Under the pieces are notes generated by a model. It made no database searches, was not told the DNA's origin, and saw nothing but the letters and a program-made list of their open reading frames with translations. 62,376 bases of DNA from Clostridiales bacterium. GTDB taxonomy: Bacteria > Bacillota > Clostridia > Christensenellales > Pumilibacteraceae. The stretch's first letter is position 1. Every line of letters begins with the position of its first letter. Of the stretch, positions 1-62,376 are shown one piece after another. The stretch spans positions 1 through 62,376 of the forward strand of contig JAIDCZ010000023.1 in NCBI GenBank assembly GCA_029055565.1, given 5' to 3'. The position numbers and the translations under genes were made by a program.

Positions 1-356
1 ATGGCGGCAAGCTGTGCGTCGAGGTCGTCCGCCGACTGCGCGGCGGGGGTGACGATAGGGTCTTGCGGCTCGGGCGTAATAACTACCTCCGGTTCCGGCA
101 TAATAACCGCTTCCGGCTCGGGGGTGATAACGGTTTGAGGTTCGGGCGTGATTACGGCTTCCGGTTCCGGAGTAACGATGGGTTCTGCCGGCTCCGCCAT
201 TATGATCACGGGTTGATCGTCGGCGGGTTCCGTTTGGCGTATGGGTTCCGTCGATCCGTCGGGCATGACAATTTCCGCGTTCAGCTCGTAAGGCGAAGCG
301 GTACCCTCTATAGTTTGGTTGCCGAGGTCGGCATTGTTGTCTTTGTAGTTTGCCAT
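1..356 (-). CDS. Pro/Glu repeat protein, 5' part only
   Basis: Open frame on the minus strand starting at ATG 356-354 and running off the left edge (118 codons seen, no stop). The start has a GGGAAC-type ribosome site and a good promoter (393-421). After about 50 ordinary residues the protein becomes a tandem repeat of roughly ten residues of the form V-I-T-P-E-P-E/Q-A/T, with about five copies between positions 45 and 190. Such PEP-rich stretches are usually extended linkers or cell-wall spanning segments. No signal peptide is visible, so this could be a cytoplasmic protein with a long flexible linker before a domain outside the window. Function unknown. Confidence 0.7.
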   Translation of the reverse strand, partial: MANYKDNNADLGNQTIEGTASPYELNAEIVMPDGSTEPIRQTEPADDQPVIIMAEPAEPIVTPEPEAVITPEPQTVITPEPEAVIMPEPEVVITPEPQDPIVTPAAQSADDLDAQLAA

Positions 357-392
357 ACTTGTTCCCGTTTTCAATTTTAGTATATCATTTAT

Positions 393-421
393 ATAATACA
401 TTATTCTGCGGCTTTTGTCAA
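393..421 (-). promoter_or_regulatory. Promoter of the leftward Pro/Glu repeat gene
   Basis: On the minus strand TTGACA (421-416) and TATTAT (398-393) are 17 bp apart, with the ATG about 37 bp further on. It is divergent from the promoter at 484-513. Confidence 0.7.
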
Positions 422-483
422 TACATTATTAAAAGAATTATGGGTGCGGAGATAGTGCGACGCATATATTTTTTGCAAAACTA

Positions 484-513
484 TTGACAGTTATCTGCCG
501 ACTGTGTTAGAAT
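484..513 (+). promoter_or_regulatory. Promoter of the lipoprotein-pullulanase pair
   Basis: TTGACA (484-489) and TAGAAT (508-513) with an 18-bp spacer, about 40 bp upstream of the lipoprotein start. Confidence 0.7.
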
Positions 514-551
514 AAGTATTACCTAAAGTAAAAGGACGTGGCATAAGGAAA

Positions 552-2381
552 ATGTTAAAGAACACGAAACGCGGAATTTTTATTCTGTTGGTTATGCTCT
601 GCATTACGTTTGCGTTTGCAATCGGGTGCGGCAATATAGAAATGCCCAACGGTATCGGCGGTACCGGCGGCGACAATCCCGATACGCCCAAGCCGAAGCC
701 GGATGGAACGAAGCCGCAATTATCGTCGGTCGTAGTTTCGACCGTTACGTTTGAGGAAACGGCGCGCACGCTGATAGTGGAGTGGGACGCCGTGCCTTAC
801 GCGACGTCGTATACTCTGCGCATTACAAAGGGAACGAGTACGTCCGCATTTATGACTACCGTGGAAGACCCTACCGTGGATTTGCGCAAAATAACCGGCT
901 TTACCGTGCCGGACAGCAGCTCTATAACTATCAAATTTACCGCAAAAGCAAGCGACTATGCGGATTCGGAAATTACGGAAATCACTTATGAATTGGAGGG
1001 AACACTGTTGCTCAGCCCCGAGATTACTACTTTCGATAACGGTGTAATAGGCTGGAAGGCCGTTGCGGGCGCTACGTCGTATACCGTCAAGGTGAACGGC
1101 ACCGCAAGCGAAACGCAAACCAACAGCTATAATATAAGCAGTCTTACTGCCGACGCTACCGTTGAGATTGCGGCCAAGGTAGGCGGCAAGACCGGCGCGG
1201 TAACCAAGGTCATGTACAACGCCACCGCCAAAAAATTGACGGCAATGCCCATAATCGATTTGACGCTGGATGGCGAAATTTTGAGGTGGGGCGAGATAGG
1301 CGGCGCTATCGGTTACAAAATAGTAGACCTCGACTTTAATTCGTACACCGTTACCACGCCGTACTATATCATGTCCACGCGCAACGTCGTTTACGGCGTG
1401 TATCCGGTTATGGACAGAGAATCGGTAGTGGGAAGCGCCGAGGTTACCGCCGTGGATATTAAGTACCTTACCGGCGCGGGCACGGAAACCAATCCGTACC
1501 TTATTAAGACGCCCTTCGATTTGCGCACGATAGACTACTACGAGCTTAAATCGTTCGAGGCCGGCAACACCGCCAAGAATTACTACAAAATAGCAAACGA
1601 CATAAACTACAGCTCGGTAAGCGCGCTCGAGGGCGAGTCCAACATGTTCACTCTGCACAAGGCGTTTATGGGCGTGCTGGACGGCGACGGTCACACGCTT
1701 TCCAATATCACGGTTACGCATGACAACGGTTTTTGGGCTTTGTTCGACTATATCGCAGTGGGCGGTACCGTAAAGAATATTAAGTTTGACGGCGTCGAAA
1801 TCAACAACGATTATCAAAAAGAGGAATTCCCCATCAACCCCGCTACCGCAATGATAGCGTACAACAACTACGGTATCGTTACCGGCGTTACGCTTAGCAA
1901 TGCCAAGCTGACGGCTGTGGGCGGCGGCGCGGCCGGACTTGTTATCCACAATTACGGCAAGGTTATAGCTTGCAACGTAGTGGGTTGCGAGCTCAAGGAA
2001 GGCGCCACTTCGTTGCTCGGTACCGCCGTTTACGAAATGGGCGGTGTGGTGCTGGAAAACTGCGCGGGCGGCGAGGTCAGCAGCAATAACGTGGTAAACC
2101 TTACCGTAAGCGGCAGCGGCAACAATATAGGCTCGGCGGCCGGCATAGTGGCTATCAACCGCAAGGGCGCTACCGTTAAGGACAACAGCTACGACAACGT
2201 TGCAATCAGAACTCTTAAGGTCGGCAAGGAGGCCGGCGGCGTGGTTGCGTACTGCGCAGACGCCAGGGACGTAGTTAAGGGCACCGGCACGCTGGGCACG
2301 TTTACCGTGCGCGGCGGCGAAATTACCGGCGACTACAATACCAACGGTATTGGTAAGCTGTACGGCAAAAAGGGTGAATAG
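552..2381 (+). CDS. Surface lipoprotein with FN3-like repeats and a GLUG-like domain
   Basis: 609 residues. The N-terminus has basic residues, a hydrophobic stretch and a lipobox with Cys26 (A-I-G-C), then a Pro/Gly/Lys linker, so it should be a lipid-anchored extracellular protein. Three FN3-like units follow, each with a W-x-A-V/G-x-A-x-S/G-Y motif (about residues 60-310). The C-terminal half starts with G-T-E-T-N-P-Y-L-I and has D-G-D-G-H-T-L and repeated Gly/Asn strands typical of GLUG or right-handed beta-helix surface domains. It is 8 bp upstream of the secreted pullulanase and shares its promoter, so it may bind alpha-glucan or anchor the enzyme; that role is inference. AAGGAA sits only 1 nt before the ATG, an unusually short spacing. 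Confidence 0.75.
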   Translation: MLKNTKRGIFILLVMLCITFAFAIGCGNIEMPNGIGGTGGDNPDTPKPKPDGTKPQLSSVVVSTVTFEETARTLIVEWDAVPYATSYTLRITKGTSTSAFMTTVEDPTVDLRKITGFTVPDSSSITIKFTAKASDYADSEITEITYELEGTLLLSPEITTFDNGVIGWKAVAGATSYTVKVNGTASETQTNSYNISSLTADATVEIAAKVGGKTGAVTKVMYNATAKKLTAMPIIDLTLDGEILRWGEIGGAIGYKIVDLDFNSYTVTTPYYIMSTRNVVYGVYPVMDRESVVGSAEVTAVDIKYLTGAGTETNPYLIKTPFDLRTIDYYELKSFEAGNTAKNYYKIANDINYSSVSALEGESNMFTLHKAFMGVLDGDGHTLSNITVTHDNGFWALFDYIAVGGTVKNIKFDGVEINNDYQKEEFPINPATAMIAYNNYGIVTGVTLSNAKLTAVGGGAAGLVIHNYGKVIACNVVGCELKEGATSLLGTAVYEMGGVVLENCAGGEVSSNNVVNLTVSGSGNNIGSAAGIVAINRKGATVKDNSYDNVAIRTLKVGKEAGGVVAYCADARDVVKGTGTLGTFTVRGGEITGDYNTNGIGKLYGKKGE

Positions 2382-2389
2382 GTGAGAAT

Positions 2390-5233
2390 ATGAAACAGAA
2401 TAGCGTAGTAAAGCCCGCTATGGGCAGAAGCAAAATAACGACGGCCTTGCTCGCGGCAGTGATAGCGCTTATGGCGCTTGCCGTGGCGCTGTTTACCGGC
2501 GGCGCGCGGCCTACGGCCAACGCCGAAGTTGCGGGCAGTATCACTATCCACGTATACGACACAACCGGACAGTACGACAAGCTGGCGGGCTGGATTTGGC
2601 TAAAGGGCGGATCGGGTACCGAACACCCCATGTCCAAGACCGCGGCCGACGACGAACCGTTTTTTAAGGGCGACAACAAGGCGCACACAATGACCTTCGA
2701 GCTGACCGAAAAACAGCTCAGCTCGCTTAAGGGCTCCGCGCAGTTAGGCTTTTTGGTTTGCGTAGCAAAGCAAGGCGGCAGCGGAACGTTCTGGAACAGA
2801 TACGAAAAGGAAGGCGCGGACGTCTTTTTGTCGGTTGCCGACGCGTTTGACGAAAATAATCACGCCGACGTCTATTACGTACGCAAGGACTTGGTCGCTT
2901 ATACGGACATCGAGGAGGGCCGTCAGGCAATGGAAAAAATTATAAGCGCTAACTTTATCGAAAAAACCGCAAGCAGTATTACGGTGCAGTTTGAAGCAAC
3001 TACGCCGCAGCAGAGCGGACTTACGGCCGAGCTGTACGAGGGCAAGGTGAAAAAGCTCGAAACTACGAGCGTTACTATAGATACCAAAAATCCCACTATC
3101 GGCGTTGCGGCGTTTTCGACGAGCGGTAAGGATTTTGACTTCGATTTCCTTAAAGAATATTCGCTTAAGCTTAGCTCGCTCAACAACCCCGGCATCGTTG
3201 CCAAAACCGGACTTATCGACACGACGGACTTTATAGATACCTTTGAGTCGGCCGAAACGCAAAACTTGGACTTCGGTGCCATATACACCAAGGAACAAAC
3301 GATATTCCGCGTATGGGCGCCGTTTGCCACCAAGGTTACGCTCAACGTTTATCCCGACGGCTCGACGAGCGCCGCAGATTCGCGCATTAACATGCGCAAG
3401 CGCGCGGGCACGCCGTGGGGCGGCGTTTGGGAGTTTACGCTCCAAGGCGACCAAGCGGGCAGATATTACAACTATTCCATAACCAACAACGGTATGGAAG
3501 TGGAAACCATAGATATGTATGCGAGAGCGTGCGGCGCAAACGGCACGCGCGCTATGATTATCGACCTCGATACCACCGATCCGGTGGGCTGGGCGGACGA
3601 CGCCACGTGGTACGAAAGAGCGGAGAATAAGACGGCCGTAGACACCCCTATAATTTGGGAGGTTACCGTAAACGACTTCAGCTCGTCGGCGGACTCGGGC
3701 ATGAAGTACAAGGGCAAATTCCTTGCCTTTACCGAGCAGAACACAACCGTCCCCGGCAAGCCTACGCTCAAGACCGGCGTCAACTATCTTAAGGACCTCG
3801 GCGTAACGTACGTTCACCTAAATCCGGTATACGACTTTGCGTCGGTCGACGAGGCCGATATGACCAAGGCGGACGGAAGCTCGTACAACTGGGGCTATGA
3901 CCCGCAAAACTACAATATACCCGAAGGCTCGTATTCCACCGACCCCGACAACGGCGCGGTCAGAATCAACGAGTTCAAGCGCATGGTTCAAGCGCTCCAC
4001 AACGCGGGCATAGGCGTAATTATGGACGTCGTGTACAACCACACGTTCAACACCGGCGGCCAAGCGTTCCACGACACCGTTCCGTACTACTATCACCGTA
4101 CCGAAATAGACGGCAAGTTCTCCGACGATTCCGGTTGCGGCAACGGCACGGCGTCCGAGCGCACTATGATGCGCAAGTTCATGGTCGAGTCGCTCAAATA
4201 CTGGGCGGAGGAATATCACGTAGACGGCTTCCGTTTCGACCTTATGGGTATTCACGACGTGGTTACGCTCAATATGGTTCGCGCCGAGCTTGACAACGTG
4301 GGCGGCACCGGCAAGGGCAAAAGAATACTTATGTACGGCGAGCCTTGGGACGGATACTACAATAAGGAAGCGCACAGCTATACCAAGCGCATAGCTTCCA
4401 CCAAGAATATTAACGCAAACAGCGGCAAGGGCAAGTACGTAGGCAACGCCAACAACAAGCGCATGAAGGAAGTTTACGACACGGCCAACGGCGGCAGCAC
4501 GACGGTGTTCGATCAATACCTCGATCCGCGTATCGCGGTGTTCAACGACTCCGGTCGCGAAGGCTTGCGCGGCGGCGTTTGGGCGGGCAACATCAGCTCC
4601 GGCTGGGTAAACGGCGCGCCCGGTAATTATCAAAGAGTGCGCAAAATGTTAGAGGGCGGCATAGGTGGCAACGAATATGGCGCGGAAGGCATACATTTGG
4701 GTGTAGGCTCGCGCAACGTAGCGTACTCTTGCGCGCACGACAACTACACGCTGTGGGATCATATCCGCGGCAAAAAGTACGGCGACGAAACGGCGCTGTA
4801 CTACGACGATCCGGTAGCCGACGACGTAAAGCGTTGCAAGCTGGTCGCCTCGTCGGTGTTAATGAGTAGCGGTATGAGCTTCCTCCTCGCGGGCGAGGAG
4901 ATGGGCAGAACAAAGTACGGCAACGAAAACTCGTACGATTCTCCCGCCAAGCTCAACCAGATAAATTGGTCGCGCCAAGAAACCTTTAAGGAACTGCACG
5001 ACTATTACAAAAACTTGATCCACCTCCGCAGAACTTACAGCGCGCAGCTGTTCTCGTACTCCAAGACGGCGGCAACGGTAGCGTTCAGCTACGGCTCCGG
5101 CTTCGAGGGCAACGCCGGCACGGGCGCGTTCACCTTTACTCGTACCCAAAACGGCGCAACGCTCACTCTGTCGCTCAATCCCTCGGCGCTCAGCGGCTAC
5201 GTGCAAATCGGCACTACCAAGTACAATATTTAG
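2390..5233 (+). CDS. pulA: Secreted type I pullulanase (GH13)
   Basis: 947 residues. It should hydrolyse alpha-1,6 branches of pullulan, starch or glycogen outside the cell. The N-terminus has a hydrophobic signal (about 17-36). A CBM41-like starch-binding region follows (I-T-I-H-V-Y-D, then W-I-W), then a CBM48-like domain near 300-400 (F-R-V-W-A-P) and the GH13 barrel. Catalytic motifs are visible: region I D-V-V-Y-N-H (from Asp546), nucleophile Asp617 in F-R-F-D, acid/base Glu651 in Y-G-E-P-W and Asp784 in A-H-D-N. The pullulanase signature Y-N-W-G-Y-D-P is present. It follows the lipoprotein by 8 bp. Export is clear from the signal; whether it is released or stays membrane-attached is open. 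Confidence 0.93.
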   Translation: MKQNSVVKPAMGRSKITTALLAAVIALMALAVALFTGGARPTANAEVAGSITIHVYDTTGQYDKLAGWIWLKGGSGTEHPMSKTAADDEPFFKGDNKAHTMTFELTEKQLSSLKGSAQLGFLVCVAKQGGSGTFWNRYEKEGADVFLSVADAFDENNHADVYYVRKDLVAYTDIEEGRQAMEKIISANFIEKTASSITVQFEATTPQQSGLTAELYEGKVKKLETTSVTIDTKNPTIGVAAFSTSGKDFDFDFLKEYSLKLSSLNNPGIVAKTGLIDTTDFIDTFESAETQNLDFGAIYTKEQTIFRVWAPFATKVTLNVYPDGSTSAADSRINMRKRAGTPWGGVWEFTLQGDQAGRYYNYSITNNGMEVETIDMYARACGANGTRAMIIDLDTTDPVGWADDATWYERAENKTAVDTPIIWEVTVNDFSSSADSGMKYKGKFLAFTEQNTTVPGKPTLKTGVNYLKDLGVTYVHLNPVYDFASVDEADMTKADGSSYNWGYDPQNYNIPEGSYSTDPDNGAVRINEFKRMVQALHNAGIGVIMDVVYNHTFNTGGQAFHDTVPYYYHRTEIDGKFSDDSGCGNGTASERTMMRKFMVESLKYWAEEYHVDGFRFDLMGIHDVVTLNMVRAELDNVGGTGKGKRILMYGEPWDGYYNKEAHSYTKRIASTKNINANSGKGKYVGNANNKRMKEVYDTANGGSTTVFDQYLDPRIAVFNDSGREGLRGGVWAGNISSGWVNGAPGNYQRVRKMLEGGIGGNEYGAEGIHLGVGSRNVAYSCAHDNYTLWDHIRGKKYGDETALYYDDPVADDVKRCKLVASSVLMSSGMSFLLAGEEMGRTKYGNENSYDSPAKLNQINWSRQETFKELHDYYKNLIHLRRTYSAQLFSYSKTAATVAFSYGSGFEGNAGTGAFTFTRTQNGATLTLSLNPSALSGYVQIGTTKYNI

Positions 5234-5405
5234 TTAATTCGGAATTAAGAATTAAGAATTAGGCGGCTAATGCCGCATTAAGGTTGAGATTCCTCGCGTT
5301 GCTCGGAATGACAAAAGAAATTAAACTTTTCTTGTCACTCTGAGCGAAGCGAAGAGTCTCAACCTTTTTCAATGCCGAATTCCGAATTCAGCATTCCGAA
5401 TTATC
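5234..5405. repeat. Palindromic intergenic element, copy 1
   Basis: The outer ends carry GGAATTAAGAATTAAGAATTA-like and GAATTCCGAATTCAG-like sequence. Inside are inverted arms GGTTGAGATTCC...GGAATGACA and TTGTCACTC...GAGTCTCAACC. A close relative lies at 13392-13582. No coding potential is seen. Confidence 0.75.
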
Positions 5406-5414
5406 TAAAAAGGG

Positions 5415-5443
5415 TTGCAAAAGCCGAATTTGTGTGGTAAACT
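5415..5443 (+). promoter_or_regulatory. Promoter of the GH78-like gene
   Basis: TTGCAA (5415-5420) and TAAACT (5438-5443) with a 17-bp spacer. It rules out a start codon upstream of 5502. Confidence 0.6.
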
Positions 5444-5501
5444 AAAAGCGGCGCATAGTCGAGTGTTATACTTATTTTCGACGTGCGCCATATGGAGATT
5501 T

Positions 5502-7673
5502 ATGGAAAAGATGGAAGAACCTACCGTATTGTTTGGAAAGTCCAAGTGGATTTGGGCGGCGGACGCCACCAAAAAGAACTCCAACGTTATTATGCGTCGC
5601 ACTTTTTCGTTCGGGCAGAACAAGCCTCCGCAACGCGCGTTTTGCCGCGCGGCTTGCGACACACACTACTATCTGTTTGTAAACGGCAATGCGGTGGTGT
5701 GGAACGGCGGCTTTAACCGCAGTGAAAAGCGCGCGTACTACGACGAATTCGATATAGCGAGTTTTTTAACCAAGGGCGACAATATTATTGTTGTCTTTGC
5801 GCAATATTACGGCAACGACGGCCGCGACCTCGTTTGCTCGCCGCGCGCCGGATTTATATTCGAGTGCAACGACTTGGATATTTACAGCGACAGTAGCTTT
5901 ATGGTCTACGAAAACGAGGCATTCCAAACTCCGCGCTCCACAAACTGCTGTTACGCCGGATTTAACGTAAACTACGACGCCGCGCATGAGGGACCTATCC
6001 AAAACGTGTACGACCCCGCGTACAACATTACGCAGTTCAAGCCGGCCACCGTTATTGCCGATTATCCGGACGACAACCTTGGCGTGGTTACGCTTAGGCC
6101 GGTGCCGCTTGAAAGGTTTTCGGCCCAGCCGGTTATAGTCAAACCCAAAAAGACGACCAATCAGTTTGACGGCGATACGTATATTATCAATCTTCCGCGC
6201 GAAATGCGCGTAACTCCGTACATGGAGGTTGCGGGCAACGGTCAAGAGGTGATCACCATATCCACCGACCGCACCGATTGCATGGGTTGCTTCGGCGACG
6301 AGGTAAGTACGTACAAGGCGCATTCCGTCAAGTACACGACCAAACCCACGCTCAACATTTACGAGGGCATGCTGCCCATGGTCGGTAGCGTGCTGTACTT
6401 TACCATGCCGCGCACCGTAAAGGTGGTTAAGCTCGGCTACCGCGAGCTTGGGTTCAACACCACGCCCACTTGCGCGTATCAGGCGGATACGCCCGAGCTG
6501 GATAAGCTGTTCGGCAAGGCGGTGAACACGCTGTACATGTGCATGGGTTCCACGCTGATGGATACGCCCGAGCGAGAGCGCACTATGTGGTTGGGCGACG
6601 CGTCGGTTGCGGCGCGTGCGCTGTATCTCGTTTACGCCGACGCCGCACCGCTGGTAAAAAAGGTGTTGGACGACGTAATGGAGTATTCCGAAAACAGCGA
6701 TATACTTTACTCGTGCGTACCCGGCAACGTGCCGGTAGACATTCCGTCGCACGGACTGATTGCGTTAAGCAACTACGGACTTTTCGGCGCGTACCGCAAC
6801 TACACGACCGACTTAGAATTTTTCCGTTTGAATTACGAAAAGCTTGTCAGCTACCTTATGCAATGGGATATGACCGAGCATGGCGTGGCGCTTCGCGACG
6901 GCACTCGGCGCTGGTACGACAATCTGTACAATATTGACGAGGCGTTGCTGGAAAACGCACTGTACTACAACTCGTGCGCGTTTATGAAGGAGCTTGGCGC
7001 GGCGGTAGGCAACAACGACTACGAGGAAGACTTTGACGACCGCATGTCCAATATCGCGGAGTTTATAGAAAGCACTTGGGACGGACTTGGTTACACCACG
7101 CGCGAGGATAGCTACGACGATAGGGCAAACGCCTTTATCGCGCTGGCGGGGCTTGTCCCCGACGACCGCAAGGCAGCGGTAGCACGACTGCTCAGCGCAA
7201 CGGTCAACGCGTCGCCGTACATGGAATGGGCGGTGCTTACCGCGCTGTCCGAGCTGGATCGGCGGGACGAAGCGCGTGCGCGCTTTAACATGCGTTATTC
7301 GGGCGCGGCGGGCGACGAGCAAACCACGCTGGGCGAGGATTATAACGGCTACGGCACGCACTGCCAAGGCTACCAGTCGGCGGTTATATTCGAGGCAATC
7401 GAGCTGTTCGGCGGCATATCGGTCAAGGACGGCGCGAGCAAAATCAAGATTACGCCCGACTTTACGGCGGTCAAGGATTTCCGCACCGAGCTTCAGCTTG
7501 TAAGCGGCGCGCTGGAGGTGCGGTACAAGTATTCCCCGACCAAGGTGGATATAATAATAGACAACAAAACTACGGCCAAGGTCGAGCTTGTAATAACGCC
7601 CGAGCATATAGGCCGCGCGGCCGATCGCCGAACCATAGTGCTTAACAAGGGCAAAAACAAGTTTAGTGTATAA
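5502..7673 (+). CDS. GH78-like alpha-L-rhamnosidase family protein
   Basis: 723 residues from ATG 5502, chosen because GGAG lies 4 nt upstream and a promoter overlaps any earlier start. The N-terminal third is a beta-sandwich like the rhamnosidase N domain (C-D-T-H-Y-Y-L-F-V-N-G and W-N-G-G). The C-terminal half is an alpha/alpha-toroid with D-T-P-E-R-E-R-T-M-W-L-G-D, matching the GH78 motif that carries the general acid. A short beta C-domain ends the protein. GH78 enzymes remove alpha-L-rhamnose from plant or bacterial glycans. No signal peptide is seen, so it would act on imported oligosaccharides. Exact substrate cannot be told; related toroid families (GH106, GH95) are less likely. Confidence 0.7.
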   Translation: MEKMEEPTVLFGKSKWIWAADATKKNSNVIMRRTFSFGQNKPPQRAFCRAACDTHYYLFVNGNAVVWNGGFNRSEKRAYYDEFDIASFLTKGDNIIVVFAQYYGNDGRDLVCSPRAGFIFECNDLDIYSDSSFMVYENEAFQTPRSTNCCYAGFNVNYDAAHEGPIQNVYDPAYNITQFKPATVIADYPDDNLGVVTLRPVPLERFSAQPVIVKPKKTTNQFDGDTYIINLPREMRVTPYMEVAGNGQEVITISTDRTDCMGCFGDEVSTYKAHSVKYTTKPTLNIYEGMLPMVGSVLYFTMPRTVKVVKLGYRELGFNTTPTCAYQADTPELDKLFGKAVNTLYMCMGSTLMDTPERERTMWLGDASVAARALYLVYADAAPLVKKVLDDVMEYSENSDILYSCVPGNVPVDIPSHGLIALSNYGLFGAYRNYTTDLEFFRLNYEKLVSYLMQWDMTEHGVALRDGTRRWYDNLYNIDEALLENALYYNSCAFMKELGAAVGNNDYEEDFDDRMSNIAEFIESTWDGLGYTTREDSYDDRANAFIALAGLVPDDRKAAVARLLSATVNASPYMEWAVLTALSELDRRDEARARFNMRYSGAAGDEQTTLGEDYNGYGTHCQGYQSAVIFEAIELFGGISVKDGASKIKITPDFTAVKDFRTELQLVSGALEVRYKYSPTKVDIIIDNKTTAKVELVITPEHIGRAADRRTIVLNKGKNKFSV

Positions 7674-7710
7674 CGCCGGAGATCGTGCAAGGATAAATCA
7701 GTAACCTACA

Positions 7711-9054
7711 ATGAAACAAAAAATTCTACTGACATACGTCGAATCGGGGTTTGGGCACATATCCTCGATGGACAGCATATACGACGCGCTGGTGGATAGA
7801 TTCAGTAGCGACGAGTACGAGATTGAAAAAAGCTTTATCTTGACGGAGGACGGCTTTCCTAACCTTGTCAAAATGAACGGGTTTCTTATAAAGCAAGTCC
7901 AAAACACCAACAAGATACCGTACTTCGGTCGATTCGTTTTTCCGTTTATCGCGCTGCTCGGCGGGCATAAACTGCTTAGGTTTTTCCACCGCCAAATGGC
8001 CGTTAAATCGTTTAAGCAAGGGCTTAAGGCGCTGGAATTGCGCAAACCCAATATTATAATTTCAAATCACTACTTTACCGACCTTTTGGCCGTGGAATAC
8101 AAGCGGCGCATAGATCCCAACGTCGTGGTAATCAACTATAATCCGGACCCGACGTTGCACACCTTTTGGGATAGGCGGGACGGAATATTTATCGTTGACA
8201 ACCCGCTCGCGTACAAAAAAGCGGTCAAGTATAAGTTTAAAAAGGAAAACCTCAGACTGGTTACGCCGTGCGTGCGCAAGTGTATAGAGGACAATAATTT
8301 AACGCGCGACGAGCTTCGCGCCAAGTTCGACCTTCCGCAAGACAAGTTTACCGTAGTTATAGCCGACGGCGGGTACATGCTGGGCCGAGGCCCCAAGTTT
8401 GCCAAATCGCTTATAAAAAGCGGCTTGCCAATAACGCTGTGCGTAATAGCGGGCGACAACAAAAAGCGTTACGACTACTTTAAGGCTATAGAGGAAGGAC
8501 GAGGCAAGCTTAAGGTTTCGCCGAACATGACGTTTAGGACGTACGGATTTTTGAAAAACGCGTACGAGCTGTACGGCGCGGCCGACGTGTTCCTTACCAA
8601 GGGCGGGCCTAACGCAGTACTCGACAGCGTGTATATGCACACGCCGGTAATGATCAACTACTGCCCGCACGTTATAGAGGCCGGCACCGTCAAGGTGTTC
8701 ATAGGCGAGCACGGCGTGGGCGAAACGGTGTATCGCAGAGGCAAGGCCGTCAAGCGCATACGCGCGTTTATCAAGGACAAATCTCCGCTTTTGCAGTACG
8801 AGGAAAATATAGAAAAGCTCCTTGCCGAAGGCAACGGCATAACGGCCGTCGCCGATATAGTGGAGGAGGAAGCGCAAAAGCAACGACTGGTGTACGAGTC
8901 GCGCGGCATGATTATAGGCGAGGACGACGGAGCGGATAAAGCGCAAACGGAGTCCGCACAAGATTCCGCCGAACCCGCACCCGATTATAATACCGATATA
9001 CGCATTGCCGAGGACGAGGACAAGCCTACCAAAGAGGGTGACGTTTTGCGATGA
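7711..9054 (+). CDS. MGDG-synthase/UgtP-type lipid glycosyltransferase (GT28)
   Basis: 447 residues. This family transfers a sugar from a UDP-sugar to diacylglycerol at the cytoplasmic membrane face. The N-terminal MGDG_synth half is recognisable (T-Y-V-E-S-G-F-G-H, then N-I-I-I-S-N-H-Y). The C-terminal GT28 half has A-D-G-G-Y-M-L-G and the nucleotide-sugar motif L-T-K-G-G-P-N-A with a downstream E-A-G-T. The last 60 or so residues are acidic and probably disordered. It overlaps the following acyltransferase by 4 bp (ATGA), so the two are translationally coupled in membrane lipid synthesis. Which sugar is used is unknown. Confidence 0.85.
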   Translation: MKQKILLTYVESGFGHISSMDSIYDALVDRFSSDEYEIEKSFILTEDGFPNLVKMNGFLIKQVQNTNKIPYFGRFVFPFIALLGGHKLLRFFHRQMAVKSFKQGLKALELRKPNIIISNHYFTDLLAVEYKRRIDPNVVVINYNPDPTLHTFWDRRDGIFIVDNPLAYKKAVKYKFKKENLRLVTPCVRKCIEDNNLTRDELRAKFDLPQDKFTVVIADGGYMLGRGPKFAKSLIKSGLPITLCVIAGDNKKRYDYFKAIEEGRGKLKVSPNMTFRTYGFLKNAYELYGAADVFLTKGGPNAVLDSVYMHTPVMINYCPHVIEAGTVKVFIGEHGVGETVYRRGKAVKRIRAFIKDKSPLLQYEENIEKLLAEGNGITAVADIVEEEAQKQRLVYESRGMIIGEDDGADKAQTESAQDSAEPAPDYNTDIRIAEDEDKPTKEGDVLR

Positions 9055-10013
9055 ACACCAAACAGTACATGGCAATGTTTGCGCGGCTTGCGGAAAACGA
9101 CGAGATACCGCGCGACTTGTACGACAAAATGCTTGCGGAAATTGCGCAAAAGGGCAAAATGACCAAAAGCATATACAACGACTACTTGACCGAACTGGAA
9201 AAGCGCAGACTGTTCGACGTGGACGGCGCGCCGTTTACCACCGAAAAGAGCGCACAGACAGACGGCACGTACGTGTACAAACGCACCAAAAATCCGTTTT
9301 GGCATTTCTCCCATTGGGCGTGGAGCACGATTTTCAAGTTAATCGGGTTTATCGGCGGGGCGATAGTGTTCGGCGTTTGGCACGTTAAGGGTCGCAAAAA
9401 ACTGAAAAAGTTAGGTCCGTGCATAACGACGTCCAATCACGTCGGGTACCTTGATGCGGTGCTTACCTTGCGTGCGACCGGCATGCAAAGCCGATACATA
9501 GTGGCCGCGCCGCACAACTGCAAAAAGACCTTGGGCGGGCATATACTTTGCGCGGCGGGCGAGCTTCCGTTGCCCATCAACTTTAAGGGAATGCGTTCGT
9601 TCAACGATATGCTGGACTACGCGGCCCACAAAAAAAAGGCAAAGATACATTTTTACGCCGAAAAGAGCATGTGGATAGACTACCGCAAGCCGCGGCCGTA
9701 CAAGGACGGCGCGTTCCATTACGCCGAACGGCTGGATATACCGGTGGTGCCCATGCTGTACTGCTTCAAAACCCCGCGCGGACTGCGCAAGCTTTTTCAC
9801 CTACCCAAAGCGGTGATTAAGATAGGCGAGCCGCTGTACGTAAATACAGAGCTTCCGCCGCGCGAGCGTAAAGCCGATTTGGCACAGCGCACGTATAACG
9901 CCGCAGTGCAGATGTACGAACAGTTTTACGGCGTGCCCATGACCTACCTCGACCCGATAGCGACGGACGGCGTAGGCGTTACGGACGAAGCCGTAACCCA
10001 ACAAAACGACTGA
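9051..10013 (+). CDS. plsC: PlsC-family 1-acylglycerol-3-phosphate acyltransferase
   Basis: 320 residues. The first 85 residues look like a helical extension. The PlsC domain follows with the HX4D box in S-N-H-V-G-Y-L-D, a hydrophobic segment just before it (about 90-115) and a P-V-V-P-M strand. The second box, usually F-P-E-G-T-R-S, is degenerate here as F-Y-A-E-K-S-M-W. The family acylates lysophosphatidic acid to phosphatidic acid. Coupling to the GT28 gene by a 4-bp overlap supports a joint role in glycolipid or phospholipid synthesis, though the altered box leaves acceptor specificity open. Confidence 0.82.
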   Translation: MNTKQYMAMFARLAENDEIPRDLYDKMLAEIAQKGKMTKSIYNDYLTELEKRRLFDVDGAPFTTEKSAQTDGTYVYKRTKNPFWHFSHWAWSTIFKLIGFIGGAIVFGVWHVKGRKKLKKLGPCITTSNHVGYLDAVLTLRATGMQSRYIVAAPHNCKKTLGGHILCAAGELPLPINFKGMRSFNDMLDYAAHKKKAKIHFYAEKSMWIDYRKPRPYKDGAFHYAERLDIPVVPMLYCFKTPRGLRKLFHLPKAVIKIGEPLYVNTELPPRERKADLAQRTYNAAVQMYEQFYGVPMTYLDPIATDGVGVTDEAVTQQND

Positions 10014-10031
10014 AAAGGACAGACGATAAAC

Positions 10032-10844
10032 ATGGCAAAGATTATTGCAATAGCCAACCAAAAAGGCGGCGTCGGCAAAACCACCACTTGCGTAAACCTC
10101 GCGGCGTACTTTGCGGCGTTCGGTAAAAAGGTGCTTATTATAGACAACGATCCGCAAGGCAATGCGTCCAGCGGCTTGGGCGTGGAAAAGCACAAGGTTA
10201 AAAACTCGGTGTACAGCCTTATAATAGGCGACTGTGCCGCCGAGGACGCGGTGCTTCATACCGGCGTGGACAACTTGGATATTATTCCGTCAAACATAGA
10301 CCTTGCCGGCGCGGAAGCCGAGCTCGTAAGCCTTGATAAACGTGAAAGCTCGCTAAAGCGCGCCATTGCCACTATCAAGAATAACTACGACTATATATTT
10401 ATCGACTGCCCGCCGTTTATCGGATTGCTTACGCTAAACGCGCTTACCGCGGCAAACAGCATACTCATACCCATGCAAGGCGAGTACTTTGCGCTTGAGG
10501 GCTTGAGCCAGCTTATGAACACCATTAAGCTCGCAAAAAAGATACTCAATCCGTCGCTGGAAATAGAGGGCGTGGTGGTAACCATGTTCAATTCCCGCAC
10601 CAACCTCGTCAACTCGGTGGCCGAGGAAATTACTCACTACTTCGGCAAAAAGGCGTTTGCCACTCGCATTCCGCGCAGCGTTCGGCTTGCCGAGGCGCCG
10701 TCGTTCGGCATGCCTATCAGCCAGTTCGACCCGACCTCTGCCGGCGGCATCGCGTACAAAAATTTGGCAGAGGAAGTGCTCAACCGCAACCGCGACGCGT
10801 TTGAACCGATTAAGAACTTATCGGCACTTAAAAAGAGAAACTAA
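10032..10844 (+). CDS. soj: ParA/Soj-type chromosome partitioning ATPase
   Basis: 270 residues. It starts with the deviant Walker A motif K-G-G-V-G-K-T-T (residues 11-18) and has D-N-D-P-Q-G-N-A-S (Walker A') and I-D-C-P-P (Walker B), with G-E-Y-F-A-L-E-G downstream as in Soj. These ATPases pair with ParB/Spo0J in origin segregation. No parB-like gene is adjacent in this window, so assignment to the chromosomal Soj rather than an orphan ParA is by sequence only. It follows plsC by 18 bp, so it may be co-transcribed. Its stop codon is followed directly by the inverted-repeat end described at 10855. Confidence 0.9.
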   Translation: MAKIIAIANQKGGVGKTTTCVNLAAYFAAFGKKVLIIDNDPQGNASSGLGVEKHKVKNSVYSLIIGDCAAEDAVLHTGVDNLDIIPSNIDLAGAEAELVSLDKRESSLKRAIATIKNNYDYIFIDCPPFIGLLTLNALTAANSILIPMQGEYFALEGLSQLMNTIKLAKKILNPSLEIEGVVVTMFNSRTNLVNSVAEEITHYFGKKAFATRIPRSVRLAEAPSFGMPISQFDPTSAGGIAYKNLAEEVLNRNRDAFEPIKNLSALKKRN

Positions 10845-10850
10845 TGCAGA

Positions 10851-11272
10851 ATGCAGAATTAAGAATGCAGAATGAGGTGTTGGTATGAAGGAAGACAATC
10901 CTATCGTTGAAAAAAGCAAAGCGTTTGCTATTAGGATTATCAATCTGTATAAATATTTGAAAGATGAAAAGAAAGAATACGTTTTGTCTAAACAAGTTTT
11001 GAAAAGCGGAACAAGTGTTGGCGCAAACGTTAGGGAAGCCGCAAGGGCGCAAAGCAAGGCTGATTTTATTTCTAAGCAAAGTATAGCATTAAAAGAAGCG
11101 GATGAAACTTGTTATTGGTTAGAGCTATTGCACGAAACCGCATTTGTAGGCGATATAGAGTTCAACAGTATATATGCTGACGCAAATGAGTTGGTAAAAT
11201 TGCTCGTTGCTATTATAAAAGCGGCAAAGACGGCAACCGACTAATTCTGCATTCTGCATTCTTAATTCTTAA
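10851..11272. mobile_element. Putative inverted-repeat element carrying a four-helix-bundle gene
   Basis: The 20-bp sequence AGAATTAAGAATGCAGAATG (10855-10874) recurs in inverted orientation at 11250-11269, immediately either side of the four-helix-bundle gene. 19 of these 20 bases also form the ends of gene-less intergenic elements at 39028, 54058 and 58453. That pattern suggests a mobile or mobilised unit; no transposase is present. Confidence 0.5.
10885..11244 (+). CDS. Four-helix-bundle protein (23S rRNA intervening-sequence/S23 family)
   Basis: 119 residues, all-helical, with the family hallmarks S-G-T-S-V-G-A-N-V-R-E-A and E-A-D-E-T-C-Y-W-L. Proteins of this family (TIGR02436-like) are encoded inside intervening sequences of bacterial 23S rRNA, and a relative (Avd) assists diversity-generating retroelements; most chromosomal copies have no known role. 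The start ATG has a GAGGTG site about 10 nt upstream. Its base use is more AT-rich than the neighbouring ParA gene. The gene is tightly enclosed by inverted repeats, so it looks like a late arrival. Confidence 0.85.
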   Translation: MKEDNPIVEKSKAFAIRIINLYKYLKDEKKEYVLSKQVLKSGTSVGANVREAARAQSKADFISKQSIALKEADETCYWLELLHETAFVGDIEFNSIYADANELVKLLVAIIKAAKTATD

Positions 11273-11277
11273 TTTTC

Positions 11278-11306
11278 TTGACAACGGCATATCATTATGC
11301 TACACT
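11278..11306 (+). promoter_or_regulatory. Promoter of the TPP riboswitch transcript
   Basis: TTGACA (11278-11283) and TACACT (11301-11306), 17-bp spacer. It begins directly after the inverted-repeat end of the four-helix-bundle element. Confidence 0.75.
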
Positions 11307-11310
11307 ATTA

Positions 11311-11405
11311 TCGATGCAGGGGCGCAACCGCAGTTGCCGAGATGTCATTGTGTCATGACGGTCCCTTTGAACCTGTGAGTTAGTACTCGCGTAGGGAGCT
11401 GTCGG
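11311..11405 (+). promoter_or_regulatory. TPP riboswitch (THI element)
   Basis: The conserved THI-box parts occur in order: CAGGGG near 11317, GCCGAGATG (11336-11344), CCCTTTGAACCTG (11363-11375) and CGTAGGGA (11390-11397). This RNA binds thiamine pyrophosphate. A rho-independent terminator follows (11419-11448), so control is probably by transcription attenuation: high TPP stops expression of the downstream transporter. Confidence 0.93.
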
Positions 11406-11418
11406 ATTATCAAAGATA

Positions 11419-11448
11419 ACGGCTTGTCTACGCGACGAGCCGTTTTTC
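11419..11448 (+). terminator. Attenuator terminator of the TPP riboswitch
   Basis: 10-bp stem ACGGCTTGTC/GACGAGCCGT (one G-U pair) with a 5-nt loop and a T-rich tail, placed between the riboswitch and the transporter gene. Confidence 0.85.
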
Positions 11449-11480
11449 GTTTGCTATAATCTTTACTGACGGAGGAAGTC

Positions 11481-12734
11481 ATGTTTAAGGAAATCAAAAA
11501 CTACTTTGCCAACTTTAGTGACGTTACCAACACGTGCCGCACCATTGCGCTGTGGGTAACTATCGCGTTGCTCGTTGCGTTCGTCGTTACGCGCTTGTAT
11601 ATATTGGTAGCGCGAAAAAAGCAAAAGTACGACGAAGCTACGCTTGCCGCAGTAAGCAAGATCGCCAACGGCGCATGGATAGTTATTGCGCTGACGGCGG
11701 CGGTATGCTATATAATTACCTTTGCGGCATGCTACTTTGTGGGCGTGGCGCATGAAGAGGAATCTCTGTTCCCCATACTGTTCTATCCGTTGCTCGTTTT
11801 GGCATTGGCCGTCGTGGCGAGCGCGATTACGCTGTTCGTCAAGCCCAACTTTATTGCAAAAATCGTTTGCGCGGCGGTGTGCGGCAGTGCGCTTATTGCC
11901 GTAATAGTTTGCATGATAGTGTACTACCAAAGCGGACAAGCGGCCGAAAACAACTGGATGGACGTACTAAGCAATATCGGCTTGTACTTGAGCGCCGTTA
12001 TTTTGGCGGCGGCTATTATCGTCGCGGCAATACTGTGCGACCGCAAAAGCAAGCCTATGGATACGCGCACCATTACGTACGCGGCGGTGTGCGTTGCGCT
12101 GTCCTTTGCGCTCAGTTATATCCGACTGTTCAAAATGCCGATGGGTGGGAGTATAACCTTTGCGTCCATGCTGCCGCTTATGCTTTTCGCGTTTATGTTC
12201 GGCAGTCGCAAGGGCGTTATAGTTGGCGTAATCTACGGCTTGCTCCAAGCCATACAAGACCCATGGATTATCCACCCCGCGCAGTTTGCGCTCGACTACC
12301 TCGTTGCGTTCGGCGCGATAGGCCTTACCGGTTGCATACGCGAGCTGGGCGCGTTCAAGGGCAATATGCGCGCGCAGTTTGCGCTGGGCGCGGTTGTCGC
12401 TTGCGCGCTTAGATTTATCAGCCACTACTTTGCCGGCGTGTTCGCATTCGGCGCGGCCGGTGCGGACTACGTCCAATACGGCAGTGCGTTTGCCAACGCG
12501 TACTTCTACTCGTTCGTGTACCAGTGTTTGTACATCATTCCCGAGCTGGCTATAGTAATGGTAGCGTCAATGCTCGTGCTTACCTCGTCGGCCTTCCGCA
12601 AGCAGATAGAAATTCGCATTGCGGCGGGCGCAAAAGGCGAAAAGCAAGCGGCAACGCCTATGCAAGAGAGTTTGCCCGAAACAGAACAACAATTAGAGCC
12701 AACCGTGTCGGAAATAGGTGACAAAGCCGAATAA
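11481..12734 (+). CDS. thiT: ThiT-like thiamine ECF transporter S component with N-terminal membrane extension
   Basis: 417 residues. The C-terminal half (about 195-385) carries ThiT features: M-G-G-S-I-T-F-A-S-M-L-P, then Q-D-P-W and H-P-A-Q-F-A-L-D-Y. ThiT is the thiamine-binding membrane subunit that works with the shared EcfA/EcfT module. The family is normally about 190 residues. Here about 190 extra residues with five or so predicted membrane spans precede it, an unusual build. The upstream TPP riboswitch independently supports a role in thiamine uptake. The last 30 residues are polar. GGAGG precedes the ATG. Confidence 0.85.
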   Translation: MFKEIKNYFANFSDVTNTCRTIALWVTIALLVAFVVTRLYILVARKKQKYDEATLAAVSKIANGAWIVIALTAAVCYIITFAACYFVGVAHEEESLFPILFYPLLVLALAVVASAITLFVKPNFIAKIVCAAVCGSALIAVIVCMIVYYQSGQAAENNWMDVLSNIGLYLSAVILAAAIIVAAILCDRKSKPMDTRTITYAAVCVALSFALSYIRLFKMPMGGSITFASMLPLMLFAFMFGSRKGVIVGVIYGLLQAIQDPWIIHPAQFALDYLVAFGAIGLTGCIRELGAFKGNMRAQFALGAVVACALRFISHYFAGVFAFGAAGADYVQYGSAFANAYFYSFVYQCLYIIPELAIVMVASMLVLTSSAFRKQIEIRIAAGAKGEKQAATPMQESLPETEQQLEPTVSEIGDKAE

Positions 12735-12746
12735 TTGTTATATAAT
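12718..12746 (+). promoter_or_regulatory. Leaderless-type promoter of the HAD gene
   Basis: GTGACA (12718-12723), 17-bp spacer, perfect TATAAT (12741-12746). The ATG begins at 12753, six bases later, where transcription should start. Confidence 0.65.
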
Positions 12747-12752
12747 GGGTGT

Positions 12753-13391
12753 ATGAATTTACCCGATTACATAAGAGGCGCAATATTCGACCTTGACGGA
12801 ACGCTACTCGATTCGTTGGGCGTGTGGAGCGAGATTGACGAAAAGTTTTTGTCCAAGCGCGGCATGACCGTGCCGTCCGATTACGTGGACAATATAGGCA
12901 CTATGGAAATTCGTCAAGCCGCTGTGTACACCATAAATCGGTTCGGCCTTGCCGAAACGCCCGAAGCGGTTATGCAAGAATGGACGGATATGGCGGTAGG
13001 CGCGTATGCTACCGAGCTTAAGCTGAAGCCGAACGCCAAGGCGGCGTTGATTGAGCTTAAAGCAAAAGGTATAAAGCTGGCCGTCGCAACGTCGTCGACT
13101 ACCGATATGTGCTTACCCGCGCTAAAGAATAACGGCGTGCTCGATCTATTCGACGCCGTAGTAACAACGCGCGAGATAGGTAGGGGCAAGGCCTTTCCCG
13201 ACGTGTACCTTGCCGCCGCAAACCGCATAGGCGTTGTGCCCGAGCATTGCGCCGTATTCGAGGATTTGCTCGGCGCGCTAACCACGGCCAAGACCGCCGG
13301 ATTTTACGCGATAGGGGTGTACGACAAGCATTCGCTTCCCGACGCGGAAAAGATAAAATCGTTGGCAAACGATTACGTTAGTTTTGAATAA
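12753..13391 (+). CDS. HAD-superfamily phosphatase, beta-phosphoglucomutase-like
   Basis: 212 residues from ATG 12753. HAD motifs: I F-D-L-D-G-T-L (nucleophile first Asp), II A-T-S-S-T, III K-A-F-P-D and IV E-D-L-L. An alpha-helical cap lies between I and II, as in subclass I enzymes such as beta-phosphoglucomutase and sugar or nucleotide monophosphatases. Substrate cannot be read from sequence. A position next to glycogen genes would suit a sugar phosphate, but the gene has its own promoter. There is no convincing Shine-Dalgarno; the -10 box ends 6 nt before the ATG. Confidence 0.85.
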   Translation: MNLPDYIRGAIFDLDGTLLDSLGVWSEIDEKFLSKRGMTVPSDYVDNIGTMEIRQAAVYTINRFGLAETPEAVMQEWTDMAVGAYATELKLKPNAKAALIELKAKGIKLAVATSSTTDMCLPALKNNGVLDLFDAVVTTREIGRGKAFPDVYLAAANRIGVVPEHCAVFEDLLGALTTAKTAGFYAIGVYDKHSLPDAEKIKSLANDYVSFE

Positions 13392-13582
13392 TTCAGAATT
13401 CAAAATTAAGAATTATTGCGGCGAAGCCGCATTAAGGTAGAGATTCCTCGCGTTGCTCGGAATGACAAAAGAAAATTTAACTTTTTTTTGTCATTCAGAA
13501 CGAGCGCGTAAGCGCGAAGTGAAGAATCTCAACCTTTTTATTTTTAATTCTGCATTCTAAATTCTTAATTCTGAATTCGGCA
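13392..13582. repeat. Palindromic intergenic element, copy 2
   Basis: Close relative of 5234-5405: starts AATTCAGAATTCAAAATTAAG, has GCCGCATTAAGGT and inverted arms GAGATTCCTCGCGTTGCTC and GCGCGAAGTGAAGAATCTC, and ends in TTCTTAATTCTGAATTC. No gene is inside. Confidence 0.75.
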
Positions 13583-13588
13583 AAAGGC

Positions 13589-13617
13589 TTGATATTTACC
13601 TTGAAATGTTGTATAAT
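13589..13617 (+). promoter_or_regulatory. Promoter of glgB
   Basis: TTGATA (13589-13594) and TATAAT (13612-13617), 17-bp spacer, with AGGAGA ahead of the glgB ATG. Confidence 0.75.
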
Positions 13618-13659
13618 CGTATTGGTGAAAATATTCACAATAAACGATAGGAGATATTT

Positions 13660-15798
13660 ATGGATATCAAGACGCTTGACGCTTACCATCACGGAGACGC
13701 GTTTGACGCGTACAAGTATTTAGGCTGTCACTTCGACGCCAAAACGGGCACGGCGGTATTTCGCGTATGGTCGACGAGGGCCACGTCCATTGCCGTTATC
13801 GGCGACTTCAACAACTGGGACGTCAACGCCAACCGTATGACCAAGATTACCGAGGCCGGTATTTGGGAAGCTACGGTTAAGGGCGTTAAGCTTTACGACA
13901 ACTATAAATTCTATATAGAAAACGGATTTTCCTATCCTATATACAAGTGCGATCCGTACGCATTCCACCGCGAAACCTTTGAGGGCACCAACGCCAAGGT
14001 CGTGGATATAGACCACTTTAAGTGGACGGACGGTGAGTATCTGAAAAACAAAAAGAATCCGTACTCCGCGCCTATGACGGTGTACGAAGCGCATATGGCG
14101 TCTTGGCGCCGCTACGCCGACGGTAATACCTTCGATTACCGCAAGTTTGCCGACGAAATGAGCGCGTACCTTAAGGAAATGGGCTATACCCACCTCGAGC
14201 TTATGGGTGTTGCGGAATATCCGTTTGACGGATCTTGGGGCTACCAAGTTACCGGCTACTTTGCGCCGACATCGCGCTACGGCACTCCCGAGGACTTTGC
14301 CTACCTTGTAGACAAAATGCACTCTTGCGGCATTGCGGTCATTCTGGACTGGGTGCCCGGACACTTCCCCAAAAACGGCGACGGCTTGTACGAGTTTGAC
14401 GGCGGCCCGCTGTACGAGCACAGCGATCCGTTGCGCATGGAGCACAAGGAGTGGGGCACGCGTTGCTTCGACTACGGCCGGAACGAGGTGCGCAACTTCC
14501 TTATTTCTAACGCTTTTTACTGGCTGGACATGTACCATATAGACGGTCTGCGCGTGGACGCGGTGGCGAGCATGCTCTACCTCGACTACGGCAGATACGA
14601 ATGGCGCCCCAATATTTACGGCGGCAACGAGAACTTGGAAGCGGTGGATTTTTTGCGCCGGCTCAATACCGCAGTGTTTGCAAAGTATCCCAACGCGCTT
14701 ATGATAGCCGAGGAATCTACCGCATGGGGCGGCGTTTCCAGACCGGTCGATATGGGCGGACTCGGATTCAACTTCAAGTGGAACATGGGCTGGATGAACG
14801 ACACTTTGTCGTACATCAAGGTCGATCCGGTGTTCCGCAAATATCACCACAATACGATAACGTTCTCGATGATCTACGCGTTCACCGAAAACTTTATTCT
14901 GCCTATTTCGCACGACGAGGTGGTGTACGGCAAGGGCTCGCTTATCAACAAGATGCCGGGCGACTACGATATGAAGTTTGCGGGCGTGCGTAACTTCCTC
15001 ACTTATATGTGGTCGCACCCCGGCAAAAAACTGCTCTTTATGGGCGCCGAGCTCGGCCAGTTCAACGAATGGAATTTTGCAAAGGAGCTGGACTGGAACA
15101 TTCTCGACTATCCCGCGCACAAGGACTTGCAAAAGTTCGTTTCAGTGCTTAACGGCATTTACAAAAACTACCCCGCTATGCACGAAATCGACTACGACTG
15201 GAAAGGCTTTGAATGGCTGGTCGCAGACGATTACCAACAGAACATTCTCGTCTACGAGCGCCGCGACAGCGACGAAAACCGCATGATAGCTATTATCAAC
15301 TTCTCGCCGGTTCCGCACGACGGCTACCGTTTCGGCGCGCACGAGGGCGAGTACACCGAGCTGTTGCGCACCGAAATATTCAAGTGGAACCAGTCGGGCA
15401 CCGTTTACAAGACGGACGCAATACCCAGCCACGGCAAGGATACCTCGCTTGCAATAGACGTTCCTCCCATGGGCGGCATACTGCTGTACTGCCCGAGCGG
15501 CAAGAAAAAACCCGAAGCAAAACCTATAGCGGAAAAGACGGAAGCTAAGATTGCCGAAAAGAAGGCGGAGGCAAAAGTGCCCGCCCAAAAGGCGACTGCT
15601 GACAAAGCTGTCGAAAAGAAATCGGAGGTAAAATCGGCGGGCGAAAAGAAAACGACGGAGGCGAAAGCTCCCGCAAAAAAGGCCGTAGCCGAAAAGAAGG
15701 CGGATGCGCCCAAAAAGGCGACTGCGGAAAAGAAAGAAACCAAGGCCGCGGCAAAAAAGACGACGACCAAAAAAAACGACAAAGTAAATCAAATTTAG
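13660..15798 (+). CDS. glgB: 1,4-alpha-glucan branching enzyme with Lys/Ala-rich tail
   Basis: 712 residues. It makes alpha-1,6 branches in glycogen. A CBM48 domain comes first (F-R-V-W-S-T-R-A), then the GH13_9 barrel: nucleophile Asp300 in L-R-V-D-A-V, acid/base Glu351 in A-E-E-S and Asp419 in S-H-D-E-V, plus the H-P-G-K-K-L-L-F-M-G branching-enzyme motif. The last 100 or so residues (from about 613) are a low-complexity Lys/Ala/Glu tail resembling histone H1 or a nucleic-acid-binding tail, which branching enzymes do not normally have. It is first of four alpha-glucan genes in one direction. Confidence 0.95.
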   Translation: MDIKTLDAYHHGDAFDAYKYLGCHFDAKTGTAVFRVWSTRATSIAVIGDFNNWDVNANRMTKITEAGIWEATVKGVKLYDNYKFYIENGFSYPIYKCDPYAFHRETFEGTNAKVVDIDHFKWTDGEYLKNKKNPYSAPMTVYEAHMASWRRYADGNTFDYRKFADEMSAYLKEMGYTHLELMGVAEYPFDGSWGYQVTGYFAPTSRYGTPEDFAYLVDKMHSCGIAVILDWVPGHFPKNGDGLYEFDGGPLYEHSDPLRMEHKEWGTRCFDYGRNEVRNFLISNAFYWLDMYHIDGLRVDAVASMLYLDYGRYEWRPNIYGGNENLEAVDFLRRLNTAVFAKYPNALMIAEESTAWGGVSRPVDMGGLGFNFKWNMGWMNDTLSYIKVDPVFRKYHHNTITFSMIYAFTENFILPISHDEVVYGKGSLINKMPGDYDMKFAGVRNFLTYMWSHPGKKLLFMGAELGQFNEWNFAKELDWNILDYPAHKDLQKFVSVLNGIYKNYPAMHEIDYDWKGFEWLVADDYQQNILVYERRDSDENRMIAIINFSPVPHDGYRFGAHEGEYTELLRTEIFKWNQSGTVYKTDAIPSHGKDTSLAIDVPPMGGILLYCPSGKKKPEAKPIAEKTEAKIAEKKAEAKVPAQKATADKAVEKKSEVKSAGEKKTTEAKAPAKKAVAEKKADAPKKATAEKKETKAAAKKTTTKKNDKVNQI

Positions 15799-15810
15799 CT
15801 ACTTTGTGCA

Positions 15811-15840
15811 TGATATAATAAAACCGATCGCAAATACGGA
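15811..15840 (+). promoter_or_regulatory. 30-bp element shared with 27501-27530
   Basis: Starts with TGATATAATAAAAC (containing a TATAAT box) and matches 27501-27530 at 26 of 30 positions without gaps. Here it lies about 70 bp upstream of glgA. Probably promoter plus operator; the regulator is unknown. Confidence 0.45.
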
Positions 15841-15913
15841 TTATTATACTGATTACTTTGCGGCTTTGTGCAATCCGTACGATATTCGGATTTAAAAGGA
15901 GAAAGCGATAAAT

Positions 15914-17377
15914 ATGGCAAAAGCAAAAATTCACAACGTGTTGTTCGTCACTACCGAGGCGGATCCGTTTGCGTCTACCGGCGGACTGGGCGAGGTATGC
16001 TCGGCCTTGCCGCGTGCGCTCAACAAGACCAAAAAGACGGAAGCGCGCGTAATGCTGCCGCTTTACGAGGACGTTGCGTACAGATACAAGGACCGTATGA
16101 CATTCGTGTGCAACATCACCGTCGGGCTTGCGTGGCGCAATCAGTACTGCGGATTGTTCCGCATGGAGCACGAGGGGGTTGTGTATTACTTCGTAGACAA
16201 CGAGTACTACTTTAAGCGCGGCAAGCTTTACGGCTACTACGACGACGCCGAACGGTTTGCGTTCTTTTCGCGCGCGGCGTTGGAGCTTATTCCGTACCTC
16301 GACTTTAAGCCGGACGTCTTGCAGTCCAACGATCACCTTACCGCGCTCGTGCCGGTATACTACAAGCTGGACTACAAGGACCGCGACGGTTACAAGCATA
16401 TCAAGAACGTTTTTACCATTCACAACATAAATTATCAAGGTATATACCCGCTGATTATTGCCGGCGACGTATTCGGCATTTCGGACGAAAACGTGTCCGT
16501 CGTCGAGTACAACGGCAAGATAAACCTTGCTAAGGCGGCTATCGTCACTTGCGACAAAATCACCACCATGTCGCCGCAGTACGCGCGGGAGATTCGCTTG
16601 CCCGAGTTTGCGGGCGGGCTTGACGGCGTTTTGATAGAAAACCGCGAAAAGATCGTGGGCATACTCAACGGCATTGACGTAGACGAGCTCAACCCCGCGA
16701 CCAGCAAGTCGTTGTTTGTCAACTACGACGCCGACCACCTCGACGCCAAAAAGAAAAACAAAATCGAGCTTCAGCGCATGCTGTCGTTGCCCGAGGATCC
16801 CGACGTGCCCATCGTGTGCATGATAGGGCGCATGGTCGCGTACAATGGCTACGATTTGTTGCGTAAGTCCATCAATGCGGACAACGTAAACGAAAACCTC
16901 CTCGACGCCAATATGCAGCTTATTATCATGGGCATGGGCGACGCGGACATCGAGGGCTACTTGTCCTATATCCAGAACATGTACAACCGCAGAGTGCGCA
17001 CCCTCGTCACTTACAACAAGGACATTATGCACAAGCTGCTCGCGGCGGCCGATATTTGCCTTATTCCGTCGCGCACCGAGCCGTGCGGCCTTACGCCGAT
17101 GTATGCGAGCCGATTCGGCGCGGTACCGGTAGTGCGTGCAACCGGCGGACTTATCGACTCCATAGTCGATTGCGGCAAGGGCGACGTCGGCAACGGCTTC
17201 GTGTTCGAGGAGTACGATTCCGACGTAATGGACAAAACGATTTACCGTGCTCTCGATATGTTTACCAAGCACAAAGCCAAGTGGACGGCGCTCGTCAAGC
17301 GCGTTATGGCTTGCGACTTTTCTTGGGGCAAGTCGGCGCTCGAGTACAACGTGCTTTACCGCGTTCTTACGGCATAA
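15914..17377 (+). CDS. glgA: Glycogen synthase (GT5)
   Basis: 487 residues. It extends alpha-1,4-glucan from an activated glucose donor (ADP-glucose in most bacteria). Both Rossmann domains are recognisable: T-G-G-L-G-E-V at 22-28, N-D-H-L near 136, the H-N-I-N-Y-Q-G loop, and C-terminal R-T-E-P-C-G-L-T with the catalytic Glu and G-G-L-I-D. The lysine of the usual K-x-G-G-L donor motif is Ser21 here (A-S-T-G-G-L). AAAGGAG precedes the ATG. It lies about 115 bp after glgB and 115 bp before glgP. Confidence 0.93.
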   Translation: MAKAKIHNVLFVTTEADPFASTGGLGEVCSALPRALNKTKKTEARVMLPLYEDVAYRYKDRMTFVCNITVGLAWRNQYCGLFRMEHEGVVYYFVDNEYYFKRGKLYGYYDDAERFAFFSRAALELIPYLDFKPDVLQSNDHLTALVPVYYKLDYKDRDGYKHIKNVFTIHNINYQGIYPLIIAGDVFGISDENVSVVEYNGKINLAKAAIVTCDKITTMSPQYAREIRLPEFAGGLDGVLIENREKIVGILNGIDVDELNPATSKSLFVNYDADHLDAKKKNKIELQRMLSLPEDPDVPIVCMIGRMVAYNGYDLLRKSINADNVNENLLDANMQLIIMGMGDADIEGYLSYIQNMYNRRVRTLVTYNKDIMHKLLAAADICLIPSRTEPCGLTPMYASRFGAVPVVRATGGLIDSIVDCGKGDVGNGFVFEEYDSDVMDKTIYRALDMFTKHKAKWTALVKRVMACDFSWGKSALEYNVLYRVLTA

Positions 17378-17402
17378 TTAGGCACAAAAGTTTTAAAAAC
17401 GC

Positions 17403-17431
17403 TTGATTTTTTCGAGTGTATTATATACAAT
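17403..17431 (+). promoter_or_regulatory. Promoter of glgP
   Basis: TTGATT (17403-17408) and TACAAT (17426-17431), 17-bp spacer, about 60 bp before the glgP ATG. Confidence 0.6.
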
Positions 17432-17491
17432 TAAAAGTGCGCGTTTGCGCGCTATCCAATCAATTATACATCTATCGGAAACGGAGGATAT

Positions 17492-19924
17492 ATGAATAAG
17501 ACAACAAATGAGGTGCAGGAGCTTATACTCGATAAGTTGACCCGCTATTTTGCTATCACGCCCGACCGCGCCAACGAGGACCAAATGTACAAGGCTATCT
17601 CGCTGGTTGTACGCGATCTTTTGTTGCAAAAAAAGCAAGAGAACAATAAGCGTATCGCCGAGGGCAAGTATAAGCGCGTGTATTATATTTGTATGGAATT
17701 CCTTATTGGCAGATCGCTCAAAAACAATCTGTTCAATCTCGGCCTTACCGAGCAGTTTGACGAATGCCTTAAAAATATGAACTTCTCTTTGGAAAATATC
17801 TTTGAAAGAGAATCGGACGCCGGCCTCGGCAACGGCGGTTTGGGTAGGCTTGCCTCGTGCTTTATGGACAGTCTTGCCACCAAAAACTACCCCGCCATGG
17901 GCTTTACCATTCGCTACCAGTACGGCTTGTTCCGTCAGCGCATTGTCGATAACCAGCAGGTCGAGCTACCCGATATGTGGCTGCCCAGCGGCGAGGTTTG
18001 GATGATGCCGCGCTCGGATAAGCGCTTTACCGTCAACTTCGGTGGCAGAGTAGAGGAGTATGAGGAGGACGGCAGAATGCATGTGCGTTACGTGGGCGGC
18101 GAAAGCGTTGACGCGCTCGCCAACGACGTTATGATTTCGGGCTACGGCGACAACGCCGGCGTAAGCGTTTTGCGCTTGTGGTCGGCCACGTCATCCACTC
18201 AGTTCGATATGCGCTCATTCTCGCAAGGCGATTACGAAAAGGCGATGCGCCGCGAAAACGACGCCGAGCTTATTTCCAAGGTTCTGTACCCCGCTGACGA
18301 TCACTCGCAAGGCAAACAGCTCAGACTTCAGCAAGAATACTTCCTCGTTTCCGCGTCGTTGCAGAGCATAATCAAGGACCACTTGCGCCTTTACAAGAGC
18401 GTCAAAAACTTGCCCGACAAGGCGGTTATTCACGCCAACGACACTCACCCCGCGCTCGCTATTCCGGAGCTTATGCGTTTGCTCATGGACGAACACGGAT
18501 TTTCGTGGGACGACGCTTGGGACATCACCACGCGCACCGTCAACTACACCAACCACACCGTCATGGCGGAAGCTTTGGAAAAGTGGGACGAAACGACCTT
18601 CCGCATGGTTCTGCCGCGCATCTACGCCATTACTTGCGAAATCAACCGCCGCTTCGTAGCGGACATGGAGGAGAAGCACGTCGACGGCAGAAAAATTGAC
18701 GCTATGCGTATCCTTCACCACAACCAAGTAAAAATGGCCAACCTTTGCGTTATCGGCTCGCAAAAGATAAACGGCGTGTCGGCGCTGCACAGCGAAATTA
18801 TTAAGGACACAATTTTCAACGAGTTCAACGAGGTCTATCCCGATAGGTTCACCAACGTAACCAACGGCATTACCCACCGTCGCTGGCTCATTCAGTCCAA
18901 CCCGCGCCTTTCCTCGCTTATTACCGAGCTTATAGGCTCCGACTTCTACACCAAGCCGGAAACGCTCAGCGGCCTTACCAAGTACACTCGCGACAAGTCG
19001 GTGCTGGAAAAAATCGGCCAAATCAAACAAGCCAACAAAAAGGATTACGCCGACTATATCAAAAAGACTACCGGCTTCGTGCTCAATCCCGAGTCGCGCT
19101 TCGATACGCAAATCAAAAGACTTCACGAGTACAAGCGCCAGCTGCTCAACGTGCTCAAAATCGTGCACTACTACCTCGATCTTTTGGATAACCCCAACAA
19201 GAACGTCGCGCCGCAAACCTTTATTTTCGGCGCCAAAGCGGCCGGCAGCTATATGCACGCAAAGCGCATAATCCAGCTTATCAACTGCTTGTCTGCCGAA
19301 ATCCAAAAGAACCCCAAAATCAAGAAAAAGCTCGACGTCATGTTCGTCGAAAACTATAACGTCACGCAAGCCGAACACCTTATTCCCGCGTCGGAAATCA
19401 GCGAGCAAATCTCGCTCGCCGGCAAGGAAGCTTCGGGCACCAGCAACATGAAGTTCATGATCAACGGTGCGGTCACGCTCGGCACGCTGGACGGCGCCAA
19501 CGTGGAAATAGGCGAGCGCGTCGGCAACGACAACATATTCATTTTCGGCTTAAAGACCGAGGAAGTAGAACGCGCTTGGCGTGCGGGCTACAACTCGTCC
19601 ACCATCTATACGCACAACAACGACATCAAGCGCGTCGTCGACAGATTGCGCGTCGGCTTCAACGGCGAAAGCTTCTCCGATATTGCCGACTACCTTATTG
19701 CCGGCAGCTACCAAGTCGCCGATCCGTATATGTGTTTGCTCGACTTTGACGACTATATCAACGCGGCTGACAAAATGGGCAAGGCGTACGCCGACAAAGA
19801 TAAGTGGAACAAAATGGCGCTTATCAATATTGCGCAAGCGGGCATATTCTCGTCCGACCGCTCTATCCACGATTACGCCAAAAACATTTGGAACCTCAAA
19901 AAGGTCAAACCGCTCAACAACTAA
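17492..19924 (+). CDS. glgP: Glycogen/starch phosphorylase (GT35)
   Basis: 810 residues, standard family length. It degrades alpha-1,4-glucan with phosphate to glucose-1-phosphate, using pyridoxal phosphate. The PLP lysine is Lys654 in S-N-M-K-F-M-I-N-G-A. Other signatures are G-N-G-G-L-G-R-L-A near the N-terminus, H-A-N-D-T-H-P-A and R-L-H-E-Y-K-R-Q. The protein is cytoplasmic. GGAGG lies upstream of the ATG. Together with glgB and glgA it gives a synthesis and breakdown cycle for stored glycogen. Confidence 0.96.
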   Translation: MNKTTNEVQELILDKLTRYFAITPDRANEDQMYKAISLVVRDLLLQKKQENNKRIAEGKYKRVYYICMEFLIGRSLKNNLFNLGLTEQFDECLKNMNFSLENIFERESDAGLGNGGLGRLASCFMDSLATKNYPAMGFTIRYQYGLFRQRIVDNQQVELPDMWLPSGEVWMMPRSDKRFTVNFGGRVEEYEEDGRMHVRYVGGESVDALANDVMISGYGDNAGVSVLRLWSATSSTQFDMRSFSQGDYEKAMRRENDAELISKVLYPADDHSQGKQLRLQQEYFLVSASLQSIIKDHLRLYKSVKNLPDKAVIHANDTHPALAIPELMRLLMDEHGFSWDDAWDITTRTVNYTNHTVMAEALEKWDETTFRMVLPRIYAITCEINRRFVADMEEKHVDGRKIDAMRILHHNQVKMANLCVIGSQKINGVSALHSEIIKDTIFNEFNEVYPDRFTNVTNGITHRRWLIQSNPRLSSLITELIGSDFYTKPETLSGLTKYTRDKSVLEKIGQIKQANKKDYADYIKKTTGFVLNPESRFDTQIKRLHEYKRQLLNVLKIVHYYLDLLDNPNKNVAPQTFIFGAKAAGSYMHAKRIIQLINCLSAEIQKNPKIKKKLDVMFVENYNVTQAEHLIPASEISEQISLAGKEASGTSNMKFMINGAVTLGTLDGANVEIGERVGNDNIFIFGLKTEEVERAWRAGYNSSTIYTHNNDIKRVVDRLRVGFNGESFSDIADYLIAGSYQVADPYMCLLDFDDYINAADKMGKAYADKDKWNKMALINIAQAGIFSSDRSIHDYAKNIWNLKKVKPLNN

Positions 19925-20023
19925 ACAAACGATTTACGCCAATGACGCCGCCGCATTCTTTTTGCGACGGCGTTGTCGCAAAAACCGTTCAACCGTATCG
20001 AGTAAAATTAAAGGAGATATATT

Positions 20024-21898
20024 ATGAGCAAAACCGTGGAATTTTTCCCCAACTGCTGCAAATGCAAAACGCCGATAGGCGCGGCTACCGTCGGCGAACC
20101 GGTAAGCCTTACGTTAAAGTTCACCCGCCCGCAAAACCCGTCCGAGGTCTACCTCGTACTCACCAAGGCCAACGAGGACGCCGTTAGGTATCCTATGAAG
20201 CTCGTCAAGGACGAGGACGGCGAGTATACATATACCATCTCTATCAAGATCACTACGTCGGGATTGTACTACTATCACTTCGATATCCAAAACGAGGAAC
20301 AGTGCTACCGCGTGGGCGGCGACGTAGACTTGCACGCCTTGCTCGGCAAGGGTAGTGACTGGCAGCTCACCGTCACCGAGGACGCGTACGCGCCCACCGT
20401 GCTCGACGGCGGCGTTATGTACGAAATTATGCCGGATAGATTCTTTATCGGCGGCGAGCGCAACACCACCAAGCCGTACGCTACGTACCGCGAGGACTGG
20501 GGCGGCGTGCCCGAGTACAAGCCGAACGCCGAGGGTAAAATCACCAATACCGATTTCTTCGGCGGCAACCTCAAGGGCATTATCAAAAAGCTTACGTATC
20601 TTAAAAATTTGGGCGTTACGTGCATTTACCTTACGCCTATATTCGAAGCGCACTCCAACCATAAGTACGACCCCGGCAACTATATGCGCGTGGATAGCGA
20701 TTTCGGCACTATCGACGACCTTAAGGCGTTGATCAAAAAGGCGGATAAGCGTGGCATAAAGGTTATACTCGACGGCGTGTTCTCGCACACCGGCGACGAC
20801 AGTATCTACTTCAATAAGCAAGGCAACTACGACAGCGTGGGCGCTTACCGTTCCGTCAAGTCGCCGTACTTCGATTGGTACAAGTTCAACAACTGGAACG
20901 ACGATTACGTCTGCCGCGATAATATCGACATTATGCCCACCACCAACGACAACAGCCCTATGTTCGACGAGTTTATCAGCGGCCAAGAGGGCGTCGTCAG
21001 ATACTGGACGCGTATGGGCTTGGCCGGCTGGAGGTTGGACGTTTGCGAACAGCTTTCGGATAACTTTATCGCGCATTGCGTAAGCGCGGCGAAAAAGGAG
21101 AACGCCGACGCGGTCGTTTACGGCGAGGTGTTTATGGACGCTACGGCGTTGCCCGCCGACGGCGGCCCGCGCAGCGTCATTACCGACGGCAAGTTGGACG
21201 GCGTTACCAACTATCCGTTCAAGGAGGATATCCTCAACTTCGTGCGGTGTGGCGACAGCGGCAGACTCAACAATACCGTGGCGATCGTCGTCAATAACTA
21301 TCCCAAGCGCGCAGTCGATTGCATGATCAATATGCTCGGCAACCACGACACCGCAAGACTGCTGACCGTGCTCGGCGATAACGGCGCCGTGTTCAGCAAG
21401 GACGACAAGGCCAATGCGACCGTAAAGAACCGCGACGAGGCGATAAAGCTCGTCAAGCTCGCTTCGGCGCTTCAATACACGCTCCCCGGCGTGCCGTGCG
21501 TTTATTACGGCGACGAGGCCGGTATGGAAGGCTTCGAGGATCCGTTCAACAGAAAGTGCTATCCTTGGGGCAATGCCGATAAGGAATTGATCAAGTGGTA
21601 CAAAAAGCTTGGCGCGGTAAGGACTAACGAAAGGGAAGTTTTCGCTCATGGCAGATACTGCGGTGTCGATACCGATAACGGCGTAATGTTCTTTAAAAGA
21701 AAGGCCGGTGACGACGTGGTGTACGTAGTCGTAAACAATTCGGGCAGCGCGTATACGCCGCAACTGCCCAAGGACGACTATACCGACTTGCTCACATATA
21801 AGCCGTTCGGCGGCAAGGTGGGGGATAAAGGCGTGGCCGTAATCAAAGCGACCAAAAAGACCAACTTCCCGCCCAAGCCCGAAAAGAAAAAGAAATAA
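20024..21898 (+). CDS. Cytoplasmic GH13 neopullulanase/cyclomaltodextrinase-like enzyme
   Basis: 624 residues, no signal peptide. An N-terminal beta domain (about 1-115) precedes a GH13 barrel: region I D-G-V-F-S-H, nucleophile Asp339 in W-R-L-D-V, acid/base Glu368 in Y-G-E-V and Asp442 in G-N-H-D. M-Y-E-I-M-P-D-R-F-F is the typical barrel start of neopullulanases and maltogenic amylases. It likely trims maltodextrins or branches from phosphorylase limit dextrins. The C-terminus ends in a short lysine run. AAGGAGATAT precedes the ATG. Exact specificity (alpha-1,4, alpha-1,6 or cyclic substrates) cannot be read. Confidence 0.88.
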   Translation: MSKTVEFFPNCCKCKTPIGAATVGEPVSLTLKFTRPQNPSEVYLVLTKANEDAVRYPMKLVKDEDGEYTYTISIKITTSGLYYYHFDIQNEEQCYRVGGDVDLHALLGKGSDWQLTVTEDAYAPTVLDGGVMYEIMPDRFFIGGERNTTKPYATYREDWGGVPEYKPNAEGKITNTDFFGGNLKGIIKKLTYLKNLGVTCIYLTPIFEAHSNHKYDPGNYMRVDSDFGTIDDLKALIKKADKRGIKVILDGVFSHTGDDSIYFNKQGNYDSVGAYRSVKSPYFDWYKFNNWNDDYVCRDNIDIMPTTNDNSPMFDEFISGQEGVVRYWTRMGLAGWRLDVCEQLSDNFIAHCVSAAKKENADAVVYGEVFMDATALPADGGPRSVITDGKLDGVTNYPFKEDILNFVRCGDSGRLNNTVAIVVNNYPKRAVDCMINMLGNHDTARLLTVLGDNGAVFSKDDKANATVKNRDEAIKLVKLASALQYTLPGVPCVYYGDEAGMEGFEDPFNRKCYPWGNADKELIKWYKKLGAVRTNEREVFAHGRYCGVDTDNGVMFFKRKAGDDVVYVVVNNSGSAYTPQLPKDDYTDLLTYKPFGGKVGDKGVAVIKATKKTNFPPKPEKKKK

Positions 21899-21918
21899 AT
21901 CATAACGGTAAAAGCACT

Positions 21919-21950
21919 CAACGCCGTCGGTAAAAATATCGACGGCGTTG
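21919..21950. other. Hairpin after the GH13 gene
   Basis: Perfect 11-bp stem CAACGCCGTCG/CGACGGCGTTG around a 10-nt A/T loop, 20 bp after the stop. No T-run follows, so it is at best a weak or factor-dependent terminator or an mRNA 3' end stabiliser. Confidence 0.5.
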
Positions 21951-21973
21951 TGCGTTATACTAACTCAATTCTC

Positions 21974-22002
21974 TTGCCTTTTTTGCGCGAAAGTGATATT
22001 AT
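21974..22002 (+). promoter_or_regulatory. Promoter of tRNA-Arg
   Basis: TTGCCT (21974-21979) and TATTAT (21997-22002), 17-bp spacer. The transcript would include the tRNA fragment at 22043 and the full tRNA at 22118. Confidence 0.55.
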
Positions 22003-22042
22003 TAAGCAGTAGGGAATAAAGCAGTAAAAATAAATAGTGTCA

Positions 22043-22060
22043 GCACCCGTAGCTCAGTTG
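22043..22060 (+). pseudogene. 5' fragment of tRNA-Arg
   Basis: 18 bases identical to the first 18 of the tRNA-Arg gene at 22118 (GCACCCGTAGCTCAGTTG), followed by unrelated sequence. The rest of the tRNA is missing. It is a remnant of a duplicate tRNA or of an earlier rearrangement at this integration hot spot. Confidence 0.75.
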
Positions 22061-22117
22061 TCAGTGTCGGGCGAGGAGAATGCCCAACACAACAACATAC
22101 AAGTAAATATTTATTAC

Positions 22118-22194
22118 GCACCCGTAGCTCAGTTGGATAGAGTATCAGATTCCGATTCTGAGGGTCGCAAGTTCGAATCTTGTCGGGTGTACCA
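22118..22194 (+). tRNA. tRNA-Arg (anticodon CCG)
   Basis: 77 nt with encoded CCA. Acceptor GCACCCG/CGGGTGT, anticodon stem TCAGA/TCTGA and loop TTCCGAT, giving anticodon CCG which reads CGG. The T-arm contains GTTCGAATC. A strong terminator follows at 22199-22237. Its 3' end (22176-22194) is repeated at 27343-27361, marking it as an integration site. Confidence 0.95.
22176..22194 (+). repeat. attL-like repeat (tRNA 3' end)
   Basis: AATCTTGTCGGGTGTACCA, identical to 27343-27361. Confidence 0.8.
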
Positions 22195-22198
22195 GGTC

Positions 22199-22237
22199 AG
22201 TGGGTCTATAAGTAGTTTGCTTATAGACCCACTTTTT
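22199..22237 (+). terminator. tRNA-Arg terminator
   Basis: Perfect 13-bp stem AGTGGGTCTATAA/TTATAGACCCACT followed by a T5 run. Confidence 0.9.
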
Positions 22238-22343
22238 GTGCTTTTGGGACGTAAAACAGCCGTTTTTCGCCCAAATTTACAATCAAACAGCCAACTATCC
22301 GTTCGTGTATGTGTTCGTACAGTCATTTTTTAATGAAAAAACA

Positions 22344-22363
22344 AAAAACTATTTTTGGTTAAA
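22344..22363. repeat. Inner direct repeat of the island, left copy
   Basis: AAAAACTATTTTTGGTTAAA, identical to 27123-27142. The pair encloses exactly the four large defence genes and their promoter. Both copies contain a small AAAAA-CTA-TTTTT hairpin. Confidence 0.65.
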
Positions 22364-22494
22364 CTAACTTCTAACTCAGTTGTACAAAAAATCTCGCCTA
22401 GGCAGACTTGAACTGTTGAATTATTTGAGCTTGTTGCCCGAATGTTATAAAAGCAATATAGCAGTGACGAACTATGTATGTGAATAGATTGCAC

Positions 22495-22523
22495 TTGCCT
22501 TTTTATCAATAACATGGTATACT
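22495..22523 (+). promoter_or_regulatory. Promoter of the defence operon
   Basis: TTGCCT (22495-22500) and TATACT (22518-22523), 17-bp spacer. The small ORF starts only 4 nt after the -10 box. Confidence 0.55.
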
Positions 22524-22527
22524 GTTT

Positions 22528-22614
22528 ATGGTAGATTTATTTAATGATACTGCCAAAGAATACTTGAAAGCGTTGCAAAACAACGAATTGCCGGAGGAAA
22601 AGAACAATGGCTAA
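22528..22614 (+). CDS. Small ORF overlapping the RM gene start
   Basis: 28 codons (starts M-V-D-L-F-N-D-T-A-K, ends in a charged E-E-K-N-N-G). Its stop overlaps the first codons of the restriction-modification subunit in another frame, and the RM gene's GGAGGAAAAG ribosome site lies inside it. It may be a leader peptide that couples translation of the RM gene. It has no recognisable domain and could be non-functional. Confidence 0.4.
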   Translation: MVDLFNDTAKEYLKALQNNELPEEKNNG

Positions 22615-24634
22615 GACTGTGAGAAGCATTGAAGAACAAGTTGAGGATTGGGCAAAGAAACAACTTGTAGGAATTAAATATTATACCAAAACAGAAACAA
22701 TCAACTCAGAGATAGAAACGGCGTTAAAAGCGGCGCCCTCTAAGAGTGGTGGTTTGGGAATCAATTATCCAGATATTAAATTGCTTATAGAAACAAATAG
22801 TATTAGACGTATCCCCATAATGATTGAAGTTAAGGGGAAGAAAGGTGTTTTTAGAAAATTAACTACCGAAGGTGAAATAGACAATAAGAAAAAAGACGGG
22901 ACCGAAAATTTTTCTAACATAAATAAGTATGCCGTAAATGGTGCAGTGCATTATGCAAATGCTATTGTAGAAAATACAGCAAGTTACAAAGAAGTTGTTG
23001 CTATCGGTATTAACGGATATTATGATGAAAGCGGCGATCTAATAACTCAAATCGGAGTTTACTATATTTCAGTGGATAATTTTTGCATACCAAAGGAAAT
23101 CGGAAATTATAGTGATTTATCTTTTTTGTTGCTGAAAAACCAGTCTACTTTTATAGATGAAATCGATAAGGCTGGATTGACAGAGGAAGAAATTGAAGCA
23201 AAAGCAAAAGAATATGAAAACCAAATTGAAGTAAAACTTAAAAAACTAAATCAAACAATGCAGGATACGCTGAAAATTTCCGTTGGTTCTCGCGTGGAAC
23301 TTGTTACAGGTATGATTATGGCAGGACTTGGCGCAGAAGGTGTTGCGCCATTGGAAATTGCTGAACTAAAAGGTGAAACGGGTGTAAAGACCAATGATGG
23401 GAGAGTTATAATAAATAAAATCGACTCCTTTTTGGATAAAAGAAGCTTGCCGCAAGAAAAGAAAGAAATGATAGTCAATGATTTGTCGCGTGTTTTTGTT
23501 TACTCAGATTTGTGGAAACCTAAAAATGGTGAAAGTAAATTGAAAAGCGTTTACACAAGCGTTAAGAATGATATAATGCCAATATTTACTTCCGCAAAGC
23601 ATTTGGATTTTACCGGGAAACTTTTTAATGTTCTCAATGCGTGGGTAGATATTCCAGATAGCGATAAAAACGATGTGGTTTTGACACCTCGTTATGTCAC
23701 GGAATTGATGGCAAAATTGGCACAGGTCAATATGGATAGTTATGTTTGGGACTATGCCGCAGGTTCGGCGGGTTTTCTTATTTCATCTATGAAATTGATG
23801 ATCAAGGATGCGGAAGAACGTTTACATAGCCCTGAAGAGTTAAGTAAAAAGATCGCGTCTATTAAATATAAACAGTTGCTTGGTATTGAAAAACGTTCAG
23901 ATATTTACTTGTTGGCTGTATTGAATATGATTCTAATGGGGGATGGTTCATCCAATATTATACATAAAGACAGTTTAACAGAATACGATGGCAAATATGA
24001 GCAAGGTGAAATGAATGGTAAGGATTTCCCGGCGAATGTTTTCTTACTCAATCCGCCGTACTCCGCACCGGGTAAAGGCTTTATTTTTGTTAAAAAGGCT
24101 CTTTCTAAAATGAGTAAAGGCAGAGCGGCTATTCTTATTCAAGAAAATGCAGGTAGTGGAAATGGATTGCCATATACCAAAGATATATTAAAAAGCAATA
24201 CCTTACTTGCAAGTATTCATATGTCCGATATATTTAGGGGAAAGGCTGGCGTTCAAACAGCGATATATGTATTCGATATTGGAACACCGCATAATGAAAA
24301 GCAGATTGTAAAATTTATTGACTTTTCTAATGATGGATACACGAGGCAAAACCGCAAAAAATCAAGTCAAGATGCAAACCTAAAAAATACCGATAACGCC
24401 ATAGAGCGCTATGAAGAAATTATTAATTTAGTGCTTTACGGAAAGGCATATCTACACTATTTTACCGAAGAACAATACGTTGAAGATACAATCAGTCTTG
24501 ATGGAAACGATTGGACTTTTTCTCAGCACATCAAATTTGATGCTACGCCAACAGAGGATGATTTTAGGAATACAATAAAAGAGTATCTTAGTTGGAAAGT
24601 ATCGGCGGTTCTAAGAGGTGAAATCGATGGTTGA
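22607..24634 (+). CDS. BcgI-like fused restriction endonuclease/N6-adenine methyltransferase
   Basis: 675 residues. The N-terminal 100 have a PD-(D/E)xK-type nuclease pattern: Y-P-D-I-K (Asp56) and I-E-V-K (Glu74, Lys76). The C-terminal two thirds are an N6-adenine methyltransferase of HsdM type, with AdoMet motif I A-A-G-S-A-G-F near 385 and catalytic N-P-P-Y near 482. BcgI-type (type IIB) systems have this layout: one protein of about 640 residues for cutting and methylation plus a separate specificity subunit. The next gene provides that subunit, overlapping by 8 bp. A type I hsdM without its hsdR is less likely because of the N-terminal nuclease. Confidence 0.82.
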   Translation: MAKTVRSIEEQVEDWAKKQLVGIKYYTKTETINSEIETALKAAPSKSGGLGINYPDIKLLIETNSIRRIPIMIEVKGKKGVFRKLTTEGEIDNKKKDGTENFSNINKYAVNGAVHYANAIVENTASYKEVVAIGINGYYDESGDLITQIGVYYISVDNFCIPKEIGNYSDLSFLLLKNQSTFIDEIDKAGLTEEEIEAKAKEYENQIEVKLKKLNQTMQDTLKISVGSRVELVTGMIMAGLGAEGVAPLEIAELKGETGVKTNDGRVIINKIDSFLDKRSLPQEKKEMIVNDLSRVFVYSDLWKPKNGESKLKSVYTSVKNDIMPIFTSAKHLDFTGKLFNVLNAWVDIPDSDKNDVVLTPRYVTELMAKLAQVNMDSYVWDYAAGSAGFLISSMKLMIKDAEERLHSPEELSKKIASIKYKQLLGIEKRSDIYLLAVLNMILMGDGSSNIIHKDSLTEYDGKYEQGEMNGKDFPANVFLLNPPYSAPGKGFIFVKKALSKMSKGRAAILIQENAGSGNGLPYTKDILKSNTLLASIHMSDIFRGKAGVQTAIYVFDIGTPHNEKQIVKFIDFSNDGYTRQNRKKSSQDANLKNTDNAIERYEEIINLVLYGKAYLHYFTEEQYVEDTISLDGNDWTFSQHIKFDATPTEDDFRNTIKEYLSWKVSAVLRGEIDG

Positions 24635-25742
24635 GTTCAAAAGCTATAAGCTCGAAGATATATTCACTTGGCAACCACAAAAGGAAATCGATCCGTTGAA
24701 GATTCCCGATTTGACAGTTTTAAGTGATGTTCGATATCCGTTTTATGGGCAAGCAACACTCAATAATGGTATAATATCCTATCTATCGTTAACAGGAAAC
24801 GTATTAAACAATGTTGAGGGCAAACCTACGATACTTGTTCATTCCAATAATCAAAATGTAGTGTATCTCGAAACGCCGTTTTATCTCAAGGACGGACATG
24901 GTGCAACGAGCGTACTGCAATCGGAAGTGTTAAATGAAAGAATAGCGCTTTATTTGATAGCATGCATTAAAAAGGTTATTACGAAAAAGTTTTCATATAA
25001 CGAAAAAGCTACGAAAATTGCATTGAAAAATACGGTTATTCAACTTCCTGTGACTGAAAAAGGAGAAATCGATTACACTTATATGGAACGCTATACAGGC
25101 GAACTCGAAGAGGAGCGTATAAGTGAATTGTCCTCATATTTAGAGGTAAGCGGGTTTACTCCCTGTTGCTTGACGGATGATGAGTTAAAAGCAATGGAGC
25201 TGTATCGCAGCAAGAAGGTGATTTACGGGGATTTCAAAGTGGGAAAGTTATTTGACATTCATCCTACTAAATCTTATGGCCTTACAAATAGAATACTATT
25301 CAAAACCAAGGGAAAAACCCCTGTCGTGGTTAATTCGAGTATAGAGAATGGAATCGGCGGATATGTGGATTTAGAGCCCACAGAAAAAGGCAATATGATA
25401 ACATATACTGACACTACAACTTCGGAAGGGATTTTCTATCAGCCTAATGACTTTATAGGTTATTCGCATATTCAAGGATTATATCCGTTAAATAATATCG
25501 AGTGGTCAGAAAATTCATTATTATATTTTTTATCGGTTTTCAAGAAACAAGCGGCAGGGCGTTTTGATTATGCAACGAAATTCAATCGGAAATTGGCCGC
25601 CGAGATGGTCGTTCAGCTTCCGATAAATTCGCAAGGCGATATAGATTTCGGATTTATGGATAGTTTTATTCAGGCACTGAAAAAACTTGCTATAAAGGAT
25701 GTTGTTGATTGGAAAGATGTTGTAATTAGCAAAACAAAATAA
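24627..25742 (+). CDS. Specificity (S) subunit of the BcgI-like system
   Basis: 371 residues from ATG 24627, chosen because AGAGGTGA lies 5 nt upstream; a GTG at 24618 is also in frame. Two tandem target-recognition domains are visible, each opening with a F-K-x-x-K/G-L-x-D/L-I-F type segment (near residues 3 and 200) and ending with V-I/V-Q-L-P-V/I then G-E/D-I-D-Y/F. This is the pattern of type I and BcgI S subunits, each domain reading half of a split target. It contributes DNA recognition to the complex with the upstream protein. Confidence 0.85.
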   Translation: MVEFKSYKLEDIFTWQPQKEIDPLKIPDLTVLSDVRYPFYGQATLNNGIISYLSLTGNVLNNVEGKPTILVHSNNQNVVYLETPFYLKDGHGATSVLQSEVLNERIALYLIACIKKVITKKFSYNEKATKIALKNTVIQLPVTEKGEIDYTYMERYTGELEEERISELSSYLEVSGFTPCCLTDDELKAMELYRSKKVIYGDFKVGKLFDIHPTKSYGLTNRILFKTKGKTPVVVNSSIENGIGGYVDLEPTEKGNMITYTDTTTSEGIFYQPNDFIGYSHIQGLYPLNNIEWSENSLLYFLSVFKKQAAGRFDYATKFNRKLAAEMVVQLPINSQGDIDFGFMDSFIQALKKLAIKDVVDWKDVVISKTK

Positions 25743-25825
25743 GCGATTAGTATATAAATATATCAAGACGAATCAAGTTATAAAACTCAAAATATTACAA
25801 GTAAATACGCTGTGAGGTATACACT

Positions 25826-26155
25826 ATGGACATTAGGCAGGAATTAGAAAAGGCTATAAAAAATCGTAAACCTATAGAATTTGAATATTCAGGTAACGTT
25901 GAAGGTATGCGTGTAGGTAATCCGCATATTTTGTATATGAAAAAGAACATGGACGGAACGGTACCAATTTATGTCGATATTTGGCAAGTGGGCGGCGTAA
26001 GCGATAGTGGTGAATTGCCTAATTGGAGACAATTTAAATTCGACAAAATCATATACGTAAAAATATTGGATAATGAACCGAGTTTTGAAGTGGCAGAAAA
26101 ATACAATGAAGAATCAGGCAGATATCAAGTTGTTTTGGAAAAGGTGATGGCATGA
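25826..26155 (+). CDS. Stand-alone WYL-like domain protein
   Basis: 109 residues. The pattern (A-I-K-N-R-K-P-I-E-F-E-Y near the start, then N-P-H, then W-Q-V-G-G, then W-R-Q-F and D-K-I) fits the WYL Sm-like beta-barrel, which senses nucleic-acid or nucleotide ligands and controls many defence loci. The usual helix-turn-helix is missing, so it may be a partner or sensor rather than a repressor. Its last codons overlap the Shedu gene by 4 bp (ATGA), so the two are translated together. It follows the S subunit by 83 bp. Confidence 0.6.
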   Translation: MDIRQELEKAIKNRKPIEFEYSGNVEGMRVGNPHILYMKKNMDGTVPIYVDIWQVGGVSDSGELPNWRQFKFDKIIYVKILDNEPSFEVAEKYNEESGRYQVVLEKVMA

Positions 26156-27102
26156 GCATAAAACATACCATTTCTATTAGGCAAAATGGGATTGAGCTGA
26201 TTTTTTCCATAGCTCAACTTAATGAGGCGGATAAGTCCACAAATGATATATCATATCATATTGGAATCATTTCGGGCGGAAATACAAATATGTTAGATTT
26301 AACGCGCGATGATTTTTGTAGACTTTACAATTTTTTAGATACATATCCATTTCTTAAGGACTCTTCTATAGAAAGAACTGGTGCATATTGTCGCACACAA
26401 GAGACGGGACATGAAATTTTGTCATTATTGCGACAAACAAATAAATCGGATGTGAAAGAGGCTATAAAAAAATTCCTCAAAGAGAATTTATCTAAATCGG
26501 ATATAGATGTTATACTCGGAAGAAAAGAGGCATTAAGTAAATTCGAACAAATGCTCCATATAGATACGCCCGAACCTAAATGGCAAGAATTTTTCGAAAA
26601 CAATGATTGGATATTTGGATACGGATTAAAATATAAATATTTAAAAATTTTACAAAGGGAAGCGCATGTATCCGATACCGATTTATCGGGACGGGGTGCG
26701 GTAATCGATGATTTTTTGATGGCGGATAAATTTACAAAATTGGTTGAACTAAAGCGTCCGGATACGCCATTGTTCGGTAAAGATAAATTCAGAAATGGGG
26801 CTTGGCAATTGTCCGATGAATTGACTAATGCTGTTAGTCAAATATTGGCACAAAAAGCGGAGTGGGAGTTGAAGTCCCAAAAAGTAAATTATGATGTAAG
26901 TGGAAATAGGATAACGCAACCTACACACGATCCTGAGTGTATTCTTATTTTCGGCAATTTAAGTAATGTCAGTGGCTCGGATGAAGAAAAAGAAATTAAA
27001 CTGCGTACGTTTGAGTTATACAGAAGAAATTTGCGTAATATAGAAATTTTGTGTTATGACGAATTATACGAGAGAGCAAAGTTTATTATTGCGCATGAGT
27101 AG
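26152..27102 (+). CDS. sduA: Shedu-type anti-phage nuclease (DUF4263)
   Basis: 316 residues. The C-terminal half carries the Shedu/DUF4263 pattern: W-Q-E-F-F-E-N-N-D-W-I-F near 144-154, then I-D-D-F (Asp186/187), then V-E-L-K-R-P (Glu199, Lys201), forming a PD-(D/E)xK nuclease. The first 140 residues are a sensing or oligomerisation region, which is variable in this family. Shedu proteins are single-gene phage-defence nucleases. Here it is coupled to a WYL-like gene and placed behind an RM system in a tRNA island, which supports the defence role. Confidence 0.82.
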   Translation: MSIKHTISIRQNGIELIFSIAQLNEADKSTNDISYHIGIISGGNTNMLDLTRDDFCRLYNFLDTYPFLKDSSIERTGAYCRTQETGHEILSLLRQTNKSDVKEAIKKFLKENLSKSDIDVILGRKEALSKFEQMLHIDTPEPKWQEFFENNDWIFGYGLKYKYLKILQREAHVSDTDLSGRGAVIDDFLMADKFTKLVELKRPDTPLFGKDKFRNGAWQLSDELTNAVSQILAQKAEWELKSQKVNYDVSGNRITQPTHDPECILIFGNLSNVSGSDEEKEIKLRTFELYRRNLRNIEILCYDELYERAKFIIAHE

Positions 27103-27120
27103 ATTTTGTTGTGTTGTTTG

Positions 27121-27142
27121 CCAAAAACTATTTTTGGTTAAA
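27121..27142 (+). repeat. Inner direct repeat of the island, right copy, forming a hairpin
   Basis: CCAAAAA-CTA-TTTTTGG hairpin just after the Shedu stop. It contains the 20-bp repeat of 22344-22363 and may also end the defence transcript. From here to 27342 no gene or recognisable element is seen. Confidence 0.6.
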
Positions 27143-27342
27143 GTAACACAATAGAAATGCCACCGTAAAGCGGTGGTATTTCTATTGGTATACTCACGAA
27201 ATGAGTAGCGCGGCGCAGTAAAATTTGTATGCGGTATTTTACGCAAAGAACAATTGCTTTTGAAATAATATAACTACGTTCGCCGCGAAGTTCGCTAACC
27301 GCTTGCGCGCAGCGCAAAGGTCGTGCGCCTAAGATGGCGCAC

Positions 27343-27361
27343 AATCTTGTCGGGTGTACCA
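27343..27361 (+). repeat. attR-like repeat (tRNA-Arg 3' end copy)
   Basis: Identical to the last 19 bases of tRNA-Arg(CCG). Only these 3' bases are present, not a whole tRNA. Confidence 0.8.
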
Positions 27362-27365
27362 TGTC

Positions 27366-27405
27366 AGTTGGTCTATAAGTAGTTTGCATATAGACCAGCT
27401 TTTTG
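27366..27405 (+). terminator. Terminator hairpin copy next to attR
   Basis: Stem TGGTCTATA/TATAGACCA plus T-run. It is the counterpart of the tRNA-Arg terminator, with a paired G-C to T-A change relative to 22199-22237. Confidence 0.75.
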
Positions 27406-27480
27406 CATTTTGAGTTTAACTAACCTATACACAGACATAACCGAAAATATTCTCTTGGTAGGCTTGAGTTGTCGAAGGCG

Positions 27481-27509
27481 TTGCAATAATCGGATACTTG
27501 TGATATAAT
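27481..27509 (+). promoter_or_regulatory. Promoter of the 27634 gene
   Basis: TTGCAA (27481-27486) and TATAAT (27504-27509), 17-bp spacer. TTGTGAT (27498-27504) and ATCACAA (27517-27523) form an inverted repeat over the -10 region, a likely operator. The 13-mer TTGTGATATAATA recurs at 27583-27595, nearer the gene. Confidence 0.6.
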
Positions 27510-27633
27510 AAAACGAATCACAATTACGGAAAGAAATATCGGTATCGCTTAAGAGATAAGAAATCGGAAAATCAATCTGCGATTGTGATATAATAGACGT
27601 GCTTAGTGCGAAAAACGCATGAGGAGTTTAAAA

Positions 27634-28794
27634 GTGTTTGGGAGAACGCCTAACAAAGTTAAAAAGCAAAAGAGCGTGAGCGTTAAAGTTGAGCAGCTCT
27701 TGCCCGATACGACGATAAACGAAAGCAAGCTGGTGGAGATTAAGGACGAGATTGTTCTTGCCAGACTTAATCAAGCCGTGCCGGAGATTGCCCATGTTCT
27801 ATCCGTAGGCGCCCAAGCTGCTGGCAGTACTTATCAAGCAATATTGCCCATGGCCTCAAGCGTTCCGCCGTCTCGTGACATGAAAAAGGCGTTTCTCGGA
27901 CTTTTCAAAAAAAGAAGCGCGGCGGCGCTGAGTACGGCGAGCGGTACGCTTGGTACTGCAAGCTCGCTTATATTCGGCGTGGCGGCGCTTATCGTCGGGC
28001 AAAAGTATATGTCGGATATTGCCAAGGGGCTAAACCGCCTAAACGACGGTATTCGCAGTATTACGTCTTTTCAGCAAAACGAATACAAGAGCAAGGTTGA
28101 GGCGCTTATCATACGCATTACCGTTTTGCTAATGAACAAAACGGAATTGTTGCTAAACGCCGATTTGTGCGAGCGGACGCTTATCGAGCTGGCCTCAATT
28201 GAGGGCGAGTGCGCACAGCTCCTCGGCCAAGCTAACGAAACGTTGGATGGTTTTGCTCACGTTAAGATTACCGATTTTAAAAAGTATTGCGACGTAGTGC
28301 GGGAAATACAGCCGTGGGTTGAATTCCAAAATCGCCTACTTGCCGTGCTTTATTACGTTAGCGATTTAAAATACGTGCTTAATCGTTCGCGCGGGAAGGT
28401 TTCGCGTAGCTATTGCCGTTCGCTCTTTGATATTTATATCGCGCAAACCGAAAAGGCGAAGCGTGCGCTTAAGGATTGGCACGTATTGGAAACCAAAGCG
28501 TTCAAAATAGATATAGTAGAGCTAAAGCGCAAGCGGAGCGGCATGGACGCGTTTTTGCACGCGCTCGGTTCCAAATCGAAAAGTAAATACCGCGATCTGC
28601 CCGAAGGTATGGGCGAACTCATCGGCGGGCAAATCAACGACAATACTCTCGATTACTATACGGCATTGCAAGACGATCCGTTTGATTGCGACTTGGAAAT
28701 TTATATCAGAGACGGCAAAGTGTTTATGCTTGCGGATTCCGACGGCGACGAGGCCGAGCAACAAGAGGTCGGCGACGCGCCCGCTTCGGCGTAA
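27634..28794 (+). CDS. Unrecognised protein with one hydrophobic segment, next to RM genes
   Basis: 386 residues from GTG 27634, chosen because GAGGAG lies 7 nt upstream; an ATG at 27619 has no ribosome site. I do not recognise a family. The first 70 residues are charged. A glycine- and alanine-rich hydrophobic stretch lies near 100-125 (T-L-G-T-A-S-S-L-I-F-G-V-A-A-L-I-V-G). Long amphipathic helices follow (125-310), then a short acidic C-terminus. This layout resembles membrane-acting helical proteins, but there is no signal peptide. It sits between the tRNA island and an HNH/methyltransferase system, so a defence role is possible but unproven. Confidence 0.7.
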   Translation: MFGRTPNKVKKQKSVSVKVEQLLPDTTINESKLVEIKDEIVLARLNQAVPEIAHVLSVGAQAAGSTYQAILPMASSVPPSRDMKKAFLGLFKKRSAAALSTASGTLGTASSLIFGVAALIVGQKYMSDIAKGLNRLNDGIRSITSFQQNEYKSKVEALIIRITVLLMNKTELLLNADLCERTLIELASIEGECAQLLGQANETLDGFAHVKITDFKKYCDVVREIQPWVEFQNRLLAVLYYVSDLKYVLNRSRGKVSRSYCRSLFDIYIAQTEKAKRALKDWHVLETKAFKIDIVELKRKRSGMDAFLHALGSKSKSKYRDLPEGMGELIGGQINDNTLDYYTALQDDPFDCDLEIYIRDGKVFMLADSDGDEAEQQEVGDAPASA

Positions 28795-28841
28795 AGCAAT
28801 AATATAATCGTAATCAATGATTATTGTATTAGATGCGAACG

Positions 28842-28870
28842 TTGACGAATTAGATTAAATATGGTAGAAT
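28842..28870 (+). promoter_or_regulatory. Promoter of the HNH nuclease gene
   Basis: TTGACG (28842-28847) and TAGAAT (28865-28870), 17-bp spacer. Confidence 0.65.
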
Positions 28871-28896
28871 GTTAAAAAGTGTATATGGAGTGTGTT

Positions 28897-30135
28897 ATGA
28901 GTATAAACAGAGATAGTTTTATTCTCGAGCAGAAAGATGAGATTGCGGATTTTATAGCGAAAATTTCGTATGATATGTATGAGTACATACAATCCAAGCC
29001 CGAGTCGCGCTTTGTAATGTTTTATAAGTACTTAACGCATTCCGATTTGGCTACGTTTGGCAAGGCGACTAAAAAGGATAGCCATAGCAAAAATCTTTTG
29101 TATTATATTGACGAGCAAGAGATGAAAAACATCGAGGACATAACGGGCAAGCCGTTTCAAACTGCTCATCAAAGCTGTATCGGACTTAAAAAAGAATTGT
29201 ATCGGATTGTAGGATTGCCGGACCCTCGGGACGACATGCCGTACTCTATAAACGAGTACATGCCGGTTTTGCTTATAAATCAAAATCTTAAATATTTTAC
29301 GTCGCAATATACCAAACGAGTTTTCGATAAGCTTAACAAGGTGCCTACGAATAGGGCGGCGTGGAATTTTCCGTACTTGAACGTGAATTTATCCGCCGAC
29401 AAATTTACGCCGATTGATTTGCACGTGGCCGTGCATGGATTGGGTATGCAGCAGGATATAGAGTTCCACAAATTAAGGCACCACATGTTTAAAGGCGATA
29501 CGTTTATTTTGCTGTTTGAATTGTCGGCTCAAGAAAAAAAGATGTTTATACTTCTTGAAAAGAATCCGGCGTTCTTTTCCATAATAGGCGAATCCAACAA
29601 GGCGTACGAGGAATATCAGCATAAGGTAAGGTCGCGACAAATCCGACAAGCCGTTTTGAAGGACAATGCGATTGACGATTTGCAAAGATTTGACGCGGTT
29701 ACTCGCCAGCAACAATCGGCTTGGCGTAGAATGTTGGCCAACGAAATGATGGGATATACTCAAGTAAACGATCAAGTATTTTGTCCGTTTACGTATATAA
29801 CGGCGAACTTTGAACAGTTGGGAGCGCTGTTTGTGGCTTCGCATATAAAAGGGTTTAGCGACAAGGCGACCACCGACGAGGAGAAGTATGATATTAACAA
29901 CGGATTGCTGCTGTGCGCGAACGCCGACGCGTTATTCGATAAGCATCTGATTACCGTAAATGAAAATAAAGAATTGATATTTTCGTTTTTATTAGACGGC
30001 GATATGGTGCTGAAGCATCAGCTATTGTTGTTGCAACCGATTTTCAAACCGATATTAAACGAAAAGAGAATGCAATACTTGGCATATCACCGACGAATAT
30101 TTTTTGAAAAGGAAGAGCAAAGAAAACACGATTAA
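28897..30135 (+). CDS. HNH restriction-type endonuclease
   Basis: 412 residues from ATG 28897 (GGAGTG 5 nt upstream). The C-terminal part (about 295-350) is an HNH_2-like nuclease: C-P-F-T-Y, then A-S-H-I-K, then N-N-G-L-L-L-C, then L-F-D-K-H-L-I. This module is common in type II restriction enzymes. The N-terminal 290 residues are unrecognised and may bind DNA. A terminator follows, and the two cytosine methyltransferases start from a separate promoter, so nuclease and methylases are regulated apart. The pairing with two methyltransferases suggests a target with different strands. Confidence 0.8.
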   Translation: MSINRDSFILEQKDEIADFIAKISYDMYEYIQSKPESRFVMFYKYLTHSDLATFGKATKKDSHSKNLLYYIDEQEMKNIEDITGKPFQTAHQSCIGLKKELYRIVGLPDPRDDMPYSINEYMPVLLINQNLKYFTSQYTKRVFDKLNKVPTNRAAWNFPYLNVNLSADKFTPIDLHVAVHGLGMQQDIEFHKLRHHMFKGDTFILLFELSAQEKKMFILLEKNPAFFSIIGESNKAYEEYQHKVRSRQIRQAVLKDNAIDDLQRFDAVTRQQQSAWRRMLANEMMGYTQVNDQVFCPFTYITANFEQLGALFVASHIKGFSDKATTDEEKYDINNGLLLCANADALFDKHLITVNENKELIFSFLLDGDMVLKHQLLLLQPIFKPILNEKRMQYLAYHRRIFFEKEEQRKHD

Positions 30136-30155
30136 ACGTAATAATTATTTGTCCA

Positions 30156-30182
30156 AAGCAACCGTATATGGTTGCTTTTTTC
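30156..30182 (+). terminator. Terminator after the HNH gene
   Basis: 8-bp stem AAGCAACC/GGTTGCTT with a 6-nt loop and a T run. Confidence 0.85.
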
Positions 30183-30200
30183 AGTGGACGCAGGTATAAT
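30172..30200 (+). promoter_or_regulatory. Promoter of the cytosine methyltransferase pair
   Basis: TTGCTT (30172-30177) and TATAAT (30195-30200), 17-bp spacer. The -35 box is the right arm of the preceding terminator, so the two signals overlap. Confidence 0.55.
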
Positions 30201-30245
30201 GTAAATATACGCAGGGACAAAATACCCGCACGCAGGGAGTGTATA

Positions 30246-31352
30246 GTGAAAATTAGATTAGCAACCGCATTCAGCGGAATAGGCGCAATAGAGCAAGCCT
30301 TTAAAAGAATGAACGTTGACCATGAAATTGTATTTGCGTGCGATAACGGCGATATTGATATAGACGTTAATACCGATGACGAACTGAAAAAAATCAAACG
30401 AATGCAAACGGTAGAGGAAAAACGCGAGTACGTTAGGCAATTATATCGAGAAAAGTCAAGGCGGCAAAACTTTGTCGAAATTTCCTATTTAGATAATTAT
30501 TGTGTTGACGACGACAATTATTTTTACGACGTAAAAATGCTGGACGGTACAGATTTCTTTAACAAAGTAGATTGGTTTGTCGGCGGATCGCCGTGCCAGA
30601 GCTTTTCCATTGCCGGCGCAAGAGGCGGCTTTGAGGATACGCGCGGAACGTTGTTTTACGAGTACGTTAGGCTTGTTAAAGAAATTAACCCGCAAGTATT
30701 TATTTACGAAAACGTTTACGGCGTATTAACCCACGACAAGGGCAGAACTTGGGCGACAATGCAAAACGTATTTTCCGAGCTGGGATATCACATTAAATGG
30801 CAAATACTCGATTCTCGTAATTACGGTATTCCGCAAGGTCGGCGGCGGCTGTTTGTGGTCGGTTTTAAAGACGTCGAGGCGTACCAAAGATTTAAATTTC
30901 CCGAGCCTATTGATTTAAAATTTACTATGCAAGATTTTTTGCTCGACAACTGCGCGGACGGGAATTTTAATTATGACGCTAACGGTAATATCGTACTCAC
31001 GTCGGGCGGGCAAGTGGTTGAACGGTATTTGTCACAAAAGCTGATTGACTACGTTATGTCGCCGGGCACTAAAAATTTTTATCATGAAAATGCTGAAATA
31101 GATTTGCCGATAGCACGTGCAATTTTGAGCACTCAAGGCAATAGTCATAGATCGAGCGTAAATAACTACGTAACGACCAACGGGCGTATTAGGGCGTTGG
31201 AGCCGAGAGAGTCCTTGCGGCTTATGGGATTTCCGGATTCATTTAAAATTACCGTGTCGCGGGCGCAGTCGTATAAGCAGAGCGGCAACTCTATTGTGGT
31301 AGACGTTTTGATGGCAATCAGCAAACAAATATTAGCGGCAATCGGAGAATAG
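30246..31352 (+). CDS. C5-cytosine DNA methyltransferase, first of two
   Basis: 368 residues from GTG 30246 (GGGAG 6 nt upstream; the promoter overlaps earlier in-frame codons). m5C motifs: I F-S-G-I-G, IV G-S-P-C-Q-S-F with the catalytic Cys, VI E-N-V, VIII Q-G-R-R-R-L and X Q-S-G-N-S-I. About 60 extra residues lie between motifs I and IV. It protects the host from the HNH nuclease upstream. The next methyltransferase starts one base after its stop. Confidence 0.9.
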   Translation: MKIRLATAFSGIGAIEQAFKRMNVDHEIVFACDNGDIDIDVNTDDELKKIKRMQTVEEKREYVRQLYREKSRRQNFVEISYLDNYCVDDDNYFYDVKMLDGTDFFNKVDWFVGGSPCQSFSIAGARGGFEDTRGTLFYEYVRLVKEINPQVFIYENVYGVLTHDKGRTWATMQNVFSELGYHIKWQILDSRNYGIPQGRRRLFVVGFKDVEAYQRFKFPEPIDLKFTMQDFLLDNCADGNFNYDANGNIVLTSGGQVVERYLSQKLIDYVMSPGTKNFYHENAEIDLPIARAILSTQGNSHRSSVNNYVTTNGRIRALEPRESLRLMGFPDSFKITVSRAQSYKQSGNSIVVDVLMAISKQILAAIGE

Positions 31353-31353
31353 T

Positions 31354-32343
31354 ATGGAACGCATATTACCGTCAAAAATCAAGTATAACACGGTCAGCTT
31401 GTTTTCCGGCATAGGCGGGTTTGACTTGGGGTTTACGTATGCCGGATTTAATATCGTTTGGGCGAATGATTTAGAAAAATATGCGTGCATGACGTATAGG
31501 GAAAACGTCAGTAGAAATATCGTGTGCGGCGACATACGCATCGAAAAGGAAAACATACCACAGCATGACGTTATTATGGGCGGGTTTCCGTGCCAGCCGT
31601 TTAGCACGCTGGGCAAGCTAAAAGGCTTTGACGACGAAGAGCGCGGAACGTTGTTTTTTGAAATAAAGGATATTATAAAAAAGCATAAGACCAAAGTCGT
31701 GGTTTTGGAGAACGTTAAGAACATTATGAACCATGACAACGGCAATACGTTTAGGCGAATAATTCACGATTTGGAATCCATAGGTTACGTGTGTTTTTCT
31801 CATATATTCAACAGCGCGGACTACGGTATTCCGCAACGGCGCAATAGGTGTTACATAGTGGCGTTTTTGGGTGAGTATTTTAATACTCCGGATTTTATAT
31901 TCCCGCCTAAGCGGGAATTGAAAATCACAACGCAAGATTTATTAGACGAGGACGTAGAGGAAAAGTATTTTTTAACTAAAAAAATTATAGGCACTATACT
32001 TGGAAAGGGTACAAAAAATTATATAGTAGAACCTACGATCGACTTGCCGATTTCCAAAACGCTGACCGCGACAATGGCCAAGATGCATAGAGCCAGTCAA
32101 GATAATTACGTAACAGATCAAAAAAACTACGAACGGCATTGCGGCGACGATAGAGTAAATATCCGTAAACTAACGCCTAACGAGTGTAGAAAGTTGCAAG
32201 GCTTTCCCAGCGATTGGCGACAAGTCGTTTCGGATTGTCAAGCGTATAAACAATTTGGAAATGCGGTTACCGTAAACGTAAGCTACGCTTTGGCCGAAAG
32301 CCTAATGGCATATATCGAGGCTAATAAAAAAAGTAATTGGTAG
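31354..32343 (+). CDS. C5-cytosine DNA methyltransferase, second of two
   Basis: 329 residues. Motifs: I F-S-G-I-G-G-F-D-L-G-F, IV G-F-P-C-Q-P-F, VI E-N-V-K-N, VIII Q-R-R-N-R and X Q-F-G-N-A-V. It starts one base after the stop of the first methyltransferase, with GGAG in that gene's end. Two m5C methyltransferases in one system usually mean an asymmetric recognition site with one enzyme per strand. The target sequence cannot be read from the protein. Confidence 0.9.
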   Translation: MERILPSKIKYNTVSLFSGIGGFDLGFTYAGFNIVWANDLEKYACMTYRENVSRNIVCGDIRIEKENIPQHDVIMGGFPCQPFSTLGKLKGFDDEERGTLFFEIKDIIKKHKTKVVVLENVKNIMNHDNGNTFRRIIHDLESIGYVCFSHIFNSADYGIPQRRNRCYIVAFLGEYFNTPDFIFPPKRELKITTQDLLDEDVEEKYFLTKKIIGTILGKGTKNYIVEPTIDLPISKTLTATMAKMHRASQDNYVTDQKNYERHCGDDRVNIRKLTPNECRKLQGFPSDWRQVVSDCQAYKQFGNAVTVNVSYALAESLMAYIEANKKSNW

Positions 32344-32478
32344 CAGATAGTTTTTGATTGGCGATATAAGATGAGCTATTGCAAAGTCTGTAGTCACGCC
32401 GCGTTTTAGCGTGATGAAATAGCATTTGATTTCGTGCGGATTTTGTGTTGATATCATAAAAAATATTTTATTAAATTG

Positions 32479-32507
32479 TTGACATCGGCGGGTTATTTTG
32501 TTATTAT
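32479..32507 (+). promoter_or_regulatory. Promoter of the hybrid histidine kinase
   Basis: TTGACA (32479-32484) and TATTAT (32502-32507), 17-bp spacer. The transcript would begin just before the hairpin at 32515. Confidence 0.7.
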
Positions 32508-32514
32508 GAAAATA

Positions 32515-32561
32515 ATCTATTTTGCTGTGCGGCGACGGTTGCACTGGCCGGCAAAATAGAT
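32515..32561 (+). promoter_or_regulatory. Structured 5' leader of the histidine kinase mRNA
   Basis: Perfect 11-bp inverted repeat ATCTATTTTGC (32515-32525) and GCAAAATAGAT (32551-32561), with an inner GTGC/GCAC stem. No known riboswitch class is recognised, and no T-run follows. It starts at the mRNA 5' end and finishes 20 bp before the ATG. Confidence 0.5.
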
Positions 32562-32581
32562 AGCTCTTGTGGTCAATTATC

Positions 32582-35500
32582 ATGAAACCGAAGCAACACT
32601 CGAGATTAGTCCATATGAAAAATTTTCTCAAAAGCAAATGGAAGGAAATCGTTGTAATATTCGTTTGCGTCGTCCTCGTTGTGGTTTCCGGCATACTTTA
32701 TGCCATATCGACGTCAAGACAGATTTTTGAAGAAAGCTCGGCGCACTTGGAAGAGGTTACCGAGCAAATAAACGATAAATTTAAAACCGTAGTCCAAAAC
32801 AACATCGACACGCTGCATGCGATCAAGCACCATGTAAACTATTCGATAGACCACTTAGATACCGACGAGGCCAAGCGGGAGCTTGATAAATTTTTCGTAT
32901 CCGAGCAAGAGTCGCGCAACTTGACCGACATAATTTTTATCGGCGAGGGCGAGACCGAGCGCGACAATGGCGAGGGCGGTACGATGTACGTAATAGAATG
33001 CAAAAGCGCGCTTAACGACGGCGGCGCCGCCAATCTTTATTTTAAGCGTAGCGTTAACGAGGTACTGAAAAGCCAGCAATCGAGCATGTTTTGCTGGGAC
33101 GAGGAAAATAATATATATTTGATGTTTTTCGTCGATTACAAGATTGCGAGCGACGATTGTAATCACTGCCACGTATACGACGGATTTTCATATCGCGCGC
33201 TTGGATTTTTGTACAACGTTAAGGATATGGAAAACCTTTTGGAGGTCGAGACCTTTGACGGAAAAGGCATCGGCTACATTACGCGTTCGGACGGAATGAT
33301 TTTGGTGCAAGTGGATTCTCCGAGATTTTCCGAGGGCACTAACTATTTGGACTTTTTGGGCGACGGACTTAAGATAGACCTTAATGACAGCTCTATAGAC
33401 AAAATACGGCAAGACTTTGCCAATACGTCCGACACCGGCGTAACCGACCAGCGCGCGGACACGATTCTCATTTACGACAAAGAGGTAAAGGAGGAGTATT
33501 ACCTTACGTATCAGCCGGTCGGCTTTGACGACTGGATGTTTATTATGCTCGTGCCGAGCAGAATTATCAACAGCAGTATGAGCAAATTCCGGTTGCAGAC
33601 CATACTCGTCGTATCGGCACTGTTTGCGGCGATTTGCGCGATAGTCGTATGGTACGCCGTGCTTACCTATCGGAGAAAAATCAAGGCCAAGGAACGCGAA
33701 AGCGAGCAAGCAGTTCAGTCGCGAGATAGGGTGTTCGACCTTTTGTCTATGGGGTCCAACAGTATATTTATCATATTCTCGCACAAGGACTTTACCTCGA
33801 CTTACGTAAGCCCCAACGTAGCGGATGTTTTGGGCTTCGATATAGAAACGTTAAAAAAGGACGTACGCAGTTTGTCGGCGTCGCTCGTCAACCGTGCCGA
33901 AATGTTCTCTCTCGAGTATTTGGAGGCTTTGCCCATGGCAAGCTCCAAGGAGAGCGATTCACAATTTTGTAATATCAACACTAAAGATATTTACTGGTAC
34001 CACGCAATGCTGTACCGCACGCGGTACGACGATAACAGCTTCGTTTTGGTTCTTTCCGACCGCACCAAGGAGCATAAAATGCGGGACAGCCTGGAGGACG
34101 CGCTTGCCATTGCCAAGTCGGCCAACGAGGCAAAGAGCAACTTCCTTTCCAACATGTCGCACGACATACGCACGCCTATGAACGCCGTTATCGGCTACGC
34201 CACTCTGCTTTCTAAAGACGCGGACAAGGTAGATAAGGTTAGGGAGTACGTGCGCAAAATAACCTTTTCCAGCCAGCACTTGCTCAGCCTTATCAACGAC
34301 ATTCTGGACATGAGCAGAATAGAAAGCGGCAAGACGACGTTGAGCCTCGAGGACTTTGATTTGCCCGAAATGATAGAGGAAATCCATTCCATCATAGCAC
34401 CGCAAGCCAAAGCCAAAAAGCAAGAGTTCACAATTACGACCAAGGGCAAAACACCCAACACCGTCAAGTCGGACAAGCTTCGGCTCAAGCAAGTGCTTAT
34501 CAATCTTTTGTCCAACTCGGTCAAGTACACGCCCGACGGCGGGCACATACAGCTCGTGCTCGAAACGGTTAAGGAAACGTCTAGGTACGCGCACATGCAG
34601 ATTACCGTCAAGGACGACGGCATAGGCATGAGCGCGGATTACGTAAAGACCATATTCGAGCCGTTCTCCCGCGAGGAAACGACCAAGGCCAAGAGTATTC
34701 AAGGCACCGGTCTCGGAATGGCCATAACCAAGAGCATAGTCGATTTGATGGGCGGGTCCATCAACGTGGAAAGCGAGCCGAACAACGGCAGTACGTTTAC
34801 GCTGGTGCTTAAGCTTAAGCTTGCCGGTCGGCAGACGGACGGCGCCTCGTTCTGGTCGGAGCGCAATATCTCGCGAGTGCTGGTGGTGGATAACGACGAG
34901 GACGTTTGCATTAACGTTCGCTCGCAGATGGAAAACACCGGCGTTGCCGTGGACTACGCGACGAGCGGCAAGCAAGCCGTGCAAAAGGTGCGCGCCGCCA
35001 AAGCCGAAAACGCGAACTACCAAATAATTTTGCTCGACTGGAAAATGCCCAAAATGAACGGACCGGAAACGGCGCGGCAAATACGCGAGCTGGTGGGCGA
35101 TACCGTCCCGATTATCGTGCTTACTGCGTACGACTTTGACGACTTTGCGGACGAGGCGGCGGCGGTGGGCATAGACACGTGCTTATCCAAACCCTTCTTC
35201 GTTTCGCACTTTAGAAACGCCGTCGAATCGTTGACGGCAAGCTCGGCGTCGGACGGCGACAAGCAAGCGGTAAGTAACATGGCCGGCCTTAGGGTTCTTG
35301 CCGCGGAGGACAACGAGATAAATGCGGAAATACTCGTCGAACTGCTCGGCGTAGAGAATGCAGAATGCGACGTTGCGGTCGACGGCAAAGCGGTGCTGGA
35401 TAAGTTTGAAAGCTCGGAACCCGACCGTTACGACGTGATATTTATGGACGTGCAAATGCCGGTAATGAACGGCTACGAGGCGGCGACAGCCATACGCAAG

Positions 35501-35680
35501 TGCAAGCATCCCAACGCCAAAACGATACCAATTATCGCAATGACCGCCAACGCGTTTGACGACGACGTTAAGGCCGCGCTAAGCGCCGGTATGAACGCGC
35601 ATGTGGCAAAGCCTATAGATATAGATAGGCTTAAGAGCGTAATCGCCGACTTGCATATTACGCCCAAGCAAAACGTATAA
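32582..35680 (+). CDS. Hybrid sensor histidine kinase with two receiver domains
   Basis: 1032 residues from ATG 32582; ATG 32615 is also possible and neither has a strong ribosome site. Order: membrane span (about 24-47), extracellular sensor of about 280 residues, second span (about 338-362), PAS-like domain, HisKA with the phospho-accepting His near 526 in S-H-D-I-R-T-P, HATPase (D-D-G-I-G-M, G-T-G-L-G-M), then two receivers with phospho-Asp near 818 (L-L-D-W-K-M-P) and 955 (F-M-D-V-Q-M-P). No output or HPt domain is present and no response regulator is adjacent, so phosphate must pass to a partner elsewhere. Confidence 0.92.
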   Translation: MKPKQHSRLVHMKNFLKSKWKEIVVIFVCVVLVVVSGILYAISTSRQIFEESSAHLEEVTEQINDKFKTVVQNNIDTLHAIKHHVNYSIDHLDTDEAKRELDKFFVSEQESRNLTDIIFIGEGETERDNGEGGTMYVIECKSALNDGGAANLYFKRSVNEVLKSQQSSMFCWDEENNIYLMFFVDYKIASDDCNHCHVYDGFSYRALGFLYNVKDMENLLEVETFDGKGIGYITRSDGMILVQVDSPRFSEGTNYLDFLGDGLKIDLNDSSIDKIRQDFANTSDTGVTDQRADTILIYDKEVKEEYYLTYQPVGFDDWMFIMLVPSRIINSSMSKFRLQTILVVSALFAAICAIVVWYAVLTYRRKIKAKERESEQAVQSRDRVFDLLSMGSNSIFIIFSHKDFTSTYVSPNVADVLGFDIETLKKDVRSLSASLVNRAEMFSLEYLEALPMASSKESDSQFCNINTKDIYWYHAMLYRTRYDDNSFVLVLSDRTKEHKMRDSLEDALAIAKSANEAKSNFLSNMSHDIRTPMNAVIGYATLLSKDADKVDKVREYVRKITFSSQHLLSLINDILDMSRIESGKTTLSLEDFDLPEMIEEIHSIIAPQAKAKKQEFTITTKGKTPNTVKSDKLRLKQVLINLLSNSVKYTPDGGHIQLVLETVKETSRYAHMQITVKDDGIGMSADYVKTIFEPFSREETTKAKSIQGTGLGMAITKSIVDLMGGSINVESEPNNGSTFTLVLKLKLAGRQTDGASFWSERNISRVLVVDNDEDVCINVRSQMENTGVAVDYATSGKQAVQKVRAAKAENANYQIILLDWKMPKMNGPETARQIRELVGDTVPIIVLTAYDFDDFADEAAAVGIDTCLSKPFFVSHFRNAVESLTASSASDGDKQAVSNMAGLRVLAAEDNEINAEILVELLGVENAECDVAVDGKAVLDKFESSEPDRYDVIFMDVQMPVMNGYEAATAIRKCKHPNAKTIPIIAMTANAFDDDVKAALSAGMNAHVAKPIDIDRLKSVIADLHITPKQNV

Positions 35681-35706
35681 CGCCGCGCGCAAATTGCATA
35701 TAAACG

Positions 35707-35755
35707 AACCGACCCGAACGCATATATGATGAGCGTTCGGGTCGGTTTTATTTTA
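35707..35755. terminator. Bidirectional terminator
   Basis: Perfect 15-bp stem AACCGACCCGAACGC (35707-35721) / GCGTTCGGGTCGGTT (35733-35747) then a T-rich run, between the convergent kinase and zinc-ribbon genes. Confidence 0.9.
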
Positions 35756-35791
35756 CGCTATTGGTATAAGTTGAGTTTATCTCGGCTTGCG

Positions 35792-36178
35792 TTACGCAAA
35801 AACTATGGCGACTATAGCGAGCACGATAAACAAAAGACTGATTATAAATCCCGCCGTGGCAAGGCCGACGTTTTTCTTTTGGGTCATTCCGATTAGCGAA
35901 AATACTATGCCCAATATCGGAAAGAAAAAGGCGAGTATAAATCCTATTAGGCCGAAGTTGCTCTCGCTCGCAGCTGGCGCGTTGTTTTGTTGCGGCGGCT
36001 GTTGATATTGCTGCGGCGGTGCGTATGCATTTTGCGTGGGCGTAAGCGGCGCAAACGGATCGTAATCGTCCTTTGCCGCAACTTGGTCCTTTTGCTCGGC
36101 GAGGTGCGTGGGCTTGCCGCACTTGTAGCAAAACTTGCTGTCGTCGTCTAACTGCGTACCGCATTGGGTGCAAAACAT
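35792..36178 (-). CDS. Zinc-ribbon membrane protein
   Basis: 128 residues from ATG 36178 (AAGGAG 7 nt upstream; longer in-frame starts would overlap the promoter). The first 25 residues form a zinc ribbon with C-T-Q-C and C-Y-K-C. A Pro/Gln-rich linker follows (about 50-75), then two membrane spans (DUF4190-like). Such proteins are common in Firmicutes and of unknown role. Confidence 0.85.
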   Translation of the reverse strand: MFCTQCGTQLDDDSKFCYKCGKPTHLAEQKDQVAAKDDYDPFAPLTPTQNAYAPPQQYQQPPQQNNAPAASESNFGLIGFILAFFFPILGIVFSLIGMTQKKNVGLATAGFIISLLFIVLAIVAIVFA

Positions 36179-36208
36179 ATTATTTCTCCTTGGGGATCGT
36201 ACACGTAT

Positions 36209-36238
36209 ATTATATATGCAATTGCTGTGTAAAGTCAA
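36209..36238 (-). promoter_or_regulatory. Promoter of the zinc-ribbon gene
   Basis: Minus strand TTGACT (36238-36233) and TATAAT (36214-36209), 18-bp spacer. Confidence 0.65.
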
Positions 36239-36316
36239 TATAAATAAGATTAGAATATGATTAGAAAGTGAACTAAGGTGAGAGAAGGTGTGCAAAGGTG
36301 TTTTTTCCAAAACCGC

Positions 36317-36345
36317 TTGCAATCACGTCGGCTTTAATGTATAAT
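36317..36345 (+). promoter_or_regulatory. Leaderless-type promoter of the HAD-Sir2-TetR operon
   Basis: TTGCAA (36317-36322) and TATAAT (36340-36345), 17-bp spacer. The ATG starts 6 nt after the -10 box. Confidence 0.7.
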
Positions 36346-36351
36346 TAGAGT

Positions 36352-37020
36352 ATGAAAAACTTTATATTCGATTTGTACAACACGCTCGTCGACATTCACA
36401 CCGACGAGCATAGCGTGGATAGCTGGCTGGGCGTAGCGGGGTTCTTTTCCGCGCGCGGCGTAGAGGTTGCGCCGCAACGGTTGATTGAGCTTTACGACGA
36501 GTGCTGGGCGAGCTACTTGTACGACGTTAAGCAATCGTCCAAGTACGCATATCCCGAGGGGAATATTATCGAGGTGTACAAGCGCATGGCGATAACGCTG
36601 GGCGTTGCGCTTTCCGACAAGGAGGCGGCCGTATGCGCGCAGATTGCGCGTAAAGATTCCATGCGACGGTTCCGTCTTTTCGACGGCACCGTGGAGCTAC
36701 TGAAAACGCTTAAGCGCAATTCCAAGCTCTATCTTTTGAGCAACGCGCAAAGTGTGTTTACGACGGACGAAATCAATTCGCTAGGCATTGCGGATATGTT
36801 CGACGGAATTATGCTCAGCTCGGACTACGGCTGTCGCAAGCCGGACAAGGCCTTTTTCGATTGCTTGTTCAAAAAGTACGGACTTAAGCGGCTGGACTCC
36901 GTTATGATCGGCGACGATATCGAAAGCGACGGCAAGGGCGCGACTTCGTACGGAATAAGATACGTTTATGCCGGCGGCGGCGCGGCGGCGCACCGCGTGG
37001 AAATTATAACGCTGGCGTAG
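36352..37020 (+). CDS. HAD-superfamily hydrolase
   Basis: 222 residues. Motif I is F-D-L-Y-N-T-L (Asp nucleophile, Asn-Thr in place of Gly-Thr as in several YjjG-type nucleotidases), motif II L-L-S-N-A, motif III around C-R-K-P-D and motif IV G-D-D. A helical cap is present. Possible substrates include pyrimidine nucleotides or sugar phosphates. First gene of a tight four-gene operon (gaps of 8, 9 and 19 bp). There is no Shine-Dalgarno; the promoter ends 6 nt before the ATG. Confidence 0.85.
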   Translation: MKNFIFDLYNTLVDIHTDEHSVDSWLGVAGFFSARGVEVAPQRLIELYDECWASYLYDVKQSSKYAYPEGNIIEVYKRMAITLGVALSDKEAAVCAQIARKDSMRRFRLFDGTVELLKTLKRNSKLYLLSNAQSVFTTDEINSLGIADMFDGIMLSSDYGCRKPDKAFFDCLFKKYGLKRLDSVMIGDDIESDGKGATSYGIRYVYAGGGAAAHRVEIITLA

Positions 37021-37028
37021 GCGCTGAT

Positions 37029-37730
37029 ATGTATATAGATTCTATTATATTCGATTTGGACGGAACTTTGCTCGACACGCTGGACGATTTGACGGTGGCG
37101 GTCAATCGTGCGCTGGTGTCGTTTTCGCTTCCGCCCATAACCAAGGCGACTGCGCGGCGGTTCGTCGGCAACGGCGTGCCCAAGCTGATAGAGCGCGCGG
37201 TGTACTTTGCCACTACCGGCAACGAACCCGACCTCGACGGCGGCAACGACTGCGATAGGTCGCTGGTATCCGCTTGTCTTGCGCTGTTTACAGAGTACTA
37301 CGACAAGCACAGCCAAGACTATACCGCGCCGTACGACGGCGTTGCGCAAATGCTGGCGGCGGTCAAAGACAAAGGTCTTAAGTCGGCAATCGTCACCAAC
37401 AAGTACGATGCCGCGGCGCACAAGCTTAAGGACATATTTTTCCCGACAGTCGATTTGATTATCGGCGCGAGTAAGAGCGTGCGCCCCAAGCCTTCGCCCG
37501 ACGGAGTAAACAAGGCGCTGGAATTATTGGGCAGCTCTGCGGCGCGTTCGGTGTACGTCGGCGACGGCGAAACGGATATGAAAACGGCGCTCGCTTGCGG
37601 CATGCCGGCGGTGGCCGTAACGTGGGGGTTCCGCGACGAAAGCGTACTGCGCGAGTTTAATCCTATGTTTATTATCAATAGTCCGTCTGAGCTTTTGAGC
37701 GCGTTGCGCTCCGGCGGGCTTGTAGAATAG
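37029..37730 (+). CDS. HAD phosphatase, phosphoglycolate phosphatase-like
   Basis: 233 residues. Motif I F-D-L-D-G-T-L-L-D-T, cap domain with F-V-G-N-G-V as in Gph, motif II I-V-T-N-K, motif III R-P-K-P and motif IV V-G-D-G-E-T-D. Phosphoglycolate phosphatases clear 2-phosphoglycolate; the assignment among related HAD enzymes is tentative. Second gene of the operon, 8 bp after the first HAD gene. Confidence 0.85.
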   Translation: MYIDSIIFDLDGTLLDTLDDLTVAVNRALVSFSLPPITKATARRFVGNGVPKLIERAVYFATTGNEPDLDGGNDCDRSLVSACLALFTEYYDKHSQDYTAPYDGVAQMLAAVKDKGLKSAIVTNKYDAAAHKLKDIFFPTVDLIIGASKSVRPKPSPDGVNKALELLGSSAARSVYVGDGETDMKTALACGMPAVAVTWGFRDESVLREFNPMFIINSPSELLSALRSGGLVE

Positions 37731-37739
37731 GGGCGTGCC

Positions 37740-38441
37740 ATGACGATAGAGGAATATCTGGCGCGCGTGGAACGAGCCAAGCGCATAGTGTTTTTCGGCG
37801 GGGCGGGCGTGTCTACCGAAAGCGGCATTCCCGACTTTCGCAGTGTGGACGGACTGTACAACCAAAAGTACGACGCACCGCCAGAGGTAATACTTTCCGC
37901 CGATTATTTTTATTCGCATACGGATAAGTTTTATAGGTTCTACTTTGATAAAATGATTTACCGCGCGGCACGGCCCAACGCCGCGCACAAAAAGCTGGCG
38001 CAGTGGGATCGGGACGGAAAACTACTTGCCGTCGTTACGCAGAACATAGACGGTCTGCACCAAGCGGCGGGTAGCAAAACGGTGTTCGAGCTACACGGTA
38101 CGGTGCACGGCAATCACTGCTTGCGGTGCGGCAAGCGGTATTCGCTCGACGAGGTGTGTAAGCATGCGCCGGCAGTGCCCAAGTGCGATTGCGGCGGCGT
38201 TATCAAGCCGGACGTCGTGCTGTACGGCGAGGGTCTGCCCGACGTCGCTGTGAACGGCGCGGTGGAGTCCATTGCAAGCGCCGATATGCTGATAGTCGGC
38301 GGCACGTCGCTTTCGGTCTATCCCGCGGCGGGGTTCATAAACTTTTTCCGCGGCGATAAGGACAACTTGATAGTTATAAACAAAACGCGCATAGACGGGT
38401 TCGGCAACCAGCTTAACGGCAAGCTCGGCGAGCTACTGTAA
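37740..38441 (+). CDS. cobB: Sir2-family NAD-dependent protein deacylase
   Basis: 233 residues. NAD-binding motif [14 protein letters not shown] near 21-34, Q-N-I-D-G-L-H near 102, catalytic His in F-E-L-H-G-T, zinc site from C-L-R-C and a C-D-C pair, then K-P-D-V-V-L-Y-G-E. It removes acyl groups from protein lysines using NAD+. The hydrophobic residue after I-P-D-F-R points to the bacterial class U/III group, though acyl preference cannot be read. It lies between HAD phosphatases and a TetR regulator in one operon. Confidence 0.92.
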
Positions 38442-38460
38442 TAGTAAAGGAAGGAAAACA

Positions 38461-39024
38461 ATGAACGGCTTTGACGTCGGTGAAAAAAAACTGAATGCGG
38501 GGCGGGCGCGGTCGATGGATTTAATAACGACCGCCTTGTTCGAGCTGTTGGAAAAAACGCCGTTCGCGCAGATAACGATAAGCGAGCTTTGCAATAAGGC
38601 GGGCGTTGCGCGGAAAACGTTTTACAGAAACTTTAAGGACAAGACGGCGGTGGTAGAACGGCTCGTCGACCAAGTATTTTTCGAGTTCAGACAAAAGTAC
38701 GATTTCAAAACCTCGGGCGCACGCAAGATATATAGGTATTGGTACGAGTACATATTGTGCACCAAGGAGTTTTCCGCTATGTTTTTCGACCCCGACTTGT
38801 ACTTGTTTATCGTGGACAAGATTAGGGAGTTCGTGGAAATCGAGGTGGAGGAGGCGTTGCACAACGCCGCGTCGTTCGACCCACTACACGCGGATTATTA
38901 CCTTAGTTTTGCCGCGTCGGGTATTGCCTCGCTAATGCGCGAGTGGATGAAAAAGGATTATCAAACCTCGGCCGAGGTTATGGCGAACATGACCGCGCGA
39001 TTGCTCGGCGGAATACTAATGTAA
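38461..39024 (+). CDS. TetR/AcrR-family transcriptional regulator
   Basis: 187 residues. The N-terminal helix-turn-helix is clear: I-T-I-S-E-L-C-N-K-A-G-V-A-R then K-T-F-Y-R-N-F-K-D-K. The C-terminal ligand domain is of the type often found in Firmicute regulators with unknown ligands. As last gene of the HAD-HAD-Sir2 operon it may autoregulate that operon. AAGGAAGGA precedes the ATG. Confidence 0.9.
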   Translation: MNGFDVGEKKLNAGRARSMDLITTALFELLEKTPFAQITISELCNKAGVARKTFYRNFKDKTAVVERLVDQVFFEFRQKYDFKTSGARKIYRYWYEYILCTKEFSAMFFDPDLYLFIVDKIREFVEIEVEEALHNAASFDPLHADYYLSFAASGIASLMREWMKKDYQTSAEVMANMTARLLGGILM

Positions 39025-39277
39025 TTCAGAATTAAGAATGCAGAATTAAGTATTATAAATAAGGTTGAGACTTTAGTGATTGCCCTCATTCGTCACCTAC
39101 GGTGACACCTTCCCCCAAGGGAAGGTAGCCATGTGGAACAGCGGGAATACCCGAGACCTTCCCCATGGGGGAAGGTGGGCGCGTTAGCGCTCGGATGAGG
39201 GGCGACCTTAATGCGGCTACGCCGCTTAATTAAAATAATCGAAGCGCGTTTACGCGCAAAACAATAATTCCGAATTA
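39022..39277. repeat. Palindromic intergenic element, copy 3 (composite)
   Basis: Begins AATTCAGAATTAAGAATGCA, has the GGTTGAGACT arm, then a nested palindrome: CCTCATTCG...ACCTTCCCCCAAGGGAAGGT against CCTTCCCCATGGGGGAAGG...CGGATGAGG, and ends near ATAATTCCGAATTA. It looks like one repeat family inserted in another. No gene is inside. Confidence 0.75.
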
Positions 39278-39288
39278 GTATAAAACAG

Positions 39289-39317
39289 TTGCAATTCCGC
39301 CCAAAATCATATATATT
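39289..39317 (+). promoter_or_regulatory. Promoter of ssrA
   Basis: TTGCAA (39289-39294) and TATATT (39312-39317), 17-bp spacer, about 17 bp before the tmRNA 5' end. Confidence 0.6.
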
Positions 39318-39333
39318 AGTAATGCCAACATAT

Positions 39334-39722
39334 GGGGATGTATTGGCTTCGACGGCGCGGATCAGCGACGGAAAGCAGGTGATAGGGTCGGCTATCTAAA
39401 AACGCAAAAGGCTTTAATTGCCAACAAAAACGAAAACGCCAAAGTCATGAAGTTCGCAGCTCCGGTTGCGGCTCCGGCAATGGCACTCGCGGCTTAGTAA
39501 TAGCTGCACGTTCGACTCTGTATCCTATCGGCAGATGTTCGGGCGTAATGTAGGTAGGCTCCCGCGCGGGGGATTGGTCGCACCCCGAACGGAACAAAGA
39601 CCTTGCGACGCACCGCCTTTGTATATTGCGGCGGTGCGTCGGACTCCAAGCAATAAACTAAACCTGTAGAAGTCCGCGTAACCCCGCGTCGGAAACCGGT
39701 TCAAATCCGGTCATCTCCACCA
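39334..39722 (+). ncRNA. ssrA: tmRNA (ssrA)
   Basis: 389 nt, one-piece tmRNA with encoded CCA. The 5' end GGGGATGTATTGGCTTCGAC pairs with the 3' CATCTCC-ACCA, and the T-arm has GGTTCAAATCC. The tag frame begins at GCC 39420 (A-N-K-N-E-N-A-K) and ends A-M-A-L-A-A with stops at 39495: 25 residues, longer than the common 10-14. tmRNA rescues stalled ribosomes and marks the product for proteolysis. A terminator follows directly. Confidence 0.96.
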
Positions 39723-39723
39723 A

Positions 39724-39757
39724 GAAAAAGACCTTTGCAATAGCAAAGGTCTTTTTC
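39724..39757 (+). terminator. ssrA terminator
   Basis: Perfect 15-bp stem GAAAAAGACCTTTGC/GCAAAGGTCTTTTTC. Confidence 0.9.
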
Positions 39758-39758
39758 A

Positions 39759-39890
39759 ATGAAGCGCCGCCGATGCGGCATGAAAAATGAAGTCGGGCGA
39801 GCCCTAATGAAGTCGCTACGCTAATTGTTGTGTGTTTCGGCGCATTACTTCATTTCTTCATTAGGCGCATTGTGCCGACTTCATTAGTTT
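39759..39890. repeat. Palindrome with AATGAAGTCGG-type arms
   Basis: Arms around AATGAAGTCGGGCGAGCCC and GTGCCGACTTCATT, with inner TAATGAAG/CTTCATTA copies. It ends directly at the 49-bp direct repeat, whose first bases (ACGACTTCATTT) resemble its arm. No gene. Confidence 0.6.
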
Positions 39891-39939
39891 ACGACTTCAT
39901 TTAAATACTTTTATGCTATATATTCGTTTGAGTTTGCGG
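39891..39939. repeat. 49-bp direct repeat, left copy
   Basis: Identical to 43659-43707; starts ACGACTTCATTTAAATAC and ends GTTTGAGTTTGCGG. Weaker similarity continues to a TGGTATAA box. Confidence 0.9.
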
Positions 39940-39988
39940 TAAATATGGTATAAACAAGTGATGCTCTAAAATATTTTCTATATTACGG

Positions 39989-42900
39989 CTACATTACGAG
40001 TGTGGGTAGTTCGGTATCGGTAGCTTTCCAAACGGCTGTATCGAAGCCGAGATTTTGACTGAGCCATTCAGTCAAACAAAGGTCGGTGTATAGTGTGGTT
40101 TGTTGGTTTTCGTAAACGCCGCCTTGTGCATCTGAGTCGGTAAACGTGATTTTGCCCGCAGTATATAGTGCGGTTGCGATACTGCCGTCTGTACCTACGC
40201 CGCTTATCAGCCCAACACCGCGTTCGTCATACAACGTAATGCTCGCGTCGGCTTTTTTAAATTCGTATATTATATTGCCGGTAGTGAAACAGTAGTCGAT
40301 ACTCGCATTATACGCGTTGGAGGCTATAAGTCCTAAGTATATATAAGCGCTCGGGTTTATTTTCGCAGTATTGGTTATATTGATATTTACGTCTGAATAG
40401 CAGTGCGTTATTCTGCCGTTTATTTTTACGGTCGGCGATGCGATTTCGCCGTTTTCGTCGTGCATATAACCGCCCGATACGATACCGGCAAGCCCGCCCA
40501 AGCTAACGTTGCCGCCGGAAGCGTCGTTTACGTTGAGTGTTGCGTTGTACGCGGCGTAGCAGTTTTCCATTTCGCCTACAAGCGATCCGACCAAGCCGCC
40601 GAAGTATCCCATGCCTTTATTGAGAAAATTCATGGTTTGAGTAGTTATAGCATAGCACTTTTCCAATTTGTGCGTAGATTCGTAACGGTACGCTATCGCA
40701 CCCGCGCCAAAACCGCGAATGTTTTCGTCATGAATATCGTCGCCGGCGCTACCGCGAACGTAATCGTACTGCTCTATGCCGACGTTTTTTATTTGTCCGT
40801 CAAGAACGAATCCGAACAGTCCGAATATTTCGTAATCTCCATCCGAGCGTGCAAACACCGGATTTTTAATTACGTGTCCGCCTCCGTCAAACACTCCGGT
40901 AAACTTCCTTTTTACGCCGATAGGGTAAAGCTTTTTGCCTACGCAGTCAACGTCCGCAGTCAATACGTAGTGTGCGCTATTGCCGCCGTCAACGTTATCT
41001 ACGTAAAAGTGCAAGTCTGCAAGTTCGTCACAGTTGTTAATTTTGTACGGATTATCTTTTGTGCCGTTGCCGTCGTAATCGCTTACCCATTTGGCTTTGA
41101 ATATAATTTGCTCGCCGTCCGTGGTCGTTAGATTTTTGACTTTACTCTTATCGGCATAAACGTCGTCGCCGTATTCCCAGCCGACAAACGAGTAGCCGAT
41201 TTTGACGAAATTATTTTGGGGTAGTGTAAGCGCGGTGTCGTACACGCATGAAACATCTTGCATCGTACCGTTGCCACCGTTGCCGTCGAACTTGATGGTG
41301 TAATTAACGTACTCCCACATGTCAAACAGTCGAACGAATACTTTGGTGCCTTTGTAGTATCCGTCAAACATTAAATCCGAAACGGTTTCACCATCGGCAT
41401 AAGTGATTTGCGGATTGGAATCGAAGTTTTTCCAGCCTACAAAACGTTTGCCGGGGTTGAATTGAGCCAGACCCAGTTCGGCGACGAGCGGTAGGGTATA
41501 GCGCTGTTTGCCGGAAAGCTCTACTTCAAAGAAATCCCGCCCAAGCTGTAAAGTATAATCACCCGATACCCATGTCGGTTCGGCGTATATGGTACAGCCT
41601 TCGATCGTGCCGGCGTATTCTATATCGCAATTGATAACCGTGCCGTCATTAAGGTATATATGCCAACCGTCGAATGCGAACGGCACCCGCGTGGGAGTTG
41701 TGCCGTTAAACGGGTCGACGCCGTAAATGCAATCGTAGTATTTATAAGTCGTTCCGGTGTTTGTGCCGTATTTGACGCCGTTAAACATAATTTCGGGATC
41801 ATTGAACAAGACCTTTATTGTGAATTTAATCGCTTCCCATTTCGGTATAAGCTCTATAGTATCACCGTTTTTGGCGGTAAGTTTTTTTACGTCCGCTCCA
41901 AGACCGTACGTCTTATCGTTATGGACCCAACCGGTTTGTTTGTAACCGGTGCGTGTGAATATTGAGTTTTTCAGTACAAACGATTTGTCGTACGCGTAGC
42001 TTTCCGGCTCGGTAGTCGTGTTTTCGTATTTATATATTACGTTATATACGATTGGCGTCCAATTAGCCGTTACGGTTTGGACTGGGGAGCTGTCTGGAAC
42101 CGGAATCGTATCGTCTGCGTAATATATTTTGCCGTCAAACGACCAACCCGAAAATAAGTAGCCGGTACGCTCGAACTCGTTGTCGGGGAATATCAGTTCT
42201 TCGCCTACGTTGGCAGAAATATCTTGCATTTTTCCGGTGCTGCCGCTACCGCCGGAAAACTTGAATACTATACCGGTGTATTTAATTTTTCCGTATAGGC
42301 TGACGTCGCTCGTGGGCGATTGCGTAAAGTCAAATGGGGTTTGGAATGAGCTGTCGGCGTACCAGCCCAAAAATTCTGCGCCGTTAAGAGTAGGCTTGAG
42401 CGGCGGTATTTTTTCAAACAGCGGGGATACGTTGCGTATCGCATACAGAGAGTCGTCTACGTAGTATTTAACTTCATAGCGAACGCCGGCTTGCACGTAA
42501 TAATCCGTTACCGATAGATTTACGTTTGATTTGACGCCTTTAACTGTATTTGAGGGTACTGACAAATTCATGTAATCTATATTACCTACGTCTATACCGG
42601 CGGTTGTCATGCCCACTACGCGCCCATAAACGTCCACCAATACGCCGCCGCTGTTGCCGTGCGTAATATTGACCGTGGACTGAATATAGTTTACTCCGTC
42701 AATACTGTAAGACGATTTCGATACAAGCCCCTCGGTTAGCGTGCTGTCTTGGATACCGAGGATAAACGACTGAGGAAAGCCTATTGCATAAACCTTGTCG
42801 CCGGTCTTTACGCCGTCGCTGTTTGCAAACGTGACGGACTTAGAGCTTGGCACTGCCACATGAATAAGCGCTACGTCGCGCACGTTGTCTACGCCGAGGA

Positions 42901-43528
42901 TTTTGTCTACAACGTACGTTTGGCCGTTGCTTAGCGTGACCTTTGCGGATTTCAGTCCGTCGACAACATGAAAATTGGTGACGGCTGTGCCGGTGCTGTT
43001 AATAAAGAATCCGGAACCGCCTACCGTATCGTTTTGTGTTTCCACCTCTATGTAAAACACCGAAGGATTTACTTTTTGATAAATTTCGTTGGCAGACAAA
43101 GCTTTTGGCGTATTTTTGCGCGAAACGAGTATTGGCACGAGCACGGCTGCAAAAGCAATGATAGCCGCCATAACAGAGATTACGGTAATATAAATCGGCT
43201 TTAACCGCTTGGATTTTACGGCTGTCGATGCTGACAGCGTTTGCGCCGCCGCGGTCGCTTGATTGGGCGGTGTGGCAACATGCGGTTGCGGTGTAGGTAT
43301 GGATTGGCTCGGTGTGGGCGCGGAGTCGTCTGCCAAACGCATAAATTCGTCCATGGAAACGGCAAATACGGCGCACATATTTTCTACGCCGTCTATGTCC
43401 GGCATGTTTACGCCGTTTTCCCACTTGCTGACGGTCTGTGGCGTAACGTTCAGTTTTTCTGCAAGCTGTGCTTGCGTCATGTTTGCGGTCTTGCGCAGAG
43501 TTTTTATTGCTTTGCCGTAATTCTTCAT
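39989..43528 (-). CDS. XRE helix-turn-helix, membrane span, HtrA-like protease, InlB repeats and GLUG-like domain in one protein
   Basis: 1179 residues from ATG 43528 (GGGAG upstream). Residues 7-62 are an XRE/Cro helix-turn-helix (T-Q-A-Q-L-A-E-K-L then T-V-S-K-W-E). A Pro/Ala linker follows, then one membrane span (112-134). 145-330 is a trypsin-like S1C/HtrA domain with an intact triad: His187 (N-F-H-V-V), Asp218 (R-D-V-A-L), Ser293 (H-G-N-S-G-G). From 370 to about 860 lie several InlB/Listeria-Bacteroides repeats (G-Y-x-F-x-G-W). The end is a GLUG-like beta-helix (D-N-P-Y-K-I, F-D-G-G-G-H-V-I). The topology puts the DNA-binding domain inside and protease and repeats outside, so it could be a one-protein signalling device. 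Confidence 0.9.
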   Translation of the reverse strand: MKNYGKAIKTLRKTANMTQAQLAEKLNVTPQTVSKWENGVNMPDIDGVENMCAVFAVSMDEFMRLADDSAPTPSQSIPTPQPHVATPPNQATAAAQTLSASTAVKSKRLKPIYITVISVMAAIIAFAAVLVPILVSRKNTPKALSANEIYQKVNPSVFYIEVETQNDTVGGSGFFINSTGTAVTNFHVVDGLKSAKVTLSNGQTYVVDKILGVDNVRDVALIHVAVPSSKSVTFANSDGVKTGDKVYAIGFPQSFILGIQDSTLTEGLVSKSSYSIDGVNYIQSTVNITHGNSGGVLVDVYGRVVGMTTAGIDVGNIDYMNLSVPSNTVKGVKSNVNLSVTDYYVQAGVRYEVKYYVDDSLYAIRNVSPLFEKIPPLKPTLNGAEFLGWYADSSFQTPFDFTQSPTSDVSLYGKIKYTGIVFKFSGGSGSTGKMQDISANVGEELIFPDNEFERTGYLFSGWSFDGKIYYADDTIPVPDSSPVQTVTANWTPIVYNVIYKYENTTTEPESYAYDKSFVLKNSIFTRTGYKQTGWVHNDKTYGLGADVKKLTAKNGDTIELIPKWEAIKFTIKVLFNDPEIMFNGVKYGTNTGTTYKYYDCIYGVDPFNGTTPTRVPFAFDGWHIYLNDGTVINCDIEYAGTIEGCTIYAEPTWVSGDYTLQLGRDFFEVELSGKQRYTLPLVAELGLAQFNPGKRFVGWKNFDSNPQITYADGETVSDLMFDGYYKGTKVFVRLFDMWEYVNYTIKFDGNGGNGTMQDVSCVYDTALTLPQNNFVKIGYSFVGWEYGDDVYADKSKVKNLTTTDGEQIIFKAKWVSDYDGNGTKDNPYKINNCDELADLHFYVDNVDGGNSAHYVLTADVDCVGKKLYPIGVKRKFTGVFDGGGHVIKNPVFARSDGDYEIFGLFGFVLDGQIKNVGIEQYDYVRGSAGDDIHDENIRGFGAGAIAYRYESTHKLEKCYAITTQTMNFLNKGMGYFGGLVGSLVGEMENCYAAYNATLNVNDASGGNVSLGGLAGIVSGGYMHDENGEIASPTVKINGRITHCYSDVNINITNTAKINPSAYIYLGLIASNAYNASIDYCFTTGNIIYEFKKADASITLYDERGVGLISGVGTDGSIATALYTAGKITFTDSDAQGGVYENQQTTLYTDLCLTEWLSQNLGFDTAVWKATDTELPTLVM

Positions 43529-43573
43529 TATTTCTCCCGAGTTTGGAAATTATTTTCGTCGATGTTTAATGTA

Positions 43574-43602
43574 ATTTTAACATACTGTATTCCAAATTGC
43601 AA
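43574..43602 (-). promoter_or_regulatory. Promoter of the XRE-protease gene
   Basis: Minus strand TTGCAA (43602-43597) and TAAAAT (43579-43574), 17-bp spacer. It lies inside the inserted segment, so the gene moved with its promoter. Confidence 0.65.
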
Positions 43603-43658
43603 TGGCAATAGCTAACCGAATAAGCAATATTGCTCTCTAAAACGGTTATAACGCTATG

Positions 43659-43707
43659 ACGACTTCATTTAAATACTTTTATGCTATATATTCGTTTGAG
43701 TTTGCGG
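43659..43707. repeat. 49-bp direct repeat, right copy
   Basis: Identical to 39891-39939; contains the -35 region of the kinase promoter. Confidence 0.9.
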
Positions 43708-43724
43708 GGAGAATGTGGTATAAT
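43696..43724 (+). promoter_or_regulatory. Promoter of the polynucleotide kinase gene
   Basis: TTGAGT (43696-43701) and TATAAT (43719-43724), 17-bp spacer. In the left repeat copy the same boxes are only 15 bp apart and the -10 is TATAAA. Confidence 0.6.
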
Positions 43725-43745
43725 GCTACCGAGGTGCTCAAAGCA

Positions 43746-44270
43746 ATGGATAAATTTACTATAGATATACCCGAGTTTTGCCTTGTGGCTTTGGTTGGTG
43801 CGACGTCGGCGGGCAAGAGCAGTTTTGCCAAGCGGCATTTTAAGCCGACCGAAACGTTGTCCTCCGACTTTTTTCGGGCAATGATATGCGACGACGAAAA
43901 CGAACAAAGTATATCGGGCGACGCGTTCGAGTTGCTTTACGACGCTTTGAACAAGCGGCTTAAAAACGGCAAGCTTACCGTAGTCGACGCGACGAGCGTG
44001 CAAAAAAGCGCGCGCACTACGCTTTTGAATATCGCCCAAAAGCATAACGCACGCACTGCGGCGATCGTTCTTAATCCGCCGGAGGACGTTTTGCATGCGC
44101 GCAACACCGCGCGGCCGGATAGGCATATTCCCGACGGCGTGGTTCGCGAACATTACCGCGAGCTTATGGACAGCATTGCAAGCCTAAATACCGAAGGCTT
44201 CGACTTCGTGTATATTCTTAACTCGCTCGACCAAATAGACAACGCGCAGATAGTCCGCACCAAGCGATAA
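43746..44270 (+). CDS. Stand-alone Pnkp-type polynucleotide 5'-kinase
   Basis: 174 residues from ATG 43746 (GAGGTG upstream; earlier in-frame ATG lies before the promoter). Walker A G-A-T-S-A-G-K-S-S at 18-26, then S-S-D-F-F-R, D-D-E-N-E-Q-S, L-T-V-V-D-A-T-S-V-Q and a C-terminal F-V-Y-I-L-N-S. This closely follows the N-terminal kinase domain of bacterial Pnkp of the Clostridium thermocellum type, which phosphorylates 5'-OH RNA or DNA ends. The phosphatase and ligase domains and the Hen1 partner are absent. It may repair RNA ends with separate partners. Confidence 0.82.
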   Translation: MDKFTIDIPEFCLVALVGATSAGKSSFAKRHFKPTETLSSDFFRAMICDDENEQSISGDAFELLYDALNKRLKNGKLTVVDATSVQKSARTTLLNIAQKHNARTAAIVLNPPEDVLHARNTARPDRHIPDGVVREHYRELMDSIASLNTEGFDFVYILNSLDQIDNAQIVRTKR

Positions 44271-44291
44271 ACGGATAAAATGCATACGTAT

Positions 44292-44328
44292 AATAGCCGA
44301 AGGTATTTGCCTCGGCTATTTTCTTTTT
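44292..44328 (+). terminator. Terminator after the kinase gene
   Basis: Stem AATAGCCGA...TCGGCTATT followed by a T-rich run. Confidence 0.8.
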
Positions 44329-44338
44329 GCGAATAATA

Positions 44339-44367
44339 TTGACATTTGTCCGTATCTACCGTATAAT
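44339..44367 (+). promoter_or_regulatory. Leaderless-type promoter of the 44376 gene
   Basis: TTGACA (44339-44344) and TATAAT (44362-44367), 17-bp spacer. The ATG begins 8 nt after the -10 box. Confidence 0.75.
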
Positions 44368-44375
44368 ATTTTAGT

Positions 44376-45107
44376 ATGCTCACAGCCGAAAACAAAGCGC
44401 AAAAAATTAAATACAAAAAGTCGCTTGATATCGTTCGCGACGAGTTGAACAAGGTCGATCCGATGTGGCTGAAACCCGCCGAGTTCGCGCCGCGTGACGA
44501 ATACGAGCTCGAAGCGGAAATGGTGTTTTCCCAAATAAAGGAGGGCGTAACTTGTGTTGAGCTGGCAAAAAATATCGCTGTGATATTTACCCAAACGTTC
44601 GGCGAGGAATATTCTGAGGACGCGTTTTACGACTGCGCCCGAAATATTTTGGATCGCATAGGCGCGTTGCAAGAGGCCGAGCCGGCCGAAAAACCGAAAA
44701 AGAAAATCAGCGCAAAAGTATTTTTGTTGCGCGCGGCGATTTTGTTTATAGGCGCGGCGCTTACCGTTACGTCGTTTTGCTCGTACTACCTTGCGGCGCC
44801 GTTGCACGTTGCCGTAATCGTGTTGCTGTGTATCGTCGACTTTGCTTATACTATAGTCTGTTCGTGCGGGTTGCTTAACTACTTGGATATCAAGCATTGG
44901 CGTTCTTTGGGTGTTGTAATGGCTATTGCGTATGTGCCGGTATTTATAATCGGTTCGGCGATATTTTTGGCGGTGAGTAGCGCGGGCAGTATGTTTATAG
45001 AGCATATAGTGGAGATAGTGCTTAGCGCATTCTTTACCGGCCCGAGCATTATTTTTGTAATATTGATAGCGATACTTGTTATTGCCGCAATAGGGTACGG
45101 CGCATAA
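44376..45107 (+). CDS. Membrane protein with DUF1871-like N-terminus
   Basis: 243 residues. The first 100 resemble DUF1871 (V-R-D-E-L-N-K-V-D-P-M then D-E-Y-E-L-E-A-E), a small helical domain of unknown role. Four hydrophobic spans follow from about 117 to the C-terminus. There is no ribosome site; the promoter places the transcript start at the ATG. It precedes another multi-span protein by 51 bp, so the two may act together. Confidence 0.65.
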   Translation: MLTAENKAQKIKYKKSLDIVRDELNKVDPMWLKPAEFAPRDEYELEAEMVFSQIKEGVTCVELAKNIAVIFTQTFGEEYSEDAFYDCARNILDRIGALQEAEPAEKPKKKISAKVFLLRAAILFIGAALTVTSFCSYYLAAPLHVAVIVLLCIVDFAYTIVCSCGLLNYLDIKHWRSLGVVMAIAYVPVFIIGSAIFLAVSSAGSMFIEHIVEIVLSAFFTGPSIIFVILIAILVIAAIGYGA

Positions 45108-45158
45108 TTGGAGCTTTGCGGATAAACGTTTATTAAACATGAAAGGGGATAGGGTTAA

Positions 45159-45950
45159 ATGTTTAAAGATAAGATATCGTCGATAACGAATATTTTGCAC
45201 GTCGCGTTCTTGATTTTTATTTGTGTTATAATGATCGCAGTTATAGGTGGGATTAACGTACTTATAGTTTGGCTTGTTGTTGTTCCCAATCCTAAAGATA
45301 TTATGTCGTACGTTGCGCTGTCGGTTATTTTGTTTTTTGACTTCGTGCTCTTGTACTTTTGGATTACGCTGTCACAAAAAAGAAAATACAAGATCAAAAC
45401 AATTTCAAAGCACTTGGTTTTTTGGCTGAGCGTCGTTTTGTTCTTTTGCGCAGTCGCCACTGTGTGTATGATAGACGTATTATTGTCGGGAGGAGTTGCG
45501 GTAGCTATCGTGTTCCTCTGCATATTCGGCGGAATGGGTTTGGCGGATTTGGGCGTGTTGATTTACCAAATGATAGGCTACGCCCAAATTAAACTTTGCT
45601 TAAAATACGGAGCTGAAACTACCGCGGAATACGTAGAAATCGGCAAAACTTTTACCATGCGCTACGGCGGCAAAAGAGGTGGCGGCGGTACAACTTTCGA
45701 GGGTGTAAGCGTAATTTTTAAATACGTTGATTCTTACGGCGAGGAAACTGAGGCCGCAAGTAGGCGCGTTTACTCGTGGGACGAGGTGGATATATTGGAA
45801 AAAATGGGTACTTTCAAAATAAAGTTCGACCACCGCACTGCCGTTATATTGGAAACGTTTGAGCCAAATGACGAGGAGCATGAACCGACCGAGCCGCAAG
45901 CCGACGAGGGGCAAGCTGAATCGTTATCCGAAAACGCAACGGAAGAATAG
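45159..45950 (+). CDS. Multi-span membrane protein with C-terminal soluble domain
   Basis: 263 residues from ATG 45159 (AAAGGGGATAGGG upstream). Four hydrophobic spans occupy about 10-145. A cytoplasmic region follows with A-E-Y-V-E-I-G-K-T and a basic loop K-R-G-G-G-G, and the acidic C-terminus ends in a Glu-rich tail. I do not recognise a family; the soluble part loosely resembles DUF3592-like beta domains. No gene lies between this and 46138. Confidence 0.6.
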   Translation: MFKDKISSITNILHVAFLIFICVIMIAVIGGINVLIVWLVVVPNPKDIMSYVALSVILFFDFVLLYFWITLSQKRKYKIKTISKHLVFWLSVVLFFCAVATVCMIDVLLSGGVAVAIVFLCIFGGMGLADLGVLIYQMIGYAQIKLCLKYGAETTAEYVEIGKTFTMRYGGKRGGGGTTFEGVSVIFKYVDSYGEETEAASRRVYSWDEVDILEKMGTFKIKFDHRTAVILETFEPNDEEHEPTEPQADEGQAESLSENATEE

Positions 45951-46060
45951 TGGATTGTTTTGGGTAAGCCGATTAAAAGGTGAACATTGTTGTGTTGCCG
46001 GACGGTGGGATTTTTTACATACTATTTTGTCGAAAAAGAGTAAATATTTTAACGCAACAG

Positions 46061-46089
46061 TTGACGATTTGCTTAATAAGGTGTATATT
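46061..46089 (+). promoter_or_regulatory. Promoter of the 46138 lipoprotein
   Basis: TTGACG (46061-46066) and TATATT (46084-46089), 17-bp spacer. Confidence 0.65.
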
Positions 46090-46137
46090 ATATGTAGGTT
46101 GTGTGTTATCACAAAATATAAAAAAAGGGATTAGGAC

Positions 46138-47358
46138 ATGAAAAAGAGATTATTTACCGTAATCGTAGCCGCGCTGGCGGCGGTGCTGTGCGCGTTCGCG
46201 TTGGTGGCGTGCAAAAGTACGGATATAGGCGATACGCATCCCGCCGACACGGCGTATACCGGTGCGCTTTCCGCCCAAGCCTACGCTTCGCCCGACGCGG
46301 CGGCTAAGGCATTTATCGACGCGGAAGTGAGCGGCGAGGTTACCGACGCGACCTTCGTGTCGTACACCAAAACGGCCGACTTGACCGACGAGGAAGTGGA
46401 AGCGCTGGATATACCCGCTACCGAAAAGGCGAACATCGACACGGTGGAAAAAGGTGAGGTTAAGTATACCGTGGGCGCGTCCGACTTTGGCGTTCGCGCT
46501 TCGGCCGACGAGGAAAAGCTTTACCTCGTCATAATCGTCACGTACAAGGACAAAACGGTCAAGTATTATTCGCCCGTACTCAACGCCGGCGACCCGCTTA
46601 CCAAATCGTACTACGACAAGATTTTCTCCGAGGAGAACTTTAAAAACGTTACGCTCAGCTACAAGCTGGATATACCCATCAAGTGCACCGTTCAAAGCGC
46701 AAGCTTTACCATGAAGACGTCGATTAAAATCGAGGGCAAGTGGGACGAGGATTCCTACGGATACTTTAAGTCCACGTCGACTATCGACTTCGGCCAGCTT
46801 GGCGAGGCGCTTGGCATGGGTGGCAAGCAGACCATGGTTATGGAACAGCTTCACGTAAACGACAAGGACTCCAAGTTCAGCGGCTGCATATTTGCGCGCA
46901 CCACCCAAAACGGCGAAACCGGCGAGTGGATTATGGAGGGCTCTATCGGTACGCCCGATTACGACTACGACTTTGACGAGGACGACGAGGACGACATGCT
47001 GTCCAAGTTTATGCCGGCGTTTGATTACTCGTACTTCGTAAAGACCAAGACCGGATTTAAGATTAACAGCGAAAAGCTTACCGAGTACATGGATATTGCG
47101 CTTAAGGATGCGTTCGACCAGTCGGGTGCCGAGTCCATGGGCATTACGCTCGGCAAGACCTCCGCTTCCGCCGACTACTACGTGTACGACGGTAAAATAA
47201 CCGAAAGCGTGGTCAAGGTGAACTGTAACTACACGATGGACATGAACGGCATGACTTACAAATACACCATGAACGAAAAAATCACCGTCAAGTATTCCGA
47301 CTACGGCAACACCACGGTTGTCGTTCCGACGGATATCGATTTTGACAGCTACCTCTAA
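46138..47358 (+). CDS. Lipoprotein of unknown function
   Basis: 406 residues. Signal peptide with lipobox L-V-A-C (Cys25). The mature part has an N-terminal low-complexity Ala/Asp segment and repeated beta strands, with a run of Asp/Glu near 280 (D-E-D-D-E-D-D). The C-terminal strands are Lys/Tyr-rich. No domain is recognised; the overall style fits LolA/LppX-like lipid or substrate carriers, but that is only a resemblance. Monocistronic, with own promoter and terminator. Confidence 0.8.
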   Translation: MKKRLFTVIVAALAAVLCAFALVACKSTDIGDTHPADTAYTGALSAQAYASPDAAAKAFIDAEVSGEVTDATFVSYTKTADLTDEEVEALDIPATEKANIDTVEKGEVKYTVGASDFGVRASADEEKLYLVIIVTYKDKTVKYYSPVLNAGDPLTKSYYDKIFSEENFKNVTLSYKLDIPIKCTVQSASFTMKTSIKIEGKWDEDSYGYFKSTSTIDFGQLGEALGMGGKQTMVMEQLHVNDKDSKFSGCIFARTTQNGETGEWIMEGSIGTPDYDYDFDEDDEDDMLSKFMPAFDYSYFVKTKTGFKINSEKLTEYMDIALKDAFDQSGAESMGITLGKTSASADYYVYDGKITESVVKVNCNYTMDMNGMTYKYTMNEKITVKYSDYGNTTVVVPTDIDFDSYL

Positions 47359-47376
47359 TTTAATAAGCTATACCGA

Positions 47377-47410
47377 GGCCCCGCGTATGCGTTTGCGTGC
47401 GGGGTCTTTT
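47377..47410 (+). terminator. Terminator after the lipoprotein gene
   Basis: Stem GGCCCCGC/GCGGGGTC followed by TTTT. Confidence 0.75.
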
Positions 47411-47491
47411 CGTTGCGCAAAAATTGCATTGCGCTTGCTTGCGCGTGCGCATAGATAATATATTAGGCGCGTTGCGGCGGCCTTTTCCGCC

Positions 47492-47521
47492 TTGACAATA
47501 TTCGACAATCTGTTGTATAAT
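47492..47521 (+). promoter_or_regulatory. Promoter of the serine dehydratase gene
   Basis: TTGACA (47492-47497) and TATAAT (47516-47521), 18-bp spacer. Confidence 0.75.
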
Positions 47522-47550
47522 ATTATTCTATACTGCGCCTTGAGGTGGTT

Positions 47551-48768
47551 ATGAAGTCTTTGACCGAGCTATACAGATGCGGAATGGGTCCGTCCAGTTC
47601 GCACACGATTGCGCCCGAAAACGCGTGTCGTGCGTTTTTAGCCGAGCACGGCGGGCTTGATGAGTACAAGATTGTGCTGTACGGCTCGCTTGCCAAAACC
47701 GGCAAGGGGCATATGACCGACAAGGTGATAGAGCGCACGTTTGGCGAACTGCCGGTCACGGTGGAATTCAACGTTGACAAAAAGGATTTGCCGCACCCAA
47801 ACACGTTCGACGTAATAGGCTACTCGGGCGGTGCGGAAGCGGCCAAGTGGCGGGTATCGAGCATTGGCGGCGGCGCGTACAAGATTAAGGGCAAAAAGAA
47901 CTCGTCGCCCGACGTATACCCGCACAAAAATTTCCGCGAGATTGCCGACTACTGCGCCCAACATGACATGCGCTTGTGCGAGTACGCGCAAAAGTTTGAC
48001 GCGCCCGATATTCGCGATTACATACGCGAGGTGTGGTCGGTTATGCAGAACGCGATATTACGCGGACTTTCCGCCGACGGTGTGCTGGACGGCGGGCTTA
48101 ACGTTAAGCGCAAGGCCAAAACGCTGTACGAAAGCAACGACGTTTTCGAGGACGGCATGACGCGAGAAAACCGCTTGGTGTGCGCGTTTGCGTTTGCGGT
48201 AGGCGAGGAAAACGCGTCGTGCGGCAAGATAGTAACTGCGCCGACTTGCGGCGCGGCTGGCGTTCTGCCGGCGGTGCTGTACTACTACAAAAACAAGCAC
48301 CGTTACGCCGACGAACGGATCGTGGACGCGTTGCTTACGGCCGGCGTTATCGGCAATATAGTCAAGACCAACGCGTCGATTAGCGGCGCGGAATGCGGGT
48401 GCCAAGCGGAGATAGGCACGGCGTGCTCTATGGCGGCGGCCGCTTTGGGCGAGCTGTTCGGCATGAGCATCAGCCAGATAGAATACGCGGCCGAGGTCGC
48501 GCTGGAGCATCATTTGGGCCTTACTTGCGACCCGATTAAAGGACTTGTGCAAATTCCGTGCATTGAGCGCAATGCCGTTGCGGCAATGCGTGCGATTAAC
48601 GCAGTCAACCTTGCCAACTTCCTTACCGACTCGCGCAAAATTTCGTACGACATGGTGGTGGCTACGATGTACAAGACCGGCAAGGACATGTCGCGCATAT
48701 ACCGAGAAACCGCCGAGGGCGGACTGGCCAAAGCGTACGTCGCAACCGACGGCGTGGGAGGTGAATAG
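47551..48768 (+). CDS. sdaA: Single-chain L-serine dehydratase (iron-sulfur)
   Basis: 405 residues from ATG 47551 (GAGGTGG upstream). It deaminates L-serine to pyruvate and ammonia. The N-terminal beta domain has G-P-S-S-S-H-T-I-A-P. The C-terminal alpha domain has the 4Fe-4S cysteines in A-P-T-C-G-A-A-G, E-C-G-C-Q-A-E and L-T-C-D-P. Many Firmicutes split these into sdaAB and sdaAA; here they are fused, as in E. coli. The YitT-family gene starts 2 bp after the stop. Confidence 0.93.
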   Translation: MKSLTELYRCGMGPSSSHTIAPENACRAFLAEHGGLDEYKIVLYGSLAKTGKGHMTDKVIERTFGELPVTVEFNVDKKDLPHPNTFDVIGYSGGAEAAKWRVSSIGGGAYKIKGKKNSSPDVYPHKNFREIADYCAQHDMRLCEYAQKFDAPDIRDYIREVWSVMQNAILRGLSADGVLDGGLNVKRKAKTLYESNDVFEDGMTRENRLVCAFAFAVGEENASCGKIVTAPTCGAAGVLPAVLYYYKNKHRYADERIVDALLTAGVIGNIVKTNASISGAECGCQAEIGTACSMAAAALGELFGMSISQIEYAAEVALEHHLGLTCDPIKGLVQIPCIERNAVAAMRAINAVNLANFLTDSRKISYDMVVATMYKTGKDMSRIYRETAEGGLAKAYVATDGVGGE

Positions 48769-48770
48769 CT

Positions 48771-49673
48771 ATGAAAATGAAAAAGTTTACCAGGGAAGCC
48801 AAGCTTAACTTTTTGAAAAAAGTTATTATGGTTATAGTCGGCTGTACCATATATTCGTTTGGTATAGGCGTATTTCTCGATCCGTACAGAATGGCGGCGG
48901 GCGGCGTTACCGGTATATCCATACTGATAAACGCGGCCACCGGCAATAGGATAGGCACCGGTTGGCTGATACTTATAATCAACGTGCCGCTGTTTATTAT
49001 CGGCTTGATATTTATCGGCAAATCGTTCGTGCTGTCGTCGCTGGCGGTGGTAGGATTGTCGTCCGGACTGATGGAAATTTGCGCGCACTTTATAGTGCCG
49101 TATATGCCCACGGTGAACCCTATAGTCGCGGCGCTGGCCGGCGGCACCATGTTCGGCGCCGGACTGGGGCTTGTGTTCCGCACCGGCAGCAGTACCGGCG
49201 GGACGGATATAATAGTCAAGCTGCTGCGCCGAAAGTTTAGGTATCTTAAAACCGGCATAATCTCGGTGTCCATTGACTGCTTGATAGTTATGGCGTCCAC
49301 TATAGTGTATCACGATTTGGAGCTTATGCTGATTACGCTTATGTCGCTCGTCACGTTCTCCGTGGTGTTCAACCGCGTGCTGTACGGCGGCAACTCCGCA
49401 ATGATGGTGTACATAATAACTACCGCCGAGCGCGCGCAGTTTATATGCGACGGACTGCTTAAGGAGCTTGACGTCGGCGCGACCATTATCGACGGCAAGG
49501 GCGCGTACTCGGGTGGCGAGCGCACCATAATTATGTGCGCGGTCAAAAATTACGTGTACCCGCGTATCCGCGACGTAGTTAAAAAGTACGATAGCGGCGC
49601 GTTTACCATAGTGTCGTCGGCTATGGAAATTTACGGCGAGGGGTACAAGTCGCAAGACGCAGCGGAATTGTAA
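48771..49673 (+). CDS. YitT-family membrane protein
   Basis: 300 residues. Five to six hydrophobic spans with the family motif G-V-F-L-D-P-Y and G-G-V-T-G-I-S, and later G-S-S-T-G-G-T-D-I. The C-terminal 80 residues form a DUF2179 soluble domain (I-I-D-G-K-G-A-Y-S-G). Function of the family is not established. GGAGGTG lies in the end of the serine dehydratase gene, so the pair is an operon; a link to serine or amino-acid transport is conceivable but unproven. Confidence 0.9.
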   Translation: MKMKKFTREAKLNFLKKVIMVIVGCTIYSFGIGVFLDPYRMAAGGVTGISILINAATGNRIGTGWLILIINVPLFIIGLIFIGKSFVLSSLAVVGLSSGLMEICAHFIVPYMPTVNPIVAALAGGTMFGAGLGLVFRTGSSTGGTDIIVKLLRRKFRYLKTGIISVSIDCLIVMASTIVYHDLELMLITLMSLVTFSVVFNRVLYGGNSAMMVYIITTAERAQFICDGLLKELDVGATIIDGKGAYSGGERTIIMCAVKNYVYPRIRDVVKKYDSGAFTIVSSAMEIYGEGYKSQDAAEL

Positions 49674-49805
49674 TCAATTCGCGGGCGAATTGATTACAGT
49701 GAATAGTGAATAGTGAAGAGTGAATAGCTAAGGACTGCGCTTATGCGCTCATTATTTAATAAAAATTTTTTCAATAATTCCGAATTCCGAATTCCTAATT
49801 AAAAA
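49674..49805. repeat. Intergenic repeat element, copy 4
   Basis: Starts AATTCGCGGGCGAATTGATTA with GTGAATAGTGAATAGTGAA direct repeats, and ends in ATTCCGAATTCCGAATTCC. No gene. Confidence 0.6.
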
Positions 49806-49810
49806 ACGTA

Positions 49811-49839
49811 TTGACATAACGGTATAGTTTTGCTATAAT
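49811..49839 (+). promoter_or_regulatory. Promoter of the Sel1-repeat gene
   Basis: TTGACA (49811-49816) and TATAAT (49834-49839), 17-bp spacer. Confidence 0.75.
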
Positions 49840-49877
49840 ACTAAGTACCACAATAGCGAATGACAAAGGGTGAAGAA

Positions 49878-51332
49878 GTGGTTGAGTTTTGTTCCGCGTC
49901 GGTGAGTCTGTTATCGGCCATCGTAGTCACCAATCCCAAATTGGTAACGTTCATATTGTTTTGCGTAAACATAGGAATGTTGCTTTGCGCCGTTATACAA
50001 GCGACGGCGCTTATAGTGCTGTACCGCAAAACGCTGTGTGCGTCGGTGATGGGGCTTGCGACGGTTATGGCGTTCGGAATGAGCGCGATACTGTTTATCA
50101 TTCAACTGCTTATGTACGTTTACGGCAATTCCGGTGCAATGTACGCCATATCGTTTTGCTTGTGCTTGACTTACGCGGCGTTTATCATGTCGTCGGTGTA
50201 CTGCATAATGCTATCTCGCAACGAGCATAAAGCGCTTTGCATACTTGCCGGTATTTTCAACTTTATCCCGCCGATCGGCGCGTTGCTGACGGTTGCGCTG
50301 TCGTACAAGGTGCACTGCGACACCGTGGTCAAGCAGTTCGTTTACACCGGCTACGTGTACACTTACGCGGCGCTCGGCCAGTTTTGCGAAACCAACAAAG
50401 CGACGCTTATAGACATGTCGGGCAACGAGGAGTTTAACGACCTCGACAAAAAGGAAATCAAGCGCAAGCTCAAGGAGCTTAAGCGCAACGCTAATACCGC
50501 AGAGGGTCAGTATCGTTACGCGGCGGCCGTGGCTACGTATAAGCCGGACAAAATCAAGACCGCCGTCAAGTTTATGAAAAAATCTGCCGACGGCGGGTAT
50601 TCCGCCGCGCTGTTCAACCTCGGCTACTACTACGAGGTGGGCGCGTATCTGCCCAAGGACTTGAAAAAGGCCAAGAGCTACTACGAACGTGCGGTAGAGG
50701 CGGGCGACGAGGACGCGGCCTTGCGCTCGGGCATACTGGAAATTAAGTCGGGAAACGCCGAGGCGGGGTTCAAGCTGTTCGAGGATAGGGCAAAGAACAA
50801 AAACGATTTGTGCGCCAAGTATGACATGGGCGTGTGCTACGAAAACGGTATAGGCGTGCAAGCAGATATGGATAAGGCGCTCGACATTTATTGCGAGTGC
50901 ATAGACGCGGGATTTTTCGAGGCCGAAAAGCGCGTGTATTCGATTGCGGCGCAAGACATTAACTCGGCGCAGAACGGCGAGTTTTTCCGTAGAGTTACGG
51001 ATAGGGAATTCAAAGGCTCGTTTGCCAAAATGATAGACGGACTTATCGAAATAAAAAAGCGGCTCGCGTCCGACGCGGTAGAGCACTTTTTAAAGGTGCT
51101 CGACTTTAACGACAAGTGGGAATGGTTTGCCCGCTGTATCGTGGGCACGCTGTATATAGACTGCGGCAAGGAAATGGAGGACAAATACAACGGCGCCGAA
51201 TATATTCGCTCGTCCGCAGTAATGTCGCCCATTGCCAGGGACGTATATCCCACGCTTCCGCCCGCCGTGTTCAAGGAAATCCGAATCCGGACCAAAGCCG
51301 AAAAAAAGCAACAAAAACAACAAAAGCAGTAA
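49878..51332 (+). CDS. Membrane-anchored Sel1-repeat protein
   Basis: 484 residues from GTG 49878, preferred because AAAGGGTG lies about 7 nt upstream; ATG 49860 lacks a ribosome site. Four hydrophobic spans fill the first 145 residues. From about 205 on there are Sel1-like repeats, e.g. A-A-L-F-N-L-G-Y-Y-Y-E and C-A-K-Y-D-M-G-V-C-Y-E-N-G-I-G-V, forming an alpha-solenoid for protein contacts, probably cytoplasmic. The C-terminus is Lys/Gln-rich. Partner unknown. Confidence 0.8.
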   Translation: MVEFCSASVSLLSAIVVTNPKLVTFILFCVNIGMLLCAVIQATALIVLYRKTLCASVMGLATVMAFGMSAILFIIQLLMYVYGNSGAMYAISFCLCLTYAAFIMSSVYCIMLSRNEHKALCILAGIFNFIPPIGALLTVALSYKVHCDTVVKQFVYTGYVYTYAALGQFCETNKATLIDMSGNEEFNDLDKKEIKRKLKELKRNANTAEGQYRYAAAVATYKPDKIKTAVKFMKKSADGGYSAALFNLGYYYEVGAYLPKDLKKAKSYYERAVEAGDEDAALRSGILEIKSGNAEAGFKLFEDRAKNKNDLCAKYDMGVCYENGIGVQADMDKALDIYCECIDAGFFEAEKRVYSIAAQDINSAQNGEFFRRVTDREFKGSFAKMIDGLIEIKKRLASDAVEHFLKVLDFNDKWEWFARCIVGTLYIDCGKEMEDKYNGAEYIRSSAVMSPIARDVYPTLPPAVFKEIRIRTKAEKKQQKQQKQ

Positions 51333-51408
51333 TATTACGCCAAGCGGCGCATATAATGTAACGTACAAAAAATTCTGCAAGAAAATTAAAAAAAGTCCTT
51401 TAATTTGC

Positions 51409-51437
51409 TTGACAACTAAAAAAAGAGGTTTTATAAT
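51409..51437 (+). promoter_or_regulatory. Promoter of a candidate small RNA
   Basis: TTGACA (51409-51414) and TATAAT (51432-51437), 17-bp spacer, with no gene downstream before a terminator. Confidence 0.75.
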
Positions 51438-51443
51438 AAGCGT

Positions 51444-51549
51444 GCAATCAATGTGATGCTGTTGTGCTAAACGATTGCAATACTGAATTCGCTCATCATT
51501 TTCCCCCTTATTTTATAGCAGGACGGTCAACGAAAGTTGGCCGTTTTGC
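51444..51549 (+). ncRNA. Candidate small RNA of about 105 nt
   Basis: Lies between a strong promoter and a strong terminator. A 7-bp stem TGCAATC/GATTGCA encloses the first 40 nt, a C-run and A/T-rich single-stranded stretch follow, then the terminator hairpin. No ORF with a ribosome site is inside. It does not match a known RNA family that I recognise. Confidence 0.55.
51523..51549 (+). terminator. Terminator of the candidate small RNA
   Basis: 9-bp stem ACGGTCAAC/GTTGGCCGT with a GAAA tetraloop, then TTTT. Confidence 0.85.
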
Positions 51550-51553
51550 ATTT

Positions 51554-51681
51554 CTCGGCTACGCATGCATCGCCGGATACGGACTACGTTTGGTTCGGCG
51601 GCTTGGTTACGTAGGTGGGGCTACGCGCCCGTCGCCGCCTCGCCAACTGTTGTCCGTCTGCGGCGCGCCTTCGTAGCCGAG
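51554..51681. repeat. Long imperfect palindrome
   Basis: Ends CTCGGCTACG (51554-51563) and CGTAGCCGAG (51672-51681) are exact inverted copies. Inside, the two halves remain similar when one is reverse-complemented (shared ACGGAC, GGCGGC and CGTAG). GC-rich, no ORF. Confidence 0.65.
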
Positions 51682-51696
51682 GATATAATACAAATT

Positions 51697-51732
51697 AAAA
51701 ATGCCTTTCCGAGCGGAAAAGCATTTTTTTTT
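51697..51732. terminator. Bidirectional terminator
   Basis: AAAAATGCCTTTCC and GGAAAAGCATTTTT arms with A-runs and T-runs on both sides; serves the leftward TspO-like gene. Confidence 0.75.
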
Positions 51733-51760
51733 GGTTTTCGCGTTAGCGTTTGGCGGGGGA

Positions 51761-52267
51761 TTAGAACGCCCAAAAACCGAGGTAGACCATTATAAGCGAT
51801 ACTACTATAAGGAATATCGTCATAACCACGCCGGCGCCTATCGAGCCGCGGTAGCTGAGCATGGTCGTGCCTATGGCAAGCGCGGTGACTATGCTGGACA
51901 TAACGTACGCGGCTATAGGCATGCCGTGGTAAATAAAGTACGGCGTGATAGCGGTGGCTATAAACAGCGTAATCCAAAACGCCCAAGTCCAGTTGCGTAC
52001 CATGCGCTGGTTGTAGTCGTACACGTTGTTATTAAGCACGAGGTACAGCGCTATGCCCATGTGCGCAAACAGCACCGGCGGCGTGGCTATTACAAGCCAC
52101 TTGGGGATTCTAAACGGCAAGCGGGAGGCGTACGCCGAAACGTTCCCGAATATGCCGGAGCAGTAGGAAATCGTAAGTCCGATTCCCACGGTCGCAAGCA
52201 AGCACACCCAAAAGAGCGCCATGCTCGACAGTCCTTTTCGATTGTTTACTCTTACTGAATTTTCCAT
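51761..52267 (-). CDS. TspO/MBR-like five-span membrane protein
   Basis: 168 residues from ATG 52267. About five hydrophobic spans and a TspO-like loop pattern: P-K-W near 58, then P-P-V-L-F, then A-L-Y-L-V, and W-x-W-A-F-W-I-T-L-F later. TspO/MBR proteins bind porphyrins and related ligands. The fit is by pattern only and some signature Trp residues are replaced. No ribosome site is visible before the ATG. An unrelated five-span membrane protein is the alternative. Confidence 0.6.
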   Translation of the reverse strand: MENSVRVNNRKGLSSMALFWVCLLATVGIGLTISYCSGIFGNVSAYASRLPFRIPKWLVIATPPVLFAHMGIALYLVLNNNVYDYNQRMVRNWTWAFWITLFIATAITPYFIYHGMPIAAYVMSSIVTALAIGTTMLSYRGSIGAGVVMTIFLIVVSLIMVYLGFWAF

Positions 52268-52384
52268 AGTGATTGTAGTATGTCGCACGGTGGAAAATTT
52301 ATTCAATTCAGAACCTACTTCTTTGAAAAGAAGTAGGCAAGAAACTTTTACGCGTACGGTTGGCATGTGATTGTGCGTAACATA

Positions 52385-52545
52385 AGTGCGGCGGTTCGCC
52401 TAGATCCCTCGACTGCGCTCGGGATGATGTGTTGTGTGGAGTGCGCTATTAGGAAAGATAAACTCTATACACCCATCATTTCGACCGTAGCGCGTTAGCG
52501 CGTAGCGGAGAAATCTAGGCGTAGCCGCATAATTATATTTCTCTC
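52385..52545. repeat. Palindromic intergenic element, copy 5
   Basis: Arms GCCTAGATCCCTCGACTG...CATCA-type and GAGAAATCTAGGCGTAGCCGC with inner GCGCGTTAGCGCG. Related in its CTAGGCG(A/T)AGCCGC end to 54129-54290. No gene. Confidence 0.65.
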
Positions 52546-52616
52546 AATCTTATTACTGCTCGAACCCAAACAAGTCGTTGGGCGTAATATCGAACCGTTT
52601 TACTATGCGTTATCAC

Positions 52617-52645
52617 TTGACTAACGGCGCGTTGTGGATTATAAT
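52617..52645 (+). promoter_or_regulatory. Promoter of asnS
   Basis: TTGACT (52617-52622) and TATAAT (52640-52645), 17-bp spacer. Confidence 0.7.
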
Positions 52646-52665
52646 TACAGTATCACAAAAAGGTC

Positions 52666-54054
52666 ATGGTAATTACTATGCAACACGTTGATTTAAAGGA
52701 AATACGCGGCGGCAAGCTGCTGGGCAAAAAGGTTACGGTATGCGGCTGGGTGCGCACCTCGCGCGACAGCAAAAACGTGGCGTTTGCCGAGCTTAACGAC
52801 GGCAGTGAGCTTAACCACACTCAAATAGTTTTCGACAAAACCAAGTTTGACGATAATGCGCTTGCGCCTATGCTCGCGCTGGGTGCGGCGTTGCGCGTAG
52901 AGGGTAGCGTGGTCAAGGGTCAGCGCGACGGCACGTACGAGATTCAAGCCGTAAACGCGGAGCTGCTCGGCGGCAGTGACAGTACGTACCCGCTTCAAAA
53001 AAAGCGGCACACTATGGAATTTTTGCGCACCATTCCGCACTTGCGCGTGCGCACCAACACATTTAACGCAGTGTTCCGCGTGCGCAGTGAGCTGTCGTAC
53101 GCCTTGCACGAGTTTTTTCACAAAAACGGCTACTACTACGTGCATTCGCCCATAATAACCGGCAGTGACTGCGAGGGCGCGGGCGAGGTGTTCAAGGTGA
53201 CTACCGTCGGCTTCGATCCCACCGTCAAGAGTGAGGAGGAGTACAACAAAAAAGACTTCTTTGGGTGCAGTGCCGGCCTTACCGTTTCCGGCCAGTTGGA
53301 GGGCGAGGTCATGGCGACCGCGCTCGGCAAGATTTATACGTTCGGCCCGACCTTCCGTGCCGAAAACAGCAACACGCCCCGCCACGCCGCAGAGTTTTGG
53401 CAAGTCGAGCCGGAGGTCGCGTTTGCCGACATCAACGACATTATCGGCATAGCCACCGATATGATTAAGTATATAACCAAGTACTTGCTCGAGCACTGCG
53501 AGCCGGAGCTGAAGTTCTTTGAGGAGCGGTTCGAGGCCGGACTTATAGCCAAACTGCAAAACGTGGCCGACAGCGACTTTGCGCGTATCGACTACAAGGA
53601 CGCTATAGAGGTGCTTAAAAAATCGGGCAAGACCTTCGTGTATCCCATCGAGTGGGGACTGGACTTGCAGACCGAACACGAACGCTACCTTACCGACGAG
53701 TACTTTAAAAAGCCGGTATTCGTCGTAAACTATCCGCGCAAAATCAAGTCGTTCTATATGAAGCAGAACCCCGACGGCGTTACCGTTGCCGCAACCGACT
53801 TGCTCGTCCCCGGTGTGGGCGAGATTATTGGTTGCTCGGAGCGCGAGGCCGATTACGACAAACTGCTAAAGGAAATAAAAGACCGCGGCATGAAGCTGTC
53901 CGACTACGCCAACTACCTCGACTTGCGCAAGTTCGGTACTGTTCCGCACAGCGGTTTTGGTCTCGGCTTGGAACGCATGCTCATGTACGTTACCGGTATG
54001 TCCAATATCCGCGACGTAATAGAGTTTTCGCGCACCAAGGACGACCTTAAATAA
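52666..54054 (+). CDS. asnS: Asparaginyl-tRNA synthetase
   Basis: 462 residues, standard length. An N-terminal OB-fold anticodon domain (V-C-G-W-V-R-T-S-R-D) precedes the class II core with motif 2 F-R-A-E-N-S-N-T-P-R-H and motif 3 G-F-G-L-G-L-E-R. It charges tRNA-Asn with asparagine. The start is uncertain: ATG 52666 follows AAAAAGG by only 2 nt, while ATG 52678 is 14 nt away. Own promoter and terminator. Confidence 0.95.
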   Translation: MVITMQHVDLKEIRGGKLLGKKVTVCGWVRTSRDSKNVAFAELNDGSELNHTQIVFDKTKFDDNALAPMLALGAALRVEGSVVKGQRDGTYEIQAVNAELLGGSDSTYPLQKKRHTMEFLRTIPHLRVRTNTFNAVFRVRSELSYALHEFFHKNGYYYVHSPIITGSDCEGAGEVFKVTTVGFDPTVKSEEEYNKKDFFGCSAGLTVSGQLEGEVMATALGKIYTFGPTFRAENSNTPRHAAEFWQVEPEVAFADINDIIGIATDMIKYITKYLLEHCEPELKFFEERFEAGLIAKLQNVADSDFARIDYKDAIEVLKKSGKTFVYPIEWGLDLQTEHERYLTDEYFKKPVFVVNYPRKIKSFYMKQNPDGVTVAATDLLVPGVGEIIGCSEREADYDKLLKEIKDRGMKLSDYANYLDLRKFGTVPHSGFGLGLERMLMYVTGMSNIRDVIEFSRTKDDLK

Positions 54055-54336
54055 TTAAGAATTAAGAATGCAGAATTCAGAATTAAATCAACAAAAAATC
54101 CGAGTTTTTCGCTCGGATTTTTTGTTGCTATTTTTATGCGGCTAACGACTGGATTTCTTCGCTTCGTTCGCTTCGCTCACTTCGGTCGAAATGATGGGGT
54201 TGCGGTAGTCTTTTCTGAAAAGTCTTGCCATCATCGTCCATCACCCCGACCGCAGCGGAGGGGTCTAGGCGAAGCCGCACAATTACTTAAATCATGACCT
54301 TATTACAATTCTGAATTCTTAATTCATAATTCTAAA
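54055..54336. repeat. Palindromic intergenic element, copy 6, enclosing the asnS terminator
   Basis: Begins AAGAATTAAGAATGCAGAATT and ends ATTCTGAATTCTTAATTC, with GGTCGAAATGATGG and TAGGCGAAGCCGC inner arms. No gene. Confidence 0.7.
54089..54127 (+). terminator. asnS terminator
   Basis: Stem CAACAAAAAATCCGAG and CTCGGATTTTTTGTTG. Confidence 0.9.
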
Positions 54337-55698
54337 TTATTTAATAAACGCGGCGAAGGCCCTGTGCGCCGAGTACAAATCGGCTTTGCTAATAAGCTCG
54401 GTGGGCGCGTGCATGGAAAGTACCGGTACGCCCATATCCACCGTGTCGATATTTATTTTGGCAATGTATTTGGCAACCGTGCCGCCGCCGCCGAGGTCTA
54501 CTCTGCCCAGCTCGCCGGTCTGCCAAATAACGCCAGCTTTTTCAAACACGCCGCGCAGATACCCGATGTATTCCGCCGAAGCGTCGTTGGAGCCGGACTT
54601 GCCGCGCGCGCCGGTAAACTTGTTCATGGTCACGCCGCAGTTTACTTGGCCGACGTTGTTGTCGTCGAACGCCGAAGCAAAGTCGGGATCGTACGCCGCG
54701 GTAACGTCCGCCGAAAGGCACATCGACTTAGAACGCAAAAGCGCGGGGTTGACGCCGTAGCTTTTTGCAATCTCGGCAAGCAAGTCGTCAATCAGCACGC
54801 ACTGCATGCCGGTGTTGCCCTCCGAGCCGATTTCCTCTTTGTCGGCGAGTATGGTAAGCACGGTCTGGTCGGTGTCCGTTTCCAGCGTGGCGGTGATTTC
54901 GGGGTACGCGCACACGCTGTCGTCGTGGCCGTATGCGGCAATAAACGAGCGGTCGAGACCTACGTCCTTGGCCTTGGCCGCCGGCACGGCTTGTAGCTCG
55001 GCGGACAAAAAGTCCTCCTCGGTTATGCCGTACTTTTCGTTAAGAAGCTTGAGCACGTTCTTTTTTACGCCGTCCTTGTCCTCGCCGGCCGCGGGAATGC
55101 CGCCGATAATAAGGTTAAGGTTTTCGGCCTCGAAGCCCTCGCCAATCGTCTTGCGGTTAAGCTCTTGCGAAAGGTGGGGGAGCAAATCGGTAATGTAAAA
55201 TACCGGATCGGTTTCCGCTTCGCCTATATTGACGGTTACCGTCTTGCCGGTTTTGAGCGCGACCACGCCGTGGAGCGCGAGCGGAATGGTAAGCCAGTGG
55301 TACTTTTTTATGCCGCCGTAATAGTGCGTTTTAAGATACGCCATTCCCGCTTTTTCGTAAAGCGGCACTTGCTTTAAATCGAGCCTCGGGCTGTCTATGT
55401 GCGCGACGAGTATGCGCACGCCGTTTTTGGCAATATCGGCTTTGCCGGCGCGGAGCATAAACAACGCCTTGCCACGATTGTTGTAGTAAAGCTTGTCGCC
55501 CTTGTTTATCTTGTCGCCAAGCGTATACGGTTTGTAGCCGGCTTTCTCCGCCATAGCGATGGTGTACGCTACGGCTTCGCGTTCGGTCTTGCCGTTGTCC
55601 AAAAATGTCTTGTAGCCTTCGGCGTAGTCCATAATGCTTTTGAGTTCCGCTTTGTCGGCGGTCGCGTAAATATTCTTGCGCTTGTAAGTCAAATCCAT
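54337..55698 (-). CDS. M18-family zinc aminopeptidase
   Basis: 453 residues. Metal-site motifs: V-A-H-I-D-S-P-R-L-D, A-D-K-E-E-I-G-S-E-G and S-A-D-V-T-A-A-Y-D-P, and the C-terminal M-H-A-P-T-E-L near 430. M18 enzymes release N-terminal (often acidic or hydrophobic) residues from peptides in the cytoplasm as tetrahedral dodecamers. AGGTAGGTG lies upstream of the ATG at 55698. Confidence 0.92.
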   Translation of the reverse strand: MDLTYKRKNIYATADKAELKSIMDYAEGYKTFLDNGKTEREAVAYTIAMAEKAGYKPYTLGDKINKGDKLYYNNRGKALFMLRAGKADIAKNGVRILVAHIDSPRLDLKQVPLYEKAGMAYLKTHYYGGIKKYHWLTIPLALHGVVALKTGKTVTVNIGEAETDPVFYITDLLPHLSQELNRKTIGEGFEAENLNLIIGGIPAAGEDKDGVKKNVLKLLNEKYGITEEDFLSAELQAVPAAKAKDVGLDRSFIAAYGHDDSVCAYPEITATLETDTDQTVLTILADKEEIGSEGNTGMQCVLIDDLLAEIAKSYGVNPALLRSKSMCLSADVTAAYDPDFASAFDDNNVGQVNCGVTMNKFTGARGKSGSNDASAEYIGYLRGVFEKAGVIWQTGELGRVDLGGGGTVAKYIAKINIDTVDMGVPVLSMHAPTELISKADLYSAHRAFAAFIK

Positions 55699-55730
55699 GT
55701 TTGCACCTACCTTTATAATTTATTTTATCA

Positions 55731-55759
55731 ATTATATACTATTATCATGAAAAAAGCAA
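55731..55759 (-). promoter_or_regulatory. Promoter of the M18 aminopeptidase
   Basis: Minus strand TTGCTT (55759-55754) and TATAAT (55736-55731), 17-bp spacer. Confidence 0.65.
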
Positions 55760-55854
55760 CAGATTTTTCAATTTGCTTTTTCGCGGCGCTAAAGCGCTCT
55801 CGATTATTCCGGCCGCCGCGCGCAAAAAATTTTTGGTTTACGCCTTGTCGGATA

Positions 55855-55884
55855 TTGACGAATTTCGCACCGTTGTGGTATAAT
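55855..55884 (+). promoter_or_regulatory. Leaderless-type promoter of hpt
   Basis: TTGACG (55855-55860) and TATAAT (55879-55884), 18-bp spacer. The ATG begins 7 nt after the -10 box. Confidence 0.7.
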
Positions 55885-55891
55885 TTAGTCT

Positions 55892-56476
55892 ATGAACAAG
55901 GATATTCAAAGAATCTTATTCTCAGAAAGTCAAATCAAGGAGAAGGTAGTCCAAGCCGCCGCGTGGCTGGATAGGCGTTACGCCGGCAAAAACCCGCTGT
56001 TTATAAGCGTGCTCAAGGGCAGCGTTATGTTCTTTTGCGACCTCGTTCGCGCAATGGAAACACCGGTGCAAATGGACTTCATGATGGTGTCGTCCTACGG
56101 CTCCGGCACGGAAAGCTCCGGCATACCCAAAATAGTAATGGATTTGGCCGAGGACGTTACCGGTAGGGACGTCGTGCTCGTGGAGGACATAGTGGATTCC
56201 GGCCACACGCTTCAGCGCATGCAAAGCCTTATGGCGGGGCGGGGCGCGGCTTCGTTTACTACCGTCGCGCTGTTCGACAAGCCTGTACGCCGCAAGGTGG
56301 ACGTAAAAGCCGATTACTCGTGCTTCGAGGTGGGCGACGAGTTTATAGTCGGCTACGGACTGGACTACGCTCAGCAGTACCGCAATCTGCCGTACGTCGG
56401 CATACTTAAGCGCGAAGTGTACGAAAAAAATAAAACCGATGCGCTCGGCATAGCGTTATGCCCGCCGCGCTTATAA
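55892..56476 (+). CDS. hpt: Hypoxanthine phosphoribosyltransferase
   Basis: 194 residues. It salvages hypoxanthine and guanine with PRPP. The PRPP loop is V-L-V-E-D-I-V-D-S-G-H-T-L near 92-104; the flexible S-S-Y-G loop is near 68 and the L-K-G-S motif near 41. There is no Shine-Dalgarno before the ATG, and the promoter ends 7 nt upstream, so translation is probably leaderless. Confidence 0.95.
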   Translation: MNKDIQRILFSESQIKEKVVQAAAWLDRRYAGKNPLFISVLKGSVMFFCDLVRAMETPVQMDFMMVSSYGSGTESSGIPKIVMDLAEDVTGRDVVLVEDIVDSGHTLQRMQSLMAGRGAASFTTVALFDKPVRRKVDVKADYSCFEVGDEFIVGYGLDYAQQYRNLPYVGILKREVYEKNKTDALGIALCPPRL

Positions 56477-56529
56477 TATTCGGCGTGGGCAATCCGCGCC
56501 TTTCGTTTTAAAACGACGAGGAATATATT

Positions 56530-57741
56530 ATGAAAAACACGACCAAGCTCAAAATTTTGTACGCGCTGTTTTGCGTGCTGGTAGTAGCCGATTTTATTAT
56601 CATGCTCAGTCTTATGTTCCGCAACGACTACGGCGACATGCGTATTGCGTTTATCATTTGGATCGTCGTTATCACGGCTGCGGCGATTACCGTTATGTAT
56701 TACGCGGTCAAGCTGAAAAAGAAAATCGAAAGCGAAAACGCTGGCGGTAAAGGTTCTAACGTCAACGCCGCAAAAACCGCAAAAAAGACGGCCGTCCCCG
56801 CAGAGCGGGTTGTGTTCGATTCCGACTTTAAGGTTATGTCCGGTCAAACCGCAATCGAGCTTGACGTGTGGGGAAAAAGGCTTGCGCTCACCGTCGTGGG
56901 CGGCGACGACGACGGTACGCCGCTATCCGCGGTCGAGCGCGACGCGCTTACATGGCTGATTCTAAAAGCGCCGTATCAATCTAACGAAGTAAAAGCCGAG
57001 GTTCTTAAGTTTATAAACGACACCTACGAAAACAGCGGCGACGATTGGGAGCGGACTAACAGCTTCGATATTTTGCACGACGAAACGGAGCTGACTACTA
57101 TACATATATCCGCCGACGAGGGAAGTAACAGTGTAACTATAGCGCTTTGCGGCGAATGTAATTGCGACGACGAGCACGGCATTTCGATCGTTTTTCGAGA
57201 CGAACGGTTCAGCGGCGTCGGGTCGTATATGGATTACGAATACGCCGGCAGACTCGAGGATAGGCGAACGGGCGTGGAGGTTGAGCGCAACGAAAAATAC
57301 GCGCTTATAGAAAAATGGGGATATGCCGACGCGGGCGGCGTGTTCGAGTTCTTTTCGTTTGCCGGCAGTAAAATCGACGCAGATAACAATCCCATAGAAA
57401 AAGGCAAGCTGTTGCTAAACGCGCACGGCTATAAAAAAACTTTGCTTACCGTGCGTAACGGCAAGCTGAGTAATTATTACGACGATCTTTCGTTTATAGA
57501 TACCGACAAGGAGCTTAAAACCAAGCTCAACGCATTTCACAGCGAGTACGACTTGAAGGACGCAAGCTATATCGTAAAAACGATAGATATAACAGAATGC
57601 GATTGGCGCGGAGATAATTACAAACGCGTTAAGCGCGTTATACTGCGCGTCGGCATCGATCGTAATTTGGATTTAATCGTTCTCGGCGACGAGTTCGACA
57701 AGCTTAAAAGACTGCTGGAATTTGTTGATAAAGCGAGCTAA
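56530..57741 (+). CDS. Membrane-anchored protein of unknown function
   Basis: 403 residues with two hydrophobic spans in the first 65, then a linker and a soluble part rich in Asp, Glu and Tyr. Repeated beta segments (e.g. L-D-V-W-G-K-R-L-A-L-T-V-V) and W-L-I-L-K-A-P-Y-Q are visible, but I do not recognise a family. GAGGAA lies upstream of the ATG. Confidence 0.65.
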   Translation: MKNTTKLKILYALFCVLVVADFIIMLSLMFRNDYGDMRIAFIIWIVVITAAAITVMYYAVKLKKKIESENAGGKGSNVNAAKTAKKTAVPAERVVFDSDFKVMSGQTAIELDVWGKRLALTVVGGDDDGTPLSAVERDALTWLILKAPYQSNEVKAEVLKFINDTYENSGDDWERTNSFDILHDETELTTIHISADEGSNSVTIALCGECNCDDEHGISIVFRDERFSGVGSYMDYEYAGRLEDRRTGVEVERNEKYALIEKWGYADAGGVFEFFSFAGSKIDADNNPIEKGKLLLNAHGYKKTLLTVRNGKLSNYYDDLSFIDTDKELKTKLNAFHSEYDLKDASYIVKTIDITECDWRGDNYKRVKRVILRVGIDRNLDLIVLGDEFDKLKRLLEFVDKAS

Positions 57742-57935
57742 CCGCGTTATAGTTAATAGTGAATAATGAATAATGACGGATTACTCGCTACGCTCGTCCC
57801 TTATTATAGTTAATAGATAATAATGGATAGTGAATAATGACGGACTCGCGGCTTTGCCGCGCCTTATTTAATTTAATAAAATTTTTTCCGATATTATTAT
57901 CTATTCATTTTTATCTCTTATCTATTCTATTAGAC
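57742..57935. repeat. Intergenic repeat element, copy 7
   Basis: Two direct copies of TAGTGAATAATGA-type sequence with TAATGACGGA and an opposing ATTATTATCTATTCA end, and CTCGCTACGCTCG inside. Resembles 49674-49805. No gene. Confidence 0.6.
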
Positions 57936-57943
57936 TTTGCCGT

Positions 57944-58327
57944 TTACGCGTACAGCGCGAGGTCGGGGTGCTTGAATATTTTGCCGAGGTAGGCTATTAC
58001 CAATCCGCTGTGCACGTCGCTGTCCGATAGGGTTACGCCTACCAGCTTGGACAGTCTGTCCACTATGCCGAACGCTTGCGATATGGCGTACGCAATTTCG
58101 CGCATAACCGATTTGGGCTTGATGTTGCGCAGTTCGCCTATAACGCGGTATATCTCGCAAAAGCCGGTGCACAGCTCGGTGCCGTACAGTATTATTGCGT
58201 CGACGAGACACCTACTGCCTTTAAGGTCGGAGCGCACGCCGCACTTCATGGTTAGGCGTTCGGCGGTCAAGCGGAATGACGGGTCGGACAGTGCCGACAG
58301 ATATTCGGTTAATGCGTTGGTTTCCAT
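57944..58327 (-). CDS. Stand-alone Spo0A C-terminal-like DNA-binding domain
   Basis: 127 residues, all-helical. The pattern V-R-S-D-L-K-G-S-R-C-L-V-D-A-I then I-K-P-K-S-V-M-R-E-I-A-Y-A-I follows the Spo0A effector domain (G-Y-x-Y-L-R-x-A-I, then T-P-S-R-V-E-R-A-I-R-x-A-I). The receiver domain of Spo0A is absent. Spo0A is the master regulator of sporulation and binds TGTCGAA-type 0A boxes; TTGTCGAA occurs in this gene's own promoter spacer (58347-58354). A small regulator related to Spo0A is the best reading. No ribosome site precedes the ATG. Confidence 0.6.
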   Translation of the reverse strand: METNALTEYLSALSDPSFRLTAERLTMKCGVRSDLKGSRCLVDAIILYGTELCTGFCEIYRVIGELRNIKPKSVMREIAYAISQAFGIVDRLSKLVGVTLSDSDVHSGLVIAYLGKIFKHPDLALYA

Positions 58328-58333
58328 AACTAT

Positions 58334-58362
58334 ATTTTAATATATAGTTCGACAATAATCAA
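58334..58362 (-). promoter_or_regulatory. Leaderless-type promoter of the Spo0A-like gene, with a 0A-box-like site
   Basis: Minus strand TTGATT (58362-58357) and TAAAAT (58339-58334), 17-bp spacer. The ATG begins 6 nt later. The spacer contains TTGTCGAA, which matches the core of known 0A boxes. Confidence 0.6.
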
Positions 58363-58444
58363 CATAATCGGCCGCGTTTTGCCGCGGGTATTTTATGTCT
58401 TTTTGTCGGCTTTTGTGGAATTTTTTAGCATATGGAAAATAATT

Positions 58445-58645
58445 TGGAATTCAGAATTAAGAATGCAGAATTGTAGGTGAAAATGACGTACCAACAATGA
58501 GGCTTTGTTGCGGAGTAATTCCAAGTGTCGCATTCTAATTAACAAAGTGACGTCGAGCATTTTTATGGGCACGGAATGATTCGGGTGTAACGCAAAACAA
58601 ATTACAAAAGCATACACACGCAAGTAAAAAATTCTTAATTCTAAT
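58445..58645. repeat. Palindromic intergenic element, copy 8
   Basis: Begins GGAATTCAGAATTAAGAATG and ends AAATTCTTAATTCTAATC; about 200 bp without a gene between. Confidence 0.65.
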
Positions 58646-58648
58646 CAG

Positions 58649-58677
58649 TTGACATTTATCTTTTAATGCTTTATAAT
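58649..58677 (+). promoter_or_regulatory. Promoter of rplM-rpsI
   Basis: TTGACA (58649-58654) and TATAAT (58672-58677), 17-bp spacer. It starts right after a repeat end, as the TPP riboswitch promoter does. Confidence 0.8.
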
Positions 58678-58683
58678 ATACAT

Positions 58684-58826
58684 TGCACTGTGCCAAACGG
58701 CCGTTTTGTCTTGCCCCGACAAACGGATTGACGCACGGTTAAGCGCGGCGGCGTGAAACGTTTGCGCTTGTTGGACACGCGAATAAGTTCATGCTTAATA
58801 TCGCTGTCTATTCAAATATTTTTTAC
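58684..58826 (+). promoter_or_regulatory. Probable L13-type ribosomal protein leader
   Basis: About 145 nt of non-coding leader before rplM with paired segments (AAACGGCCGTTT, TGTCTTGCCCCGACA, GCGTGAAACGTTTGCGC). Firmicute rplM-rpsI operons carry an L13 leader through which L13 can regulate its own operon; location and structure fit, but I cannot align it to the family. Confidence 0.5.
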
Positions 58827-58839
58827 GAGGTTGTTTTCG

Positions 58840-59325
58840 ATGAAAACATTGATGGCAAAAAAGATCAATTCCAAAACTGCCGACTACAAAATCGGCAACA
58901 AGGAATACAAGCGTAACTGGTACGTAGTCGACGCCGCCGGCGTTCCGCTCGGCAGACTTGCAAGCGTCGTGGCTTCCGTGCTCAAGGGCAAGACCAAACC
59001 CGAATACACTCCCAACACCGACGTGGGCGATTTCGTTATAGTCGTCAACACCGACAAGGTTGTGCTTACGGGTAACAAGCTCACCAAAAAGCTTCGCACC
59101 TACCACACCGGATATATGGGCGGTCTTAAACAGCAACAGTATTCCCATTTCCTTCGCGAAAATTCGGACAAGGCTGTTCAAAAGGCGGTCAAGGGCATGC
59201 TTCCCAAAAATTCGCTCGGCAGAAGCATGATCAAAAAGCTTAAACTGTTCAAAGGCCCCGAACATAACCACGAGGCTCAACAGCCCCAAACGCTCACTAT
59301 CGAGCTTCACAAAGATAAGGACTAA
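58840..59325 (+). CDS. rplM: 50S ribosomal protein L13
   Basis: 161 residues from ATG 58840 (GAGG 9 nt upstream). The core has W-Y-V-V-D-A-A-G-V-P-L-G-R-L-A and the G-M-L-P-K-N-S-L-G-R motif. It is about 15-20 residues longer than usual because of an N-terminal extension (M-K-T-L-M-A-K-K-I-N-S-K); an internal ATG at 58852 would remove four residues. First gene of the L13-S9 operon. Confidence 0.97.
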   Translation: MKTLMAKKINSKTADYKIGNKEYKRNWYVVDAAGVPLGRLASVVASVLKGKTKPEYTPNTDVGDFVIVVNTDKVVLTGNKLTKKLRTYHTGYMGGLKQQQYSHFLRENSDKAVQKAVKGMLPKNSLGRSMIKKLKLFKGPEHNHEAQQPQTLTIELHKDKD

Positions 59326-59342
59326 TCAAGAGGTAACAAGCT

Positions 59343-59759
59343 ATGGCAGCTAAATCTTCAACAAAAAAGAAAGTTCAGTACTGGGGTACCGGCAGACGTA
59401 AAAAGGCTGTCGCGCGCGTTCGCGTTTTGGCGGGCGGCTCCGGCACCATTACCGTCAACAAGCGTTCGCTCGATGATTACTTCCCGCTCGATACGCTTAA
59501 GCTTATAGTCAATCAACCGTTTGCCGAAACCGGCACCGAGGGCAAGTTCGACGTTATCGTCAACGTGCGCGGCGGCGGCTTTACCGGCCAAGCGGGCGCT
59601 ATCCGTCACGGCATTTCCCGTGCGCTTTGCAACGTGGACGCGACCTACCGTCCCGCGCTCAAAAAGGCGGGCTTCCTTACTCGCGACCCCAGAATGAAAG
59701 AGCGCAAAAAGTACGGTCTCAAAAAGGCGCGCAAAGCTCCTCAGTTCTCCAAGCGTTAA
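59343..59759 (+). CDS. rpsI: 30S ribosomal protein S9
   Basis: 138 residues. [13 protein letters not shown] near the N-terminus, [10 protein letters not shown] in the middle and the basic C-terminal tail ending Q-F-S-K-R, which reaches the ribosomal P site. It follows rplM by 17 bp with AGAGGTAACA upstream, the usual operon order. Confidence 0.97.
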
Positions 59760-59762
59760 TCG

Positions 59763-60785
59763 ATGGACGACGGTCGGCTCCAAAGCGGCGATCTGCTGGA
59801 CTCGCGTGGGTGTCTTGTGCAAAGCGGTTATGCGTTTTCGCAAGTCAAGCGATACTGCCGCGCGGCGGTCAAGCCAAAGCTGCGCATAAAGGAATGGGAC
59901 TACTACAGTGTGTGTGACGGCGATTACGCGGTCGCGCTCACGGTGGCAGACAATTCGTATATGTCGCTCGCTTCGGTGTCCGTTATCGACTTCAAGCACA
60001 TCAAGTACGTTACCAAAAGCAAAATCGGACTTATGTCGCTTGGCAAGCTCGGCATGCCGAGCAGCTGTACGGAGGGCAACGTCCGCTACGACAAGGGCGG
60101 CGTTAAAATTTCCTTCGATATAGACGATGCGGGCAACAGAACGCTTAGGGCCGAATACAAAAAGTTCGATGGGAACAAGACGTTCAAGTGCGAGTTCAAC
60201 CTCGCGCCGGCATCGGGCGACAATATAACGGTCGCGATTCCGTTCGGAAAAAAGCGCAGATTTTACTACAACACCAAAATCAACTGCCTACGGTGCAACG
60301 GCTGGTTCTCGGTCGGCGAGGATAGGCACGAGATAAAGAACGCTTACGCGGGGCTCGATTGGGGCCGAGGCGTGTGGACGTACAAAAATACGTGGTACTG
60401 GTCGTCGTTGTCTTGCGAGACTGATGACGGCAAAACGCTCGGACTCAACTTGGGCTACGGCTTCGGCAAGCCTACGGCAAGCGAAAACGTCGTAACGTAC
60501 GACGGCAAGGCTCACAAGCTGGACGAGGTTGCGTTCGACATTCCGTATACGCAAGGCAAGATAGACTACCTCAAGCCTTGGAAAATGACGGACAACGAGG
60601 ACCGACTGGAGCTTACGTTCTATCCGCTGATTGACAGAAAGGACAAAATGAACGTGGGCGTGCTGGCTACCGACCAACACCAAGTTTTCGGAAAGTTCTA
60701 CGGCAAGGTCGTGCTGGACGACGGCACTATAGTCAATATCGCCGATAGGATGGGCTTTGCGGAAAAGGTGGTCAATCGGTGGTAG
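59763..60785 (+). CDS. DUF2804 family protein
   Basis: 340 residues. The DUF2804 hallmark G-L-D-W-G-R-G-V-W-T-Y is present, with a following W-Y-W-S-S and further beta strands, suggesting a lipocalin-like or galactose-mutarotase-like fold. Function is unknown. It starts 3 bp after the rpsI stop without a clear ribosome site, so translation may be coupled to rpsI; a protein of unknown role in the ribosomal operon is unusual. Confidence 0.85.
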   Translation: MDDGRLQSGDLLDSRGCLVQSGYAFSQVKRYCRAAVKPKLRIKEWDYYSVCDGDYAVALTVADNSYMSLASVSVIDFKHIKYVTKSKIGLMSLGKLGMPSSCTEGNVRYDKGGVKISFDIDDAGNRTLRAEYKKFDGNKTFKCEFNLAPASGDNITVAIPFGKKRRFYYNTKINCLRCNGWFSVGEDRHEIKNAYAGLDWGRGVWTYKNTWYWSSLSCETDDGKTLGLNLGYGFGKPTASENVVTYDGKAHKLDEVAFDIPYTQGKIDYLKPWKMTDNEDRLELTFYPLIDRKDKMNVGVLATDQHQVFGKFYGKVVLDDGTIVNIADRMGFAEKVVNRW

Positions 60786-60854
60786 CAAAGGGCGAGGAGC
60801 ACCCGCAAAACTAAATGAATAAATAAACCGCGCTCAATAATGAGCGCGGAGAAT

Positions 60855-60944
60855 GGAGAGATGGCTGAGCGGCTGAAGGCACACGCTTGGAAAGCGTGCG
60901 TAGTGTAACAGCTACCGGGGGTTCGAATCCCCCTCTCTCCGCCA
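60855..60944 (+). tRNA. tRNA-Ser (anticodon GGA)
   Basis: 90 nt with encoded CCA and the long variable arm of serine tRNAs. Acceptor GGAGAGA/TCTCTCC, anticodon stem CACGC/GCGTG with loop TTGGAAA, so anticodon GGA. T-arm GGGGGTTCGAATCCCCC. Confidence 0.96.
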
Positions 60945-60947
60945 AGA

Positions 60948-60990
60948 GCATTCAATTTGAACCCAAGAGTGGCAAATTGAGTGCTTTTTT
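60948..60990 (+). terminator. tRNA-Ser terminator
   Basis: 12-bp stem GCATTCAATTTG/CAAATTGAGTGC (one G-T pair) followed by T6. Confidence 0.85.
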
Positions 60991-61084
60991 CATTTGGCGG
61001 TATTCGTGCAATACCGTAAGCACATTAGAGCGGTTAAAGTTTATAGTGGCGAATAACTGTATGTTGTTGTAGTCGTATCTATTA

Positions 61085-61113
61085 TTGACATTGACGACGG
61101 AATTTGTTATAAT
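61085..61113 (+). promoter_or_regulatory. Promoter of the GIY-YIG gene
   Basis: TTGACA (61085-61090) and TATAAT (61108-61113), 17-bp spacer. Confidence 0.75.
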
Positions 61114-61140
61114 GCTTTAAACAAATCTTTGGCGGTTAGT

Positions 61141-61971
61141 ATGGCGACGAGCAAGAAACTTGAAATCATATATTACAATGGTCAGCCGGATGGGGTGCGT
61201 TCTATTCGGCGGCATTTGTCGACGATAACTACGTATGTTATTCCTCGTCCGCTTCTTGCGGAAGCAAAGAAGATTTCTGGCATAACAAGGCCCGGGATAT
61301 ATTACTTGATAAACGAGAATGACGAGAACAAGATAGCGCAAATATACATCGGTCAAACGCGCAATGGGGTTGTGCGGCTTGACGACCATAACCGTTCCAA
61401 AGATTTTTGGAATAAGGCGATAATGTTTCTGGCCGACAATAAGACCTTTTCGCTTGATATGATAAGCGGGCTTGAAGAATACGCCATTGTCAAAGCGCAC
61501 GAAGCGAAACGCTATAAAGTGGAAAATTCGGTTAAGCCGAAATACGAAATCGACGAATACGATCTTCCTTCAATCGAGGAAGTATATGATGAAATTCAGT
61601 TTGTCATGGCTACGCTCGGCTATAAGGTGAATGACGCAAAGCAGACGCGAAACGACGGCGAAATTTTTCATACGACGCGAAATGGCATTACAGCGTACGG
61701 CATTTACGGTGGCGATAAGTTTCAAGTGTTGGAGGATTCGGAAATTAATTTTGCAAAATCGGTCAGTTTGCCTAAATATAACAGACAGCGTGATGAGCTG
61801 TTGCAGAAAGGGGACATTGCCGCTATCAATGGAAAATATGTTTTGAATATTATTTTGGAATTCAAAACTCCGAGTGGCGCCAGCGATTTTGTGCTGGGCG
61901 GTTCTACAAACGGTTGGGTGGAATGGAAAAACAAAGACGGCAAAACCCTAGATGAGATTTATAGGCGATAG
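61141..61971 (+). CDS. GIY-YIG nuclease-family protein with DUF4357 C-terminus
   Basis: 276 residues from ATG 61141. P-G-I-Y-Y-L followed by I-Y-I-G-Q-T-R-N-G-V-V-R-L is the GIY-YIG core; the conserved downstream Arg and Glu (E-E-Y-A-I) are present. The C-terminal 60 residues match DUF4357 (F-K-T-P-S-G-A-S-D-F then N-G-W-V-E-W-K and G-K-T-L-D-E). Such proteins are frequent cargo of mobile elements and may act in restriction or DNA repair. It lies between tRNA-Ser and a recombinase. Confidence 0.85.
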   Translation: MATSKKLEIIYYNGQPDGVRSIRRHLSTITTYVIPRPLLAEAKKISGITRPGIYYLINENDENKIAQIYIGQTRNGVVRLDDHNRSKDFWNKAIMFLADNKTFSLDMISGLEEYAIVKAHEAKRYKVENSVKPKYEIDEYDLPSIEEVYDEIQFVMATLGYKVNDAKQTRNDGEIFHTTRNGITAYGIYGGDKFQVLEDSEINFAKSVSLPKYNRQRDELLQKGDIAAINGKYVLNIILEFKTPSGASDFVLGGSTNGWVEWKNKDGKTLDEIYRR

Positions 61972-62097
61972 TCGGTGTAGCAATTTAATATTATTGATGA
62001 ACGTATTTAATACTAAAAGCGCCACGAGGAAAGTTGGCGAACAATATGACATTTTATGATATATGAAGTGCGCTGTTAATTTTTGTGAGTAACCATT

Positions 62098-62376
62098 TTA
62101 TATTTTGTTTCTGTAATTGAATTTATTAAGTACTTGCTTTTTGCGTTGAGTTGTTACTTCGGTGTAGATTTGCGTTGTGGCTACACTCGCATGCCCGAGT
62201 ATTTCTTGAACCGAGCGGAGATCGGCGCCGTTAGCAAGCAGATTAGTAGCAAAGGTATGTCGGAGATAGTGCGGAGTCGAATGCGTACTGATTTTGGCCT
62301 TCTTTAAGTATTTTTTGTATATGTATTCTATGCCGTGTATGCTTATGGGTTGACCGTAACGATTTATAAATAGATG
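62098..62376 (-). CDS. Tyrosine recombinase (integrase), C-terminal part
   Basis: 93 codons seen; the gene starts beyond the right edge and ends at the TAA at 62100-62098. Catalytic features: [18 protein letters not shown] and the nucleophile Tyr in Q-I-Y-T. It is XerC/D or phage-integrase type. Its position 1.2 kb past tRNA-Ser suggests a mobile element whose body lies further right. 61972-62097 before it contains nothing recognisable. Confidence 0.9.

Follow-up and report, generated by a model that had tools for sequence, protein, structure and literature searches.

The gene described here, read from sequence, probably encodes a transmembrane transcription regulator of the single-pass type, which would double as a surface protein and chiefly control its own operon, mostly as part of a two-gene cassette. 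It lies in a window, the whole stretch of DNA analysed, of 62,376 nucleotides from a Clostridiales bacterium, and runs from an ATG at 43,528 to a stop at 39,989-39,991 through 1179 codons with no internal stop (Table 1). The earlier note had claimed a single uninterrupted frame carrying an XRE helix-turn-helix, a membrane span, an intact triad and repeats, and this holds by the frame itself, by Pfam and by hydropathy, with topology prediction giving one hydrophobic span at residues 116-134. Pfam matched Trypsin_2 in the protease part (residues 171-307, E 2e-23) and Flg_new in two stretches of the repeats (E 9e-19), and the closest NCBIfam models for the protease part were of the HtrA/Deg type, all far under their cut-offs. 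The same note called the end of the protein GLUG-like, and the "-like" is correct: the Glug match is weak in the window protein (17.6 bits against a cut-off of 20.5 bits) and Glug itself is unproven there, while in the homologue L125 it scores above its cut-off. A single-sequence structure model of the window protein, usable for the XRE part alone since the protease part has a mean pLDDT of 41, gave a confident XRE fold for residues 1-70 (block pLDDT 79-92).

Table 1. Features of the fusion gene and of its upstream region in the window.
Feature	Positions	Strand	Content or basis
Whole gene, 1179 aa	39989..43528	-	XRE, membrane span, S1C protease, InlB-type repeats, GLUG-like end
XRE helix-turn-helix, residues 8-62	43343..43507	-	Pfam HTH_3, E 1e-14
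Single membrane span, residues ~112-136	43121..43195	-	Hydropathy 116-134; model helix 112-136
S1C-type protease domain, residues ~145-338, triad His187/Asp218/Ser293	42515..43096	-	Profile matches and alignment
InlB/List_Bact-type repeat region, residues ~345-830	41039..42496	-	Pfam Flg_new
C-terminal GLUG-like region, residues ~831-1179	39992..41038	-	Pfam Glug, E 0.005, below cut-off
-10 element TAAAAT with upstream TG	43574..43579	-	Consensus match alone; match count not above shuffles
Candidate operator ATTGCTTATTCGGTTAG	43612..43628	-	Right end TTCGGTTAG common with L039
12-bp perfect palindrome AGCAATATTGCT	43623..43634	.	Overlaps candidate operator; possible alternative site, read by inspection

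A profile search found the same order of domains in at least 21 of 309 genomes of f29, another family of the same order as the window, a count that is a lower bound because at most seven candidates were scored per genome. Full-span profile matches in these 21 genomes ranged from E ~1e-61 to ~1e-180, with a profile built partly from three of them (G343, G297 and G430), each first found with the window protein alone. The 22 protease domains (21 from f29 and that of the window) form one group in a tree of 70 (support 100/99), and the XRE and protease distances are correlated (Mantel r 0.38, with 46 of 5000 permutations as high). In all 22 members the DNA-binding domain and the membrane span belong to the same polypeptide, and Lys/Arg residues are richer on the N-terminal side of the span in 17, equal in three and poorer in two. 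An assembly error, or a frameshift or chance join of two genes, which the earlier note had raised against itself, could appeal to the draft state of the genome (35 contigs, 76% complete) and to a search with residues 1-346 that gave no second fusion among 74 genomes of the window's family (E 1e-12 or better); the identical order in 21 other genomes, the single protease group, the correlated distances and the position of the gene in the interior of its contig stand against it, so that it is refuted at the level of the family and we give it next to no chance. The sequence comparisons confirm one gene with a fused architecture.

A full-length query against the genus (20 genomes) returned no full-length homologue besides the window protein, the nearest being L039, an XRE and membrane span relative without a protease, to which the post-protease part of the window protein aligns with 27% identity over 761 columns. 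Among 391 genomes sampled from the class (cut-off E 1e-18, five candidates scored per genome, so that a distant fusion could escape), protease-only relatives were found, and a scan of a contig collection in which the window's own genome is possibly absent gave, for close relatives, XRE matches alone, in four Lachnospiraceae records. No XRE-protease fusion was among the matches listed from the open-licence PMC literature. L138 (genome G381, from another family of the order) matches at residues 3-276 with 30% identity and is composed of XRE, span, degenerate protease and InlB; its very long branch lies apart from the group of 22, and it was left out of all 22-member counts. Since the cassette is patchy among the f29 genomes and its parts are also found singly, it is dispensable. 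Across 20 regions, chosen partly for long frames, we also observed eight other large XRE proteins with one span and different outer parts; three of these eight were domain-scanned.

A probable DNA target is indicated by the f29 promoters: the dyad TTCAACYNNNRGTTGAG or a variant of it (0-3 mismatches) lies upstream of 21/21 genes, 20 of which have an extended -10 at 31-33 bp from it, and 19 of the 21 have an additional half-site 20-21 bp upstream of the dyad. A perfect site is present in 11 of the 21 gene-bearing genomes, as a single copy that always precedes the fusion gene. Of the 288 gene-free genomes 12 contain one, a frequency close to that of the reversed-pattern control (10/309), and none of these 12 sites has the promoter geometry. 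When residue 30 is Tyr, 11 of 13 operators are perfect, against none of eight with Phe, Ser or Ala (Fisher 2.2e-4, an optimistic value as related genes are not independent), an association in which operator variants appear to track a recognition-helix residue. L039 has operator arms of the L190 type at 33 bp from its -10 (0/20000 shuffles), a site spotted by eye. The arms agree at 12/12 positions with those of L190, whose site deviates most among f29. As L039 combines Tyr30 with a GGTTAG-type operator, the site cannot be set by residue 30 alone. An operator common to all XRE-span proteins was considered and rejected, as scanning with the f29 operator matrix left L039, L138, L040, L042, L043, L045, L046 and L088 without any site over 9.5 bits and yielded a single site, of 11.4 bits, in L047. 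The fusion protein itself presumably binds the upstream site, and a different DNA-binding protein could also be the binder of the f29 dyad. Poor -35 and extended -10 elements in the homologue promoters are suggestive of activation rather than repression. DNA binding and a change of transcription exerted from the membrane are putative functions, to which operator, geometry and recognition-helix association point.

Binding to its own promoter, as the earlier note proposed, is well supported for the homologues, indirectly, by the dyad and its geometry, whereas for the window gene the candidate operator is suggestive. Its end TTCGGTTAG lies 32 bp from the -10 in one and 33 bp in the other when the window gene and L039 are compared, and 55 of 20000 shuffles produce a 9-mer common to the two. 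Against the family operator arms the candidate had no significant match (4579/20000 shuffles), and the recognition helix of the window protein reads VTPQTV where the family mostly has VSYQAV.

Directly downstream of the fusion gene, 16 of the 19 f29 loci that could be tested encode a membrane protein of ~155 amino acids, among them 5 of the 7 with an altered triad, and L039 is directly followed by it too. It mostly has two or three predicted spans and a soluble N-terminal part, and no Pfam or NCBIfam match above cut-off was obtained (six and five members scanned, respectively), which suggests an undescribed family. For L184 a frame-broken partner was considered and rejected, as the profile finds it open in another frame. 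No partner match occurs in the 900 bases downstream of the window gene; a homologue is found in the same genome on another contig (G000:C8). In most homologues regulator and partner probably share one transcript, and the two proteins may interact. The earlier note mentioned neither this protein nor the gene's own operon as the evident target.

In contrast to the XRE domain, the protease varies between members. The triad of the window protein aligns with that of 14 other members, and is thus intact in 15 of 22 and altered in seven. Mean pairwise identity of the XRE domain is 0.60 among intact-triad and 0.61 among altered-triad members and that of the recognition helix is 0.85 and 0.89, whereas that of the protease is 0.62 and 0.43; for the pair L190/L188 (dS ~1) dN/dS is 0.06 for XRE and protease alike. 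The seven altered members lie on one side of a branch (95/96) in a 26-row tree that carries a long-branch warning, and triad loss would have happened once or twice; for this placement the reading, drawn from an open fork in the 70-domain tree, that catalysis was lost at least twice was rejected. The tree contains no close pair of altered members. The protease-less L039 keeps the XRE domain, the operator and the partner. By these comparisons proteolysis is not a constant feature of the family and the XRE domain is equally conserved throughout. The idea of a membrane-spanning DNA-binding protein put forward in the earlier note is sustained by the conserved order and the retained XRE domain, but self-cleavage as its general mechanism is not, because the triad is altered in 7/22 and L039 has no protease while XRE is kept.

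We propose that the cytoplasmic XRE domain binds the operator before its own gene while the outer part, an S1C protease or pseudoprotease with InlB repeats and the GLUG-like end, would be displayed on the cell surface, and that in most homologues the small membrane partner encoded next would complete a two-gene, co-component-like cassette. Engagement of a ligand or substrate, crowding or processing of the outer part, the likely input, may change how the XRE domain dimerises or where it sits, and transcription of the cassette itself would be tuned in this way. On this view the fusion protein is probably displayed on the surface and regulates how much of itself is made. A fuller version, which we advance tentatively, is that of a self-metering surface protein, in which one chain is the displayed effector, whether protease, pseudoprotease or plain repeats of adhesin type, and also the transcription factor of the gene that encodes it, the sole dedicated target being that operon: its amount or state outside might set its own synthesis, its outer module might be exchangeable and free to lose catalysis, and the conserved core might comprise the operator, the XRE domain and the newly recognised membrane partner. 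If the own operon is the only target, the system amounts to feedback by a single gene on a surface protein and is not a classical sensor. With a probable DNA target, proteases that are naturally active or dead, and a partner gene, the family allows a direct test of how events outside are relayed to DNA across a single membrane span.

The same architecture could serve a one-component regulator with a regulon, reporting an outer event to other genes through degenerate sites as CadC or ToxR do. Such a regulator would follow the domain logic of transmembrane transcription regulators in the main text of PMC10269533, and one-mismatch sites elsewhere in the 21 gene-bearing genomes are in slight excess (46 rows against 33 for the reversed-pattern control), but promoter geometry was seen at none of 17 inspected rows of these 46 and the perfect sites in gene-bearing genomes stand solely before the fusion gene (11/11), which makes a regulon unlikely. 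Control of its own operon is the reading that we prefer, and it also has to be set against a proteolytic switch, in which the S1C domain would cut itself or a neighbour and so start intramembrane proteolysis that releases the XRE domain, in the manner of RsgI or DegS-RseA.

For the switch one can cite RsgI of Clostridium thermocellum, which in the available text of PMC12203970 cleaves itself and is then cut by RseP. The intact triads, that of the window included, and the purifying selection on active proteases agree with a switch, and if the altered members trace to a single loss, as the 26-row tree allows under its long-branch warning, the family might comprise a switch lineage and a second, derived one. 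Nevertheless, the altered triads and L039 retain XRE, and an outside protease alone cannot free an inner domain; we find the switch quite improbable. RodZ has an inner HTH, one span and an outer domain and acts in cell shape, and by analogy the XRE domain might be a mere inner anchor or protein-binding module with no role in transcription, which the eight XRE one-span proteins of the partly selected 20 regions would also fit. This we judge highly improbable, as the domain is HTH_3 and the RodZ domain HTH_25 had no match in the window protein or the five relatives scanned, and as the operator is conserved and associated with the recognition helix.

Compared with known systems, the window protein resembles RodZ in its inner HTH, single span and outer domain, and resembles the S1C proteases HtrA and DegS in that its protease part matches Deg/HtrA families and has the His-Asp-Ser triad; unlike in these proteases, no PDZ model matched after the protease domain in the window protein or five relatives scanned. 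With RsgI of C. thermocellum, which has a periplasmic domain and an outer sensor domain in the available text of PMC12203970, it has in common an inner regulatory domain, one span and an outer part, but RsgI binds SigI and cuts itself, whereas here a DNA-binding domain is joined to an S1C fold with a triad that is altered in part of the family, and the RsgI anti-sigma N-terminal domain is absent from the ten Pfam families and the best 25 of 26 NCBIfam rows. The winged-helix Trans_reg_C of CadC and ToxR is likewise not among the ten Pfam families matched by the window protein. VtrA/VtrC and ToxR/ToxS, as treated in the available text of Kinch et al. 2022 (PMC9214523), pair a regulator with a membrane-associated or periplasmic partner, often in overlapping frames; the homologues similarly have a membrane-tethered regulator followed by a membrane-associated partner, a gene order found in the 16 of 19 f29 loci and L039 and not at the window gene, but with an XRE domain and a partner of mostly two or three predicted spans. 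Transmembrane transcription regulators in general, of which more than 50,000 have been counted, an extremely low number of them experimentally tested, and of which the single-pass form is the commonest, unite a DNA-binding domain and at least one membrane span in one polypeptide in the main text of Demey et al. 2023 (PMC10269533), from which the words XRE, HTH_3, peptidase and trypsin are absent. By sequence the window protein has both parts and would belong among them, and what sets its family apart is an outer part made of a protease or pseudoprotease joined to InlB and GLUG-like surface repeats.

The window gene encodes its protein in one uninterrupted frame of 1179 residues without an internal stop, as the earlier note had claimed. 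For the protease part, HtrA/Deg-type models top the NCBIfam ranking, all far below cut-offs, and DegP-like chains are the nearest solved structures; no PDZ model matched the window protein. The window is a complete contig of a 1.64-Mb genome (35 contigs, 76% complete), in which a separate locus (L002) encodes a second protein that matches the query in its protease part (31-32% identity). A P-loop kinase-like gene diverges from the window gene, its start facing that gene across the promoter region.

Features of the window gene, its protein and the partner homologue of the same genome
Feature	Position	Strand	Remark
Fused gene	43528-39989	-	1179 residues, zero stops
HTH_3	residues 8-62		Pfam match
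Single hydrophobic span	residues ~112-136		
Trypsin_2	residues 171-307		Pfam match
InlB-type repeats			Pfam match
Glug			Pfam match below cut-off
AAA_33-type P-loop kinase-like gene	43656-44270	+	divergent from fused gene
Partner homologue	G000:C8:14223-14702 (locus L289, 5224-5706)	+	divergent from 73-aa XRE gene

The fused N-terminal part (residues 1-346) was used as query against 101 relatives, 74 family, 396 order and 391 class genomes, with thresholds that differed among searches and five candidates scored per genome in the order and class samples. Besides the window, full-span matches were obtained solely in the order sample, in G343, G297 and G430, all from another family of the order (f29), and none among the 101 relatives, 74 family genomes and 391 class genomes; a further order-sample match, in G381 (L138), spans residues 3-276 of the query. 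A profile built from the window protein and the three f29 matches gave one full-span gene each in at least 21 of 309 f29 genomes, a lower bound since up to seven candidates were scored per genome. All 22 proteins were taken into the alignment, the genes of L175 and L188 running off contig ends. Their protease domains cluster at 100/99 in a tree of 70 proteases, and the distances of the XRE and protease domains are correlated (Mantel r 0.38, a value reached in 46 of 5000 permutations). The earlier note had allowed that a frameshift or assembly error might have joined two genes; given the f29 full-span matches, the single protease group and the correlated distances, an assembly join is ruled out across the family and highly improbable in the window copy. 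XRE, span and protease, the combination that the note proposed to look for, stand together in 21 f29 genomes. Outside the fused group, L138 is laid out as XRE, span, degenerate protease and InlB. The S1C proteases L126-L134 and L140, among the top class-sample scores against the window protein, are secreted, with N-terminal parts that by eye resemble SLH or copper-amine-oxidase-type domains; the tree of 70 proteases does not show them as sister group to the fused proteins.

Each of the 21 f29 fused genes has, in its upstream region, a best match to the consensus TTCAACYNNNRGTTGAG with 0-3 mismatches, and 11 of these matches are perfect. From the end of this candidate operator to the -10 hexamer there are 31-33 bp in 20 of the 21 (20 bp in L123), and 19 have, by the pattern used, an extra half-site 20-21 bp upstream. 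The -10 is extended in 20 of the 21 promoters, and the best -35 match among these is 2-4 of 6 in 19 and 5 of 6 in L183. The perfect dyad occurs once per genome in 23 of 309 f29 genomes, 11 gene-bearing and 12 of the 288 gene-free (reversed control pattern, 10 of 309). In all 11 gene-bearing genomes it precedes the fused gene; none of the 12 gene-free dyads has an extended -10 in the next 60 bases, and neither half-site nor XRE frame was found in the stretch examined. With one mismatch, the 21 gene-bearing genomes yielded 62 rows, 16 at the fused gene and 46 elsewhere (control 33), and promoter geometry was seen at 0 of the 17 off-gene sites inspected among the 46. Since such geometry is lacking at the inspected off-gene sites and the perfect dyad stands at the fused gene alone in gene-bearing genomes, no regulon is evident at the sequence level, and a weak one is possible.

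At residue 30 (window numbering), within the recognition helix, 13 f29 proteins have Tyr and 8 have Phe, Ser or Ala, and perfect dyads accompany 11 of the 13 and 0 of the 8 (Fisher 2.2e-4). The latter represent about five lineages, counted from the 70-protease tree, and this link is not wholly due to overall divergence, because the diverged Tyr30 members L184, L185, L186 and L189 retain perfect dyads. The protease-less same-genus relative L039 carries TTCTAC-N5-GGTTAG, whose arms are those of L190, at 33 bp ahead of its -10 (0 of 20000 shuffles), a candidate site first spotted by eye and not found with the f29 matrix alone; as L039 also has Tyr30, this residue alone does not set the site. In the window gene the candidate operator is ATTGCTTATTCGGTTAG, which stops 32 bp short of the -10 and is overlapped by a perfect 12-bp palindrome. 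Its comparison with known arms is not significant (4579 of 20000 shuffles), and the 9-mer TTCGGTTAG is common to the window gene and L039 at a position equal within 1 bp (55 of 20000). The case for the predicted binding of the protein to its own promoter is therefore good for the homologues but weak for the window copy.

Directly downstream of the regulator, as a rule overlapping or within ~10 bp, lies a gene for a partner protein of ~155 aa, whose N-terminal part is soluble and for which mostly 2-3 spans are predicted (a single one in L039 by the threshold used). Of the 19 f29 loci whose sequence continues past the stop, 16 have this gene after the regulator (11 of 12 intact-triad and 5 of 7 altered-triad loci), as does L039; no adjoining partner was found at L125, L189 and L190. 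No Pfam (6 members) or NCBIfam (5 members) match exceeded cut-off, and the family appears to be undescribed. At E 1e-6, a homologue is present in 33 of 297 f29 genomes; at E 1e-3, the window's family has one in 23 of 74 genomes, the window genome among them. The pair of partner and XRE gene in the window genome has a closely similar counterpart in L307. From the partner loci not adjoining an intact fused gene, a subset of 20 was fetched, with a divergent small XRE gene in three (L289, L304, L307) and a convergent one in L297. In G1026 (L290, C2) and G1039 (L291, C144), the partner is preceded by a fragment that shares 72% identity with the C-terminal ~375 residues of a fused protein, so close to the contig end that gene loss is indistinguishable from a contig cut. 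In G850 (L308, C1) the partner comes directly after a short XRE-span piece that contains a stop; no piece of the fused gene was found near the strong partner of G1004. These remnants possibly reflect cassette decay. Members of the partner family may as a rule act together with XRE proteins.

The catalytic triad is intact in 15 of the 22 fused proteins and altered in seven, to Ser-Asp-Ser (L125), Ser-Asp-Lys (L184), Ser-Asn-Lys (L185, L189), Ser-Asn-Arg (L186), Ser-Gly-Arg (L187) and Asn-Asp-Lys (L191). The seven form two clades within an unresolved fork of the 70-row tree, or lie on one side of a branch (95/96) in a 26-row tree where, as a caveat, L125 and L191 come together on long branches, so that predicted catalysis appears to have been lost once or twice, and seven genomes have remained without it. 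Mean pairwise XRE identity is equal among intact-triad and altered-triad members (0.60 and 0.61; recognition helix 0.85 and 0.89), and protease identity is 0.62 versus 0.43. For the L190/L188 pair, dN/dS is 0.06 in both XRE and protease (dS ~1); for L177/L178 it is 0.18 in the protease and 0.17 in the post-protease part, with the XRE domain unchanged. L039 and the window protein have in common the XRE domain (identity at 36 of 70 positions), the span, the repeats and the end, the outer part of L039 being 27% identical over 761 columns, and gave no protease match.

In the window's group, several surface modules are combined with an XRE-span kit. L047 (652 aa, reverse strand) gives the window's family a second layout of XRE, span and outer peptidase, in which a double XRE domain is joined to a single span, leucine-rich repeats of BspA type and an M23 peptidase; L043 (841 aa) has a double XRE, a span and a weak, below-cut-off BspA-type repeat match, and L045 (635 aa) has XRE, span, TPR, InlB repeat and RCC1-like repeats.

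We propose a constant core made up of the candidate operator, the XRE domain and the span, joined in most cases by the partner. The outer part varies between predicted active protease, predicted dead protease and none; this variation fits an input by binding or state of the outer part and not obligatory proteolysis, and the evident output would be the regulator's own operon. The predicted operator, upstream of an extended -10/poor -35 promoter, suggests activation. The protease GFF motif lies 30-39 residues from the span in all 22 proteins, so outer-domain movement could reach the span. In 17 of the 22, Lys/Arg are commoner before the span than after it; in 3 the two sides are level, and in 2 Lys/Arg are rarer before it. 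This pattern, which bears on the topology prediction called for in the earlier note, is on the whole in line with the note's placing of the XRE domain inside the cell.

By sequence, the fused protein fits the transmembrane transcription regulators as defined in PMC10269533, and its homologues have the gene order of co-component systems (PMC9214523). It would work somewhat like RsgI (PMC12203970), yet is not a member; nor does it belong to RodZ or CadC/ToxR, and the window protein differs from HtrA proper in having no PDZ match. No XRE-protease regulator is reported among the matches listed in open-licence literature. On these grounds, what is new would be an XRE-protease variant of known transmembrane regulators, together with the partner family.
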